A DNA stretch of 54,997 nucleotides from Halanaerobium salsuginis (GTDB taxonomy: Bacteria; Bacillota; Halanaerobiia; Halanaerobiales; Halanaerobiaceae): NCBI RefSeq assembly GCF_900114545.1, contig NZ_FOTI01000019.1, positions 1 through 54,997 of the forward strand, in the 5' to 3' direction. The notes under the pieces were generated by a model. That model did no database searches. It was given only the letters and a program-made list of their open reading frames with translations, and had not been told where the DNA came from. Position numbers and translations under genes: made by a program. Below, piece after piece: positions 1 to 54,997 of the stretch; the first letter of the stretch is position 1; each line of letters opens with the position of its first letter.

Positions 1-245
1 GATTTAGTCCCTGAAAAACTGAGAGCTCAACAGCCTCGCCATTAGTGTTCACCAGTAAGTTTTGAGTACAGAGGCAGCTGCCTGCTAAAGCAGCAGAAAA
101 CAAATGGGACACAACATACGGGTTAGGAGTTCATATCAGCCTCAGGGGATCAAACTTAAAAAGTAGTCATGTAAATACATGCTACAAGGAGGGTCTAAAT
201 CTTCCCTGGATATCTTTTGATATCATTATATCAGGGACTAAATCT
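1..245 (+). ncRNA. candidate structured RNA or leader with competing pairings
   Basis: No open frame of note is present. Bases 1-14 (GATTTAGTCCCTGA) are the perfect reverse complement of 231-244, closing the whole segment. A strong internal hairpin runs 163-185 (GTAG-T-CATGT / ACATG-CTAC, AAAT loop), and GCCTC at 33-37 can pair with GAGGC at 71-75. Bases 191-201 (GGGTCTAAATC) nearly repeat 234-244 (GGGACTAAATC), so the 5' arm could pair with either copy. TCCCTG at 203-208 can instead pair with CAGGGA at 232-237, with a GATATC hairpin inside. An AAGGAGGG stretch at 186-193 sits at the switch point. Such exclusive pairings suggest a structured RNA or a cis-acting leader of the downstream regulator gene. 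The family was not identified; the raiA motif was considered as a candidate of similar size but cannot be confirmed by eye. A small inverted-repeat element (MITE) is the alternative, and the sequence left of base 1 is not visible. Confidence 0.45.
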
Positions 246-329
246 AAACTTAATAGAAACAAGCAAATTTATATTTAAATGGTGATAAATTTCAATATCA
301 CTAAGTATATTATACGAGGAAGGATCAGC

Positions 330-1346
330 ATGAATAGATACATATTTACTAATACCGATGATTATTATGATAAGCTCTCACATGAGGTAGGTATTTTAGA
401 GCAATTAACAGGAATAAATATTTATGCCTATAAAATTAATAATGATTTTGGCAGTGGATACTTCCGGAGGCTTAAGCTGGAAAATGGAATTGAGATTGTT
501 AAAGCAGATTTCAAACTTAAACGTGATTTTGAATATAGTTATGAAACCCATCTCAGCCGTGGGTTTGAATTAGTTTATTTCTTATCTGGCAGTGCTCTGG
601 TTGAAGATCATTTGCTTGGTAAAAGTAGTCTAATTAAAGCAGGTGAAGTTCACTACTGGAAAAATCGTGATCCTAATCAGGGGAAAATGAAATATTTTAA
701 ACAAGATAAACTTAAATTTATTAATGTTTACTTTAATAAAAGTTTTTTCGAACAGTTAAGCTTTGCAAACTTTAAAGCAATTAAGGCAGAAATTTTGAGT
801 CAAGATCAACGGCAGGCAACAGATAAGTTGGCTATTCCAGAACTGATTGTACCATTAAAACAAATTGCTGCTTCTAGCTGGGACTATAATTCAATGAGTG
901 AACTTTTATTTTTACAGAGTAAAGCAATAGAACTAGTTTCCTTATTTGTTAAACACAAATATTTGCATCGTAAAGCAATAAATAAAAAAATAATTAATAA
1001 TCAACTTGAATTAGAAAAAATAAAGGCAGCTCGCCATATAATTGCTAATAATTTAACTGATCCTCCTAATACAGAAGAATTAGCCCGGTCAGTTGGTTTA
1101 AATAACTATAAACTTAAGCTGGGTTTTAAAGAAGTTTATCAAATGACAATTTTTTCTTGTCTTCGTTCCTTAAGAATGGAAAAGGCAAGAGAATTTTTAA
1201 TTAAGCAGGAAAATGAAAATATTCTGGCAATTGCTAATCAAGTTGGTTATATGAATCCTAGTCATTTTGCTGCTGCTTTTAAAAAGGAATATGGTTTAAA
1301 TCCCAGTGTTTTTCGGGAAAAATTTGGGTTTAAGTTTAATAGCTAA
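330..1346 (+). CDS. AraC-family transcriptional regulator, PchR/YbtA-like
   Basis: Predicted cytoplasmic DNA-binding regulator of 338 residues. The C-terminal ~100 residues (about 230-330) form the tandem helix-turn-helix of AraC proteins: a first HTH around TEELARSVGLNNYKLKLGF and a second around ILAIANQVGYMNPSHFAAAF, followed by the usual NPSVFRE end. The KLKLGFKEVYQMTIFSCLRSLRMEKA stretch resembles siderophore regulators of the PchR/YbtA group. The N-terminal part is a presumed ligand-sensing domain. The start at 330 is chosen over an upstream ATG at 279 because GAGGAAGG lies at the right distance before it. A terminator follows the gene and the ABC transporter pair starts about 260 bases downstream on the same strand, so it probably controls that transporter in response to a metal chelate. 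The ligand is unknown. Confidence 0.8.
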   Translation: MNRYIFTNTDDYYDKLSHEVGILEQLTGINIYAYKINNDFGSGYFRRLKLENGIEIVKADFKLKRDFEYSYETHLSRGFELVYFLSGSALVEDHLLGKSSLIKAGEVHYWKNRDPNQGKMKYFKQDKLKFINVYFNKSFFEQLSFANFKAIKAEILSQDQRQATDKLAIPELIVPLKQIAASSWDYNSMSELLFLQSKAIELVSLFVKHKYLHRKAINKKIINNQLELEKIKAARHIIANNLTDPPNTEELARSVGLNNYKLKLGFKEVYQMTIFSCLRSLRMEKAREFLIKQENENILAIANQVGYMNPSHFAAAFKKEYGLNPSVFREKFGFKFNS

Positions 1347-1406
1347 TCTAAAAATTGGAGTGTTCGATTACTAATTAGCTATTTAATTTTAAATAAAAAT
1401 ATTTTT

Positions 1407-1440
1407 AAAAAGAGGCAGGTTTATCCTGTCTCTTTTTATT
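1407..1440 (+). terminator. Rho-independent terminator after the AraC-type gene
   Basis: AAAAAGAGGCAGG and CCTGTCTCTTTTT pair around a TTAT loop and end in a T-rich tract. It separates the regulator gene from the ABC operon. Confidence 0.8.
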
Positions 1441-1462
1441 TTGGATACTAAATTTGCAAAAT

Positions 1463-1489
1463 TGAGTCAAAAAATTACTTTTCTGAGTC
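1463..1489 (+). promoter_or_regulatory. possible AraC-type operator: two TGAGTC direct repeats
   Basis: TGAGTC occurs at 1463-1468 and again at 1484-1489, exactly 21 bases apart, which is two helical turns. This is the geometry AraC-family dimers use. The sites lie upstream of the ABC transporter operon that follows the AraC-type gene. Assignment is inference. Confidence 0.35.
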
Positions 1490-1611
1490 GCTAATAGCCA
1501 TAGCAAACAGATAAAATAATAATAAAGCTAGTCGAGATAAATTTAACCAAATAAAAATAATAAATTTTTTAATTATTAATTTAATTAACTTTAAGGAGGG
1601 AGTAATTAAAA

Positions 1612-3369
1612 ATGGAAGATATTAAAAAGATATTTGCTTTTGCTAGAGAATATCATTATAAGCTGTATTTAGCTATTTTATTGGCTACTAGCAGTGTTTT
1701 ATTAGGAATAGTGCCATTTTATTTAATTTATAAAATTATTATGGCTTTTTTAACAGAATCTGTTGTAGAGACTAGCTATTTATTTATTATGTCGGCTTTA
1801 ATTTTAATTCTTTTACTTGCTAAATCATATCTTTTTTTGCAGGCAATGAGAGCCTCTCATGAGACAGCTTTTGATACTTTAATGGGTATGCGTAAGAGCA
1901 TGGCTGAAAAATTAATTCGAATGCCAATGGGAGAAATAAAGGCCAAAAGTTCTGGACAACTAAAAAATATTATTGTTGATATGGTAGAAGAAATGGAATT
2001 AATTTTAGCTCATCTAATTCCGGAAGGGGTTTCCTATCTAATAGTTCCAATTCTGCTGATTATTTATATTTTCTTTCTGGATTGGAGAATGGCTCTGGCG
2101 GCTTTAGGTACTGTACCAATCTCATTAATTATTTTTCAGCTAATGATGAAAAATAGTCAGGAAAGGCTGGAATACTGGTTTAAAGCAGGGGAAAGAATGA
2201 ATAGTAATATAGTTGAATATATAAGTGGAATGGAAGTAATTAAAATTTTTAATCAGACTACGCGCTCTTTTGCTAAATATACTGACTCAGTTAAAGATTA
2301 TGAAAAATATACTTTAGAATGGTATCGTGAATCATGGAGCTATATGGCTGCTTTTTATGTAATTTTACCGGCGACTTTAATTTTTGTAGTTCCATTGGGG
2401 GCATATCTTTATTTACAGGGTAGCTTGAATTTGGCAAATTATATTTTAATTATGATGTTAGCAATGGGGCTGGGGGACCCACTCTCGCGATTAGCTCGTT
2501 TCATTGAATCAATTACAATGTTGAAAAGAAAGAGTAAAGCAATTAATGAAGTCCTGTCTGGTCCGGAATTGGAGCTTAGAAAAAATGAACTTAAACCAGC
2601 TAATTATGACATTTCATTTAATAATGTTTCTTTTGCTTATGATAAAGAAGAAGTATTAACAAAAGTTAGTTTTACAGCAGCCCAGGGGACAGTAACTGCT
2701 TTAGTCGGTGAGTCTGGTTCTGGCAAATCAACAATTGCCAAATTATTGGTTAGATTTTGGGATCCCAAGTCGGGAAAAATAATGCTAGATGGAGTAGAGA
2801 TTAAAGAAATTTCTTTTGCAAATTTAATGGAAGCAATTAGCTATGTTTCACAGGATATTTATTTATTTAATACCACAATTAGAGAAAATATTAGATTGGG
2901 TAATCCACAGGCAACAGATAAAGAAGTAGAATCAGCAGCTAAATTGGCGCAGTGTCATAACTTTATTCTAGAATTAGAGAATGGATATGAAACAATGGCT
3001 GGTGATGCTGGAAATAAACTTTCAGGTGGCCAGAAGCAAAGGATTTCTATTGCCAGGGCTTTACTTAAAGATTCTCCAATTATTATTCTAGATGAGGCAA
3101 CTGCTTTTACTGATCCTGAAAATGAAGATCGGATTCAAGCTGCTCTAAATGGTTTGATTTCAGGGAAGACTTTAGTTGTAATTGCTCATCGACTTTCTAC
3201 TATTACAGAAGCAGATAATATTATAGTAATGGATCAGGGCCAAATTTCAGCCCAGGGAACTCACGATGAACTGCTGGTAAGTTCAGAAATTTATCAACGA
3301 CTCTGGCAGGCTCATCTCGAAGCTATGGAATGGAATATTAAGCTCGAGGAGGCTGAGAGCTATGTTTAG
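1612..3369 (+). CDS. ABC transporter, fused permease-ATPase (YbtP/IrtA-like)
   Basis: A 585-residue membrane protein with six predicted transmembrane helices in the first ~310 residues and a nucleotide-binding domain from about 330. Walker A is GESGSGKST near residue 366, the signature LSGGQKQR is near 470 and Walker B IIILDEA near 490; all are intact, so it should hydrolyse ATP. The exporter fold in this context (PchR-like regulator upstream, second half-transporter downstream) matches the YbtPQ/IrtAB group, which move ferric siderophores or related metal chelates inward despite their exporter fold. RBS AAGGAGGGAG precedes the ATG. It overlaps the next gene by 8 bases, indicating translational coupling and a heterodimer. 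Direction and substrate cannot be read from sequence; a drug exporter is possible. Confidence 0.8.
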   Translation: MEDIKKIFAFAREYHYKLYLAILLATSSVLLGIVPFYLIYKIIMAFLTESVVETSYLFIMSALILILLLAKSYLFLQAMRASHETAFDTLMGMRKSMAEKLIRMPMGEIKAKSSGQLKNIIVDMVEEMELILAHLIPEGVSYLIVPILLIIYIFFLDWRMALAALGTVPISLIIFQLMMKNSQERLEYWFKAGERMNSNIVEYISGMEVIKIFNQTTRSFAKYTDSVKDYEKYTLEWYRESWSYMAAFYVILPATLIFVVPLGAYLYLQGSLNLANYILIMMLAMGLGDPLSRLARFIESITMLKRKSKAINEVLSGPELELRKNELKPANYDISFNNVSFAYDKEEVLTKVSFTAAQGTVTALVGESGSGKSTIAKLLVRFWDPKSGKIMLDGVEIKEISFANLMEAISYVSQDIYLFNTTIRENIRLGNPQATDKEVESAAKLAQCHNFILELENGYETMAGDAGNKLSGGQKQRISIARALLKDSPIIILDEATAFTDPENEDRIQAALNGLISGKTLVVIAHRLSTITEADNIIVMDQGQISAQGTHDELLVSSEIYQRLWQAHLEAMEWNIKLEEAESYV

Positions 3370-5101
3370 CATAATTAAACGAGTTTTAATTCTGGCGGGT
3401 AAGTTTGCTGGAAAAATAAAATTAGCAATGGGAATTAGTTTTTTCGAAGCATTATTTAATAATGTTCCCTTTTTTATGATTTTTTATATTGTAAGTGAGA
3501 TTTTGCAGGATTCACTTGATAGGGCTGATTTACGTTTTGCGATGATAATGATTATCACTGCATTGCTAGTTCAGGTTATTCTGAAACGAATAATTTATTC
3601 TCTCCAGAGCGGTAGTGGTTTTGAAATTTTTGCCCGGGAAAGAATAGCAATTGGTGATCGACTCAAACGCTATCCAATGGGCTATTTTAGTGAAGGTAAT
3701 TTAGGCTATATTTCAGCAGTAATTACTTCTGATATTAATTTTGTTGAAATGTATGTAATGAATATCGTTGATCGAGTTGTAATAGCTTATGTAAATGCTG
3801 TAATAGCGGTATTGTTTTTGCTTTATATTGACTATCGACTTGCTTTAATTTCAGCAGTAGTTTATCTGCTGGCTAATCTAAGCTTAAACAAACTATTTGC
3901 AGTAGGTAAACTGCAGGGGCAAACCAGACAAAATACTCAATCTGAAGTAGTTACAGCTGTATTAGAATATGTCCGGGGAATGTCAGTTATAAAATCATTT
4001 AATTTAACAGGACCTAAAGCTAAAGCAACTAAAAAAGCTTTTGAAAAGTTCCGTGACATTTCGATTGCAATGGAAAAAGCTTTTGTACCATTGATTTTTC
4101 GTTTTGAAAGTTGGTTTGCTTTTGGAATAGCTTTGACAGTTTTAGTAGCAAGTCTGGCAGTTAAGAGTGGAAGTATGCTTTTGCCAGAATTATTGATAGT
4201 CTTAATTTTTATTTTCCGAATTTATATTCCTTTTCAAGCATTAAGTGGACAAAGTGCAGAAATACGTTTAATGGAAGCCTGCCTGGATCGTTATCAAAAA
4301 TTAAAAGATATTGAAATAATTGATCAGGCTGGGCAAGATAAACAATTAAAAAATTATCAGATTGAATTTGAAGATGTAAGTTTTGCTTATGAAGAGCATG
4401 ATGTACTGCATGATTTAACCTTTCAGATACCTGAACATAGCATGACCGCTCTGGTTGGCAGCTCTGGTTCTGGTAAAAGTACTATTGCCAATTTAATTGC
4501 TCGTTTTTGGGATGTAGAACAGGGTCAGGTTAAAGTTGGTGGAATTAATGTTAAAGAATTAACTTGTGATAGTTTATTGCAAAATATTAGTATGGTTTTT
4601 CAGAATGTGTATCTTTTTAATGATACCATTTTAAATAATATTCGCTTTGGTAATCCTCAAGCCACAGAAGCAGAGGTTATTGCAGCAGCTAAAAAAGCCC
4701 GCTGCCATCACTTTATTCAGCAGTTAGAAGCTGGTTATCAAACTGTAGTTGAAGAGGGAGGATCCTCCTTATCAGGAGGAGAAAAACAACGAATCTCTAT
4801 TGCCCGGGCCATCTTAAAAGATGCCCCGATAATTTTACTGGATGAAGCAACTGCCAGTGTTGATCCAGAAAATGAAAAATACATTCAGCAGGCAATTAAT
4901 GAGTTAGTTAAGGATAAAACATTAATTGTAATTGCTCATCGTCTGTCGACAATTAAAAATGCCGATCAGATTCTTGTTTTAGAAGCCGGCAGATTAATTC
5001 AGCAGGGTAAACATAGTGAATTAATTAAAGAAGCTGGTAAATATCAAGATTTCTGGCAGAAAAGAATGAATTCAAAAAGCTGGCAGATTAGTCATGTTTA
5101 A
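3362..5101 (+). CDS. ABC transporter, fused permease-ATPase, partner subunit (YbtQ/IrtB-like)
   Basis: A 579-residue half-transporter, presumably the heterodimer partner of the preceding gene. Six hydrophobic helices occupy roughly residues 15-305. The ATPase domain shows Walker A GSSGSGKST near 366, signature LSGGEKQR near 470 and an intact Walker B (IILLDEATASVDPENE). Both ATP sites of the pair therefore look catalytically complete, unlike many degenerate heterodimeric exporters. The start ATG overlaps the end of the upstream gene and has GAGGAGG inside that gene's coding end. A ZinT-like secreted protein follows after 130 bases. Substrate is unknown; a metal-chelate role is inferred from the neighbours. 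Confidence 0.8.
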   Translation: MFSIIKRVLILAGKFAGKIKLAMGISFFEALFNNVPFFMIFYIVSEILQDSLDRADLRFAMIMIITALLVQVILKRIIYSLQSGSGFEIFARERIAIGDRLKRYPMGYFSEGNLGYISAVITSDINFVEMYVMNIVDRVVIAYVNAVIAVLFLLYIDYRLALISAVVYLLANLSLNKLFAVGKLQGQTRQNTQSEVVTAVLEYVRGMSVIKSFNLTGPKAKATKKAFEKFRDISIAMEKAFVPLIFRFESWFAFGIALTVLVASLAVKSGSMLLPELLIVLIFIFRIYIPFQALSGQSAEIRLMEACLDRYQKLKDIEIIDQAGQDKQLKNYQIEFEDVSFAYEEHDVLHDLTFQIPEHSMTALVGSSGSGKSTIANLIARFWDVEQGQVKVGGINVKELTCDSLLQNISMVFQNVYLFNDTILNNIRFGNPQATEAEVIAAAKKARCHHFIQQLEAGYQTVVEEGGSSLSGGEKQRISIARAILKDAPIILLDEATASVDPENEKYIQQAINELVKDKTLIVIAHRLSTIKNADQILVLEAGRLIQQGKHSELIKEAGKYQDFWQKRMNSKSWQISHV

Positions 5102-5230
5102 GCAGTAGTTTTTAGCAGAGTTAAAAAATTAATAATAACTAAGTAATCTAAGTTGCCCAATTGTTTAGTCAAAAAGCAAAAATTTTTAAACAATAATTAC
5201 AGGATTTAATAAAAATATGAGGTGAGATAA

Positions 5231-5878
5231 ATGAAAAATAAAAAAGCAATTATTTTAATGATGATTTTAGTAGGTGTTTTATTCTCTTTTTCTAATTTAA
5301 CTCTGGCAGCTGAAACTGAAACAGGAGCAATAAATGATTTAATGCCCTGGCAGGGAACAAACCAGGCTTTTATCAAACTTTTTGATACCCCAGCTTCAGC
5401 TGAGTTTTTTAGTGCAGTAGCAGATTATGCTGAAGGCTATGATAGTCAGGCGGTTCGTCAGGCCTTTGCTGAGCTTTATAATGCTTCTTTTTCAGAAATG
5501 GAAGTAGTTGATGCCAAGACAGTTATTTTTGATCAGCAGTTAAAAGCTGAATACGACTATCTTGGTAATTTAAATACAAGCTGGGGAGAATACAGTATTT
5601 CCTGGTACATATTTAAGACAGCAGATCAGGCAGCAATTGCAGCTGGTTTTAAATATCTAATGTTTGTGCCCTACCATCAGGATGGTGAAGATGGTCTCAG
5701 ACACTGCCATATGCGTTACGGAAATCCTAATTTTGATTATCTGGCTACTGATCCTTCTCTTGCTAACTGGTGGCCAACTTTATTTGAAAAAGGGCAAGTT
5801 AATAAAGAAAAAATTGTTAAAAATATGGTAAAACAGGCTAGATTATACTCAACAATGCTACCTGTTAAAACAAAATAA
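5231..5878 (+). CDS. secreted ZinT/YodA-like metal-binding protein
   Basis: A 215-residue protein with an N-terminal signal peptide (charged start, hydrophobic core at about residues 7-25, likely cleavage after LTLAA). The mature part resembles the ZinT/YodA domain, a periplasmic or extracellular zinc/cadmium-binding lipocalin-like fold: an alternation of Trp/Tyr-rich strands, then RHCHMRYGNP near residue 158, equivalent to the HFHIYFGN metal-ligand motif of YodA, and NWWPTLF near 179, equivalent to its NWPTYYP. Similarity is judged by eye and is moderate. It follows the ABC pair on the same strand and may share its transcript, suggesting that it delivers or buffers metal for that transporter. 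A terminator follows. Confidence 0.6.
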   Translation: MKNKKAIILMMILVGVLFSFSNLTLAAETETGAINDLMPWQGTNQAFIKLFDTPASAEFFSAVADYAEGYDSQAVRQAFAELYNASFSEMEVVDAKTVIFDQQLKAEYDYLGNLNTSWGEYSISWYIFKTADQAAIAAGFKYLMFVPYHQDGEDGLRHCHMRYGNPNFDYLATDPSLANWWPTLFEKGQVNKEKIVKNMVKQARLYSTMLPVKTK

Positions 5879-5937
5879 TAATTTTATTGTCAAAATAGAT
5901 TCGATTTAGAAAAATAATTTAGGTACTTTTAATGATA

Positions 5938-5972
5938 AAAAAACCTCTGATTTTAAAATCAGAGGTTTTAAC
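5938..5972. terminator. bidirectional terminator between convergent genes
   Basis: A perfect stem AACCTCTGAT / ATCAGAGGTT, flanked by A on the left and T on the right, can terminate both the ZinT-like gene and the convergent cstA-like gene. Confidence 0.85.
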
Positions 5973-6005
5973 TAAACTTTATTAAGTTTTAATAAGAGTT
6001 AAAAT

Positions 6006-7457
6006 TTAAACTGCTTTTTGTTGAGTCTCTTCTTCAAGTATCAAATTATCTTCAAACTTCTGACTAGTAATTTTCTTAAGATAGATTGCCATTGTAACAA
6101 CTGCCACTACTATACCAACGATTACAGAAAAATTATAAGGAAGTTGAAATCCTTCCGGTGCGTAAAGAATATAGGTAACAGATACTCCTGTCATAAAGAA
6201 AGCAGGAATAGCAGCAATCCAGTGGTTTTTAGCTCTTTTAGCCAGCCAGACTGCTCCAGCCCAGAGAACAACCATTGCTACAGTTTGATTTGACCAGGCA
6301 AAATAACGCCAGAGAGCATCAAAATTAATTTGTGATAGAAAACCACCAACTACAAAAATTGGAATAGCCAATAAAAGACGATTTTTAACAGATTTTTGTT
6401 CCAGACCAAAAATATCAGAAAGTGTTAATCGGACACTACGAAAAGCAGTATCACCAGAGGTTATTGGAGCTGCAATAACTCCTAGCATTGCCAGAATTCC
6501 GCCGACAACACCCATCATTGTACTAGTAATCTCATTAACAACTCCTGCTGGTCCACCAAGATTAGCAAGTGCCTGGCTTAAACCGCCTGTACCTTGAAAG
6601 AAGGTCATAGCAGCAGCGGCCCAGATTAAAGCGACAATACCTTCTGCAACCATGGCTCCATAAAAAATCCTACGTCCTTCTTTTTCATTTTTGGTACAGC
6701 GTGCCATAATTGGTGATTGAGTAGAATGGAAACCACTAATTGCACCACAGGCAATTGTTACAAAAAGCAATGGCCAGATTGGTAATGAATCAGGATGTAA
6801 ATTATTAAAAGCTATGTTCGGAATATTATAATCACCAAAAATTAATCCACCGCCAACTCCAAGAGCCATAATTAGTAAGGCCAGACCAAAAATCGGATAA
6901 AATTTACCGATTATTTTATCTACTGGTAAAAAAGTAGCAATAAAATAGTAGGCTAAAATAATTAATAACCAGACATTAACTCCCATAAAACCAGGTGTAA
7001 GATTGGCCAGCAGTAAAGCAGGGCCAGTCATAAAAACAGTTCCCACTAAAACCAGCAGGACAATACTAAAAACACGCATAATTTGACGAATTGTTCCCCC
7101 GAGATTTTCCCCAATTATTTCTGAAATCGAAGCACCATCTGAGCGAATAGAAAGCATGCCAGAAAGATAGTCATGAACTCCGCCTGCGAAAATAGTTCCA
7201 AATACAATCCAGAGAAAAGCACTTGGCCCCCAGAGAGCACCGGCGATTGCTCCAAAAATTGGACCAAGACCAGCTATATTTAAAAATTGAATTAAAAAAG
7301 CCTTTTTCCAGTCCAGTGCAATATAGTCAACTCCATCTTCTTTACTAATTGCGGGAGTAACTCGATCGGGCTGAGAAGTAAAAATTCTGTCTACAATTTT
7401 TCCATAAGTAAAATAACCAACAATTAGAACCACCAAAGAAATAAGAAAAGATGCCAT
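6006..7457 (-). CDS. cstA: CstA-family carbon starvation/pyruvate transporter
   Basis: A 483-residue polytopic membrane protein with at least 12 hydrophobic segments. The N-terminal region with DYIALDWKKAFLIQFLNIAG, GPSAFLWIVFGTIFAGGVHDY and the ISEIIGE segment is characteristic of the CstA family (peptide/pyruvate transporters such as CstA and BtsT). It is shorter than E. coli CstA (about 700 residues), as is usual for the short clostridial version. RBS AGGGGG precedes the ATG. The LytTR regulator and LytS-type sensor lie immediately upstream on the same strand. In E. coli BtsS/BtsR of the same families activate btsT, so pyruvate uptake under that control is a reasonable inference. The promoter shows a good -10 and a poor -35, as expected for activator dependence. 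Confidence 0.85.
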   Translation of the reverse strand: MASFLISLVVLIVGYFTYGKIVDRIFTSQPDRVTPAISKEDGVDYIALDWKKAFLIQFLNIAGLGPIFGAIAGALWGPSAFLWIVFGTIFAGGVHDYLSGMLSIRSDGASISEIIGENLGGTIRQIMRVFSIVLLVLVGTVFMTGPALLLANLTPGFMGVNVWLLIILAYYFIATFLPVDKIIGKFYPIFGLALLIMALGVGGGLIFGDYNIPNIAFNNLHPDSLPIWPLLFVTIACGAISGFHSTQSPIMARCTKNEKEGRRIFYGAMVAEGIVALIWAAAAMTFFQGTGGLSQALANLGGPAGVVNEITSTMMGVVGGILAMLGVIAAPITSGDTAFRSVRLTLSDIFGLEQKSVKNRLLLAIPIFVVGGFLSQINFDALWRYFAWSNQTVAMVVLWAGAVWLAKRAKNHWIAAIPAFFMTGVSVTYILYAPEGFQLPYNFSVIVGIVVAVVTMAIYLKKITSQKFEDNLILEEETQQKAV

Positions 7458-7470
7458 AAAAAAACCCCCT

Positions 7471-7523
7471 ATAAGTGTTTTAGCTTACAATGCAATTATA
7501 CACTTATCCAGGTTTTAGCAAAG
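7471..7523 (-). promoter_or_regulatory. probable activator-dependent promoter of the cstA-like gene with inverted repeat
   Basis: On the minus strand a perfect -10 TATAAT (7495-7500) has only CTTTGC 17 bases upstream (7518-7523), a poor -35. An exact 8-base inverted repeat, ATAAGTGT (7471-7478) with ACACTTAT (7500-7507), brackets the -10 and start region. It could be an operator or a 5' hairpin. Neither reading is proven. Confidence 0.4.
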
Positions 7524-7563
7524 CTATTTTAACTGAATAGTAAAAATATTATACTCAGCTACA

Positions 7564-8343
7564 TTATTTAAGGTTTAATAGTTTATTGATTTTTTCTACT
7601 TTACTGCGGCTAACTGGTATTTTATGTCCTGAATAATCTGCCATTAAAACCTGGTACTTACCTTTAAACCAGGGTATAACAGCTTTAATGTGTTTTAAAT
7701 TAACAATATAGCTTTTATGAATTCTAAAAAATTGACCGGGCAGTATTTCTTCAAGTTCTTTTAATTGAAATTGAGTCATATATGATTTCTTCTGGCAGTG
7801 GGCCCAGACCTTTTTGTCCTGAGTAGAAAAATAATAAATATCAGTAAAATTAAGCATAAGATAATAATTTTTTTCTACAACAGCTATTTTATTCAATAAA
7901 TTTTCTTGTTTATTATTTTTTTGCTCAGGAAAATTAGCCAGGAGATTAGCCAGTTTTTGATTATAGTTAATTTTTTGTTTAAGCTGTTTTTTTATCTTTT
8001 GCAGACTCTGTTCTAGTCTTGCTTCACTAATTGGTTTTAGAAGATAATCAACAGCTGATAACTTAAATGCTTCAATTGCATAGTCATCGAAAGCAGTTGT
8101 GAAGACAATTAAAGGTGCTGCTTCTTTTTGATTAATTTCTTTTGCCAGTTCAATACCAGAAATTCCCGGTATATTTATATCAAGGAAAACAACCTCAATT
8201 TCAGCCTGGTTAATAATTTCCAGTGCTTGCTGACTATTTGAGGCTGTAAAACTAACTTTAAAGTCATCTGATTTGCCAATGAGATATTCTAATTCTTCCC
8301 GGGCCAATTTTTCATCCTCAACAAGCAGACAGGTAATTTTCAA
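7564..8343 (-). CDS. LytTR-family response regulator
   Basis: A 259-residue cytoplasmic regulator. Residues 1-120 form a receiver domain with acidic pair E9-D10, phospho-acceptor D55 in FLDINIPG, the TTAFDDYAIEAF switch region and K in LLKPI. Residues about 150-255 form a LytTR DNA-binding domain (FFRIHKSYIVNLKHIKAVI). The start is TTG overlapping the stop of the sensor gene (TTGA), with AAAGGAG upstream, so the two are translationally coupled. Together with the LytS-like kinase it probably activates the adjacent cstA-like gene, by analogy with BtsR/LytR/PftR. The signal is inferred, not shown. Confidence 0.85.
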   Translation of the reverse strand: MKITCLLVEDEKLAREELEYLIGKSDDFKVSFTASNSQQALEIINQAEIEVVFLDINIPGISGIELAKEINQKEAAPLIVFTTAFDDYAIEAFKLSAVDYLLKPISEARLEQSLQKIKKQLKQKINYNQKLANLLANFPEQKNNKQENLLNKIAVVEKNYYLMLNFTDIYYFSTQDKKVWAHCQKKSYMTQFQLKELEEILPGQFFRIHKSYIVNLKHIKAVIPWFKGKYQVLMADYSGHKIPVSRSKVEKINKLLNLK

Positions 8344-10046
8344 TTTGCTTTTCTCCTTTCAAAAATAAACTCAGCTGGAATAGTTATAATATTTTTAGTT
8401 CCCTGATCAGGCCAGGATTTGATTTTGAAATCAGCTAAAGTTCCATAGATTGAATCAAGTCTTGCTTTAATATTATTTAGACCAATCGAATTATCACTTG
8501 AATTAAAGATATTAGCTAATTTTTCTGGAGTAATTCCAACCCCATTATCAGCTACAATTAGCTGGATCTTTTCAGCCTGCTGGCTAATTTTAATTTTAAT
8601 TTCTCCTCCTTCTGGTAAAGGATACAGCCCATGTTTAATTGAGTTTTCAATTAAAGGTTGAATAATAAAAGGAGGGATAATACTCTGTTTAAGCTGACCA
8701 GGAACCTCCCATTTAATCTGCAGCCGCTGATCCATTCTGGCCTTCTCAATACTTAAATAATCTTGACAGAATTGGATTTCTTCAGCTAAAGTTATTTGAT
8801 AAATATTTCTTTTTAAAGTACGGCGAAAGATACCAGCTAGTTTAATTAGCAGTTCTCTGGCCTGGGCTGAATCTTTACGACAGCAGGCAGCAATTGCATT
8901 TAAAGAGTTAAATAAGAAATGAGGATTAACTTGAGCCTGAAGAGCTTTCAATTCGGCTTCACTCTTTAATTCAGCCTGTTTAGAGAGCTGGGCTAATTTA
9001 AGCTGTGTTGCCAGCAAATTAGCAATACCTTCTGCAAGTTTTATATCAAGAACTGTGATTCTACTTTCGGCACGATATAATTTAAGTAATCCAAAAATAC
9101 TATTATTTATCTTTAACGGAGTTATAACAGCATATCTTAATCTGCAGTCTGGATTATTACAATTAATTTTTTCTTTGTGATCCACGATAATTGTTTTCTT
9201 TTCCTGCATAGCTTTTTTACTGGCTTCTGTTTTAATATTTTCACCTGGTAAATGATGATCAGCACCCAGGCCTGAAAAAGCCAGTATTTTTTTATTATTT
9301 GTAATTGATACTGCATCAACTTGACTTTCTTTTTTTATCATTTCGATAATAAATGCAGCAGCCTCTTTATTAAGCCCATTTTGCAGTAGAGGCAGAGACC
9401 GATCTGCAATTGATAAAACTTTTTCTGCCTGGAAAGCCCGAATTTTTTGCCGTTCTTCTTTTACTTTGTTTAAAATACTGATAAAAATAGCTATCCCCAT
9501 ACTATTACTTAAGATCATCGGTAAAGAAATAATTTTAACCAGCTCAATTGCCTGACTCAAGGGGCGGCTAAAAGCTACTACAATAATCATTTCTATACTT
9601 AAAGCTAAACAACCAGTTAAAAAAGCATTTTTAAAATTGATTTTATCATCGAGATATTTACGATGAAAAAAGCTGCCTATTAACCCAGTACTAGTGGTTC
9701 CAATTGCGCAAGCCAGGGCTGTAAAGCCTCCCAGAGAAAAACGATGGAGACCAGCAATTAAGCCAGTAGTTATACCAACAGCCGGGCCACCAATCATTCC
9801 AGCCAGGAGAGCTCCAATTCCTCTAATATTGGCATAAGCATCCATAATTACAATTCCTAAATAAGTTCCCATAATTGAAAGTATAGCCAGAAAAATAGTT
9901 AAGAATATTTTTTCATATTTACTGAAATCTTTAGTAAATATATCTTTAATACTGTTAATTCGGCTTAAGATATAAGCAAATGTAGCAATAACACTCATAC
10001 TTTTAAAAAGATTAAATAAAAGAGCAATAACCCGATTATTAAACAT
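8340..10046 (-). CDS. LytS/BtsS-type sensor histidine kinase
   Basis: A 568-residue membrane sensor kinase. The first ~200 residues hold several transmembrane helices of the 5TM-5TMR_LYT type (GTYLGIVIMDAYANIRGIGA, GMIGGPAVGITTGLIAGLHR). A GAF-like domain follows at about 230-350 (NNPDCRLRYAVITPLKI). The histidine kinase domain has NPHFLFNSLNA with phospho-acceptor His near 376, and the HATPase carries IIQPLIENSIKHG and DNGVGI. The start at 10046 is preferred to the upstream ATG because AAGGAGAG sits 6-7 bases before it. The gene lies upstream of the response regulator and cstA-like genes. E. coli BtsS senses pyruvate and Bacillus LytS responds to pyruvate/overflow, so a pyruvate-type signal is likely. 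Confidence 0.85.
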   Translation of the reverse strand: MFNNRVIALLFNLFKSMSVIATFAYILSRINSIKDIFTKDFSKYEKIFLTIFLAILSIMGTYLGIVIMDAYANIRGIGALLAGMIGGPAVGITTGLIAGLHRFSLGGFTALACAIGTTSTGLIGSFFHRKYLDDKINFKNAFLTGCLALSIEMIIVVAFSRPLSQAIELVKIISLPMILSNSMGIAIFISILNKVKEERQKIRAFQAEKVLSIADRSLPLLQNGLNKEAAAFIIEMIKKESQVDAVSITNNKKILAFSGLGADHHLPGENIKTEASKKAMQEKKTIIVDHKEKINCNNPDCRLRYAVITPLKINNSIFGLLKLYRAESRITVLDIKLAEGIANLLATQLKLAQLSKQAELKSEAELKALQAQVNPHFLFNSLNAIAACCRKDSAQARELLIKLAGIFRRTLKRNIYQITLAEEIQFCQDYLSIEKARMDQRLQIKWEVPGQLKQSIIPPFIIQPLIENSIKHGLYPLPEGGEIKIKISQQAEKIQLIVADNGVGITPEKLANIFNSSDNSIGLNNIKARLDSIYGTLADFKIKSWPDQGTKNIITIPAEFIFERRKAN

Positions 10047-10192
10047 TGTGGACTCTCCTTTTTTTATTTTGCCAAAATTAAGCATTTAATCTAATTAAAT
10101 AATACTATAATAGCTAAAGTTAATCAAATGTGTCAGCCAGGACTGTGATTGCTATTATTTAATTAAATTGATATACTTATATTGATTAAATA

Positions 10193-10226
10193 CAGTAAAG
10201 TTAAAAGTATTAACTAAGCTTTACTG
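10193..10226 (+). promoter_or_regulatory. inverted repeat in the leader of the CDF transporter gene
   Basis: CAGTAAAG (10193-10200) and CTTTACTG (10219-10226) are exact reverse complements, with an inner GTTAA/TTAAC pair, just upstream of the ribosome binding site. It could be an operator for a metal-responsive repressor or a leader hairpin. Confidence 0.35.
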
Positions 10227-10249
10227 ATGGTAAAAAGAGGAGGAATCTA

Positions 10250-11134
10250 ATGACAAATGATAAGTCCCGTTATCAGGAGAGTAGAAAAATATCGCTTATT
10301 AGCCTGCTAAGTAATACGTTATTAGCAGTATTAAAAATATTTATTGGAATATTTGCCAGTAGTACGGCCTTAATTGCTGATGGATTTCATTCATTATCAG
10401 ATATGGCTTCTACTATTATTGTTTTAATTAGTATCAAATTCTCGACGACACCAGCTGATAAAAATCATCCTTATGGCCACGAAAAGGCAGAAGCACTTGG
10501 AACAAATATTCTGGCAGTTATTTTAATTTTAACTGCAATTTTCTTAGGTAGAGATGCTTTGTTATCACTCTGGCAGAGAGATATTAAAGAGCCTGGTCTT
10601 GCAGCTTTAGCAGTTGCTTTTATTTCGATTATAGTTAAAGAAATTCTCTATCGTTATACAATAAAGATTGGGAAAAGGATTAATAGTAAAGCTTTGATAG
10701 CTGATGCTCATCATCATCGTTCAGATGCTTTTTCTTCAATAGCTGCACTGTTCGGTATTGCAGGGGCTCGACTGGGATTTAGTTTTCTTGACCCACTGGC
10801 TGGAGTAGTAGTTGCTTTATTAATTCTCAAAGTTGCTTATGATATTTTAAAGTCAACCTCTTATGAGTTAATGGATGGACGTCCAGCCCGGGAAAAAGTT
10901 GATGAAATAACCAAGATTGCAGCAAAAATTAGTGGAGTGATTGATGTTTATGATCTTAAGCTGCGCAGTTATGGACCTAATTATATTGTTGATTTAAAAA
11001 TAGTTGTTCAAGATCAGCTTTCTGTAGTAGAAGGTCATAATATTGCTTGTCAGGTTGAAAGTCAAATTATAGAGCAGCAGGCAGATGTAAAGGATGTAAT
11101 GGTTCATGTTGATCCTGAGTCAGTACATAATTAA
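10250..11134 (+). CDS. cation diffusion facilitator (CDF) family metal exporter
   Basis: A 294-residue inner-membrane protein with six predicted helices. The two metal-site motifs of the CDF family are present: HSLSD in LIADGFHSLSDMAST on helix 2 and HHHRSDAFSS (HxxxD) on helix 5, together with the NHPYGHEKAEALGT motif. The C-terminal cytoplasmic domain ends with GHNIACQVESQI and VMVHVDPE, the usual metal-binding dimerisation module. It probably exports Zn, Mn or Fe in exchange for protons. RBS AGAGGAGG precedes the ATG. The gene is divergent from the sensor kinase and is followed at 18 bases by the PAS/HD gene. The metal cannot be assigned. Confidence 0.9.
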   Translation: MTNDKSRYQESRKISLISLLSNTLLAVLKIFIGIFASSTALIADGFHSLSDMASTIIVLISIKFSTTPADKNHPYGHEKAEALGTNILAVILILTAIFLGRDALLSLWQRDIKEPGLAALAVAFISIIVKEILYRYTIKIGKRINSKALIADAHHHRSDAFSSIAALFGIAGARLGFSFLDPLAGVVVALLILKVAYDILKSTSYELMDGRPAREKVDEITKIAAKISGVIDVYDLKLRSYGPNYIVDLKIVVQDQLSVVEGHNIACQVESQIIEQQADVKDVMVHVDPESVHN

Positions 11135-11152
11135 ATTAAAGGAGCCTTTTCT

Positions 11153-13000
11153 GTGTTAAAAATTGTCACAATAATTAATGATTTGATGGAAAAAAATAGA
11201 ATAAAATCTTATTTAGCTAAAGCTAAAAATGAGCTACCTGAGTTTGAATTTGAATTAAGTAAAGAATTTGAAGATTATCGTCATGCGCTTAATTTTCTTT
11301 ATCAAGATGAGCCGATTGATATTTTAATTATTGAAGACTTTAATCGCGATAATTTTGAAGGACTGGACTTTATCATGTTGGCGGCTAAAGAGTTTCCGGA
11401 GAGCAGTTTGATTTTAACTTATTCTGCCAGTAAAGAGTTAGACTTAAGTTCTTATAAAATAACTAATTTAGCTGCTATTTTAAGCAAAAGTTCTGGTTAT
11501 AAAAATTTTAAAAATATAATTTTATTTACTCTGTTAAAACATCAAGCTAAAAATGCGAAAATTATGGCTGAACAACAAAAATTAACAGATTATAGAACAA
11601 TTATTGATCATACTCATGATGCAATCTTTTTGCTTGAAATAGACTGTGATAATAACTTTTATTATAAAAGAATTAATGAAACACATTATAATCTGACAGG
11701 ATTGAAGGCTGAAAATGTTATTGGTAAAACAACAGCAGAGATTTTTGGTGAGGCAGTGGCAGCTCAAATGGAAGAAAATTATCAGCGCTGTGTTGAGCAA
11801 AAAAGGAAGATAAATTATACAGAAGAGATTGAATTTCCCGGAGGAAAAAGAGTTTTTCAGACTGCTCTTTATCCAGTAATTAAACAGGGAGAAGTTAAAG
11901 AAATTGTAGGTGCTTCTAAAGATATAACAGAATTAGAGAGCTGGCAGGCAGAGCTTGAATACTTCAAGCAGCGGGATAAACTGACTGGTCTTTATAATGA
12001 AGAATATTTTAATAATTATTTACCAAAAGTTATTGAATTAAAAAACTTACCTCTAGTAGTGATTGTAATTGATATTGTTGGTTTTAATCTCTTAAATAAA
12101 TTATTTTCAACTACACAGGCAAATTCTATTTTAGAACAAACAGCAGCAATCGCTGCAGATTTGAGTCGCGAAAATGAGGTGGCTGCTCGTGTAAGCAGTA
12201 ATCAATTTGCTCTAGTTTTGAAAAAAAGATCAATTAGAGAGTTTAAAGTTATCATGGCTGAATTAAAGGCCAGGTTAGCTGCAGTTAAAATTGCCGGAAT
12301 TCCAATTGATTTTGCCGTAGTTGGAGAAGTTAAACTAGCTAAATTACCGGCTGCTAAGAAATTTTATGCTAATTTAATGGATAAACTAAAATTAGAAAAA
12401 TATAATTACCGACACACAGCTAATAGTAGATTTTGTCAGGGTGTACTGGAATCGATTGCGGCAAGTAAATATAAGTTAATTGGTCATGGGCCTAAACTAA
12501 TAGAAAGAGCAACTATGTTTGCTGCTCATTTTGAACTGAATCGTTCTGAAAAGGAAAAGTTTATTTTACTGGCTAAATATCATGATATTGGTAAATTAGG
12601 TCTGGACCAGAATATTCTTAAAAAAGGTGACTTATTAACAGCACTAGAATGGGAAGAATATCAGCATCACATTGAAAGATCTGCTAATTTTATTAGTCAC
12701 TTTTATGATTTAACAGATATTTTTCAACTTGTTTATCATCATCATGAATATTATGATGGTAGTGGTTATCCGGACTGTTTGCAGGGAATTAAAATTCCTT
12801 ATTTAAATCGTATTTTTTCTATTCTTGATTTTTATGATGCTGTTAGCAGTAATATATTTTACCCTTTTTTACAGGGACGTTATTTTTTTGCTGAATTAAA
12901 TAAACAACAGATAGCTGGCGAATTAAAGAAATATCAGGGAAGTATTTTTGATCCCCGACTTGTGGATAAATTTGTCGAAAAAGTATTGCCAGAAATTTAA
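11153..13000 (+). CDS. signalling protein: receiver-like, PAS, degenerate GGDEF, HD phosphohydrolase
   Basis: A 615-residue cytoplasmic protein. Residues 1-125 look like a receiver domain (DILIIEDFNRDNFEGLDFI). About 145-265 is a PAS domain (YRTIIDHTHDAIFLLEIDCD, ending GASKDITELE). About 270-410 is a GGDEF-like domain that starts RDKLTGLYNEEYF but has RVSSNQFALVL where GGDEF should be, so it is catalytically dead. About 430-600 is an HD domain with HDIGKLGL near 476 and HHEYYDGSGYP near 530, an HD-GYP-like arrangement. It could be a cyclic-di-GMP phosphodiesterase that uses the GGDEF relic for regulation. GTG start with AAAGGAG upstream; it follows the CDF gene by 18 bases. Substrate and signal are unknown. 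Confidence 0.75.
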   Translation: MLKIVTIINDLMEKNRIKSYLAKAKNELPEFEFELSKEFEDYRHALNFLYQDEPIDILIIEDFNRDNFEGLDFIMLAAKEFPESSLILTYSASKELDLSSYKITNLAAILSKSSGYKNFKNIILFTLLKHQAKNAKIMAEQQKLTDYRTIIDHTHDAIFLLEIDCDNNFYYKRINETHYNLTGLKAENVIGKTTAEIFGEAVAAQMEENYQRCVEQKRKINYTEEIEFPGGKRVFQTALYPVIKQGEVKEIVGASKDITELESWQAELEYFKQRDKLTGLYNEEYFNNYLPKVIELKNLPLVVIVIDIVGFNLLNKLFSTTQANSILEQTAAIAADLSRENEVAARVSSNQFALVLKKRSIREFKVIMAELKARLAAVKIAGIPIDFAVVGEVKLAKLPAAKKFYANLMDKLKLEKYNYRHTANSRFCQGVLESIAASKYKLIGHGPKLIERATMFAAHFELNRSEKEKFILLAKYHDIGKLGLDQNILKKGDLLTALEWEEYQHHIERSANFISHFYDLTDIFQLVYHHHEYYDGSGYPDCLQGIKIPYLNRIFSILDFYDAVSSNIFYPFLQGRYFFAELNKQQIAGELKKYQGSIFDPRLVDKFVEKVLPEI

Positions 13001-13031
13001 AAAATACCAAAATTAGGCTTATTATAGATAG

Positions 13032-13148
13032 TTATCCACAAGTTATTAACAAAACAGGTGTTTTATCCACAGTTGTTAACAATTAATTAACAATTAATGT
13101 GGATTAAAATATGGGTTTACCAACAGATTATCCACAATTTGTGGATAT
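13032..13148. promoter_or_regulatory. DnaA-box cluster in an intergenic region
   Basis: Three perfect TTATCCACA boxes lie at 13032-13040, 13063-13071 and 13128-13136. Two one-mismatch boxes occur in the opposite orientation at 13098-13106 (TGTGGATTA) and 13140-13148 (TGTGGATAT). The first two boxes are extended by similar GTTNTTAACAA tails, and TTAACAATTAA is repeated between. The last pair forms a palindrome TATCCACAA-T-TTGTGGATA. Five sites in 117 bases cannot be chance in such sequence. The region may bind DnaA as a titration or regulatory cluster, or be an origin-like site. dnaA/dnaN are not adjacent, so it is not called oriC. Confidence 0.7.
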
Positions 13149-13201
13149 TAAAAATGATTATTAATTAAGAAAATGTTTTGCTGATTTTTAAGGAGGAAAA
13201 A

Positions 13202-16200
13202 ATGGTTTTAGATTTAGAAGCAATTTTAGCAGCTGCAAGTACAGGAGCGATTACTGGTTATTTAACTAATAATTTAGCTTTAAAAATGATTTTTAAGCAG
13301 TACGGTCCTTTTGGTGGTGTAGTTATTAAGACAAAAAAAGAATTTATTACAGCTATTTCTGAACTTGTTGAACGAGAACTAATTAATCACCATAGTTTAG
13401 AAGCAGAATTTTCGCGACCGGAATTTAAAGCTAGTTTTGCTAGAATGATAGCTGATTTTTATGAAAAAGATCTTTATGAACAAACAAAGAATCTTAATAT
13501 AGCTGATCTACCAGGATGGCAAAAAAATTATCAGCATTTAAGTAATTTCTTTTTAAAAAGTGGTTTTGATCTGGCAGCTGGCCTGGGAGAATTTTTAGCC
13601 AGAAATTATCAGCTAGAATATTTGCTGGCAAAAGAAAAAATAAATAAATTAGTTAGTGATCTCTATACAATTTTGGTAGCAGAGTTTAGTACAGTTGAAA
13701 ATTTAGCTATTCTCGAAACTGCAATTTATGATGATTTGAAAGCAGAAAGACTAACTGATTTAATTACAGATGAGCAAAAAGATAAATTATTTAATTTAAT
13801 AACAGATTCAGCTGCTTATTTTGTCAATAATTATTATAATTCAGCAGTTGAAGTTAAAAAAATCACCAGGGAAAAATTACTTAATTTTTTAGGAATGGAA
13901 AAGTTTATTGATTCTTTATTAAAAGAAACTTCAGGGTTAGCTCTAACTGATCTGCTGGCAGAGGATCAGCTAAATGATCATCAAAAAAAAGCAGGCTTAG
14001 AAACTGTAATACATCAAATTTTACTTAATCTAAAATTAGAGTTAAAAAATAGTGAGTTTAAATTAGCTGATTTTATTGATTCTGAAGTTGAACAAGAAAT
14101 TTTAAAATTAAGTAAAGTTCTAATTAATGACCTGGCTGAAGCAGCTTATAGTTTTGTTGCAAGATCAGAATCAGATTTAAATGAACTAATTTTTAAGGCG
14201 GTTGAAGCAGAGATTGCTGCTAGTAATGGCTTAAAAGCAATGAGCAGATCTGCTATTTATAATAAATATCAAGAAAATATTGCTGATTATGGAACTCCAA
14301 TTAGTTATTTGAAATCTTATTTAAAGAAGTCGCTCCCTCAATCAAGTGAAAAACTGAGTCAGCAGCTGCTGCAGGTCTTAAAACAATTAAAAATTAAAGA
14401 TTTACTTGATCTTTTAAATTTAGAAGAAATAGCTGCCCAACTTGTTAATTCAGGACTTAATTTTTATCAGCTTAACAAACAGCAAACTTTAGAAAGTCTT
14501 TTAAGTTTAAACAGCAAAAACAAATTTGCTGCTAGTAAAAAACAGCTGCCAGATTTAATTTTAAAAGTTGTTGAACAACTTTTTTCTTCTCAAACAAGCA
14601 TTAAACTGTTACTTAATTATGTTTTAGATTTAGAATTGGGAGATCTTATTTCTGCTAAAAACCCTTTATTTGGAGCGGAAATGCCAGCTAAATTAGCTGA
14701 TTTTTTAAAAAAAGAAGAAAAAGTACCTGAGCTTTTAACCCAGTATTTACTTGAAAATGGATTAGTTATTTTGGCAAATCAATTAACAAAGGTCAGTAAT
14801 GCTGAAGATGCTCTGTTAAAAGAAAAAGCGGCTGCAAAAATTAGAAAAAGCAAAGCAAAAGCAGCCCAATTAAGTCTAACTGAGATATATCGTCTGCAGC
14901 CAGATAAAAAACAAGCTGTAGCAGACTTAACTGAAAAAATATTAAATTTCTTTTATAATAATATGTCTGGAATTATTGATGGAAAAGTAGCTGGAGCTGC
15001 CTCTGCTAATCTAAACAAACTTTCTGATCAGGAAGTTGAACAGGCAATAGCTGATTTTATGGGAAAAGAGTTAAAACCAATTACTTATTTAGGTGCTTTA
15101 TTAGGAGCAGGAGCCGGGCTCATATTTACTATGAGTGGAGCGGAGAGTTTTATTTTAAATTCTGGTTCTGCCTGGTCTGATTATCTTGCAACAGCATTTT
15201 TATATGGTGGTGTTGGTTGGCTGACAAATGTTCTTGCTATCTGGATGATTTTTAATCCCCATCAAAAACAAGAATTGGCTGGAGTTAGAGTTCCTTTTAC
15301 TCCAGGAGTAGTAGCTAAAAATAAAGCTCGTTTTGCTAATTCAATGGGTAAATTTGTTGAACAGGAATTATTAAAAGCAGATTCAGCTGCTGAGTTAATT
15401 GCCCAACATGAAACACAGCTTAAAAATAAAATTTTTAATTATTTAAGTTCCAATGATTATCAGTTTATTTTTGCTGCTGCAAAAAATAAGAAGGACGAAG
15501 CAGCTCAAAAGTTAGCTGCTTTAGCTGTTGACTATTTAGCTAATTTAAAAACTGATGTTATCTCAGATAAATTAAACTATTTAACAGCAGAAATTGGTAA
15601 TTATCTTGCAAATGAATTAAGTGAACTTGACTATCAAAAACAACTGTTAAATTATCTTAAACAGCTGCCTTCTGATCAATCAGAGTCTGAGTCTGCTGCC
15701 TTTTTAGGTGATTTAACTAATTTTAATTTTGACCAATTTGCTAAATTAATTGCTGGACAGCATAAGCTAGAATTTAGTTCTAGCCAGTTAAAAAATATTT
15801 TAAGCAGCAAAAAGTTTTATCCGTTTTTAGCCTATTTAATGCCTGTTTTAGCAGAGAAAAAATTTACTTTTGATTTACAGCTCTGGCTATCTAAACATTT
15901 TAAAGCAAAGCAAAGTGATTATTATCAAAAGTTGATTGAATTGATTTTAAATCAAAATCAGGAGGCTAAATTAGCAAAACTAATTAATTTAAAAAAGGAT
16001 GAGCTTTTAGAGCAGGAAAAAGCTAAATCGGGTGGTTTGTTAAAAAACACTCTAGTTGCAGGTGCTCTTTATATGGCTGACCTTGATCAGTTTATTGAAA
16101 ATGTAACTGGTCGGGTATTTAAAGAATTACGAGAAAATTATTTACCAGAAAAAAATGCTGAATTACAGGATCTTTTAGTTAATACAGTTGTTAACTTAGC

Positions 16201-16996
16201 TAAGCATGATTTAAATTATTTAAAGAAATTTGAGCTCAATAAGTCGTTAGCTTTATTTTTTAAAAATCCAGAAGCATTTAAGTTAATGCGAGAAGTTATT
16301 TACTTAAGTGAGGAACAATTTGATTGGGTAATGGATAATTTACTGCCTGAATCAGAGCAAGTCTTACTTAAGCTACAAATTGAGTTAAATCCAGCTGAAC
16401 TCGATTATTTTATTGAGCAGCATTTTGATCTACCAGAAAAGTTAAAATTATTAATTTCTTTTCAGCAGCTGTTCAAACTGGCTGACTGGAAAAAACCCCT
16501 GACTAAACTTTTGCAGCAAGAAAAATTTACTGAGACTGAACTTAGATTAAGAAAAATTATCGGAAATTTAGAATTACAAGAAAGATTATCAGATTTAAAC
16601 TTAATTGATTCCCCAATATTTACTGATTCTGCTGCTAATTTAGCCGATATTTTAGCAGCTGGTCCAGGCCAGAAGTTTCTGGAACAACAAATTGCTGAAC
16701 AGATTAATAATTTAGCTGATTATTTAAGTAATAATTTCAATCGGCAGAGCCTTGACTATTTATTTAATTTAGTAATTGAGGCTGGCCTTATTAGTTTGAA
16801 AAATAACTCAGCAGATTTGTTGGCTGCACTTGAATTAGAAAATTTAACTGCTGCTGAAGTAAATAAAATGAATCCAGCTGAGATTGAACAGCTTTTTAAC
16901 AGTTTTGCTGGTCAATATTTCAGTCAGCTAAAACAATATGGCTGGTCAGGTGGTATTTTTGGGATTATTCAGCTTGTTTTAAGGACTATGTTTTAA
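13202..16996 (+). CDS. DUF445-family membrane protein, double-length
   Basis: A 1264-residue protein of the DUF445 family (function unknown), roughly three times the usual length. It contains two copies of the family's membrane signature: TGAITGYLTNNLALKMIF with YGPFGGVVIKTKKEF at the N-terminus, and YGGVGWLTNVLAIWMIFNP with LAGVRVPFTPGVVAKNK near residue 690. Long, helical, Lys/Glu/Leu-rich segments follow each, so it reads as an internal duplication. The start at 13202 is chosen because AAGGAGG lies just before it; an in-frame ATG at 13178 has no RBS. It lies directly after the DnaA-box cluster and before a metal ABC transporter. No enzymatic role is apparent; membrane-anchored scaffold is a guess. 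Confidence 0.7.
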   Translation: MVLDLEAILAAASTGAITGYLTNNLALKMIFKQYGPFGGVVIKTKKEFITAISELVERELINHHSLEAEFSRPEFKASFARMIADFYEKDLYEQTKNLNIADLPGWQKNYQHLSNFFLKSGFDLAAGLGEFLARNYQLEYLLAKEKINKLVSDLYTILVAEFSTVENLAILETAIYDDLKAERLTDLITDEQKDKLFNLITDSAAYFVNNYYNSAVEVKKITREKLLNFLGMEKFIDSLLKETSGLALTDLLAEDQLNDHQKKAGLETVIHQILLNLKLELKNSEFKLADFIDSEVEQEILKLSKVLINDLAEAAYSFVARSESDLNELIFKAVEAEIAASNGLKAMSRSAIYNKYQENIADYGTPISYLKSYLKKSLPQSSEKLSQQLLQVLKQLKIKDLLDLLNLEEIAAQLVNSGLNFYQLNKQQTLESLLSLNSKNKFAASKKQLPDLILKVVEQLFSSQTSIKLLLNYVLDLELGDLISAKNPLFGAEMPAKLADFLKKEEKVPELLTQYLLENGLVILANQLTKVSNAEDALLKEKAAAKIRKSKAKAAQLSLTEIYRLQPDKKQAVADLTEKILNFFYNNMSGIIDGKVAGAASANLNKLSDQEVEQAIADFMGKELKPITYLGALLGAGAGLIFTMSGAESFILNSGSAWSDYLATAFLYGGVGWLTNVLAIWMIFNPHQKQELAGVRVPFTPGVVAKNKARFANSMGKFVEQELLKADSAAELIAQHETQLKNKIFNYLSSNDYQFIFAAAKNKKDEAAQKLAALAVDYLANLKTDVISDKLNYLTAEIGNYLANELSELDYQKQLLNYLKQLPSDQSESESAAFLGDLTNFNFDQFAKLIAGQHKLEFSSSQLKNILSSKKFYPFLAYLMPVLAEKKFTFDLQLWLSKHFKAKQSDYYQKLIELILNQNQEAKLAKLINLKKDELLEQEKAKSGGLLKNTLVAGALYMADLDQFIENVTGRVFKELRENYLPEKNAELQDLLVNTVVNLAKHDLNYLKKFELNKSLALFFKNPEAFKLMREVIYLSEEQFDWVMDNLLPESEQVLLKLQIELNPAELDYFIEQHFDLPEKLKLLISFQQLFKLADWKKPLTKLLQQEKFTETELRLRKIIGNLELQERLSDLNLIDSPIFTDSAANLADILAAGPGQKFLEQQIAEQINNLADYLSNNFNRQSLDYLFNLVIEAGLISLKNNSADLLAALELENLTAAEVNKMNPAEIEQLFNSFAGQYFSQLKQYGWSGGIFGIIQLVLRTMF

Positions 16997-17019
16997 AAAA
17001 TAACCTGAGGTGATATTTA

Positions 17020-17085
17020 ATGGAAGAAATTCGGCTGTTTGAGTTAATTTTTAAGCCGATAACCGGTGGAGATGATAAAAGATGA
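17020..17085 (+). CDS. short ORF translationally coupled to the metal ABC ATPase
   Basis: A 21-codon ORF (MEEIRLFELIFKPITGGDDK and a final Arg) preceded by GAGGTGAT. Its TGA stop overlaps the ATG of the next gene (ATGA). It may be a coupling leader peptide for the ABC ATPase or a remnant of a longer gene. No family is recognised. Confidence 0.35.
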   Translation: MEEIRLFELIFKPITGGDDKR

Positions 17086-17855
17086 GTTATGCTGTTGAAG
17101 TCGAGAATATAACAGTAAAGTATGGTGGTATAGAAGCATTAAAAAATGTCACACTAAAGGTTGATAAAGGAGCTTTTTTAGGAATAATTGGTCCTAATGG
17201 TGGTGGTAAGACTACTTTGTTAAAAGTTATTTTAGGTTTGGTTGAACCAATTTCAGGTCAGGTTAAAGTGTTTGGACAGAGTCTAAAACAGGCAGCTGAT
17301 AAAATTGGTTATGTACCTCAAATTTCTGAATTTGATCGTAATTTTCCAATTAGTGTATTGGATGTAGTTTTGATGGCCCGATTAGGTGGTAAATTTAGTT
17401 TGTTTCATAAATATAGTAAAGCAGATATTGCTAAAGCTCGTGACATTTTAGCAGAATTAAATTTATCTCAACTGGCAGACCGCCAGATTGGTCAGCTATC
17501 TGGGGGTCAGCTGCAGCGAGTTCTAATTGCAAGAGGTCTGGCAGTAGAACCGGAGATCTTGCTGCTTGATGAACCTACTGCAAATGTTGATGCTAGTTCT
17601 ACCTCTCAAATTTATACTTTATTAAAACGTTTAAATCAAACTAAAACAATTATTGTCGTTACACATGATATGGCGGCAGTTTCTTCTTATTTTGATAGTT
17701 TAGCCTGCCTTAACTCAAAACTTTATCATCATGGTGGTAAAGAAATTGATCAAGAAATTACAGAGCAAGTTTTTGGCTGTCCTGTAGATTTAATTGCTCA
17801 TGGTCATCCTCACCGAGTCTTTGCCTCACATCAGGCGGGTGATCATAATGATTGA
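17082..17855 (+). CDS. metal ABC transporter ATP-binding protein (ZnuC/MntB-like)
   Basis: A 257-residue ATPase that would sit on the cytoplasmic face of the permease encoded next. Walker A GPNGGGKTT lies near residue 37, signature LSGGQLQR near 140, Walker B ILLLDEPTANVD near 160 and the switch histidine in VVTHDM. The sequence is of the Zn/Mn (ZnuC/MntB/SitB) type and ends in a His-rich tail (HGHPHRVFASHQAGDH). It is coupled upstream to a 21-codon ORF and overlaps the permease gene by 8 bases. No znuA-like binding protein is present in the window, so the transporter probably shares one from elsewhere. Zinc is favoured over manganese but not proven. Confidence 0.85.
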   Translation: MSYAVEVENITVKYGGIEALKNVTLKVDKGAFLGIIGPNGGGKTTLLKVILGLVEPISGQVKVFGQSLKQAADKIGYVPQISEFDRNFPISVLDVVLMARLGGKFSLFHKYSKADIAKARDILAELNLSQLADRQIGQLSGGQLQRVLIARGLAVEPEILLLDEPTANVDASSTSQIYTLLKRLNQTKTIIVVTHDMAAVSSYFDSLACLNSKLYHHGGKEIDQEITEQVFGCPVDLIAHGHPHRVFASHQAGDHND

Positions 17856-18663
17856 AGCTTTATTTAATTATCAATTTATGCAAAATGCTTTACTAGGAGC
17901 AACTATGGCCAGTATAGTCTGCGGCTTAATTGGTACAATTATTGTTGAAAAAAAGCTGGTGATGTTAAGTGGTGGAATTGCGCATACTTCTTTTGGTGGT
18001 ATTGGTCTGGGCTATTTTTTAGGGGTAGAACCAATTTATACAGCCTTTATTTTTATCATTTTTACTTCTCTGGCTATTGCTCGAATTAATCGTAAGCTTA
18101 AGACAGGTTCTGATACTTTAATTGGTATGTTTTGGGCCCTCGGAATGGCTCTCGGAATATTATTTATTGCCTTTACCCCTGGCTATCCACCTGATATATC
18201 TTCTTATTTATTTGGTGATATTCTGACTGTAAGACGATTTGATGTTCTACTAATGATTATTTTAACAGTTGCTATTGTACTGGCAATTAGCAGTTTGTTT
18301 AATTACTGGAAAGCTTACTTATTTGATGAAGGATTTTTAAAGGTACTTGGCTTTAATTCAAGATTATTAGAAAATTTTCTTTTTGTGATGATTGGTCTAA
18401 CAATAGTTATTTTAATTCGTGTAGTTGGAATAATTTTAGTTATAGCTTTGCTGACTGCTCCGCCAGCCACTGCACGTCTATACACAGCTGACTTAAAAAA
18501 AATGATGTTGTTAGCAATTGCTTTTAGCCTGTTATTTACTTTATCAGGTTTAACTTTTTCTTATTATCTTGATTTACCTTCTGGTGCTGTTATAATAATT
18601 GCTTCAGCGATATTTTATGCAGCTTCTATTTTAATTAAAGGGAAAAATACAGCTATACAATAA
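17848..18663 (+). CDS. metal ABC transporter permease (ZnuB/MntC-like)
   Basis: A 271-residue integral membrane protein with about eight hydrophobic helices, of the ABC-3 permease family that imports Zn, Mn or Fe. Typical segments are KKLVMLSGGIAHTSFGGIGL near the N-terminus and RVVGIILVIALLTAPPATAR near residue 195. The start at 17848 is chosen because GGCGGGTGAT lies upstream and the ATG overlaps the end of the ATPase gene; a further in-frame ATG at 17794 lies inside that gene. The permease pairs with the upstream ATPase. The operon ends here; a promoter for the next operon lies in the following 100 bases. Confidence 0.85.
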   Translation: MIEALFNYQFMQNALLGATMASIVCGLIGTIIVEKKLVMLSGGIAHTSFGGIGLGYFLGVEPIYTAFIFIIFTSLAIARINRKLKTGSDTLIGMFWALGMALGILFIAFTPGYPPDISSYLFGDILTVRRFDVLLMIILTVAIVLAISSLFNYWKAYLFDEGFLKVLGFNSRLLENFLFVMIGLTIVILIRVVGIILVIALLTAPPATARLYTADLKKMMLLAIAFSLLFTLSGLTFSYYLDLPSGAVIIIASAIFYAASILIKGKNTAIQ

Positions 18664-18681
18664 AAACTACTGTTGACTTTA

Positions 18682-18710
18682 TTGACAGCAGTAATTTGAA
18701 TAAATATACT
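18682..18710 (+). promoter_or_regulatory. sigma-A-type promoter of the first peptide ABC operon
   Basis: TTGACA (18682-18687), a 17-base spacer and TATACT (18705-18710) form a near-consensus promoter about 90 bases before the binding-protein gene. It overlaps a weak hairpin (ACTACTGT / ACAGCAGT) that may end the metal transporter transcript. Confidence 0.8.
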
Positions 18711-18802
18711 AAAGTAAGGTCTAAAAAGGAGAAAAAGCTAGTTGTTTGTAGATTTAAGACTGAATGATGATCAGATTAATAAAGTGGGAGGAGAATATTT
18801 TT

Positions 18803-20389
18803 ATGAAAAAATTGAGTAGTTTAGGATTATTATTTTTATTAATCTTATTTTTGAGTGGAGTGAGTCAAATAGCATTTGCTGCAGAAAATCCTCAGTATGG
18901 AGGAACTCTTCATTTAAGTAATGATGCTGACTGGGACACATTAGATCCAGCTTATGCATCTGGTTTTGATGCTGGTGAAATGGCAGTTAAGTTCTATGAT
19001 GGACTGGTCAGATTTGACTTTAGCTCAAATAAAATTGTAGCAGATTTAGCAGAATCCTGGGAAGTAAAGAATAATAATCAGAACTTTATTTTTCATTTGC
19101 GAAAAGGAGTGAAATTTCATAATGGAGTTGAATTTACAGCCCAGGATGTCAAGTATACTTTTGAAAGACTTTATGATCCAGAAGTTGCTTCACCAGGAAC
19201 CTGGGTTTATCCGATGATCAAAGGGACTGCCGCTAAATTAGCTGGAGAATCTGCTGAATTAGCAGGTGTTAAAGTTATTGATGATTATACAATAGAGTTT
19301 GATTTATCAGAGCCTTTTGGTTTATTTTTAACTCACCTTACTCTGCCCTATGGACTAATAGTAAATCAATCAGCAGTAGAGAAGTATGGAGCTGATTTTA
19401 GTCAGCACCCTGTTGGTACAGGACCTTTTAAATTTGTTGAATGGGAACATGATAATAAATTAGTTATGAAAGCTAATCAAGATTACTGGGCTGGTAGGCC
19501 TTATGTTGACCAGGTTATATATCGGGTAATACCACAGCCCTTAACAGATATTGCAGAATTTGAAGCTAATAATCTAGACCGAACAGTTGTCCCTGAGGAA
19601 GAAAGGGAACGCTGGCTAAATGATCCAGAATGGTCAGATTATATAACAACAATTGCTGATTTATCGACTTACTATTTAGCGCTAAATAGTGATTTTGAAC
19701 CTCTGGATAATCCTCAGGTAAGAGAAGCTATTAATTATGCAATTGATAGCAAGACAATTACTGATTCGCTATTTCCTTATTATGTAGCTGCTAATGATGC
19801 TATTCCGGAAGGCATGCCCGGGGGAAGCGATCTTCCTATTAAAGCTGATCCTGAAAAAGCAAAACAGCTGTTGACAGAAGCTGGTTATCCTGATGGTTTT
19901 GAGCTTGATATCTGGGTTAGTGACAGCAGTACTTCAGTTCGAGTAGGAGGAGTTCTACAGGCACTTCTGGGTAGAGTAGGAATCCAAGTTAATTTAATTA
20001 AAAATGACTGGAGTGTTTTTTATAATACTGTCAAAAACGGTAATGCACCTGCCTATTATTTGTCATGGTGGGCAGATTATGCAGATCCCTATAATTTCTT
20101 GAATGCACTCTATACTACTGATCGTATTCCATTTAATAATCAGGAAATAAATTCTCTACTTAAAGAAATGACTATTACTACAGATACCGATCAAAGAATT
20201 AGACTTTCTCAGCAGATAATTAAACTGGCCGATCAAGTAGGGGATCCCTATATTTATCTTTACCATACTAGTACTTCTTATGTAAAACATCCCTGGGTTA
20301 AAGGAGATCTTTACCATCAGATGTATACCGCAGATAAACTTTTGACCTGGTGGATTGATCAGGATTTAAAAGCAGAATCTACAAATTAG
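18803..20389 (+). CDS. peptide ABC transporter substrate-binding protein (family 5, DppA/OppA)
   Basis: A 528-residue extracytoplasmic solute-binding protein. The signal peptide is about residues 1-27 (KKLSSLGLLFLLILFLSGVS, then AFAAENPQYGG). The SBP-5 hallmarks follow: LDPAYASGFDAGEMAVKFYD, LAESWEVKNNNQNFIFHLRK, GVKFHNGVEFTAQDVKYTFE and HPVGTGPFKFVEW. The start at 18803 is supported by GGGAGGAG; an ATG at 18764 has no good RBS. The linked NlpC/P60 peptidase and Ala-Glu epimerase suggest that the ligand is a murein peptide such as L-Ala-D-Glu-containing di- or tripeptide. A hairpin terminator between this gene and the permeases probably gives excess binding protein. Confidence 0.85.
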   Translation: MKKLSSLGLLFLLILFLSGVSQIAFAAENPQYGGTLHLSNDADWDTLDPAYASGFDAGEMAVKFYDGLVRFDFSSNKIVADLAESWEVKNNNQNFIFHLRKGVKFHNGVEFTAQDVKYTFERLYDPEVASPGTWVYPMIKGTAAKLAGESAELAGVKVIDDYTIEFDLSEPFGLFLTHLTLPYGLIVNQSAVEKYGADFSQHPVGTGPFKFVEWEHDNKLVMKANQDYWAGRPYVDQVIYRVIPQPLTDIAEFEANNLDRTVVPEEERERWLNDPEWSDYITTIADLSTYYLALNSDFEPLDNPQVREAINYAIDSKTITDSLFPYYVAANDAIPEGMPGGSDLPIKADPEKAKQLLTEAGYPDGFELDIWVSDSSTSVRVGGVLQALLGRVGIQVNLIKNDWSVFYNTVKNGNAPAYYLSWWADYADPYNFLNALYTTDRIPFNNQEINSLLKEMTITTDTDQRIRLSQQIIKLADQVGDPYIYLYHTSTSYVKHPWVKGDLYHQMYTADKLLTWWIDQDLKAESTN

Positions 20390-20423
20390 TTTAATAAATT
20401 TTAATTAAACTATTAATTTAGAT

Positions 20424-20462
20424 AGCTGTACCCGGTCGGTTTGGGTACAGCTCTTTTGTTTT
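20424..20462 (+). terminator. intercistronic terminator/attenuator between binding protein and permeases
   Basis: AGCTGTACCC (20424-20433) pairs perfectly with GGGTACAGCT (20443-20452), followed by CTTTTGTTTT. It lies inside the operon, so partial read-through would lower permease expression relative to the binding protein. Confidence 0.75.
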
Positions 20463-20477
20463 AAAGGAGGCTAAGCT

Positions 20478-21410
20478 GTGATTCAGTATATTTTAAGAAG
20501 ACTGTTGTTAATTATTCCTGTTTTACTGGGAGTACTTTTTTTGACTTTTGTTTTAATGTATTTAGTACCTGGAGATCCTGTTTTGACAATGTTGGGCCAG
20601 CATGCTGATGATGATATTATTCAGCGGATGCGAACTGAACTGCATCTAGATGACCCCTGGTATCAGCAGTTTTTTAGTTATTTAAATCGGACAATTAGAG
20701 GAGATTTAGGACGTTCTTATATTTCCCATGTAGATGTTACTACAGCTTTGAAACAGAAAATACCAAATACATTTAAATTAGCTCTGGCAGCAATTATAGT
20801 TTCTACAATAATGGGAATTGCAATTGGGATTATTTCGGCTGTTTACAAAAATAGCTGGTTAGATCATTTAGCAATGACAGTTGCACTGCTTTTTATCTCA
20901 ACACCTGTTTTCTGGTTTGGAATGCTTTTAATTTATTTATTTTCTATGACACTGGGTTGGACACCTGTTTCTGGTATGGGAGAAGGTAGTTTTAATCTCA
21001 AACATCTTATTTTACCTGCTCTAACTCTAGGGAGCCGTTTTGCTGCTTTTTTAGCCCGCTATACAAGATCTGTTATGTTAGAAGTAATTAGTGAAGATTA
21101 TATCAGGACAGCTCGTGCTAAAGGTGTAAAAGAAAGTTTGGTTATTTTAAAACATGGCTTGCGCAATGCCTTAATTCCAATTGTAACAGTTGTCGGTATG
21201 AATTTTGCTTCACTATTAAATGGTTCTGTTTTAACTGAGACTATTTTTGCCTGGCCCGGTTTTGGGCGCTATTTAGTTACAGCTATCAAAAAACGTGATT
21301 TTCAGGTTATTGCTGGTTGTGTCTGGATTGGTGCTTTAATTTTTGTTTTTGTTAATTTAATTGTTGATATTATATATGTAATGCTTGATCCTCGAATTAG
21401 TTATGATTAG
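20478..21410 (+). CDS. peptide ABC transporter permease (DppB-like)
   Basis: A 310-residue inner-membrane permease with six helices, of the DppB/OppB family. It opens MIQYILRRLLLIIPVLLGVL with the PGDPV motif, and carries the EAA loop (DYIRTARAKGVKESLVILKH) near residue 212 and the FAWPGFGRYLVTAI signature of this subunit. GTG start with AAAGGAGG upstream. It works as a heterodimer with the next gene; two ATPase subunits (DppD/DppF) would normally complete the complex but are not encoded in this operon. Confidence 0.9.
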   Translation: MIQYILRRLLLIIPVLLGVLFLTFVLMYLVPGDPVLTMLGQHADDDIIQRMRTELHLDDPWYQQFFSYLNRTIRGDLGRSYISHVDVTTALKQKIPNTFKLALAAIIVSTIMGIAIGIISAVYKNSWLDHLAMTVALLFISTPVFWFGMLLIYLFSMTLGWTPVSGMGEGSFNLKHLILPALTLGSRFAAFLARYTRSVMLEVISEDYIRTARAKGVKESLVILKHGLRNALIPIVTVVGMNFASLLNGSVLTETIFAWPGFGRYLVTAIKKRDFQVIAGCVWIGALIFVFVNLIVDIIYVMLDPRISYD

Positions 21411-21472
21411 TTTTAATAAAAGATTTTTATTAATAATTTTTAAATCGATAAGTAGAAAGGTGGAAATTAGTC

Positions 21473-22363
21473 ATGCTAGATTTTTTAAAAAAAGACAAAA
21501 TAGACTCTAATAAAAGCTCTTATGGTATGTGGTATGATACCTGGCGTAGATTACGGAGGAATAGAGCTGCGGTTGTTGGACTAATTATGGTAACTATATT
21601 TTTATTAGTGGCTATTTTTGCTCCATTGCTAGCGCCTTATGACCCAGCTGAAATTAATCTGGCTGCAATTTTACAGCCACCTTCTAGTCAATATTGGCTA
21701 GGAACAGACTATTATGGAAGAGACTTGTTAAGCAGAATAATCTATGGATCAAGAATTTCGATTAGTGTGGGGGTAATAGTCCAGCTTGTCTCTATTTCAA
21801 TCGGCACTTTAATGGGATCGCTGGCAGGATACTATGGAGGCAAGGTTGATATGATTATTATGAGATTGGTTGATATTGTAATGAGTTTCCCTAGTTTGTT
21901 GCTTACAATTGCAATTATGGTAGCGCTGGGCCCGGGACTTTATAATGTTTTTCTGGCTCTTGGTGCAGTCTGGTGGACTAAAACTGCTCGAATTATGCGG
22001 AGTGAGTTTATTCGTCATCGCAAAAAAGAGTACGTAGAAGCAGCTCGTGCTTTAGGAAATAATGATTTTGTGATTATGTATAAACATATTTTGCCTAACT
22101 GTCTGGCCCCCCTGATAATAACTTTTACAATGGGAGTTGCCTCTGCAATTATGGCAGAAGCTTCATTAAGTTTTCTTGGATTGGGAGCCCAGGAACCGAC
22201 ACCCAGCTGGGGTTCAATTATTAATAATGGTCTTCAGTACTTAAGAACTAAACCCTGGTATTCACTTTTTCCTGGCTTAGCTATTGCTTATACAGTATTA
22301 GGTTTTAACCTTTTTGGTGATGGTCTGCGAGATGCTCTTGATCCTAAAATGAAAAATAATTAA
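21473..22363 (+). CDS. peptide ABC transporter permease (DppC-like)
   Basis: A 296-residue inner-membrane permease of the DppC/OppC family. It contains an N-terminal cytoplasmic stretch, a first helix, then APLLAPYDPAEINL, WLGTDYYGRDLLSRIIYGSR, the EAA loop (EYVEAARALGNNDFVIMYKH) and the C-terminal SFLGLGAQEPTPSWGSIIN typical of this subunit. It forms the membrane pore with the preceding DppB-like protein. RBS AAAGGTGG precedes the ATG. The next gene (NlpC/P60) begins 23 bases downstream, so the peptidase is part of the operon. Confidence 0.9.
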   Translation: MLDFLKKDKIDSNKSSYGMWYDTWRRLRRNRAAVVGLIMVTIFLLVAIFAPLLAPYDPAEINLAAILQPPSSQYWLGTDYYGRDLLSRIIYGSRISISVGVIVQLVSISIGTLMGSLAGYYGGKVDMIIMRLVDIVMSFPSLLLTIAIMVALGPGLYNVFLALGAVWWTKTARIMRSEFIRHRKKEYVEAARALGNNDFVIMYKHILPNCLAPLIITFTMGVASAIMAEASLSFLGLGAQEPTPSWGSIINNGLQYLRTKPWYSLFPGLAIAYTVLGFNLFGDGLRDALDPKMKNN

Positions 22364-22386
22364 AATTATTGCTGAGGAGTGGTTGA

Positions 22387-23784
22387 ATGAATAAATTTAT
22401 AGTTAATCGTGCTCCGGGGATAACTGCTGCAATGAATAAGGCAAAGTTCTGGCTAACTGAAAATGAACAGGAAGTACTGCTTAGTCCAGTTCAGATTAGA
22501 AATTATAACCATTTAACTTTAAGTAGAGCTGCCCAATTAGGAAAGCAGAATAAATTTTGCGATTTAAGTGAATATCCAGCAGTTTTGACAGCTGCTGAAC
22601 TACGTAAAAAATTATTGACTGTTTCTAATCCCGATTATCTAAGGTTACATAACTTCTATCATCCCTGTTATCAAAGTTCTGCTCAGCTAGCAGCAACAGA
22701 ACTTTCGCCAACTGTTAAAGAGCTATTAATTGAGGAGCTTTATCTGGAAAGTTTAGCAGGTAACTCAGAGCGGAAATTTTCAGTTTGTTTTGCTGTTCTG
22801 GTAAGTAGAAGCAATCTGCGAGCTTATCCAACGGATAAATCATATACTAGATCTAGAGATTCATTGGAACAAGATATGTTTCAACTTACTGCTTTATCAC
22901 CTGGTACACCAGTAGCTGTATTATATTATAGTAAAAATGATAACTGGGCTTTTATTCAGAGTAAGTATTATTGTGGTTGGCTAGAAAAAGAAAAATTGGC
23001 TTTTAGCAAGACCAAAGCAGCAGCTCTTGCTTATCTAGATAGTAAAGATTTTTTAGTTATAACAGGCAGCCATCTGCAGACAGAACCATATCCGGCTAGT
23101 TATCATAAAACAGGACTTTCTTTTCAGATGGGAGATAAGATTCCTCTTTTAACAGCTGAGTGGGAGCCTTTAATTAAAGCTGATTTTCCCGATTTAAGTC
23201 AGGCACTTTCTGCTTATCAGGTTGTTTTACCAGCTAGGGACTCTCAGGGACAGCTTTACTTTGAAAGAGGAATAGTTGCCCAGTCTAATGACTTTAATTG
23301 TGGATATTTGGAATATAATCGGGCTAATTTAGTTAAGCAGGCATTTAAAGTGCTTGGTGAAAGATATGGTTGGGGTGGTATTTTTAAGCGGCGAGATTGT
23401 TCGCGTTTTTTAGTAGATATTTATCGTAGTGTAGGCATAGAATTACCCAGAGATACCGGCCTAGCTCAGGAAAAAATACCAGCTGCTAAAGATATCATTT
23501 TGCAGGGCTCAGCTGCTGAACGTAAACAGCAGCTCACTTTACTAGCAGCTGGTGATCCTCTTTATATGAAAGGACATGTAATGCTTTATCTTGGAGAGCA
23601 TAATGATCATCATTATGTAATTCATGCTGCTGCTGGTTACAGTGAATTAGTAAATGATAGTTTGACGGAAATTAATGTTCGAGCTGTTTTTGTAATGGAG
23701 CTTGAACAATTCTTAAAAAACAAAGAACAGAGTTATTTAGATGCTATTTATTTAGGAAGACAATTTCTATTAACTCAAAGCTAG
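22387..23784 (+). CDS. SH3/NlpC-P60 peptidase, probable gamma-D-Glu murein peptide endopeptidase
   Basis: A 465-residue protein without an obvious signal peptide. The middle part holds SH3-like segments (VSRSNLRAYPTDKSY; DNWAFIQSKYYCGWLEKEKL; LPARDSQGQLYFERGIVA). From about residue 310 follows an NlpC/P60 cysteine peptidase with YGWGGIFKRRDCSRFLVDIY (catalytic Cys at 338) and GHVMLYLG (catalytic His at 397), then VIHAAAG. This matches the YkfC-like family that cuts the L-Ala-gamma-D-Glu to diamino-acid bond in recycled murein peptides. It lies between the peptide permeases and an Ala-Glu epimerase, the same functional set as the Bacillus ykfABCD/dpp operon, so an intracellular recycling role is likely. 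Confidence 0.8.
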   Translation: MNKFIVNRAPGITAAMNKAKFWLTENEQEVLLSPVQIRNYNHLTLSRAAQLGKQNKFCDLSEYPAVLTAAELRKKLLTVSNPDYLRLHNFYHPCYQSSAQLAATELSPTVKELLIEELYLESLAGNSERKFSVCFAVLVSRSNLRAYPTDKSYTRSRDSLEQDMFQLTALSPGTPVAVLYYSKNDNWAFIQSKYYCGWLEKEKLAFSKTKAAALAYLDSKDFLVITGSHLQTEPYPASYHKTGLSFQMGDKIPLLTAEWEPLIKADFPDLSQALSAYQVVLPARDSQGQLYFERGIVAQSNDFNCGYLEYNRANLVKQAFKVLGERYGWGGIFKRRDCSRFLVDIYRSVGIELPRDTGLAQEKIPAAKDIILQGSAAERKQQLTLLAAGDPLYMKGHVMLYLGEHNDHHYVIHAAAGYSELVNDSLTEINVRAVFVMELEQFLKNKEQSYLDAIYLGRQFLLTQS

Positions 23785-23827
23785 AATATTTTTGATTTTT
23801 AAATAAATTTAAGAAGGAGTCTCTAAA

Positions 23828-24931
23828 ATGAAGATCACGCAAATAAAGTTGTATCAGCTTAATGTTGGCTTAAAAAAACCATTTAAAACGGCTTTAAGAA
23901 CTGTCGAAACTGCTGCTGAGGTAATTGTTAAAATTTTTACTGATCAGGGTTTAGTTGGGATTGGAGAAGCTCCGCCAACTGCTGTTATAACAGGAGAAAC
24001 TACGGCAAGCATCTGTGCACTAATTGCCAGTCGAATTAGACCCCTTTTAGTAGGAGAAGACCCGACTAATTTAGAAAAAATTCATTTTTTAATTGAAGAA
24101 TCTGCAGTTAATAATCATAGTGCTAAGGCAGCTGTAGAAATAGCAATTTATGATCTGCTGGCCCAGAGCTACCAGGTTCCTTTATTTAGATTTTTAGGCG
24201 GATATCGAAATAGCTTGACTACTGACCTGACAATTAGTGTTAATTCTCCAGCTGAAATGAGAGAAGATGCACTAACAGCAGTTGCGGATGGTTATCAGAG
24301 TCTTAAAATAAAAGTCGGTAAAAATAGCAAGCTAGATTTAGCCAGAATAAAGGCAATTAGTCAGGCAGTTGGTCCAGAAATAAAATTGCGATTAGATGCA
24401 AATCAGGCCTGGCATCCTAAACAAGCTGTCTATCTGATTAGAGAACTTGAAAAAGAAAGTTTAGCTTTAGAATTTGTAGAGCAGCCAGTTCCTGCTGCAG
24501 ATTTAACTGGTCTTAAATATGTTAAAGATAATGTATTGACTGCTATCATGGCAGATGAAAGTTTATTTAATTCAGCAGATTGTCTGCGCTTGATTAAAGA
24601 ACAGGCTTGTGATCTGCTTAATATAAAATTAATGAAAACTGGTGGTATCTATAACGCTCTACAGATTAATTCTATTGCTCAGGCTGCAGGAATTAAAGTT
24701 ATGTTAGGCAGTATGTTGGAAGCGAAAGTTTCTGTAACTGCAGCAGCACATCTGGCAGCAGCTAAAAAAAATATTGTTTATCTTGATCTTGATGCTCCCC
24801 AATTATTAGCAGAAGATCCTGTCCAGGGGGGAATTGAATTTTCTGCTTCTAAAATAAAGTTAGCAGAAACTCCTGGCCTGGGGATTAAAGAAGTTGCTAA
24901 TCTAACTGAGTTGAGCAGTTATAATTTATAA
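23828..24931 (+). CDS. L-Ala-D/L-Glu (dipeptide) epimerase, enolase superfamily
   Basis: A 367-residue cytosolic enzyme that epimerises L-Ala-D-Glu to L-Ala-L-Glu for use as an amino-acid source. The muconate-lactonizing-type (MLE) enolase fold shows the catalytic lysine pair K160-I-K162 (SLKIKVGKN), metal ligands in RLDANQAW (Asp), EFVEQP (Glu) and MADESLF (Asp), the second catalytic Lys in KLMKTGGIYNA, and the DLD motif in VYLDLDAPQLL that is diagnostic for dipeptide epimerases (YkfB/YcjG). RBS AAGAAGGAG. Last gene of the peptide operon; about 640 bases follow before nrdD, holding the cobalamin riboswitch. The symbol ykfB would fit but orthology is not proven. Confidence 0.85.
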   Translation: MKITQIKLYQLNVGLKKPFKTALRTVETAAEVIVKIFTDQGLVGIGEAPPTAVITGETTASICALIASRIRPLLVGEDPTNLEKIHFLIEESAVNNHSAKAAVEIAIYDLLAQSYQVPLFRFLGGYRNSLTTDLTISVNSPAEMREDALTAVADGYQSLKIKVGKNSKLDLARIKAISQAVGPEIKLRLDANQAWHPKQAVYLIRELEKESLALEFVEQPVPAADLTGLKYVKDNVLTAIMADESLFNSADCLRLIKEQACDLLNIKLMKTGGIYNALQINSIAQAAGIKVMLGSMLEAKVSVTAAAHLAAAKKNIVYLDLDAPQLLAEDPVQGGIEFSASKIKLAETPGLGIKEVANLTELSSYNL

Positions 24932-25200
24932 AATAAAATTAAAAATTTGTAATTGAAAAATTAATCAGGCCTGTATTTGTTTAAAAAAACAGTTTAAATT
25001 GTTTTAATGACCAATTAGAACTGCTGTTTATCTAGTTGTGAATTTGTTTTTTGACTTTTAATAAGATAAGATAAATTTAAAGCTTATTAGTAATTAATTT
25101 GCAATTATTTTTAATAAGTTAATTAAATTTGATTATCTAAGATAGCTAAGTAAATTATAATTTTTTGATTTAAAATTGAATATTATTGAGTTCAGGTTTT

Positions 25201-25396
25201 AGTTGCTGCCAGTGTTAAGCTCAGGCAGTGACTAGATTAAAATGGGAAAGAGGTTAAAGTCCTCTGCGGTCCCGCCGCCGTATAGTTTTAAAATAATCTA
25301 ATTGCCACTGGTCAAACTGGGAAGGCTGATTATTTATCTCAACTAAGCCGGAAGACCTGCCTGGATTTATTCACCAGCAACTCACGGGATATGAGG
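25201..25396 (+). promoter_or_regulatory. cobalamin (AdoCbl) riboswitch upstream of nrdD
   Basis: The core elements of the B12 riboswitch are present in order: GGGAAAGAGGTTAAAGTCC (25244-25262), CGGTCCCGCCGCCGT (25267-25281), GCCACTGG (25313-25320), GGGAAGGC, and the B12 box AGCCGGAAGACCTGCC (25346-25361). P1 is formed by AGTTGCTG (25201-25208) and CAGCAACT (25375-25382). A short hairpin, CTCA-CGGGATA-TGAG (25381-25395), can make the L5-L13 kissing contact with TCCCG. A terminator follows, so cobalamin should switch transcription of the class III reductase off. The 270 bases before it (24932-25200) are AT-rich with nothing recognisable. Confidence 0.95.
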
Positions 25397-25474
25397 GGGT
25401 GTAAATATTTAGCAGTTAGCCAGCAGGCTAATTCAATTAGTTATAAATTTTTATAATTATCTGACTATTATATT

Positions 25475-25512
25475 TCCCTTTCTTTCTCCAGAGAAAGGGA
25501 TTTTTTGTTTTT
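25475..25512 (+). terminator. riboswitch-controlled terminator
   Basis: TCCCTTTCT (25475-25483) pairs with AGAAAGGGA (25492-25500), followed by TTTTTTGTTTTT. It lies between the cobalamin aptamer and nrdD and is the likely expression platform. Confidence 0.9.
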
Positions 25513-25572
25513 ATTTATTTTTTGATGGTTTTGTTCATTTAAAGATTAGCTAAATATTTTAGGAGGGAAAAA

Positions 25573-27603
25573 ATGACACTAGATTATGTTAAAAAGAGAG
25601 ATGGGAAGCAGGTTAAATTTTCTGCTGAAAAAATCAGCAGAGCAGTTGAAAAAGCGGCAGCTGCTACTAATAATTCTAATCCAGAAATAGCAAATTTAGT
25701 TACCAAAGAAGTACTTGCTTATTTAAATATATTTTTTAAATCAGGTGGTACAGCAGATGTAGAACAGATTCAAGATCTGGTTGAAAAAATTTTAATTGAA
25801 CAGGGATATGCTGAAATAGCGAAGGCTTATATATTATATCGTGAACAGCGCAGTAAATTGCGAGATACTAAAAAATTATTTGCTGATGCAGTTAATATTA
25901 TGGATGATTATCTAGATCGCAGTGATTGGAAAGTAAATGAAAACTCTAATATGAGCTATTCTCTGCAGGGGTTAAATAATTTTATTGCTTCTGAAGTTAC
26001 CGGTCAGTACTGGCTCCAGGAAATTTATCCAGCTGAAATAGCTGAACTGCACACTAGTGGTGATTTACATATTCATGATTTAGGTAATTTAAGTGTTTAT
26101 TGTTGTGGCTGGGATCTGGAAGATTTACTGCGCAGTGGCTTTAGGGGAGTACCAACAAAAATAGAAAGTTCTCCTGCTAAACATTTTAAAACTGCTCTCG
26201 GTCAAATAGTTAATTTCTACTATACATTGCAGGGAGAAGCTGCTGGTGCAATGGCTTTTTCTAACTTTGATACCTATCTGGCACCTTTTATTGCTTATGA
26301 TGAGCTTAATTATGAAGAAGTTAAGCAGGCACTGCAAGAATTTTTGTTTAATATGAATGTGCCAACTAGAGTTGGTTTCCAGACACCTTTTACCAATATT
26401 ACAATGGATCTTAAAGTGCCTAGTTATTTAGCTGATCAGGCAGTAATTATTGGCGGAGAATATCAGGAAAGCAGTTATGCTGAATTTCAGGCTGAAATGG
26501 ACATTTTAAACAGGGCGTTTGCTGAAGTAATGATGGCTGGTGACTATAAAGGAAGAATGTTTTCTTTCCCGATTCCAACCTACAACATAACCAGTGATTT
26601 TGAGTGGAATAATCCAACTTTGGATCCACTCTGGGAAATGACTGCTAAATATGGAATACCTTATTTTTCTAATTTTATTAATTCTGACATGAATCCTGAA
26701 GATGCACGCAGTATGTGTTGTCGACTTCGACTTGATAATAAAGTTTTGCGTAAAAGAGGAGGAGGACTTTTTGGAGCCAATCCAATGACTGGCAGCATAG
26801 GTGTAGTTACTATAAATTTACCCAGAATTGGTTATCTGGCCAGTGACGAAGAAGACTTTATAGAGCGTATTTATAAACTGATGGATAAAGCTAAAGCCAG
26901 TCTTGAAATTAAGCGCAAGGTGCTAGAAAGTTTAACCGAACAGGGACTTTATCCTTATTCTAAATTTTATCTAAGAGATGTTAAAAAGCGCTTTGATCAA
27001 TATTGGAAAAATCATTTTAATACAATTGGAATTAATGGAATGAACGAAGCCCTGCTTAATTTTATGGGAGCAGATATTGCTTCTCCAGCTGGCCATAAGT
27101 TTGCTGTTCAAATCATGGATAAAATGCGCGAAAAACTACAGGAATATCAGACTGAAACTGATAACCTTTATAATTTAGAAGCAACTCCTGCTGAAGGTAC
27201 TGCTTATCGTTTTGCTAGACTTGACAGGCAAAAATTTGGCAATAAAATTATTGCAGCAAACCAGAAACGAGTTATCGAGTCTGAAGCAGAGCCATATTAT
27301 ACTAATTCAACTCAGCTGCCAGTTGGACTTACTTCAGATATTTTTACTGCTTTAGAATTACAGGATGAACTTCAAGTACTGTATACAGGAGGAACAGTTT
27401 TACATGGATTTTTAGGAGAAAGGATTAGTTCTATTGCTGCAACCAGAAAATTAGTAAAAAGAATTGCTGAAAATTTTAAACTGCCTTATTATACAATAAC
27501 TCCCAGTTTTAGTATTTGTCCTATACATGGTTATTTACCTGGGGAACATGAATATTGCCCTAAATGTGAAGCAGAGGCAGAACTTGCTGAAAATGCTGGG
27601 TAA
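25573..27603 (+). CDS. nrdD: anaerobic ribonucleoside-triphosphate reductase NrdD lacking its glycyl-radical domain
   Basis: A 676-residue catalytic subunit of class III ribonucleotide reductase, reducing ribonucleotides to deoxyribonucleotides without O2 or B12. An ATP-cone occupies about residues 3-95. The barrel contains YCCGWDL (C177/C178) and RSMCCRLRL (C382/C383), sites of the active cysteines, and GGGLFGANPMTGSIGVVTIN. It ends with the zinc motif CPIHGYL...YCPKC (C649, C662, C665) and a short tail, AELAENAG. The family's normal C-terminus, with the radical glycine in a RVVGYL/F motif, is absent. It is encoded instead by the 42-residue gene at 28360. No frameshift joins them, since nrdG lies between. 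Expression is controlled by the upstream cobalamin riboswitch. RBS AGGAGGG. Confidence 0.95.
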   Translation: MTLDYVKKRDGKQVKFSAEKISRAVEKAAAATNNSNPEIANLVTKEVLAYLNIFFKSGGTADVEQIQDLVEKILIEQGYAEIAKAYILYREQRSKLRDTKKLFADAVNIMDDYLDRSDWKVNENSNMSYSLQGLNNFIASEVTGQYWLQEIYPAEIAELHTSGDLHIHDLGNLSVYCCGWDLEDLLRSGFRGVPTKIESSPAKHFKTALGQIVNFYYTLQGEAAGAMAFSNFDTYLAPFIAYDELNYEEVKQALQEFLFNMNVPTRVGFQTPFTNITMDLKVPSYLADQAVIIGGEYQESSYAEFQAEMDILNRAFAEVMMAGDYKGRMFSFPIPTYNITSDFEWNNPTLDPLWEMTAKYGIPYFSNFINSDMNPEDARSMCCRLRLDNKVLRKRGGGLFGANPMTGSIGVVTINLPRIGYLASDEEDFIERIYKLMDKAKASLEIKRKVLESLTEQGLYPYSKFYLRDVKKRFDQYWKNHFNTIGINGMNEALLNFMGADIASPAGHKFAVQIMDKMREKLQEYQTETDNLYNLEATPAEGTAYRFARLDRQKFGNKIIAANQKRVIESEAEPYYTNSTQLPVGLTSDIFTALELQDELQVLYTGGTVLHGFLGERISSIAATRKLVKRIAENFKLPYYTITPSFSICPIHGYLPGEHEYCPKCEAEAELAENAG

Positions 27604-27637
27604 AATTGCTGGTTTAGTTTGAGGAGGAATCTTAATT

Positions 27638-28336
27638 ATGAAGCTTGCTGGACTGGAAAAAACATCTCTACTTGATTATCCGGATCAAATTTCAGCTGTA
27701 GTATTTACCCAGGGGTGCAATTTTTACTGTCCCTATTGTCATAACAGTCAGCTGATTACAATTGAATCTGCTCCAAATTCAATTATGCCAGAGACTTACT
27801 TTTTTGATTTTCTGGAGCAGCGGCAAAATTTACTTGATGCTGTAACAATTACAGGTGGTGAACCATGTTTGCAGCCTGATTTAAAAGAATTTATAATTAA
27901 AATCAAGCAAAATTATGATTTAAAGTTAAAACTTGATAGTAATGGTAGTAACGCTGCTGTTATTAAAGACTTATTGGAAGAAAAGCTGCTTGATTATATT
28001 GCTATAGATGTTAAAGCCAGTCTTGATAATTATAGTTGGCTGGCTCCTGCCGAGTTAGGATTAGAGCTAGAAAAAACTATTAATTTGGTCCTAAATTCAG
28101 GAATTGATTATGAATTCAGAACTACAGTTGTTCCTGGTTTGCATGATAGTAAAGAAATTAAGAAAATTGCAGAGCTGATTAGAGGAGCAAATAGCTATTA
28201 TTTGCAAAACTTTCGTTCTAGTACCAATGTACTGGCAGCTGAACTGAGAAAACAGAGATCTTTTACAGAACAGGAACTGCTTGAGTTTAAAGAAATAGCA
28301 GTTTCATATGTAAAAAAAGTTATAATTAGAGATTAA
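27638..28336 (+). CDS. nrdG: anaerobic ribonucleotide reductase activating protein NrdG
   Basis: A 232-residue radical-SAM activase that generates the glycyl radical on the reductase. The [4Fe-4S] ligands are C27, C31 and C34 (CNFYCPYC). The SAM-binding TGGEPCLQPDL and a KLDSNGS segment follow, as in the NrdG2/pyruvate-formate-lyase-activase-like group that accompanies this NrdD type. RBS GAGGAGG precedes the ATG. The gene lies 34 bases after nrdD and 23 bases before the separate glycyl-radical peptide, so enzyme body, activase and radical domain are co-expressed. Confidence 0.9.
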   Translation: MKLAGLEKTSLLDYPDQISAVVFTQGCNFYCPYCHNSQLITIESAPNSIMPETYFFDFLEQRQNLLDAVTITGGEPCLQPDLKEFIIKIKQNYDLKLKLDSNGSNAAVIKDLLEEKLLDYIAIDVKASLDNYSWLAPAELGLELEKTINLVLNSGIDYEFRTTVVPGLHDSKEIKKIAELIRGANSYYLQNFRSSTNVLAAELRKQRSFTEQELLEFKEIAVSYVKKVIIRD

Positions 28337-28359
28337 TAAATTAAAAGGAGGTGAAAATA

Positions 28360-28488
28360 GTGGCTAGAAAACAAAAATGCGAAATTTATTCTCGTGTAGT
28401 TGGCTATCTTTCTCCAGTTTCTGATTGGAATAAAGGTAAAAAAGAAGAATTTAAAGATCGTCAAACATTCAAACTTGCTAAAAATTAA
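28360..28488 (+). CDS. stand-alone glycyl-radical domain of class III ribonucleotide reductase
   Basis: A 42-residue protein starting at GTG 8 bases after AAAGGAGG. Its sequence, CEIYSRVVGYLSPVSDWNKG (residues 7-26) followed by KKEEFKDRQTFKL, is the C-terminus normally fused to NrdD after the zinc motif. Gly15 in RVVGYL corresponds to the radical glycine, and Cys7 may supply or replace a zinc ligand. The adjacent nrdD ends right where this sequence would begin. The domain would have to dock non-covalently into the NrdD barrel and be activated by NrdG, much as the spare-part protein YfiD/GrcA does for pyruvate formate-lyase. Similarity is clear by eye; function of the split enzyme is inferred. 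Confidence 0.85.
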   Translation: MARKQKCEIYSRVVGYLSPVSDWNKGKKEEFKDRQTFKLAKN

Positions 28489-28592
28489 AGAATTTAATAA
28501 ACTAATTAGAAGTATTTTAGTTGGCCTAGTTACTCATTAACTATTTAGATAAAATAAACCTTTAATGTTAAATATAGCAAAATATTATTATA

Positions 28593-28645
28593 AAAATAAA
28601 CAGCAAACTATTATAATGATAGTAAGCTGTTTATTTTTTTTTTTG
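28593..28645 (+). terminator. terminator of the nrdDG operon
   Basis: AAATAAACAGC and GCTGTTTATTT pair around an inner ACTAT/ATAGT stem and run into ten T residues. In the rest of the gap up to 28808 nothing else is recognised beyond AT-rich sequence. Confidence 0.8.
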
Positions 28646-28808
28646 CAGGATTTTTTTCGTTTAGCGAGAAATTATGGTATTGGATAATCTTTTTTTACAT
28701 CCAGTAATTACCAGCAAATGTAATTTTAACAGATATATATTTTAACTAGTAATTATTAATAAAAGTAGTCAGTATTTAGGATTTATATTATTAGAAAGGG
28801 TGTAGAGT

Positions 28809-30755
28809 TTGCAGGTATTAAAAAAAGCATGTCAGAACTTTGCCGAATGCCAATCTTTTCTGGAGGAAATTAAAGATTCACCTTCACAATTAATTCAGGT
28901 TTATTCATCTAAGCCGGAGCAAATTAATAAAAAAATTATTAAGCTTTTTAGCCAAACTCTCCCCTTATCTACTCTGGTTGGTCTTACTGCCCAGGAAACA
29001 ATAAGTGGTCAAAGAGTTGCAGGTAATTTAATTACTATTCTGGTAATAAATTTTGCCAAAAGTAGTTTTGAATTACTAAAATCAAATGGGACAGCAGCCA
29101 GTGCAGCAGCAATTAACTCTCGAATTGAGTCAGATACTAAAGCTGTTTTGATTTTTTCTGCTCCAGATATAAATGGAGATAAGCTAGTTGACATTCTTAA
29201 TCAAAGCTCTTTTCACTTTATTGCAGCAGGTGGTGAAGCATCTCCAGCTGTTGATGATAAAACTTATCTTTTTGATAAAACAGGTATTTTGGACAATGGT
29301 CTTCTGGCTGTAATTTTAAATGGCAGTCAATTAAAAGCTAGCTGGTCTTATAATCTGGGTTGGGATAGTATTAGTCGTGAAATGGAAATAACGAGAGCAG
29401 AAGATAGAGTTGTTTATGAACTTGATGGTAGAAATATTTTTCAAGTTTATTCAGAATTTTTAGGTGAAGACATAAAAAATAAATTACCATCTATAGCTGC
29501 TTCAAAGTTTCCATTGGTTCTTAATGATGAGCTTCATAATGTTCGTTCGGCTAAACAGACTGTAGGAGAAGGCATTCTTTTTTCTGGTGAATTAAAAACT
29601 GGTGATTTAGTCCGGGTTGGTTATGGTAGTCTAAGTGAAATATTGGCTAATTCTCGACAATTACATCAGGGACTTAATTTTCATCCTGAGCTGGCCCTTA
29701 TCTATTCCTGTACTGAGCGCAGCCAATATTTAAAGTCATTTAATACTAGTTTAAATGAAGAACTGCAGGTAATACCAGGCCGCCGATTTGGTTTTTGTAC
29801 CGGTGGTGAATTTGGTCTGGTAAATAATAAATTTTATCATTTTAATATTAGTTCAACGGTTCTTTATTTGAGCGAAAAAAAAGAGGTAGTAAGTAAAAAA
29901 ATTAGATTTAATACTTCTGAACCAATTGTAAAAACAGAACATTTATTTCATTTATCTAAAAAAGTAGTTTCTGAACTAGAAATGATAAATGAAAAAATGA
30001 GAAAAGCTAATCTAGCAACTGGTAACAGTAAAGTTAAAGAGACAGCAGCTGAAATATTTAAATTAATTTTTGATGAAAAAAATTATACAGGTGGAATTGT
30101 AATTAAAGAGGCTGAAAACTTAACTAAAATTTATCTAGAAGATCAACTTGGAGCAGCAGCCTATGATTTGTTTAGAGATTTCTGGCAGCAAAAGCCTAAC
30201 CACACAACTAAAAAACCGGGTATTTTAAACTATCGAAACACATTTTTAATTCCTCTCCAAAAAGAGGTTGAAGCTTTAATAATCATTTTAAGTAATGAAG
30301 TTGATTTATATGATATTAAAAAGAATAGAGTTTTTATTGAACAAATTCCCAATTACTTAAAAAAAGCAGTTTTATACGAAAGTTTAGAGCGTAATTTGGC
30401 AAGTTTATCTACTCTGGAACTTACTTCAGATTTTCTTTATTCTACATTAGATATTGATCTATTATATGAAAGAATACTTGATATTATAGTTGCTACAATG
30501 GGAATGTCAGCTGCTACTATAATCAAAAAAGAAACTGAACAAATTAAACAGGTAAAAAGTATTAACGTTGAAGTTGATAGTGAATTATATTATTTTTTAA
30601 AAGGTCATTATGATAAAATAATAGCTTCCGAGCAGATTTTAATTGAAAATGAAATAGATTTTCTGGCTGAGATCGAGACCTTAATTGCTATCCCAATAAA
30701 TCTAAATGATTATCAAGCTGTCCTATATGCTATGCAGTCAAATATAAACAATTAA
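28809..30755 (+). CDS. FIST-domain sensor protein, N-terminal part of a frameshifted FIST/GAF/GGDEF gene
   Basis: A 648-residue reading frame starting at TTG after AGAAAGGGTG. Residues about 25-215 resemble the FIST N domain (LVGLTAQETISGQRVAGN; LVDILNQSSFHFIAAGGEAS) and about 220-370 FIST C (PLVLNDELHNVRSAKQTVGE, then SCTERSQYL). These are sensory domains thought to bind small ligands such as amino acids. The last ~130 residues resemble a GAF domain. The frame stops after LYAMQSNINN, yet the -1 frame continues without a gap as KYKQLINENQKKFIRTLANQ, the expected GAF end, into a GGDEF domain. Adding one base near 30740 would give a single 841-residue FIST-GAF-GGDEF protein. A one-base deletion or a sequencing error is the simplest explanation. 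Confidence 0.7.
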   Translation: MQVLKKACQNFAECQSFLEEIKDSPSQLIQVYSSKPEQINKKIIKLFSQTLPLSTLVGLTAQETISGQRVAGNLITILVINFAKSSFELLKSNGTAASAAAINSRIESDTKAVLIFSAPDINGDKLVDILNQSSFHFIAAGGEASPAVDDKTYLFDKTGILDNGLLAVILNGSQLKASWSYNLGWDSISREMEITRAEDRVVYELDGRNIFQVYSEFLGEDIKNKLPSIAASKFPLVLNDELHNVRSAKQTVGEGILFSGELKTGDLVRVGYGSLSEILANSRQLHQGLNFHPELALIYSCTERSQYLKSFNTSLNEELQVIPGRRFGFCTGGEFGLVNNKFYHFNISSTVLYLSEKKEVVSKKIRFNTSEPIVKTEHLFHLSKKVVSELEMINEKMRKANLATGNSKVKETAAEIFKLIFDEKNYTGGIVIKEAENLTKIYLEDQLGAAAYDLFRDFWQQKPNHTTKKPGILNYRNTFLIPLQKEVEALIIILSNEVDLYDIKKNRVFIEQIPNYLKKAVLYESLERNLASLSTLELTSDFLYSTLDIDLLYERILDIIVATMGMSAATIIKKETEQIKQVKSINVEVDSELYYFLKGHYDKIIASEQILIENEIDFLAEIETLIAIPINLNDYQAVLYAMQSNINN

Positions 30756-31333
30756 TTAATGAAAATCAGAAAAAATTTATTCGTACTCTAGCTAATCAGA
30801 TTAGAGTTAGCATTAGAAATGCACTAAATCATCATAAAGTTAAACGGCTTTCTGTAACTGATGGATTAACTAATCTTTATAATCATAGTTACTTCCATAA
30901 TCAATTAAAGCAAAAAGAAGGTGAAAAATATTCGATTGCAATTATGGATATTGATAACTTTAAAGCTTTTAATGATCAATATGGTCACCAGGCTGGTGAT
31001 GCTATTTTACGAGAGCTATCTTCTTTATTGAAAAATGAAATTAGACAGCAGGATCTTGTAGCCCGCTATGGTGGAGAAGAATTTGTTATTTATCTTAATG
31101 TTGTTGATCAGCGAATATTATCACAAATTCTAAATAGATTGATGAAGAAAATTCGGGAAATGAAAATAAAGTTTGAGGATGACATACTTCAAGTCACAGT
31201 TTCAATTGGTGTTTCCATTAATTCGCACGGTCAGTATGGATCAGAACAATTAATAAAAAATGCTGATACAGCACTTTATATAGCTAAAGGAGCAGGTCGT
31301 GATATGGTCAAATTTTATCGAGAAATTAGCTAA
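30740..31333 (+). pseudogene. GGDEF diguanylate-cyclase portion of the frameshifted FIST gene
   Basis: Frame -1 relative to the FIST reading frame is open from 30710 and encodes the end of a GAF domain, then LSVTDGLTNLYNHSYFHNQL, MDIDNFKAFNDQYGHQAGDA and an intact active-site motif RYGGEEFVIYL, ending SIGVS and NADTALYIAKGAGRD. Enzymatically it looks competent for cyclic-di-GMP synthesis. The first in-frame ATG (30944) lies inside the domain and has no RBS, so independent translation is unlikely. The GGDEF portion is therefore probably lost or made only if the upstream frame is restored. Confidence 0.65.
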
Positions 31334-31433
31334 TTAAGCAAGAAATTTATTAAGAAAAAAGAGCTTAAATAATTTTGGACAAAATTAGACAAAATTATTG
31401 CTATACAACAGCTGGTGAAGGGTCAATATTAAC

Positions 31434-31462
31434 TTGAAAAGCATATCTTGCTGTGGTATAAT
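31434..31462 (+). promoter_or_regulatory. promoter of the cold-shock gene
   Basis: TTGAAA (31434-31439), a 17-base spacer and TATAAT (31457-31462). The transcript would have a ~70-base leader in which ATTCC (31512-31516) can pair with GGAAT (31522-31526) around the AGGGGG ribosome binding site, a weak but possibly temperature-sensitive fold. Confidence 0.75.
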
Positions 31463-31535
31463 TATTTTCGATGGGTGAAGTTTTAACTGAACGAACCCCA
31501 AATATAGAATTATTCCTAGGGGGAATGTATTAATT

Positions 31536-31739
31536 ATGATTTACACAGGTAAAGTAAAATGGTTTGACGCAAAAAAAGGTTATGGATTTATTGAAAGAGA
31601 AGATGGCGACGATGTATTTGTACACTTCTCAGCTATTGAGGACGAAGGTTTCAAAACTCTCGAAGATGAACAAGAAGTAGAATTTGAAATCGTTGAAGGC
31701 GATCGTGGTCCACAAGCTGAAAACGTTGTAAAGTTATAG
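31536..31739 (+). CDS. cold-shock protein, CspA family
   Basis: A 67-residue OB-fold nucleic-acid-binding protein. It carries the RNP1-like [11 protein letters not shown] and RNP2-like VFVHFSAI motifs and the [12 protein letters not shown] start, and is of normal family length. It acts as an RNA chaperone in the cytoplasm. It is a monocistronic unit with its own promoter and terminator. Codon use is somewhat richer in GC than its neighbours (GGC GAC GAT, CTC, ATC), as usual for highly expressed genes. Confidence 0.95.
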
Positions 31740-31767
31740 AGTTTAAAACTGTATAAAACTGACAACT

Positions 31768-31797
31768 AGCCCTGCTCTTTAGAGTGGGGCTTTTAGT
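31768..31797 (+). terminator. terminator of the cold-shock gene
   Basis: AGCCC-TG-CTCT and AGAG-TG-GGGCT pair and are followed by TTTT. The remaining ~200 bases before the amylase gene show no further recognisable element. Confidence 0.75.
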
Positions 31798-32005
31798 TTA
31801 TTAACTGTTCTTAACCAGGTTTATTCTGTTTAAATAGGATAAACAGCTAACTGGGAAAAGAGCAGTTTTTTCTATTAGTATAGATAATTATTTATAGAAT
31901 TAATTAACTTTATTTAAATCTTTCAATTGTTTTATAAGCAGGAAAAATGTGGCTGAACTTGAATAAAGTAAAATATATAAAGTCTTTTCAATTAGGAGGT
32001 TAGTT

Positions 32006-33436
32006 ATGGAAAATCCTATTATTTTACATAGTTTTTATTGGGAAATGGCAACTGGCAACTATGCTGAACAATTTCCAGAAGAAAAAGATTTGTGGTTATT
32101 ATTAAAGCAGCGAGCAGTTGAATTTAAAGAAATTGGCTTTGATTATATTTGGTTACCACCAGCGAATAAAGGAGCAGGTGGCCAGGAAGATGTTGGCTAT
32201 GGAACATATGATCTCTGGGATTTAGGGGAATTTGATCAAAAAGGTACTGTCCGGACTAAGTACGGAAACCGCGCTGAGCTTGAAGCAGCCATTGCTGCTT
32301 TGCATAAACAGGGATTAAAAGTTATTTATGATGCTGTTCTAAATCATCGCTTAGGCGCCGACGAAAAGGAGCAGGTAGAATTAAAAGATGGCAGTAAAGC
32401 AGAAGTATGGACCAAATTTAATTTTAATGGTCGAAATGATAAGTATAGTAAACTCAAATTAGATTGGGAGAATTTCGATGGTGTTGATTGGAATGCCCGG
32501 ACTAAGCAAGCTGGTAAATTCTTATTTAAAACAAAAGAATGGGATAATTCCTATGAGGAAGATTATCTAATGGGAGCTGACCTTGACTATGACAATCAGG
32601 AAATTAGAAATGATGTAATTAGCTGGGGTAAATGGTTGGTAAGAGAGCTTGGGTTTGATGGTTTTCGTTTTGATGCCAGCAAACATGTTGATAATCAGCT
32701 GATTTATGATTTTGTAGAAGAAGTAAGTCAGACAGCAGAAAAAGATTTATTTTTTGTAGGAGAAGCATGGGAAAACAATCCAGACACTCTGATTGATTAT
32801 TTAAATACTGTTGGCCAGGATAGATTAACAGTATTTGATTTTGCTTTACGAAATATTTTTGTGAAACTGCGGGATGGTCAGCTTGATTTTCGCTGGTTGG
32901 GAGATAAAGGATTGGTTAATCAGCCTGATTATCAGAATAGAGCAGTAACTTTTGTTGATAATCATGATACAGAAAGGGATGGAGAAAACCAGTATGGGAC
33001 TGAATCAATTTTCAGGCGCAAACTACAGGCTTATTGTTATATTTTGATGCGAAAAGAAGGAGTTCCCAGTATTTTTTGGAAAGATTACTATAATAGTAAT
33101 TTAAAAGATCAACTGCAGAATTTAATTACTGCCCGCAAAAAGTTTGCTTATGGTGATTCATATGAAAATGAAACTAATGATAAAAATACTTATTCCTATA
33201 TTAGATCTGGAGATGAGAAACATGCTGGCAGTGGGTTAGTTATGCTGATCACTCAGGCAGTAGGTGATCAGTTAATTGAAAAAGAGGTCAATACTGGCAG
33301 TCCTGAAACAAAATATTATGATTTTACAGCTAATGTTAAAGAAACAGTAACTACAAATGCAGATGCAGTCGGCAATTTTAAAGTTAAAGCTAGTGAAGCA
33401 AATGGTTATTCAGTCTGGGTAAAAGCAGCCGAGTAA
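32006..33436 (+). CDS. cytoplasmic alpha-amylase, glycoside hydrolase family 13
   Basis: A 476-residue GH13 enzyme hydrolysing alpha-1,4-glucans. There is no signal peptide, so it probably acts on imported maltodextrin or internal glycogen. The conserved regions are visible: VIYDAVLNHR, GFRFDASKHV with catalytic Asp223, FVGEAWEN with the acid/base Glu253, and FVDNHDTE with transition-state Asp321. The N-terminus (ILHSFYWEM) and overall length are those of the GH13_5 AmyA-type intracellular amylases. RBS TAGGAGG. It stands alone between unrelated genes. Confidence 0.9.
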   Translation: MENPIILHSFYWEMATGNYAEQFPEEKDLWLLLKQRAVEFKEIGFDYIWLPPANKGAGGQEDVGYGTYDLWDLGEFDQKGTVRTKYGNRAELEAAIAALHKQGLKVIYDAVLNHRLGADEKEQVELKDGSKAEVWTKFNFNGRNDKYSKLKLDWENFDGVDWNARTKQAGKFLFKTKEWDNSYEEDYLMGADLDYDNQEIRNDVISWGKWLVRELGFDGFRFDASKHVDNQLIYDFVEEVSQTAEKDLFFVGEAWENNPDTLIDYLNTVGQDRLTVFDFALRNIFVKLRDGQLDFRWLGDKGLVNQPDYQNRAVTFVDNHDTERDGENQYGTESIFRRKLQAYCYILMRKEGVPSIFWKDYYNSNLKDQLQNLITARKKFAYGDSYENETNDKNTYSYIRSGDEKHAGSGLVMLITQAVGDQLIEKEVNTGSPETKYYDFTANVKETVTTNADAVGNFKVKASEANGYSVWVKAAE

Positions 33437-33453
33437 GAAAGGTGAGTTCAATC

Positions 33454-33519
33454 TTGTATACAGGAATTATTGGCTTCAAAAGCAGGAAAAATACAGCTAA
33501 TGGAGAAATTTATAAATAG
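33454..33519 (+). CDS. very short ORF after the amylase gene, doubtful
   Basis: A TTG-initiated 21-codon ORF (MYTGIIGFKSRKNTANGEIY and a final Lys) with AGAAAGGTG about 9 bases upstream. The start faintly resembles the P-loop opening GIIGFKNSGKTT of MobB/YqeC-type accessory proteins that often accompany XdhC, so it could be a remnant. The rest of the 230-base gap is AT-rich without other signals. Confidence 0.2.
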   Translation: MYTGIIGFKSRKNTANGEIYK

Positions 33520-33668
33520 TTGTACTAAAAATTCAATCATAAAATTACCAGTGGAAAAATAATTCTAAATATAGTTTTATTTTAAAATTAATGCTTGATA
33601 ATATTTGCTGAAAAACAGCCTAAATAATATTTTCTTATTCACAAACAGAGCTTAAGGATGTGAAACAA

Positions 33669-34367
33669 ATGGGAAAATCATTTGAAGATTTTGGGCAGGG
33701 CTTTAAAGATTCTAATCAGATTCTGGCAGCTGTTTTAACAGATATTGAAAATGAGCAGATAGTAGGCAGTTTATTTGGTGAAATGCTATTTTATGATCAG
33801 CAGGGAATGACTAATTTTTCTTCTCAAAAAATGGAAGCTGAAATAACTAAGTTTCTAGCTTCAGAGAGAAATGATCAAAATAAAAACCAATTAGTACCGC
33901 TTCTTACTAAAGCAAATCTAGTAGTTTTTGGAGCAGGTCGGTTGGCCTCCCCTTTAGCTCAATTAGCCAGGGTATTAAAAACTAAAATTACATTGGTTGA
34001 TGATCAGGTAAGCAAGCTTAATTATAATAATTTGATTAATGCAGAACAATTACTATTAGTTTCTTATAGTGATTATTTTAGTGATCTTAAAATTACATTT
34101 GATGATTATTTAATTATAATTAGCAGGGGCCAGCAGTATGATTATCAAATTTTAAAAAATGTAATTGTTTCAGAAGCCAGTTATATTGCTTTAATTGGCA
34201 GGAATGATAAGTTGGCTGCTCTTCAGAAACAATTAAATTTTCAGGGAAATACTGAAATGAAGTTGGAAAGACTTCATTTCATAGCCGACTTTAGTTTAGC
34301 TGGTAAAACTTTACTAGAAAAAGCAGCAGTTATTTTAGCAGATATTATTACTAACTTTAGAAAATGA
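33669..34367 (+). CDS. XdhC/CoxI-family protein
   Basis: A 232-residue protein. The C-terminal half is a Rossmann-like XdhC domain: LVVFGAGRLASPLAQLARVL near residue 90, then TLVDDQ and a DYLIIISRG segment, and YIALIGRNDKLAAL near 175. The N-terminal half lacks an obvious XdhC_CoxI PF02625 metal-cofactor segment, so it corresponds to only part of classical XdhC. Such proteins help insert sulfurated molybdenum cofactor into hydroxylases, and some stand-alone forms act in selenium-dependent hydroxylase maturation. No molybdenum enzyme lies nearby, leaving the partner unknown. ATG 33669 is preferred over GTG 33660 because of the spacing to AAGGA. Confidence 0.6.
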   Translation: MGKSFEDFGQGFKDSNQILAAVLTDIENEQIVGSLFGEMLFYDQQGMTNFSSQKMEAEITKFLASERNDQNKNQLVPLLTKANLVVFGAGRLASPLAQLARVLKTKITLVDDQVSKLNYNNLINAEQLLLVSYSDYFSDLKITFDDYLIIISRGQQYDYQILKNVIVSEASYIALIGRNDKLAALQKQLNFQGNTEMKLERLHFIADFSLAGKTLLEKAAVILADIITNFRK

Positions 34368-34445
34368 AACTTAATTATTGTTAAAATTATACTTTTCCCG
34401 GTGATTAACTTAGTTTATTAAGATGGTCGCTTTATTTTACTAAAG

Positions 34446-34474
34446 TTGACAAATAAACTAAACATTGATATAAT
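34446..34474 (+). promoter_or_regulatory. consensus promoter of the hydrolase/peptide operon 2
   Basis: TTGACA (34446-34451), exactly 17 bases, TATAAT (34469-34474). It sits about 40 bases before the amidotransferase-like gene. Confidence 0.85.
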
Positions 34475-34510
34475 TTTTTAAAATTAATGTCTCAGATGGG
34501 GGAAGTAATA

Positions 34511-35272
34511 ATGTATCCAAAAATTTTAGTTATGTCTTATAAAGTATCTTCAGATAAAATGGGGGAAGATTATAATTTTCAGGGGGTAGAGTTCAACTTA
34601 ATTACTCAGGATTATGCTGAGTCAATAAGTGCAGCTGGTGCCATTCCATTATTGATGCCTTATCTTGAAGCCAGGCAGAATGATGAAGCTTATATTAGAG
34701 AATTTTTAAATCTGGCTGATGGTGTTGTTTTACCAGGGGGCAGTGATATTGATCCTGCTTTATATGGCTCTTATCCTCAAAAGAATTTAGGCAGTATAAC
34801 ACCAGAAAGGGATCGCTGGGAACTAAAAATATTAAAAATTGCTAAAGAAATGGGCAAACCTATTCTGGGAATCTGTCGTGGATTTCAACTAATTAATGTT
34901 TTTTATGGTGGGTCACTAAAGGTTGATGTATGTGGAAATAGTGTTGAAACTAAAATTCCACATATGGCTTCTATGGTACCTAAATATTATAAAACCCATA
35001 AACTTAATATCAAGCCAGGAACTAGACTGGCAGAAGTTTTTGCAGCTTCCGAAATTGCAGTTAATTCCTTTCATCATCAGGCAGTAGATAAAGTGGGTAA
35101 CAATTTAAAGGTTTCTGCTGTAGCTCCGGATGGGTTTGTAGAAGGAATTGAAGATTCTGATTATCCCTATTTAGTAGGTGTGCAGTGGCATCCAGAAATG
35201 ATGGCTGCCCGGGAGCCGGTTCAATTAAAATTATTTGAAGACTTTGTTCAATTTATAATTAAAAACAAATAA
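34511..35272 (+). CDS. gamma-glutamyl hydrolase, peptidase C26 family (PuuD-like)
   Basis: A 253-residue class I glutamine-amidotransferase-fold hydrolase. The nucleophile is Cys122 in GICRGFQLINV and the His/Glu pair H227 and E229 in GVQWHPE. VLPGGSDIDPALYG near residue 77 and SFHHQAVDKV near 180 are family hallmarks. Relatives remove gamma-linked glutamate from gamma-glutamyl-GABA or gamma-glutamyl peptides. The start at 34511 is chosen for GGGGGAAG upstream; an earlier ATG at 34487 has no RBS. It precedes a peptide ABC operon by 60 bases, so it may cleave gamma-glutamyl peptides that are imported there. The substrate is not proven. Confidence 0.8.
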   Translation: MYPKILVMSYKVSSDKMGEDYNFQGVEFNLITQDYAESISAAGAIPLLMPYLEARQNDEAYIREFLNLADGVVLPGGSDIDPALYGSYPQKNLGSITPERDRWELKILKIAKEMGKPILGICRGFQLINVFYGGSLKVDVCGNSVETKIPHMASMVPKYYKTHKLNIKPGTRLAEVFAASEIAVNSFHHQAVDKVGNNLKVSAVAPDGFVEGIEDSDYPYLVGVQWHPEMMAAREPVQLKLFEDFVQFIIKNK

Positions 35273-35332
35273 TTAAGTTTTCAAATTTGCTTAGACTTCA
35301 TAAGTTAAATAAATTTAAAAGGAGGAAGTAGA

Positions 35333-36874
35333 ATGAGAAATAAGTTTATTATTTTTGCTTTAAGTTTACTCTTATTATTATCTTTTCTGAGCCCTATTCA
35401 AGCTCAGGATAATGATACTTTTGTAATGGGGATTGAAGATGAGGTTAGTAATCTTGATCCAGGTGAAACAACTATTTCTGTTAATGAGAGAGTTGCTTCT
35501 TTAATTTTTGATGGTCTGGTTCAATATGGTAAAGCTAACAAAATTGTACCAGGAATTGCTAAAGATTGGACAATTTCTGATGATGGACTGGAATATACTT
35601 TTAATTTGCGGAAAGGTGTTAAGTTTCATAATGGAACAGAATTAACTGCAGAAGATGTTGCTTACACATATCGTAGAATTTTAAATCCAGATTATGGTTC
35701 TGGTCTTAGGGCAAAAATAAAGGCTATTGATACCATTGAAGTAGTTGATAATTATACTGTTAAGTTTACTTTAAAAGAATCATATGCTCCTTTCATGTTA
35801 GGAATGACTTTTGGAATTATACCTAAAGCTTATGCAGAAGAAGTTGGCGATGAGGAGCTAGGTAGAAATCCAATTGGAGCTGGACCTTTCAAATTAGAGG
35901 AATGGGATGCTGGTAATCAAATAGTTTTAACTGCCTTTAAAGATTATTGGCGAGAAGAACCAAAATTGCAGAAAGTTATTATTCGTTCTATTCCAGAATC
36001 AGCTACCCAGGCTATGGAATTAAGAAGTGGTGGCATTGATTTTGGAGTCAATCTTGATGTTGGTCAGCTTGATTCTTTTGTTGATAATCCTGATTTTACT
36101 GTTAAGTCAGCTGCTGGTGCAGGAATTAACTTCCTTGGCTTTAATTTTGATATGAGTCCAACTAATAATCGCAAATTTAGAGAAGCTATTTTACAGGCAG
36201 TTCCATTTGATCAAATGCTGCCCCAGATTTTTGGTATTTTAGGAGAAAGAGCATATTCAATGCTTCCTCCAACTTTGTGGCCAGAAGATAGAGAGTTCTT
36301 AAAAGAAAATGCAGTTAAATTTGATCCAGAAGCAGCAGCTCAAAAATTTGCAGATCTAAAAGAATCCGGTGTAATTCCAGCAGATTATACTGCTCAAATT
36401 TATGTTTCTAATAGCCGTCCTAATCAGGTTAAAACAGCTGAAGCTATGGTAACAGCTCTTAACCAGGCAGGACTTAGTGCAGAAGTTAATGCAATGGAAT
36501 TTGGTACTATGTGGGATATGCTGGGACGAGGAGAAATTGGTATTTTCTTCTTGAGATTTGTCTCTGATCCTGATCCTGACTATTGGCTGTATAGATTCTT
36601 TAAATCAGATGGATCTTTAAATAGAGCTTTTTATGAAAATGATCAGGTTGATCAGTGGTTAGATGAAGCAAGATCAATTTCTGACGAAGGTGCAAGGGCT
36701 GAACTTTATAATAAAGTATTGGCCAAGGTATTGAATGAAGATATTGTATTCTATCCACTTGTTCATTCAACCCAAATTTATGTAATGCAGAATAATGTTG
36801 AAGATCTTGAACCAGGAAATTCACTGATTATCCCGCTGGTAACTCCAACAGCTAATGTATATAAAGAAGATTAA
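35333..36874 (+). CDS. peptide ABC transporter substrate-binding protein (family 5), second operon
   Basis: A 513-residue secreted binding protein. The signal peptide is residues 1-24 (FIIFALSLLLLLSFLSPIQA), cleaved before QDND. Family-5 hallmarks are DEVSNLDPGETTISVNERVA, FNLRKGVKFHNGTELTAEDV, NPIGAGPFKLEEW and the C-terminal FFLRFVSDPDPDYWLYRFFK segment. It is shorter and quite divergent from the binding protein at 18803, so a different peptide or opine-like ligand is likely. RBS AAAGGAGG. A perfect 13-bp hairpin separates it from the permease genes, as in the first operon. Confidence 0.85.
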   Translation: MRNKFIIFALSLLLLLSFLSPIQAQDNDTFVMGIEDEVSNLDPGETTISVNERVASLIFDGLVQYGKANKIVPGIAKDWTISDDGLEYTFNLRKGVKFHNGTELTAEDVAYTYRRILNPDYGSGLRAKIKAIDTIEVVDNYTVKFTLKESYAPFMLGMTFGIIPKAYAEEVGDEELGRNPIGAGPFKLEEWDAGNQIVLTAFKDYWREEPKLQKVIIRSIPESATQAMELRSGGIDFGVNLDVGQLDSFVDNPDFTVKSAAGAGINFLGFNFDMSPTNNRKFREAILQAVPFDQMLPQIFGILGERAYSMLPPTLWPEDREFLKENAVKFDPEAAAQKFADLKESGVIPADYTAQIYVSNSRPNQVKTAEAMVTALNQAGLSAEVNAMEFGTMWDMLGRGEIGIFFLRFVSDPDPDYWLYRFFKSDGSLNRAFYENDQVDQWLDEARSISDEGARAELYNKVLAKVLNEDIVFYPLVHSTQIYVMQNNVEDLEPGNSLIIPLVTPTANVYKED

Positions 36875-36973
36875 ATAATTACAATTTAGTTTAAAGTAAA
36901 TTTAGCCAGCTCTAATCAGCAGTTTGGTTAAGCAGGTGATTTAAAGCTAAATATTAACAATTTAATCTAAATT

Positions 36974-37012
36974 AGTATGCAGATAGGATAGTTCTATCTG
37001 CATACTCTATTT
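36974..37012 (+). terminator. intercistronic hairpin between binding protein and permeases
   Basis: AGTATGCAGATAG (36974-36986) pairs perfectly with CTATCTGCATACT (36994-37006) around a 7-base loop, followed by CTATTTTA. It is a weaker T tract than a full terminator, so it may be an attenuator or mRNA-stability element that favours binding-protein expression. Confidence 0.65.
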
Positions 37013-37030
37013 TAGAAAGAGGTGAATTGT

Positions 37031-37969
37031 TTGTTTGCATATATAATTAAAAGGCTGCTCTGGTTAATTCCTGTCATGATTGGTGTTTCATTAATTCTTT
37101 TTGGTATAATGCAGCTGGTTCCAGGTAATCCAGCAGCTATTATGTTGGGAACTAACGTAACACCAGAGGCAGTTCAGGCTTTAAATGAAAAATTTGGTTT
37201 TAATAAGCCATTTCATATTCGTTATTTTTTAATGTTGAAGAATTTTTTAACCGGGGAATTAGATTCTATCTATTATAATGATCAGGTATTAAGTATTGTA
37301 GAAAGAAGATTAACAGCCACTGTAGAATTGGGATTAGTTTCTTTAATAATTGCGATTTTAATTGCGATTCCAACTGGGGTTATTGCAGCAGTTAAGAAGA
37401 ACTCTGTTTTTGATTTATTGAGTATGTTTGTTGCCACAATTGGAATTTCAGTTCCTGCATTTTTTACTGGAATTATTTTCATTTATCTTTTCTCAGTTTA
37501 TTTTCAAATTTTTCCTTCTTCTGGTTATGGAGGTCCAATCTGGACATTAAGCGGTCTGCAGCATTTAATTCTTCCTGCTTTTGCACTAAGCACAGTTATG
37601 ATTGCAAGTACAAGTCGTCTAACCAGATCTGCTATGTTAGATGTAATGAAAGAAGATTATCTTGTAACAGCTCGTTCGAAGGGTGTTGCGGAAAAAATGA
37701 TAATTCTTAAACATGCTTTTCGAAATGCTCTAATTCCGATTATTACTAATGTTGGTAATCAGCTTGCTATGATGTTTGGGGGAGCGATTTTGATTGAATC
37801 AGTTTTTGCCTGGCCAGGAGTAGGTCGTTTAGCAGTTAAAGCAGTTGAATATCGAGATCAGCCGCTTGTTTTTGGCTCAATTTTGATACTTTCACTACTT
37901 TATGTAGTAGTTAATTTAATAGTGGACTTAGTTTATGTTTTAATTAATCCCAGGATTAGCTATAAATAA
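37031..37969 (+). CDS. peptide ABC transporter permease (DppB-like), second operon
   Basis: A 312-residue DppB/OppB-type permease with six helices: FAYIIKRLLWLIPVMIGVSL at the start, PGNPAAIMLG, the EAA loop (DYLVTARSKGVAEKMIILKH) and VFAWPGVGRLAVKAVEYRDQ. A TTG start at 37031 is favoured because AGAGGTG lies 6-7 bases before it; the upstream GTG at 37022 overlaps the ribosome binding site. It partners the next gene. As in the first peptide operon, no ATPase gene is linked. Confidence 0.85.
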   Translation: MFAYIIKRLLWLIPVMIGVSLILFGIMQLVPGNPAAIMLGTNVTPEAVQALNEKFGFNKPFHIRYFLMLKNFLTGELDSIYYNDQVLSIVERRLTATVELGLVSLIIAILIAIPTGVIAAVKKNSVFDLLSMFVATIGISVPAFFTGIIFIYLFSVYFQIFPSSGYGGPIWTLSGLQHLILPAFALSTVMIASTSRLTRSAMLDVMKEDYLVTARSKGVAEKMIILKHAFRNALIPIITNVGNQLAMMFGGAILIESVFAWPGVGRLAVKAVEYRDQPLVFGSILILSLLYVVVNLIVDLVYVLINPRISYK

Positions 37970-38004
37970 GTTAAGAAGCGGCCCTGGAAGTGAGGTGTTA
38001 GAAT

Positions 38005-39036
38005 TTGAAAAAAAAGATTATCTTTATTTTATTATTAATTATTCAGTTATACATAGATTACCAGAACTGGTTTATAGAAAATAGAGTCTGGGCTAAATTG
38101 GAATATAAATTTGCTACAATTTTTTCAGTGCTAATAATAATCTTTTTATTATTTTTAATTTTTCAAACTGGTTTCTGGCATAAATTAAGAGAAAATGCGC
38201 TTTATGCTAAAATGATTAAAGAATTTAACAAGGGTTATAGTGGTAGAATGGCTTTATTAATGTTAGGCTTAATTTTTTATGCTGCTTTTATGGCTCCTTT
38301 TATAGCTCCATATTCTCCAACTGAAATTGATTATAGTAATATGACCTATGCAGCTCCATCTTTTGAACACTGGTTTGGAACTGATGATTTTGGGAGAGAT
38401 ATGTTTTCCCGGGTACTTTACGGAGCTAGAATAGCTTTAGGAGTTGGATTTGCAGCAGTTCTTGTTAATGCTAGTCTGGGTGTTACAATGGGACTTTTAG
38501 CTGGTTATTATGGAGGTAAAGTTGATATGATAATTATGCGGTTAATTGAAATTTGGAATTCTATCCCTTTTATTTTACTGGCTTTGGCAATAATCTCAGC
38601 TTTAGGCAAAGGAATTTCTAATATAATTTTAGCTGTTGGTGTTACTGGCTTAATTAATTTCTCGCGTTTAACGAGATCTATTGTGCTGCAGATAAAAGAA
38701 AAAGAATATGTTGCAGCTGCTAAAGCTCTGGGGGCAAGTGATGTCCGGATTTTATTTAAGCATATTTTGCCTAATTCAATTTCTTCCCTAATTGTACTGG
38801 CAACTTTACGAATTGGAATTTCAATTTTGGTTGTAGCAGGACTTAGTTTTCTAGGACTGGGGATTCAACCTCCTACAGCAGCCTGGGGAACTATGCTCAA
38901 TCGGGGTCAGGAATATTTAACTCAGGCACCCTGGATGTCAATTTTTCCTGGTCTGGCGATTATTATAACAGTTTTAAGTTTTAATCTTCTGGGAGATGCT
39001 TTACGTGATGCACTTGATCCCCGTCAGCTTGATTAG
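38005..39036 (+). CDS. peptide ABC transporter permease (DppC-like), second operon
   Basis: A 343-residue DppC/OppC-type permease. It has an extra hydrophobic N-terminus (two predicted helices within residues 1-60, KKKIIFILLLIIQLYIDY and SVLIIIFLLFLIF) before the usual AALMAPFIAPYSP-like segment. Then come WFGTDDFGRDMFSRVLYGAR, the EAA loop (EYVAAAKALGASDVRILFKH) and LSFLGLGIQPPTAAWG. It is longer than the 296-residue homologue at 21473 because of this extension. A TTG start after TGAGGTG is used. Last transport gene of the operon; a threonine aldolase gene follows after 69 bases. Confidence 0.85.
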   Translation: MKKKIIFILLLIIQLYIDYQNWFIENRVWAKLEYKFATIFSVLIIIFLLFLIFQTGFWHKLRENALYAKMIKEFNKGYSGRMALLMLGLIFYAAFMAPFIAPYSPTEIDYSNMTYAAPSFEHWFGTDDFGRDMFSRVLYGARIALGVGFAAVLVNASLGVTMGLLAGYYGGKVDMIIMRLIEIWNSIPFILLALAIISALGKGISNIILAVGVTGLINFSRLTRSIVLQIKEKEYVAAAKALGASDVRILFKHILPNSISSLIVLATLRIGISILVVAGLSFLGLGIQPPTAAWGTMLNRGQEYLTQAPWMSIFPGLAIIITVLSFNLLGDALRDALDPRQLD

Positions 39037-39105
39037 CGTATTTTGTGACTAAATAAAATGCCTCAACTTGTTATTTAAAATAAAATTTTCTGAGGAGGAA
39101 AATTA

Positions 39106-40143
39106 ATGAAACTTAAAGCAGATTTGTTTAGTGATACAGGAACCAGGCCATCTGCAGAGATGAGAGCAGCCATGGCAGCAGCAGAAGTTGGTGATGAGCA
39201 ATTAGGAGAAGATCCTACGGTTAATCGTCTCTGCCGGATGGTGGCTGAGATTTTGGGCAAAGATGATGCTATTTATCTTCCTTCTGGTTTAATGGCTAAT
39301 CAAATTTCTTTTGCTGTTCATACTCAACCGGGTGATGAAATAATCATGGATCAAACTGCACATCCACTTCATTTTGAAAGTGCAGCCGCAGCAGTAATCT
39401 CGGGAGCAGCAATCAATCCACTTGCAGGACAGGGAGGAATTTTTACTGCTGATCAGGTTGAATCTGCTTTGAGAGACCATGATTACCATAGTCCAAGATC
39501 TCGAGTTATTTCCATTGAACAGACAACCAACCTTGGTGGAGGGCGCATCTGGCCCCTGGCTGAGATAGCTAAAATTGCTGATCTTGCAGCAGAAAATCAG
39601 CTTAAAATGCATCTAGATGGAGCCCGCTTATTCAATGCAAGTGTAGCTTCTGGAGTGGAACCAATAGCTTATGCACAGTATTTTGACTCGATCTGGATTG
39701 ATTTAAGTAAAGGGCTTGGTGCTCCAGTGGGATCAGTTTTAGCCGGATCAGCAGAGTTTATTGAAGCAGCTCGTTTCTGGAAGCAGCGCCTGGGAGGTGC
39801 CATGCGTCAAGCAGGTATTATAGCTGCTGGGGGTGTTTATGCTCTAGAAAATAATATTGAACGACTTAAAGAAGATCATCTTCATGCCAGAATGCTGGCC
39901 GAAACTATAGCTGATCAACCTGGTCTGGAAATAAATCCTGAATTGGTAGAGAGCAATATTGTTATTTTTACTGTACAGTCTGGTGAGAGTGATCTTTTTG
40001 CTGATGAATTATTAAAAAAAGGAATTCGGGTTAGTCGTATTGCTGGCAAACTGAGAGCTGTAACTCATTTAGATCTTAATCGAGATGCTATTCGTTATAC
40101 TGTTAAAAATATAGAGAAAACTGCCCGGAAACTTTTTAGCTAG
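39106..40143 (+). CDS. ltaE: low-specificity L-threonine aldolase
   Basis: A 345-residue PLP-dependent fold-type I enzyme cleaving L-(allo-)threonine to glycine and acetaldehyde. The motifs are FSDTGTRPSAEMRAAMAAAE at the N-terminus, YLPSGLMANQIS, LHMDGARLF-like KMHLDGARLFNASVA, and the PLP-binding Lys202 in DLSKGLGAPVGSVLAG. RBS GAGGAGG. It may be co-transcribed with the second peptide operon, supplying amino-acid catabolism after peptide uptake; that link is inference. Confidence 0.9.
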   Translation: MKLKADLFSDTGTRPSAEMRAAMAAAEVGDEQLGEDPTVNRLCRMVAEILGKDDAIYLPSGLMANQISFAVHTQPGDEIIMDQTAHPLHFESAAAAVISGAAINPLAGQGGIFTADQVESALRDHDYHSPRSRVISIEQTTNLGGGRIWPLAEIAKIADLAAENQLKMHLDGARLFNASVASGVEPIAYAQYFDSIWIDLSKGLGAPVGSVLAGSAEFIEAARFWKQRLGGAMRQAGIIAAGGVYALENNIERLKEDHLHARMLAETIADQPGLEINPELVESNIVIFTVQSGESDLFADELLKKGIRVSRIAGKLRAVTHLDLNRDAIRYTVKNIEKTARKLFS

Positions 40144-40318
40144 CCTGGCCAATTTATTTGATCTAATTATTTATTTATTTGATTAAATTTTTAAATTTAA
40201 CTTACTAAAAAAATTAAATTATAAAAAAGGCAGGATTTTAGTTATCTGTCAAGAATATTTTAGTATGACTTCAATTTAGTTAATTTAAAGTTAAACTTTA
40301 AAGAGGAGAGTGAGTCCA

Positions 40319-40972
40319 ATGGAACAGGTGTATGAAAAAAAGCGGGAACAGATTCTTGCTGACATCAGTGATATGAGCGAAGTTGCGGAGGATATGCTGC
40401 AAAAGGTAATTAAAGCACTTGCTAAAATTGATGTTGACACTGCCCGGGAAATTATCAATCGAGATAATGTTCTGGATAATTATTTAATTACAATCGAAGA
40501 AGAAGTTTCACGACTTTTAACTTTAGATCAGCCTCTGGCAGCAGATACATGGTTTAGTATTGCTATGATTAAAATAGCTAGCAATTTAGAAAGAATTGGT
40601 GATCATGCAACTAATATTGCTGAAATTTTGCTGGAACTAAAACACGATGGGGTTTTGACTCCACTAGTTATGATACCTGAACTGGCAGATATAGTTACTG
40701 ACATGTTAGATGTAGTACTGGAGTCATTTTCAACTAAAAATGCTGATTTAGCAGAAGCAGCCTGCCGCATGGATGAAAAAGCAGATAATCTCTATGAAGA
40801 AATCTATCATAAGTCAATTAAAGTCTTACGGGAGAAAGATGACTTTAAACAGGTGCAAAAAGTTGTTAAACATATTAATCTTGCTAAGTCTCTGGAACGG
40901 GTGGGGGATCATGCCACCAATATTGGCGAAGAGACTATTTTTATTTTAACTGGTAAAAGAGTAAAATATTAA
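40319..40972 (+). CDS. phoU: PhoU-family phosphate signalling protein
   Basis: A 217-residue protein made of two PhoU three-helix repeats with the metal-binding consensus present in both: ASNLERIGDHATNIAEI (about 84-100) and AKSLERVGDHATNIGEE (about 188-204). PhoU modulates phosphate transport and PhoR signalling at the membrane. No pst or phoR gene is linked, so it may serve a distant Pst or Na/Pi system. ATG 40319 is preferred to GTG 40310 because of the distance from AGAGGAG. A strong terminator follows. Confidence 0.9.
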   Translation: MEQVYEKKREQILADISDMSEVAEDMLQKVIKALAKIDVDTAREIINRDNVLDNYLITIEEEVSRLLTLDQPLAADTWFSIAMIKIASNLERIGDHATNIAEILLELKHDGVLTPLVMIPELADIVTDMLDVVLESFSTKNADLAEAACRMDEKADNLYEEIYHKSIKVLREKDDFKQVQKVVKHINLAKSLERVGDHATNIGEETIFILTGKRVKY

Positions 40973-41050
40973 GCAGGGTAGGTAGCTGTTTATTTAATTT
41001 TTGAGTAGTTTTGATAAAACTTTATTTAATTTTAAAATAATATCTGAAGT

Positions 41051-41078
41051 AAAAGGGCCAATCGGCCCTTTTTTTTTA
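41051..41078. terminator. bidirectional terminator between phoU and the convergent peptidase gene
   Basis: AAAAGGGCC and GGCCCTTTT pair around AATC, with nine T residues on the right and A residues on the left, so both genes can end here. Confidence 0.85.
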
Positions 41079-41089
41079 ACAGTATTTTA

Positions 41090-41998
41090 TTATTTAACAG
41101 TATTTAAAACAGCATCTTTAACTGCTTTAGCTGCTATAATTCCTACTTGATTAAGGTCTGCTTTAACTTGATTAGCAGCTAGAACAAAAATGCTATCACC
41201 ATCTAATAATGTATGAACAGGATAAATTGTTCTACTTAACCCGCTATGAGCCATCATAGCAACTCGATTACTGCCGCTTTTATCCAGGCAGGCATTAGTT
41301 GCAACTACTACTAGCGTTGTATTTTCTCTTAGAAAACCTAAATTTAAATCAAAAGTTGTAGAGATAGTTTTTTCAGTATCAATAAATTGGCCAGCCTTAT
41401 TTTTTGCTCCAGCAATAATTTTACCAGTAGCAGGATCTTTTATATCACCAAAAGCATTAACAACAGCCAGAGCAGCTACAATTAACTCACCAGTTTTAAA
41501 AGCAGCATGGCCGAGAACTGTTTTAGTAGCATATTCCATACCATTTAATTTACCACAAGTAGCTCCAGCAGCAGCTCCCAGGCTGCTGTTTTTTTGCGGA
41601 AAGTTATTTGCTTTTTGACAGGCCTGGTAGGCCATTTTTTGATCAGGAAAATTATTGCTTTTATATTCTAGATCATAAATAACAGCAGCTGGAACTATTG
41701 GGACAACACCACCACCGGTTAAAAATCCCTGTTCTTTTTCGCGTAAATACTGCATTACCCCACCTGCTGCATCAAGGCCAAAAGCACTACCTCCACTTAG
41801 AAAGATGGCATTAGCACTGTTAACTGCTGCCCTTGAGTCAGTTAAAGCTAGTTCGCGACTGCCAGGAGCACCTCCTCTTACTTCTGCTCCAATAGTAAAG
41901 TTATTCTCTAATAAAATAACTGTACAACCTGTTCCGTTATCTGAACTGCCACTATGTCCAATTTTTATTCCATCTATTGCTGTTAGGTCATTGTTCAT
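41090..41998 (-). CDS. P1-family (DmpA/S58-type) peptidase
   Basis: A 302-residue enzyme of the self-processing P1/DmpA family (Ntn-like aminopeptidases). Visible family features are GIKIGHSGSSDNGTGCTVIL at the start, GGAPGSRELALTD, IFLSGGSAFGLDAAGGVMQY, and the cleavage region GAAAGATCGKLNGMEYATKT. Downstream are TLVVVATNACLDKS and LDGDSIFVLA. RBS AGGAGG lies before the ATG. The gene stands alone, convergent to phoU and divergent from the 5'-nucleotidase. A role in trimming N-terminal residues of peptides fits the peptide-uptake genes nearby. The substrate is unknown. Confidence 0.85.
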   Translation of the reverse strand: MNNDLTAIDGIKIGHSGSSDNGTGCTVILLENNFTIGAEVRGGAPGSRELALTDSRAAVNSANAIFLSGGSAFGLDAAGGVMQYLREKEQGFLTGGGVVPIVPAAVIYDLEYKSNNFPDQKMAYQACQKANNFPQKNSSLGAAAGATCGKLNGMEYATKTVLGHAAFKTGELIVAALAVVNAFGDIKDPATGKIIAGAKNKAGQFIDTEKTISTTFDLNLGFLRENTTLVVVATNACLDKSGSNRVAMMAHSGLSRTIYPVHTLLDGDSIFVLAANQVKADLNQVGIIAAKAVKDAVLNTVK

Positions 41999-42264
41999 TT
42001 TTTATTCCTCCTGCTTATGATTAATTACTTAATCTGTTTAATTTATTTAATTAATAATTAAATTATATCATAAAACTAAATTTAAGCAGGGGTTTAGACT
42101 AATATAGAAGTTATTAAATAAATTGACTGCTTAGTTTTATCTGTTTGCAATCTTTTTACATTAAGTTAATAAAATACTATTTTTAAAAGCAGGAAATTTT
42201 GTTTTGATATCAAATATAAATATTAGGAACAGAGAAGTAAAAAACATGGAGGTGGATTTTAATA

Positions 42265-43779
42265 ATGAATCTCAAAAAGTTTACACTTGCTTTGTTTACT
42301 CTGACTTTAATTTTGATGCTTAGTACAGTTGGTCTAGCAGCAGAAGTTGATTTAAGAATTTATCATTTAAATGATGTTCATGCCCGCATAGAAGCTGATG
42401 ATTATGCAGGTAGTATTGGCTATGCGAAAGTTGCGACTCTACTTAAACAGGCACGCCGGGAAAAAGAAAATGTAATGTTTCTTGATGCAGGAGATACTTT
42501 CCATGGCCAAACAATTGCCAATATTAATCAAGGAGCAGCAGTAGTCTATTTGCTAAATTTAATGCAACTTGATGCAATGGCAATTGGTAATCATGATTTT
42601 AACTATGGTCAGCAGAGGTTATCTGAACTGGCTGAAATTGCAAATTTCCCACTGCTTTCTGCTAATCTTAATCGAATAGATGGTAGTATGATAGACTTTA
42701 AAAAGGATTTTATAATTAAACAATATGGAGATCTTAAAGTAGGAGTTTTTGGTTTATCAACTCCAGAAACTGCCTATAAAACTCATCCCAAAAATGTTGA
42801 AGGGCTTATCTTTAGAGATCCAGTTACAACAGCTCGCAAAATGGTAGCTCAGTTAAGCGATAAAGTTGATGTTATTATAGCAGTAACTCATCTTGGAATT
42901 AGTGAAGGTAGTAAATATACAAGTAAAAAAGTTGCAGCAGAGGTACCAGGGATTGACTTGATTGTTGATGGTCATAGTCATAATCTGCTTCCTCATGGAA
43001 TGATGGTTAATGATACTTTAATTGTTCAGACTGGAGAATATTCTAAAAATCTTGGTTATGTGGATTTGACTATTAATAATGGCCAGGTTACTAACAAAAC
43101 GGCTAATTTAATTCCAGAAGAGGAAACAAAATCTGTCAAAGCAGATTATTTAATTAGCACTGTTATCGAACGGATTAATCGTGCTAATGAATTAATTACT
43201 TCTCAAGTAGTTGGTTCAACAGCTGTAGAATTAGATGGAGCCAGAGAACATGTCAGAACCGGTGAAACTAATCTAGGTAATTTAATCACTGATGCAATGA
43301 AAGCAAAACTAGATACTGATGTTGCTATCACAAATGGTGGTGGTATTAGAGCTTCGATTGATCAGGGCCAAATTACTCAGGGTGAAGTGATTTCTGTACT
43401 GCCCTTTGGTAATACTGCAATGGCTATCCAGATAAGTGGAGCTGATTTAAAAGCAGCTTTAGAGCATGGAGTTTCCGAATATCCTGCTCATGAAGGTCTT
43501 TTCCCCCAAATTTCTGGAATTAAATTTACTTTTAAAGGAGATGCTCCTGTTGGCGAAAGAGTTCAGGAAGTCTGGGTTAATGGTAAACTGCTTGATCCAG
43601 CTGCACAATATACAGTAGCAACTAATGATTTTATGAAAGCAGGTGGTGATGGTTATACAATGTTTAGCCAGGCACCAGTAGTAAAAGAGGTTGGTGGTTT
43701 AGAAGAAGTTCTAATGGATTATATTGCCGAGCATAGTCCAATTAAGCCAGCAGTAGAAGATAGAATAATTGTCAAATAG
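42265..43779 (+). CDS. secreted 5'-nucleotidase / UDP-sugar hydrolase (UshA family)
   Basis: A 504-residue extracytoplasmic phosphatase. The signal peptide is residues 1-25 (KKFTLALFTLTLILMLSTVG, cleavage near LAAEVD). The metallophosphatase domain shows YHLNDVHARIE, FLDAGDTFHG, GNHDFNYG, VTHLGISE and DGHSHNL, the five metal and catalytic motifs. The C-terminal substrate domain shows NLGNLITDAMKAK, ITNGGGIRASIDQGQIT and ATNDFMKAGGDGYTMF. It probably releases phosphate and nucleosides from external nucleotides. RBS GGAGGTGG. A terminator follows. The ~265 bases upstream hold divergent promoters only vaguely recognisable. Confidence 0.9.
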   Translation: MNLKKFTLALFTLTLILMLSTVGLAAEVDLRIYHLNDVHARIEADDYAGSIGYAKVATLLKQARREKENVMFLDAGDTFHGQTIANINQGAAVVYLLNLMQLDAMAIGNHDFNYGQQRLSELAEIANFPLLSANLNRIDGSMIDFKKDFIIKQYGDLKVGVFGLSTPETAYKTHPKNVEGLIFRDPVTTARKMVAQLSDKVDVIIAVTHLGISEGSKYTSKKVAAEVPGIDLIVDGHSHNLLPHGMMVNDTLIVQTGEYSKNLGYVDLTINNGQVTNKTANLIPEEETKSVKADYLISTVIERINRANELITSQVVGSTAVELDGAREHVRTGETNLGNLITDAMKAKLDTDVAITNGGGIRASIDQGQITQGEVISVLPFGNTAMAIQISGADLKAALEHGVSEYPAHEGLFPQISGIKFTFKGDAPVGERVQEVWVNGKLLDPAAQYTVATNDFMKAGGDGYTMFSQAPVVKEVGGLEEVLMDYIAEHSPIKPAVEDRIIVK

Positions 43780-43804
43780 TTTTTGCTGATAATTTATCTA
43801 TTCG

Positions 43805-43840
43805 GGCCTTTATCTTAAGATAAAGGCCTTTTATTATTTT
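43805..43840 (+). terminator. terminator of the 5'-nucleotidase gene
   Basis: GGCCTTTATC and GATAAAGGCC pair around TTAA and are followed by a T-rich tract. Confidence 0.85.
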
Positions 43841-43919
43841 TATCATTTTTTTATCTACTATTATCTGCTATAATAAACTTAGTAACTTAGTCAATTTTAA
43901 CACTTAGCTAAAGGAGATA

Positions 43920-45797
43920 ATGATTTTATTGACAAAATTAACTGCTCAACAGAACAGACAAAATGATAGACATATTGGAGATAAAGAGCTTTTTAATAGT
44001 AGGGACCAATTTATGGTAATTAGTCAAGCAGATTTGAAACAGCGAGGTTGGCAGCAGCTTGATTTTATTATTATAAGTGGTGATGCTTATCTTGACCATC
44101 CTTCCTTTGGTACAGCAATTATTGCAAGAGTACTTGAAGATGCTGGTTTTAAAGTTGGAATTATTGCCCAACCAGATTGGCAGACTACAGCTGATTTCAA
44201 GAAATTGGGTCAGCCCAAATATGCTTTTTTAGTAACTGCTGGTAATATGGATTCGATGGTTAATCATTTTTCAGTTAGTAAGAATAGGCGTAAATATGAC
44301 AACTATTCCCCGGGAGGAAAAAGCGGTTTACGACCTGATCGAGCAACTATTGTGTATAGTAACCGTCTGAAAGAAGCTTATGCTGACACTCCAATTATTA
44401 TTGGCGGTATTGAAGCCAGTTTGCGCCGCTTTGCTTATTATGATTATTGGGATGATCAGGTTAGACGTTCTATTTTGTTTGATAGTCGAGCAGATCTACT
44501 TGTTTATGGTATGGGAGAAAATACTATTCTAAAGATTGCTGAAAATTTAGCTGCTGGTCTGGAAATAAAATATATAAACTATTTACCGGGAACTGCTTTT
44601 ATTGCTGATGATTTAGACTCTCTCTACAACTATCAGATGCTGCCTGGCTATAAAGAAGTAAAACAAAATAAGAAACAATATGCTTATGCTTATCAATTAG
44701 AATATCTGGAGCAGGATCCAGTTAGAGGAAAACAGCTTGTGCAGGTGCATGGCAGTCGTTATCTTGTGCAAAATCCACCAGCTGAGCCGCTTAATCAAGC
44801 TGAATTAGACCATGTTTATTCTTTACCCTATCAGAGGAATTATCATCCTATTTACGAAGCAGTGGGGGGAGTTCCCGCAATTAAAGAAGTTAAGTTTAGT
44901 CTGCTTAGTTCGCGAGGCTGTTTTGGTGCCTGTTCATTTTGTGCTATTTCTTTTCATCAGGGGAAGATGGTGACTTCTCGTAGTTTAGAATCACTACTAG
45001 CAGAAGCTAAAAAAATAATTGCTCTGCCTGATTTTAAAGGTTATATTCATGATTTAGGTGGCCCAACAGCTAATTTCAGGCAGCCTTCTTGCAGCAAGCA
45101 GTTGAGTAGGGGGATGTGTCGAGGTAAGGAATGTTTATTTCCTGACCCCTGTCAAAATTTGGAGGTAGATCACTCCGAATATTTTGCGATCTTAAAGGCT
45201 ATTAGAAAACTGCCTGAGGTAAAAAAAGTTTTTGTTCGTTCAGGAATTCGTTTTGATTATCTGCTAGAGGACAAAGAATCTCGTAAATATCTGCAAGAAT
45301 TAGCAGCTAATCATGTTAGTGGGCAGCTTAAGGTTGCTCCAGAGCATGCTGCCGCTCGTGTACTTAATTATATGGGCAAACCAGAGATAGCAGTTTTTGA
45401 TCGTTTTCGAGAATTATTTTATCAGGTTAATGAAGAACTCGGGATGGAGCAATATTTAATTCCTTACTTTATTTCCAGTCATCCTGGCAGTCGATTGGAA
45501 GATGCAGTACAATTAGCCGAATATTTGAGAGATATTAATCATCATCCTGATCAAGTTCAGGACTTTTATCCTACTCCAGGTACGATGGCTACTGCGATGT
45601 ATTATAGCGGTTATGATCCTCGTACTCTAGAAAAAGTTTACACTGCACGTTCCAGTACGGCTAAAAAAATGCAGAGAGCTCTCTTACAGTATCATAAAAA
45701 AAGAAATCATAAATTAGTTCGCCAGGCTTTAAAGCAGGTGAATCGAACAGATTTAATTGGTTATCATAAAAAAGCACTTGTTCCGCCGGCTCACTAG
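43920..45797 (+). CDS. YgiQ-family radical SAM protein
   Basis: A 625-residue protein of the YgiQ/UPF0313 family. An N-terminal cobalamin-binding-like region (FIIISGDAYLDHPSFGTAII) precedes the radical-SAM domain with C334, C338 and C341 (RGCFGACSFCAI), then CRGKECLFPDPC, LKVAPEHA and QDFYPTPGTMATAMYYSG, all family signatures. The reaction is unknown. Start: ATG 43920 follows AAAGGAG closely; TTG 43929 is a fallback. The lar genes follow by 32 bases on the same strand, so co-transcription is possible. Confidence 0.85.
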   Translation: MILLTKLTAQQNRQNDRHIGDKELFNSRDQFMVISQADLKQRGWQQLDFIIISGDAYLDHPSFGTAIIARVLEDAGFKVGIIAQPDWQTTADFKKLGQPKYAFLVTAGNMDSMVNHFSVSKNRRKYDNYSPGGKSGLRPDRATIVYSNRLKEAYADTPIIIGGIEASLRRFAYYDYWDDQVRRSILFDSRADLLVYGMGENTILKIAENLAAGLEIKYINYLPGTAFIADDLDSLYNYQMLPGYKEVKQNKKQYAYAYQLEYLEQDPVRGKQLVQVHGSRYLVQNPPAEPLNQAELDHVYSLPYQRNYHPIYEAVGGVPAIKEVKFSLLSSRGCFGACSFCAISFHQGKMVTSRSLESLLAEAKKIIALPDFKGYIHDLGGPTANFRQPSCSKQLSRGMCRGKECLFPDPCQNLEVDHSEYFAILKAIRKLPEVKKVFVRSGIRFDYLLEDKESRKYLQELAANHVSGQLKVAPEHAAARVLNYMGKPEIAVFDRFRELFYQVNEELGMEQYLIPYFISSHPGSRLEDAVQLAEYLRDINHHPDQVQDFYPTPGTMATAMYYSGYDPRTLEKVYTARSSTAKKMQRALLQYHKKRNHKLVRQALKQVNRTDLIGYHKKALVPPAH

Positions 45798-45829
45798 TTT
45801 AGTTAAAATATTTGGGAGGTATTTAGTGA

Positions 45830-46648
45830 ATGTCCACAATTACTAAGCAAGATAAACTTGAAGTTTTAATTGAAAGTTTAAAGGAATTGGAACCATTTGT
45901 AATAGCATTTTCAGGAGGAGTAGACAGTACTTTTTTAACAGCAGCAGCTCAACAGGCAGAAGTTGAATTTGAAGCAGTAACTGTTAGTACACCTTTTGTA
46001 CCTGAGTTAGAAATAGAAGCAGTTAATCAGCTAGTAGCTAGTCTCGGATTTCAACATCACCTGCTTGAAATAGAGTTTGATAAACTTGGGGAAGCACTTG
46101 CTAACACAGCTGAACGCTGTTATCACTGTAAAAAAGTGATCTTTAGCCGGATTCTTGCTTATGCAGATGGTAGAACTGTTATTGAAGGATCTAATCTCGA
46201 TGATACCGGTGATTATCGTCCAGGTAGAAAAGCTTTACAGGAATTGGGGGTTAAAAGTCCGCTGCTCAATGCTTCGCTTAGCAAAAAAGAAATTAGAGAT
46301 TTGTCGAAAGAAATGGAACTGCCTACCTGGAATAAACCTTCTCTCTCCTGTCTGGCAACTAGAGTAGCTTATAATACTCCAATAACCAGAGAAGAATTAG
46401 AAAAAATTGACTTAGCAGAAGAATTGCTGCGTCACAATGGTTTTGAGCACTTTCGAGTACGTGATCATGCTAATCTGGCCAGGATAGAAATTGCCCAGGC
46501 AGAGCGCAGTAAAATTCTTGATCTATCTTTAATGGATAAAATATCTGCTAAATTAAAGCAGTTAGGTTTTCGCTATGTTACTCTCGATCTGGCAGCTTAT
46601 CAAAGCGGAAGTATGAATAAAGAGATCATGGCTGATCAAGATGAATAA
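45830..46648 (+). CDS. larE: LarE, sacrificial sulfur transferase for nickel-pincer cofactor
   Basis: A 272-residue PP-loop enzyme. The P-loop is FSGGVDST (27-34), followed by RCYHCKKVIF and IEGSNLDDTGDYRPGRKAL, diagnostic for LarE. It adenylates the P2CMN intermediate and donates sulfur from its own cysteine (a Cys in PSLSCLATR is the likely donor) or via a cluster, building the dithiocarboxylate of the nickel-pincer nucleotide of lactate racemase and related enzymes. RBS GGGAGGT. Its end overlaps larB by 8 bases. larA itself is not in this window. Confidence 0.9.
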   Translation: MSTITKQDKLEVLIESLKELEPFVIAFSGGVDSTFLTAAAQQAEVEFEAVTVSTPFVPELEIEAVNQLVASLGFQHHLLEIEFDKLGEALANTAERCYHCKKVIFSRILAYADGRTVIEGSNLDDTGDYRPGRKALQELGVKSPLLNASLSKKEIRDLSKEMELPTWNKPSLSCLATRVAYNTPITREELEKIDLAEELLRHNGFEHFRVRDHANLARIEIAQAERSKILDLSLMDKISAKLKQLGFRYVTLDLAAYQSGSMNKEIMADQDE

Positions 46649-47411
46649 GCATGCAATTCAACAGTTATTAACAAAAGTTAAAAATAATGAACTTTCAGTT
46701 GAAGCTGCTCTAAATGAACTTAAAGATTTGCCGTTTAAAGATCTTGGTTTTGCTAAAGTAGATAATCATCGAGATTTAAGAAATGGATTTCCAGAAGTTA
46801 TTTACTGTGCTGGGAAAACAGCATCTGAAGTGGAAGCAATTATGACTGAAATGTTAAAACAGGATAATAATATTCTTGCAACCAGGGCCAGTAAAGAGCT
46901 TTATCAGCAAGTAAAGAAAATAGCTCCAACTGCTGTCTATTATGAGAGAGCACGCTTAATCATGATTGAAAAAGAAGTTATTGCTAAAACTAAAAGTAAA
47001 CTTTTAGTAGTCAGTGGTGGAACCTCTGATCTGGCTGTAGCAGAAGAAGCTGCCTTAACTGCCTCTGCTTTAGGAATTAAAGTTGAAAGACTTTACGATG
47101 TTGGGGTAGCAGGTATTCATCGGCTTCTGGGGAATCTTGACTATTTAAACGAAGCTAATGTAATTATTACAGTAGCAGGTATGGAAGGAGCTCTGGCAAG
47201 TGTTGTAGCTGGACTGGTCGATAAACCAGTTATAGCTGTACCAACCAGTGTTGGTTATGGCAGTAACTTTGGTGGCTTAGCTGCTTTATTAACAATGCTT
47301 AATAGCTGTGCCAGCGGAATAGGAGTAGTTAATATTGATAATGGATTTGGAGCAGCTTATTTAGCTAGCACAATTATTCTACAATTAGAAAAGGCACGAA
47401 AGGAAGGCTAA
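46641..47411 (+). CDS. larB: LarB, nickel-pincer cofactor biosynthesis carboxylase
   Basis: A 256-residue protein of the LarB/AIR-carboxylase-related family. It carboxylates and hydrolyses nicotinic acid adenine dinucleotide to P2CMN, the first step of nickel-pincer synthesis. Recognisable are DNHRDLRNGFPEVIYCAGKT, LVVSGGTSDLAVAEEAALTA, YDVGVAGIHRLL and the PurE-like IITVAGMEGALASVVAGLVD and GYGSNFGGLAAL. It begins inside the end of larE and is followed three bases later by larC. Confidence 0.9.
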   Translation: MNKHAIQQLLTKVKNNELSVEAALNELKDLPFKDLGFAKVDNHRDLRNGFPEVIYCAGKTASEVEAIMTEMLKQDNNILATRASKELYQQVKKIAPTAVYYERARLIMIEKEVIAKTKSKLLVVSGGTSDLAVAEEAALTASALGIKVERLYDVGVAGIHRLLGNLDYLNEANVIITVAGMEGALASVVAGLVDKPVIAVPTSVGYGSNFGGLAALLTMLNSCASGIGVVNIDNGFGAAYLASTIILQLEKARKEG

Positions 47412-47413
47412 AA

Positions 47414-48268
47414 ATGGATAATATTTTATATTTTGATATTAATTCTGGGATTAGTGGTGATATGACAATAGCAGCCCTGCTTGATTTGGGACTTGATCAG
47501 GCAAAGTTCTTAGCAGAACTTGATAAGCTGCAGTTAAGCGGCTATAAAATTGAAATAAAAAAAGTTCAAAAAAATGGAATCACAGCCAGTGACTTTAAGG
47601 TAATACTTGCCAACCCCCGGCATCCTGATCAGCTTGAACACCATGAACATGAACACCATGAACATGAACATCATGAACACGAACATCATGAACACGAACA
47701 TCATGAACACGAACATCATGAACACGAACATCATGAACACGAACATCGTAATTTTAATGATATTAAAGAATTAATTATGGCAAGTGAATTAAGTCAGCAG
47801 GTAAAAGAGCTCAGCCTTGAAATTTTTAGTTATGTGGCAGCGGCAGAAGCTAAAGTGCATAATAAAAGTATAGCAGAGGTTCATTTTCATGAGGTGGGAG
47901 CTGTTGACTCGATTATAGATATTGTAGGGACAGCTATTTTAATTGAGATGTTAGAACCAGACCATATTTATGCTTCACCTATTTCGCTTGGTACAGGTTT
48001 TATTAAGGCTGCACATGGCATTATTCCAGTTCCTGCACCAGCAACAATTGAAATTTTACAGAAAGTACCTGTCTATTCTACAGGTGTACATGGTGAGCTA
48101 GTAACTCCAACCGGAGCTGCTATTATAAAAACTCTGGCTGAGAAGTTTATTGATTTACCAGAATTAGAAATAGAAAAAATTGCTTATGGAGCAGGTAAAA
48201 GAGATTATGAAATCACAAATTTATTGAGAGTTTATCAGGCAAAAAAAAAATTAATGAGCAATTATTAG
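47414..48268 (+). CDS. larC: LarC, nickel insertion protein, N-terminal part (frame 0)
   Basis: A 284-codon frame encoding the first two-thirds of LarC, the CTP-dependent nickel inserter that completes the pincer cofactor. It opens DNILYFDINSGISGDMTIAA, contains a His/Glu repeat, and continues EVHFHEVGAVDSIIDIVGTA, SPISLGTGFIKAAHGIIPVP and TGVHGELVTPTGAAI. The frame ends shortly after a run of ten A (48241-48250). A -1 slip there joins it to the C-terminal part, giving 426 residues, the usual LarC size. LarC of Lactobacillus plantarum is known to be made by ribosomal frameshifting, so this is probably programmed. Confidence 0.9.
   Translation: MDNILYFDINSGISGDMTIAALLDLGLDQAKFLAELDKLQLSGYKIEIKKVQKNGITASDFKVILANPRHPDQLEHHEHEHHEHEHHEHEHHEHEHHEHEHHEHEHHEHEHRNFNDIKELIMASELSQQVKELSLEIFSYVAAAEAKVHNKSIAEVHFHEVGAVDSIIDIVGTAILIEMLEPDHIYASPISLGTGFIKAAHGIIPVPAPATIEILQKVPVYSTGVHGELVTPTGAAIIKTLAEKFIDLPELEIEKIAYGAGKRDYEITNLLRVYQAKKKLMSNY
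47636..47748 (+). repeat. 15-bp tandem repeat encoding a His/Glu-rich metal tail
   Basis: Seven tandem units of 15 bases encode HHEHE repeats inside larC. Units 1-2 and later units differ at silent sites (CAC/CAT, GAACAT/GAACAC). The tract is likely a nickel-binding reservoir and may vary in copy number between strains. Confidence 0.95.
48241..48250 (+). other. probable -1 ribosomal frameshift site in larC
   Basis: Ten consecutive A residues follow GGC. Frame 0 reads GCA AAA AAA AAA TTA ATG and meets TAG at 48266; the -1 frame reads AAA AAA AAA ATT AAT GAG and continues the LarC protein. A AAA AAA heptamers are efficient slippery sites. No strong downstream stimulatory hairpin is apparent. 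Confidence 0.7.
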
Positions 48269-48693
48269 TTTTAGAGAGTAATATTGATGATATGAGTGGA
48301 GAAATTTATTCCTACTTGTTTCCGCTTTTATTTAAAGCAGGTGCGAAGGATGTTTATTTAACCAATTTAATTATGAAAAAAAATCGTCCAGCTCAGAAAT
48401 TGAGTGTTCTTTGTACCCAGCCTAAAGCTGAGCAGCTGAAGAAAATAATTTTTCAAGAAACAACTACCCTGGGTATTCGCCAATTTAAAGTAGAAAGAAG
48501 TTCACTGGCCCGGAAAATTATTAGCTTTAAGTCATCACTTGGTAATGTAAATATTAAAGCGGCCTTTTATGAGGGAGAAATGCTAAAATTTTCACCTGAA
48601 TATGAAGACTGTCAAAAGTTAGCTCGAAAAAATAATTTGCCTTTACGTAAAGTATATCAAATTATTAAACAAGAAGCTGCTGTTCAACTTTAA
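48250..48693 (+). CDS. larC: LarC, C-terminal part (-1 frame)
   Basis: The continuation of LarC after the A-run: INEQLLVLESNIDDMSGEIY, LFKAGAKDVYLTNLIMKKNR, and PEYEDCQKLARKNNLPLRKV near the end, all typical of the LarC2 domain that binds nickel and the nucleotide. An internal ATG (48292) lies within DDMSGE and has no RBS, so separate translation is less likely than frameshifted fusion, although a free LarC2 is conceivable. A terminator follows, separating the lar genes from nikR. Confidence 0.8.
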   Translation: MNEQLLVLESNIDDMSGEIYSYLFPLLFKAGAKDVYLTNLIMKKNRPAQKLSVLCTQPKAEQLKKIIFQETTTLGIRQFKVERSSLARKIISFKSSLGNVNIKAAFYEGEMLKFSPEYEDCQKLARKNNLPLRKVYQIIKQEAAVQL

Positions 48694-48710
48694 TAAAAAA
48701 TATTTAATCA

Positions 48711-48746
48711 AAACCTGTTGGGGTTATGCAGCAGGTTTTTTTTTAT
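48711..48746 (+). terminator. terminator after larC
   Basis: AAACCTG (48711-48717) pairs with CAGGTTT (48732-48738), followed by a run of T. It separates lar from the nikR transcript. Confidence 0.7.
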
Positions 48747-48780
48747 TTTAAACAGGAAAATTATTTTAAATAAAGAATTA

Positions 48781-48811
48781 TAGTAACACGTATTTCTAAA
48801 AAGTGTTACTA
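48781..48811 (+). promoter_or_regulatory. predicted NikR operator
   Basis: TAGTAACAC (48781-48789), 13 bases, GTGTTACTA (48803-48811): a perfect 9-bp inverted repeat 40 bases before nikR. It overlaps a TATAGT -10-like element, so a bound regulator would block transcription. Long, spaced palindromes are the known NikR architecture. No second copy was seen elsewhere in the window. Confidence 0.7.
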
Positions 48812-48851
48812 AATTAATGGAAATAGATTATTTAATTGAGGAGAAGATTAA

Positions 48852-49262
48852 ATGTCAGAATTAAAAAGATTTGGAGTTTCCATTGAAGCAGAATTACTGG
48901 CTCGTTTTGATCAGTTAAATGAAGGGATTTATAATAATCGTTCAGAAGCAATTAGAGATCTAATTCGTGATAAACTAATTACTAAAGAAAAAGAAAATTC
49001 TCAGGAAAATGTTGTTGGTACTATTACCTTAATCTATAATTTTAAGCAGCCTGGCTTAACAGATAAAATGTATCAGCTTCAACATGATTATCACTGTTTA
49101 TTTAAAACTAATTTACATTTACATCTTAATCATAAGTTTTGTCTGGAAGTTATTGTAGTAGAAGGATTGCAGAACAAATTAACTAAAATAAGTGAACGAC
49201 TAATTGCTTTAAAAGGAGTAAAACATGGGAAATTGACAGTAACTAAAGTAAATGAATCCTAA
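48852..49262 (+). CDS. nikR: NikR, nickel-responsive transcriptional regulator
   Basis: A 136-residue regulator. Residues 1-45 form the ribbon-helix-helix DNA-binding domain (LKRFGVSIEAELLARFDQLN, NRSEAIRDLIRDKL), and residues 55-132 the ACT-like nickel domain. The nickel ligands are conserved: H78, H89, H91 and C97, corresponding to H76, H87, H89 and C95 of E. coli NikR with a constant offset of two. With nickel bound it should repress the uptake system downstream and itself through the palindrome at 48781. RBS TTGAGGAGA. It is followed by a FecBCD-type transporter. Confidence 0.95.
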   Translation: MSELKRFGVSIEAELLARFDQLNEGIYNNRSEAIRDLIRDKLITKEKENSQENVVGTITLIYNFKQPGLTDKMYQLQHDYHCLFKTNLHLHLNHKFCLEVIVVEGLQNKLTKISERLIALKGVKHGKLTVTKVNES

Positions 49263-49300
49263 TAAACTAATATTTAATTTGATTCAGGGAGGAGATTTTA

Positions 49301-50368
49301 GTGGTGATATTAAAAAAACAGCAAGACTTAATTTTTATAATTTTATTATTAACTTTATTCAGCAATTTAGTTACTTTTTCCTGTGCAGCTAGAGAGGTGA
49401 CTGATCTTTCAGGTAGACAAGTTAAAATTCCAGAAAAAATTAATCGCTTAGTTGCGGTTGGCCCGGGTTCTTTACGGATGGTAGTTTATCTTAAGGCAGC
49501 AAATAGAGTAGTTGGAGTGGAAGAGTTTGAACGTCGCAATCGAAAAACTCCTTATAATTTAGCCCACCCAGAATTAGCAGATCTGCCCCTGATTGGACCT
49601 CAGTTTGGTGGTGATGCGGAACTAATTACTGCTCAGCAACCAGAAATTATTATTGCAGCTTATTTAACTAAAGCTAACTTAAATACTTTAGCTGCTAAAA
49701 CAAAGATTCCAGTTGTTTCTATTACCAGTCAGAATGCGGATTCACTAACAGAGAGTGATTTTAAAAATCAACTTAAATTTCTAGGAGATATTCTGCATCA
49801 GCAGCAGCGAGCAGCAGAATTGATAGCCAGATTTGAGTTTCATAAAAAATACTTAAGCAGTAAGGTAGCTGCCCTTAACCCGTCAGAAAAAATTATGACT
49901 AAAGTTTATGTAGGCGGAATTGGCAACAAAGGAGCACATGGAATTTGTTCTACTGAAAGTGGCTATTTACCTTTTAAATATCTTGATCTAAAAACTATTA
50001 TTGCAGCGGATTCAAACAAAAATATTACAATTGATAAAGAAAAATTATTGTTGTCAAATCCGGGACTCATTTTTGTTGATACAGGTGGTTTAAATTTAGT
50101 TAAAGAGGATTTAACTCGACAAGAATTTAGTTATTTACAAGCTTATCAGGCTGATAACTTTTATCAATTGCTTCCATATAATTATTATACAACTAATTAT
50201 GCCACTTTACTGGCTAACAGTTATTACATAGCTAAAGTAGTTTACCCAGATTTATTTAATGATTTTGTTCCTGCTCAAAAAGCAGATCAAATTTATCAGG
50301 AGTTTGTTGGCCAGGCTGTTTATCAAAAAATGACTGCTATTTTTGGTGGTTTAAAAAAATACAATTAG
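49301..50368 (+). CDS. metal-chelate ABC transporter substrate-binding protein (FecB/BtuF type)
   Basis: A 355-residue extracytoplasmic binding protein with an N-terminal hydrophobic segment (FIILLLTLFSNLVTF, then SCAAREV, possibly a lipoprotein). The class III binding fold shows EVTDLSGRQVKIPEKINRLV, VGPGSLRMVVYL and PEIIIAAYLTKANL in lobe 1. Lobe 2 has VYVGGIGNKGAHGICSTESG. Family members bind ferric siderophores, corrinoids or Ni complexes; the NikR gene and operator directly upstream point to nickel (possibly chelated). GTG start after GGGAGGAG. First transport gene of the operon. Confidence 0.8.
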   Translation: MVILKKQQDLIFIILLLTLFSNLVTFSCAAREVTDLSGRQVKIPEKINRLVAVGPGSLRMVVYLKAANRVVGVEEFERRNRKTPYNLAHPELADLPLIGPQFGGDAELITAQQPEIIIAAYLTKANLNTLAAKTKIPVVSITSQNADSLTESDFKNQLKFLGDILHQQQRAAELIARFEFHKKYLSSKVAALNPSEKIMTKVYVGGIGNKGAHGICSTESGYLPFKYLDLKTIIAADSNKNITIDKEKLLLSNPGLIFVDTGGLNLVKEDLTRQEFSYLQAYQADNFYQLLPYNYYTTNYATLLANSYYIAKVVYPDLFNDFVPAQKADQIYQEFVGQAVYQKMTAIFGGLKKYN

Positions 50369-50427
50369 CCAAATTTCTAAAATAGATTTTTAGCCAGAAC
50401 TATTTAAGCTATGGGATAGGAGAAAAA

Positions 50428-51504
50428 ATGAGTAATAAACATTTAGCAAAAGATGCTGAAAATGAAATTCTAAAAAATGCTCAAAAATTAGAACAGAAAA
50501 ATATTATTTTAACTATAAGTTTACTTATTTTAATAATAACAGCAGTAATTTATTCATTACTTGCCGGTTCAACTAAAATAAATATGACAGATTTGATGGC
50601 TATTATTAATGGTAGAAGAGGAATGGTTTATAATATTATCTGGAATATCAGGCTGCCGGCTGTTTTAACTGCTCTAGTTGCAGGGGTGGGTTTGGCTCTT
50701 GCTGGCGCAGTAATGCAGACAATCTTGAAAAATCCACTTGCCTCACCTTTTACTCTGGGTATTTCTCATGCAGCAGCTTTTGGAGCGGCTTTTGCAATTG
50801 TAGTACTTGATTCTAGACAATTTCTAAAAACTGTACCTTTATTTTCAAATTTATCATTACCAGCCTTAACTGCTTTTTTCTTTGCTCAGTTGGCTGTAGC
50901 TTTTATTTTAATAATTAGTTTACATAAAGAACAGGGAACAGAAACTATTGTTTTAGCTGGAATTGCTATTTCATCTTTATTTACAGCTGGCACTACTATT
51001 TTACAGTTTCTAGCAGATGATTTAGAACTTGCTTCAGTTGTTTACTGGACATTTGGTGATCCAGGTCGAACTAATTGGACACAATTTTTCTGTTTAGCTG
51101 TTGTGGTTTTGATTGTAGTTATTTATTTTATTATTCAGAGTTGGAATTACAGTTTGTTAAATGCAGGTGATGAAGTTGCGGTTAGTCTGGGACTTAATCC
51201 AGTTAGAATGAGACTAATTGCGTTAACTATAGTTTCTTTGTTAACTTCAATAATTATTTCATTAGTTGGTATTATTGGTTTTATCGGACTTGTTACACCA
51301 CATATAATAAGAAAAATTTCTCCCGGTAGCCAACGTCAGCTTTTTCTGAACACTAGTCTAGCTGGTGCTTTATTATTGATAATTGCTAATAATTTGGCGA
51401 GAACTTTATTAAATCCTGTTGTTCTGCCAGTTGGAGTCTTAACTTCTTTTTTAGGGGCACCGCTTTTTATCTATTTAATTATTAAAGGGAGGCGTTATTG
51501 GTGA
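50428..51504 (+). CDS. FecCD-family ABC transporter permease
   Basis: A 358-residue permease of the BtuC/FecCD family with about ten helices: IRLPAVLTALVAGVGLALAG, AVMQTILKNPLASPFTLGIS, AAFGAAFAIV, VAVSLGLNPVRMRL, and GFIGLVTPHIIRKI at the ATPase contact. It forms a homodimeric import channel with the neighbouring binding protein and ATPase. Its stop codon overlaps the ATPase start (TGATG). In the NikR context nickel or nickel chelate is the likely cargo. A ~40-residue hydrophilic N-terminus precedes the first helix. Confidence 0.9.
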   Translation: MSNKHLAKDAENEILKNAQKLEQKNIILTISLLILIITAVIYSLLAGSTKINMTDLMAIINGRRGMVYNIIWNIRLPAVLTALVAGVGLALAGAVMQTILKNPLASPFTLGISHAAAFGAAFAIVVLDSRQFLKTVPLFSNLSLPALTAFFFAQLAVAFILIISLHKEQGTETIVLAGIAISSLFTAGTTILQFLADDLELASVVYWTFGDPGRTNWTQFFCLAVVVLIVVIYFIIQSWNYSLLNAGDEVAVSLGLNPVRMRLIALTIVSLLTSIIISLVGIIGFIGLVTPHIIRKISPGSQRQLFLNTSLAGALLLIIANNLARTLLNPVVLPVGVLTSFLGAPLFIYLIIKGRRYW

Positions 51505-52265
51505 TGCTAAAGCTTAATAATGTAAACTTTAATTATGGTAAAAGTGAGATTTTGAAGAATATTAATTTAGAACTCTCTAAAGGACAATTACTTACTTTAG
51601 TTGGTCCAAATGGGTCTGGAAAAAGTACTTTATTAAAATGTATTAATAATTTTTTAGATATTAATAGTGGCACAATTATGATTAATGGTAAAAATCTAGA
51701 TCAATATAAGCGGCAGGAGCTGGCTCGTCTTATAGCTTATGTACCACAGCAGATTAGTAGTCCTTTTCCAAATACTGTTTTTGATACCATTCTTATGGGG
51801 CGTAAGGTTTATCAAAGTTGGCGGCCTAGTCATCAAGATAGAAAATTAACAGCTAAAATAATAAATAAACTAGGTTTAGCTGAAATTGCTTTTACAAAAA
51901 TTAATCAATTAAGTGGTGGACAGCGGCAAAAAGTTTATTTAGGAAGAGGCTTGGCACAGCAGGCAAAATTAATCTTACTTGATGAACCAAATAATAATCT
52001 TGATTTAAAACATCAGCTAGAAATATTTAATTTAATTAAAAGAGAAGTCAATCAAGGTAGTGCAGCAGTTATTATCATGCATGATCTTTCTTTAGCAAGT
52101 CGTTTTAGTGATAAAATAGTAATGCTTAAGTCTGGTCAGGTTTTTAAATCCGGAAGGCAGGAAATATTAACCGCTGCAAATATTTATGCTGTTTATGGAG
52201 TAAAAGTTAGTTTAAAAGATCATCAAGGATTTAAAATAGTTATTCCTGAAAAAATTGCCAATTGA
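51504..52265 (+). CDS. FecE-type ABC transporter ATP-binding protein
   Basis: A 253-residue ATPase energising the FecCD permease. Walker A is GPNGSGKSTLL near residue 36, Q-loop YVPQQ, signature LSGGQRQKVYLGRGLAQ near 134, Walker B LILLDEPNNNLD and the switch His in IIMHDLSLA. The ATG at 51504 overlaps the permease stop and has GGGAGG upstream; TTG and GTG codons just before it are alternatives. A TrmO-FmdE gene follows 64 bases later. Confidence 0.9.
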   Translation: MLKLNNVNFNYGKSEILKNINLELSKGQLLTLVGPNGSGKSTLLKCINNFLDINSGTIMINGKNLDQYKRQELARLIAYVPQQISSPFPNTVFDTILMGRKVYQSWRPSHQDRKLTAKIINKLGLAEIAFTKINQLSGGQRQKVYLGRGLAQQAKLILLDEPNNNLDLKHQLEIFNLIKREVNQGSAAVIIMHDLSLASRFSDKIVMLKSGQVFKSGRQEILTAANIYAVYGVKVSLKDHQGFKIVIPEKIAN

Positions 52266-52329
52266 AATTGAGCAAAGATTTTTTGAAATTAATTATTATA
52301 ATTATGAAGATTTGAAAGGAGAATTAAAT

Positions 52330-53070
52330 ATGAAAATTACAGAAATTGGTCAGGTCAGAAGTGAATTTAAAGAGCCAACTTCACCAACTAAAATGAGGAA
52401 TAGTAAAAGTGTTATTGAAATTAAAACTGAGTTTATAGATGGACTGAAAAAAATAGAGGATTATAAATATCTTCAGGTGATTTTCTATTTTCATAAATCA
52501 ACTGGTTATGAATTAGTTAAAAAGTGGCATATCGGCCCCAAAAGAGGCCTTTTTTCTTCCCGCAGTCCCCGTCGTCCCAGTCCGCTTGGTGTTACTACAG
52601 TAAAGTTGCTAAAAAGAGAAGGAAATAAATTATATGTAGCTGGTTTAGATGCAATTGATGGAACTCCTGTTGTTGATATTAAAGCTTATTCTGAATTACT
52701 TGATCAGCCATTAAGGCTAGAAAAAGATCAGGCTAGAACTCGTTTAAATGAATTGATTATTAACAATAATCAGGAAGGCCTTTTACTAAAAGCGGCTGAA
52801 TTTCATGGCTATTATTGTCCATATCTGGCGCTGGGGGTTTTAGCAGCTGCTAATGCAGTTAAGTTAATGTTGGAAAAACCTATAGATCAAGAGAAGGTTT
52901 TAGCAATTGTAGAAACTAAGAACTGCTTTAGTGATGGTATTCAGTATGTATCTGGAGCAACTTTTGGTAATAATAAATTAATTTATAAAGACAAAGATCA
53001 AATCACAGTAACTTTTGCCAGCCAGGAAAATAGTAATTTAAATAGAAGGTATCATTTAAAAAAAATATAG
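52330..53070 (+). CDS. TrmO/TsaA-FmdE fusion protein, frame 0
   Basis: A 246-residue frame. Residues 1-135 are a TrmO/TsaA (UPF0066) domain, a SAM-dependent methyltransferase fold: IGQVRSEFKEPTSPTKMR, KKWHIGPKRGLFSSRSPRRP, SPLGVTTVKLLKREGNKLYV and LDAIDGTPVVDIKAY. From about 155 it resembles formylmethanofuran dehydrogenase subunit E (FmdE): FHGYYCPYLALGVLAAANAV, ETKNCFSDGIQYVSGATFGN and NKLIYKDKDQITVTF. FmdE-like proteins often sit beside metal transporters and may handle metals. The frame ends just after a run of eight A (53058-53065), while the -1 frame continues with a plausible FmdE tail. The start at 52330 is supported by AAAGGAG; an upstream ATG at 52255 has none. Confidence 0.75.
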   Translation: MKITEIGQVRSEFKEPTSPTKMRNSKSVIEIKTEFIDGLKKIEDYKYLQVIFYFHKSTGYELVKKWHIGPKRGLFSSRSPRRPSPLGVTTVKLLKREGNKLYVAGLDAIDGTPVVDIKAYSELLDQPLRLEKDQARTRLNELIINNNQEGLLLKAAEFHGYYCPYLALGVLAAANAVKLMLEKPIDQEKVLAIVETKNCFSDGIQYVSGATFGNNKLIYKDKDQITVTFASQENSNLNRRYHLKKI

Positions 53071-53321
53071 TTAAAAACAGTTATCCAGAAGCAGCCCAAT
53101 TATTTACTAAGGTAATTGCTCAAAAAAAAGCAGCTCAGGTTGAAGTAGATCAATTACGGAAAAAATGGCAAAAAATAGCTTTTGAGATTATAAATCAACC
53201 AGCAGAAAATTACTTTGAAATTAAAGATCAGGTAGAAATTAAACTTCCGACAATTGAATCTGTTTCTATTGATGAACAGACCAAAAGTTTTAATAGCTGC
53301 TATTTAAACTATAAAGATTAA
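53058..53321 (+). pseudogene. C-terminal tail of the TrmO-FmdE gene in the -1 frame
   Basis: The -1 frame is open from 53046 to TAA at 53319-53321 and encodes NIVKNSYPEAAQLFTKVIAQ, KKAAQVEVDQLRKKWQKIAF and FEIKDQVEIKLPTIES, then SCYLNYKD. FmdE-family proteins typically end with such a helical arm and a FEVREVEIEIP-like segment. Frame 0 stops at TAG 53068. A slip on the A8 run (A AAA AAA available) would give a 330-residue protein. It has no start of its own, so it is either the product of frameshifting or a decayed tail after a one-base deletion. The end overlaps the convergent TspO-like gene by 32 bases. Confidence 0.55.
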
Positions 53322-54054
53322 ATAATTTAAGTACCATGATAATAATAGCTGCTATGCTAATTATAATAATAGCTAGATTGCTCTGGCAGCTTAGAGCCTG
53401 GCTGGAGATAACTCCTAAATAAGACCAGAAAATAACAATAGAAAAAGCAATATCTTGATATTTTTCTAAAACTTTGACATTAACAAGTAAGCTAAGTAGA
53501 ATTCCTATAATTGAGGTAACAACTAAAAAATGATGAGGCCAATTAATATCACTATAAATTAGTACAACCAGAAAATTAGCAATTGCTGCAAAGCTTACCC
53601 AGGCTGTATAAATACTGAAAGGCAACTTTAAGATTAAATATTCTAATCTTGAATAATCTTGATAACTATTTAATCTTTTATAAAGCTTAATTAATGAAAG
53701 AAGTAACACTAAAATAGAAAACATTGTTAGATAAATATATTCATAATGCCAACTCAAGATCCAGCTCCAGTTTGCAAAAGAAGCAATAATAAAATACGGT
53801 CCAGTTGAAAATTGCTGATTTATCTTTCCTTTATTACTCATTTGATAAATTATGAAAATAAAAATTAATAAGTAAATTAAACCCCAGATTATAAAAGTAA
53901 AACTAGCAGGATTAAGTGGACTATGGAAAAACCTAGCAACTTCTTTTGTTGTTTGATTATTAAGAGGTAGATAATTAGCTAAAAAATTAATCACTATAGT
54001 TAGAATAAAACAGCATAAATTACTAATCTTGAGTATTAATTTTTTTTCTTTCAT
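53290..54054 (-). CDS. TspO/MBR-related membrane protein
   Basis: A 254-residue membrane protein with seven to eight hydrophobic helices. It resembles the extended TspO/tryptophan-rich sensory protein relatives of Firmicutes: FLANYLPLNNQTTKEVARFF, then FTFIIWGLIYLLIFIFIIYQ, ASFANWSWILSWHYEYIYLT and YTAWVSFAAIANFLVVLIY with conserved aromatic residues. Function (porphyrin or lipid sensing or transport) is unknown. The ATG at 54054 is chosen; an in-frame TTG at 54069 lies within the AGG-containing ribosome binding region. It is convergent with the FmdE tail. Confidence 0.65.
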   Translation of the reverse strand: MKEKKLILKISNLCCFILTIVINFLANYLPLNNQTTKEVARFFHSPLNPASFTFIIWGLIYLLIFIFIIYQMSNKGKINQQFSTGPYFIIASFANWSWILSWHYEYIYLTMFSILVLLLSLIKLYKRLNSYQDYSRLEYLILKLPFSIYTAWVSFAAIANFLVVLIYSDINWPHHFLVVTSIIGILLSLLVNVKVLEKYQDIAFSIVIFWSYLGVISSQALSCQSNLAIIIISIAAIIIMVLKLFNLYSLNSSY

Positions 54055-54267
54055 TAAATTCAACCTCAATTCATAGTTAATTTTATTAATTACTTATATT
54101 TTTTAGACTGCTTATAATCTTAATTTAAATTAAGATATCCTTAAATAATTATTAATTTAATAGTTCTGGTAAATCATTTTAAATCCTGCTTGTCAGCAGG
54201 TAAAAATTATGTGAAATATAAGCTTAAAAAATAAAATAATAAATTTTTAAAAAATTTAAATAAATAC

Positions 54268-54296
54268 TTGTCAAAGCTAAATAATAGTAGTATACT
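54268..54296 (+). promoter_or_regulatory. strong promoter of the leader RNA/46-residue protein unit
   Basis: TTGTCA (54268-54273), a 17-base spacer and TATACT (54291-54296). The 210 bases between the TspO-like gene and this promoter are AT-rich and hold nothing else recognised. Confidence 0.8.
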
Positions 54297-54302
54297 GTAA
54301 TT

Positions 54303-54420
54303 GAACCGACAGAGCGTGAGTAGCTGAGTTATCTATAATAGGTCGGTTGGCTGGATATTTGGAACAAAGTAGATGTGCAGCGAGTATGTTCCCTGATTAA
54401 TAAACTAATTTAAGGGGGCA
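54303..54420 (+). ncRNA. folded 5' leader, candidate cis-regulatory RNA
   Basis: About 120 bases lie between the expected transcription start and the coding start, rich in G and C relative to surroundings. AACCGAC (54304-54310) pairs with GTCGGTT (54342-54348), enclosing GAGCGTGAGTAGCTGAG. GGAACA (54361-54366) pairs with TGTTCC (54387-54392), enclosing GATGTGCAGCGAG. GCTG in the first loop (54323-54326) could kiss CAGC in the second (54378-54381). Such two-hairpin leaders with a possible loop-loop contact are typical of riboswitch aptamers. It did not match the B12, SAM, c-di-GMP, fluoride, Mn or ZTP consensus by eye. Family unknown. Confidence 0.45.
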
Positions 54421-54426
54421 TTACTA

Positions 54427-54567
54427 ATGAAGAACATTTTTAAGGATAAGCGTACTCACAAGAGCCATAAGAATCGATTTAACTATTCAGTTAAGTCAGA
54501 AACAGAAGAGCATATTAAACGCAAAGATAGCGCCTTGATGGATTACTATATGATGGGCGGCTATTAA
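54427..54567 (+). CDS. 46-residue basic small protein of unknown function
   Basis: The ORF starts after AAGGGGGC and ends 24 bases before a strong terminator. It has a highly basic N-terminal half (KNIFKDKRTHKSHKNRFNYS), a mixed-charge middle (KSETEEHIKRKD) and a Tyr/Met/Gly tail (DYYMMGGY). It has no membrane segment and no Cys. The tidy unit of strong promoter, folded leader, good RBS and perfect terminator supports a real, well-expressed gene. No family is recognised; a nucleic-acid or ribosome-associated role would fit the charge but is a guess. Confidence 0.65.
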   Translation: MKNIFKDKRTHKSHKNRFNYSVKSETEEHIKRKDSALMDYYMMGGY

Positions 54568-54591
54568 AACTTAAGAAGTGTGATTTAAGAT

Positions 54592-54623
54592 CCGGGGCAA
54601 TCTGCCCCGGTTTTATTTTTTTT
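54592..54623 (+). terminator. terminator of the small-protein gene
   Basis: CCGGGGCA (54592-54599) and TGCCCCGG (54603-54610) pair around ATC and are followed by TTTTATTTTTTTT. The high-GC stem is exceptional in this AT-rich window. Confidence 0.95.
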
Positions 54624-54656
54624 AGTTAAGTGATAAAATAAGAACAAAACTTAAAT

Positions 54657-54997
54657 TGCAATATTAAATGCAACACTCATAGAAAAACCTAGTGTTATAA
54701 AGTATATTAAAGTTAAAACTATTTATAAACTGTTAATGATAGATTGAAGTTCTTTTTGAAATAATTCATCTGGAGTAAAATAATTCAATAATTTTCTTGG
54801 ATAATTATTACACCAGTTTTGTATTTTCTGAATTTGCTTTTCTGTATATTTACTTATTTGTTCTCCTTTAGGGATAAATCTTCTAATGAGACCATTATGT
54901 CTTTCATTAGTGCCTCTTTCCCAGGCTGAATAGGGATGAGCATAGTAAACATCAATATCATGATTATGTAAATTAGCAAATTCAGTTCCATTATCAG
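54657..54997 (-). mobile_element. right end of an IS30-family insertion sequence (partial)
   Basis: The transposase C-terminus runs off the window edge. Outside its stop codon lie TTGCA/TGCAA inverted repeats (54657-54674) and AACACT (54672-54677) with AGTGTT (54691-54696), likely part of the terminal inverted repeat. The exact end and any target duplication cannot be fixed from this side alone. Confidence 0.7.
54723..54997 (-). CDS. IS30-family transposase, C-terminal fragment (window edge)
   Basis: The reverse strand encodes the last ~91 residues of a DDE transposase: DNGTEFANLHNHDIDVYYAH, PYSAWERGTNERHNGLIRRF, IPKG, then WCNNYPRKLLNYFTPDELF. DNGTEF holds the second catalytic Asp and the Glu of ERGTNERHNGLIRR is the third acidic residue; this wording is diagnostic for IS30. 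The N-terminal part with HTH and first Asp lies beyond base 54997, so intactness cannot be judged. No frameshift is visible in the part present. Confidence 0.9.
   Translation of the reverse strand, partial: DNGTEFANLHNHDIDVYYAHPYSAWERGTNERHNGLIRRFIPKGEQISKYTEKQIQKIQNWCNNYPRKLLNYFTPDELFQKELQSIINSL

Follow-up and report, generated by a model that had tools for sequence, protein, structure and literature searches.

A conserved single-copy cluster of phased DnaA boxes away from the replication origin in Halanaerobiaceae

Introduction

DnaA is the protein that starts chromosome copying, and to our knowledge sites that control it from outside the origin are well known only in Escherichia coli, Bacillus subtilis and Streptomyces. 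In a 54,997-nucleotide stretch of the Halanaerobium salsuginis genome (hereafter the window), an initial annotation had pointed out five DnaA-box-like sites within 117 bp (13032-13148), between an HD-domain gene and a DUF445 gene. This raises the question of what such an assembly does at a place away from dnaA: it had been read as a cluster that titrates or regulates DnaA, as a DnaA-controlled promoter of the DUF445 gene, or as a relocated or secondary origin. A literature search found no paper on oriC or DnaA boxes in Halanaerobiales.

Results

DnaA boxes are concentrated far beyond chance

Scanning the window recovered exactly the boxes that had been annotated, namely three perfect plus-strand copies of TTATCCACA and two inverted copies with one mismatch, TAATCCACA and ATATCCACA (Table 1). 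The neighbours were likewise borne out, with a gene for a PAS-GGDEF-HD protein upstream and one for a DUF445 protein downstream. A fourth perfect box, overlooked earlier, lies within the 3' end of the HD-domain gene, and the same bases are seen again in several relatives that have this gene.

The density of DnaA boxes at 13032-13148 is far above chance. Taken as a whole, the window has no more boxes than chance predicts (17 counted versus 16.4 expected), and it is therefore the clustering that constitutes the signal. In 6 Mb of simulated sequence built from the window's dinucleotide statistics, counting boxes with up to one mismatch, at most two boxes fell in any 117-bp stretch, compared with five in the real cluster; two perfect boxes never shared such a stretch, where the real cluster has three. 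Genome-wide, perfect boxes number 30 in 2.99 Mb, and groups larger than a pair are confined to two places, the cluster and, on contig C4, the surroundings of dnaA.

Table 1. Features of the DnaA-box cluster and its surroundings (window coordinates).
Feature	Position	Strand	Remarks
Whole conserved element (DnaA-box cluster)	13028..13167	+	140 bases; profile match in own genome E 1.3e-33
Strong DnaA box B1, TTATCCACA	13032..13040	+	invariant in 13 aligned genomes
Degenerate DnaA box TTATTAACA, 2 bp 3' of B1	13043..13051	+	mean 2.23 mismatches, 13 genomes
Inverted-repeat spacer AAACAGGTGTT between boxes	13052..13062	.	94% conserved
Strong DnaA box B2, TTATCCACA	13063..13071	+	invariant in alignment
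GTTRTTAACAATTAATYAACAA segment	13073..13092	+	degenerate box at 13084, mean 2.54 mismatches; weaker box-like repeat at 13073
DnaA box B3, TAATCCACA	13098..13106	-	96% conserved
Degenerate DnaA box TTACCAACA, 2 bp 5' of B4	13117..13125	+	mean 1.92 mismatches
Strong DnaA box B4, TTATCCACA	13128..13136	+	perfect in most genomes; off consensus in G007, G011, G012, G013
DnaA box B5, ATATCCACA	13140..13148	-	tail to tail with B4; 98% conserved
AT-rich tail TAAAAATGATTA after B5	13149..13160	.	91% conserved
Further perfect DnaA box in HD-domain gene end	12961..12969	-	box scan and genome-wide count

Strong and degenerate boxes lie in helical phase

Each position was scored against the DnaA box over 13 genomes, and on the plus strand only six positions stay within the cut-off of a mean of at most 3.2 mismatches (13032, 13043, 13063, 13084, 13117 and 13128), the box-like repeat at 13073 falling outside it. 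Their offsets of 0, 11, 31, 52, 85 and 96 are all near whole helical turns, which places the six on one face of the helix. A gap of exactly 2 bp separates a strong from a degenerate box in two cases (13032/13043 and 13117/13128); in relatives the degenerate partner reads TTACCCACA, TTACTCACA and the like in the first case and TTATCAACA or TTATTCACA in the second. The repeated GTTNTTAACAA extensions noted at the outset are real and conserved; the ones at 13043 and 13084, if no others, are best read as degenerate DnaA boxes that keep phase with the strong boxes. The spacer at 13107-13116 is variable in sequence (0.55 conservation) but constant in length within the genus, as helical phasing would require, while the strong boxes are near-invariant.

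DnaA of E. coli prefers pairs of boxes 2 or 3 bp apart in vivo, spacing of the 2-bp type predicts its binding, and at purH it is enough for DnaA that a strong box is paired with a weaker one (PMC11317965). In oriC, low-affinity sites form the scaffold from one strong nucleation site to the next (PMC4285127). By analogy, the degenerate in-phase boxes with their 2-bp gaps resemble cooperative DnaA arrays. A structured RNA was also considered for the element and gave no Rfam match.

The AAACAGGTGTT spacer resembles the AAAACnnnnGTTTT spacers that part two boxes in the oriC of several other Halanaerobiales. In its own right, AAAACnnnnGTTTT is conserved between two DnaA boxes 22 bp apart in the oriC of six genomes (G012, G017, G019, G020, G026 and G035), where it could be a candidate site for some origin-binding protein.

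One conserved copy of the element in each Halanaerobiaceae genome

A search with a sequence profile of the aligned element returned one strong match per genome in all 14 Halanaerobiaceae (E 1e-23 to 1e-35), the relatives compared including Halanaerobium polyolivorans. In 24 further genomes of the order this search found nothing comparable, its matches there being at E 3e-7 or weaker; several of these weak matches in other families share a contig with dnaA and are oriC regions, and the one in G026 is a separate two-box cluster. In an alignment of 13 copies, about 143 bp long, column identity averages 83%, and the flanks beyond it align poorly. A 40-bp box pair with the same spacer is present in every genome of the same genus; two further genera of the family have the pair too, with a spacer that has diverged more. 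The element is thus a conserved single-copy unit of Halanaerobiaceae that maintains both its boxes and their spacing, as a DnaA-box cluster should. The initial annotation had counted a lack of conservation of the boxes against its reading; the boxes are kept in 14 of 14 genomes.

This conservation refutes a chance accumulation of DnaA-box-like sequence. Such a build-up might be suspected in an AT-rich genome in which one-mismatch boxes occur at the chance rate over the window, but with a simulated maximum of two boxes per 117 bp and an element retained throughout the family its probability is close to nil.

The replication origin lies elsewhere

The single full-length dnaA is found on contig C4, not on the contig of the cluster, in agreement with the earlier remark that the two are not adjacent. 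DnaA boxes lie on both sides of dnaA, and the dnaA-dnaN interval carries TTATCCACA followed by a CCCC cluster and six DnaA-trios (TACTACTATTACTACTAG), a succession also present in G008. Locating dnaA and dnaN, as had been proposed, thus identified the true oriC: it is bipartite, flanks dnaA on contig C4 and has, between dnaA and dnaN, the unwinding arrangement standard for Firmicutes. This oriC (oriC1 upstream of dnaA, oriC2 between dnaA and dnaN) shares with the cluster the TTATCCACA boxes in similar number, direct pairs two to three turns apart and a tail-to-tail pair. Unlike oriC, the cluster has no dnaA or dnaN neighbour, no GC cluster with DnaA-trios and no switch in GC skew.

The shared box type, together with several DnaA boxes and AT-rich stretches in one place, is what could recommend the cluster as a secondary, backup or relocated replication origin. 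However, a complete bipartite origin already stands beside dnaA, and no conserved DnaA-trio run or GC cluster plus trio was found at the cluster. GC skew also speaks against an origin: in the window it has a positive sign before and after the cluster, broken only by minus-strand genes, and in the single-contig genome G008, over the 280 kb computed, it is negative up to oriC, turns positive there and remains so across the cluster at 218.6 kb. With dnaA location, GC skew and trio motifs all opposed to it, the origin reading was rejected as highly improbable.

The distance between cluster and oriC is known from two single-contig genomes, amounting to 153 kb in G007 (chromosome 2.61 Mb) and 219 kb in G008 (chromosome 2.31 Mb). 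The cluster therefore lies away from the dnaA-linked origin, within about 6-10% of chromosome length from it, and in these two genomes occupies opposite arms, each time pointing away from oriC.

The flanking genes change while the element persists

The 5' neighbour is the PAS-GGDEF-HD gene in most genomes and a cation-efflux gene in G008, G012 and G013. On the 3' side, corA followed by DUF445 is found in most genomes and DUF445 directly in H. salsuginis itself, G007, G011 and G013. Since flanking genes swap while the element persists, we argue that the element has a role of its own. Nevertheless, in all genomes with a readable flank it precedes the DUF445 gene or corA-DUF445, and this constant place makes transcriptional control a possibility.

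The main rival to an off-origin DnaA site is accordingly a promoter: DnaA bound at the element might repress or activate corA-DUF445 or DUF445 and so make their expression follow the replication cycle. That DnaA can act as a transcription factor is established (PMC8203912, PMC4447404), and the next co-directional gene is invariably DUF445 or corA then DUF445. In G007 and G011 the ribosome-binding site nearly abuts the cluster, so that any separate promoter would have to sit inside it. Yet promoter-like matches are at the chance level, with none on the plus strand inside or after the cluster, and a strong sigma-70 promoter within the element was dismissed on the same grounds. Furthermore, the first gene varies by genome, the distance from cluster to gene is not constant, and number and phasing of the boxes exceed what a simple operator requires. 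Other families retain DUF445 without the cluster, which was not found in the stretches examined around their DUF445 relatives. Of the DUF445 promoter put forward initially, the constant place before the DUF445 unit stands; the promoter itself does not rise above chance, and in most relatives the next gene is corA. Taken together, we regard control of these genes by DnaA as unlikely, if well short of implausible.

Discussion

The element is probably a chromosomal DnaA-binding cluster apart from the origin that acts as a DnaA reservoir or negative regulator and is functionally similar to datA. Among the readings offered at the outset, that of a DnaA-box cluster outside oriC is the one carried by the data, the element being conserved, single-copy, phased and on a contig separate from dnaA and oriC. 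From this architecture we infer DnaA binding, cooperativity and an effect on initiation timing. Nucleation of DnaA would take place on the strong boxes, from which ATP-DnaA could grow into a cooperative oligomer over the degenerate boxes that lie in phase with them, in part at 2-bp gaps. Because of its proximity to oriC the element would be copied early after initiation, and its early doubling would draw active DnaA from oriC, where the lowered level would discourage early or repeated initiation. A single cluster may, however, offer too few sites for titration where DnaA is abundant.

IHF is a heterodimer encoded by two genes, and a search for HU/IHF-family genes in the H. salsuginis genome turned up a single HU-family member, hence no IHF pair. 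It is therefore unlikely that the element works strictly as datA does, and titration or a DnaA-oligomer sink would be the more economical reading. The element shares with E. coli datA that it is a non-coding, origin-proximal DnaA-box cluster, conserved in place and sequence and expected to lower the DnaA available to oriC; datA differs in promoting ATP hydrolysis with IHF, whereas here titration would still be conceivable, and apart from the boxes no sequence homology would be expected. The relative distance of datA from oriC is also conserved in E. coli (PMC4585315).

The same gene inventory bears on a DARS-like site, at which ADP-DnaA would release its nucleotide and be recharged with ATP, promoting initiation. 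ADP release at DARS1 and DARS2 is triggered by the geometry of a three-box core. E. coli DARS sites are likewise short non-coding DnaA-box clusters outside oriC (PMC4585315), and the element contains the inverted pair B4/B5 in addition to strong boxes. Against this, datA and DARS loci are absent from B. subtilis (PMC13220808), and the solitary HU-family gene leaves no IHF pair, so that we consider a DARS-like function improbable.

Returning to the reservoir, the nearest counterparts are the DnaA-box clusters of B. subtilis (Okumura et al. 2012, as described in PMC5295017 and PMC13220808), which likewise lie outside oriC. There, six clusters are jointly needed for a strong effect and their joint deletion causes early initiation, compared to one dominant cluster here. 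Both organisms have a bipartite origin flanking dnaA, a Firmicute-type genome, YabA (13 of 14 genomes of the family) and no IHF pair; the sequence of the element and its location beside DUF445 are particular to Halanaerobiaceae. A cluster close to oriC in Streptomyces coelicolor represses untimely initiation, as cited in PMC4585315; genome and location differ.

The cluster is real and conserved, and it represents a known type of element in which phased architecture and single-copy conservation are unusually clear. As one conserved site, kept despite gene gain and loss on both sides, it offers a clean one-locus test of cluster titration, a question that the redundancy of six clusters obscures in B. 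subtilis. More tentatively, and with less probability than the general reservoir reading, we hypothesise a lineage-specific single-copy locus that forms an oriC-like phased DnaA oligomer without unwinding and serves as the main off-origin initiation switch, its datA-like function having evolved independently and without IHF.

Additional observations

A different conserved small DnaA-box cluster, with two perfect boxes and TTATCCACT just upstream of a ThiF-like gene, was seen in another genus of the order (L098:2135-2187, at about 64.1 kb of G020:C7, and L099:2694-2746, at about 7.7 kb of G026:C101); in G020 it lies about 56 kb from dnaA. Other Halanaerobiales may thus have off-origin clusters of their own. 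In G000, an inverted pair of perfect DnaA boxes occurs in three identically spaced copies (C36:251-295, C69:251-295 and C59:3938-3982), two of them at identical coordinates of two contigs, and is probably repeated sequence.

Elsewhere in the window, a probable sensor gene at 28809-31333 (FIST-like by eye) is interrupted by a stop near 30755 and takes up its GGDEF part in another frame, open from about 30710 to 31333, so that the gene looks frame-shifted or split. At 47636-47747, a 15-base tandem repeat of 7.5 copies encodes a long His/Glu run, possibly a nickel-binding stretch, in a LarC-like protein whose gene adjoins LarB-like and NikR-like genes (family assignments by eye).
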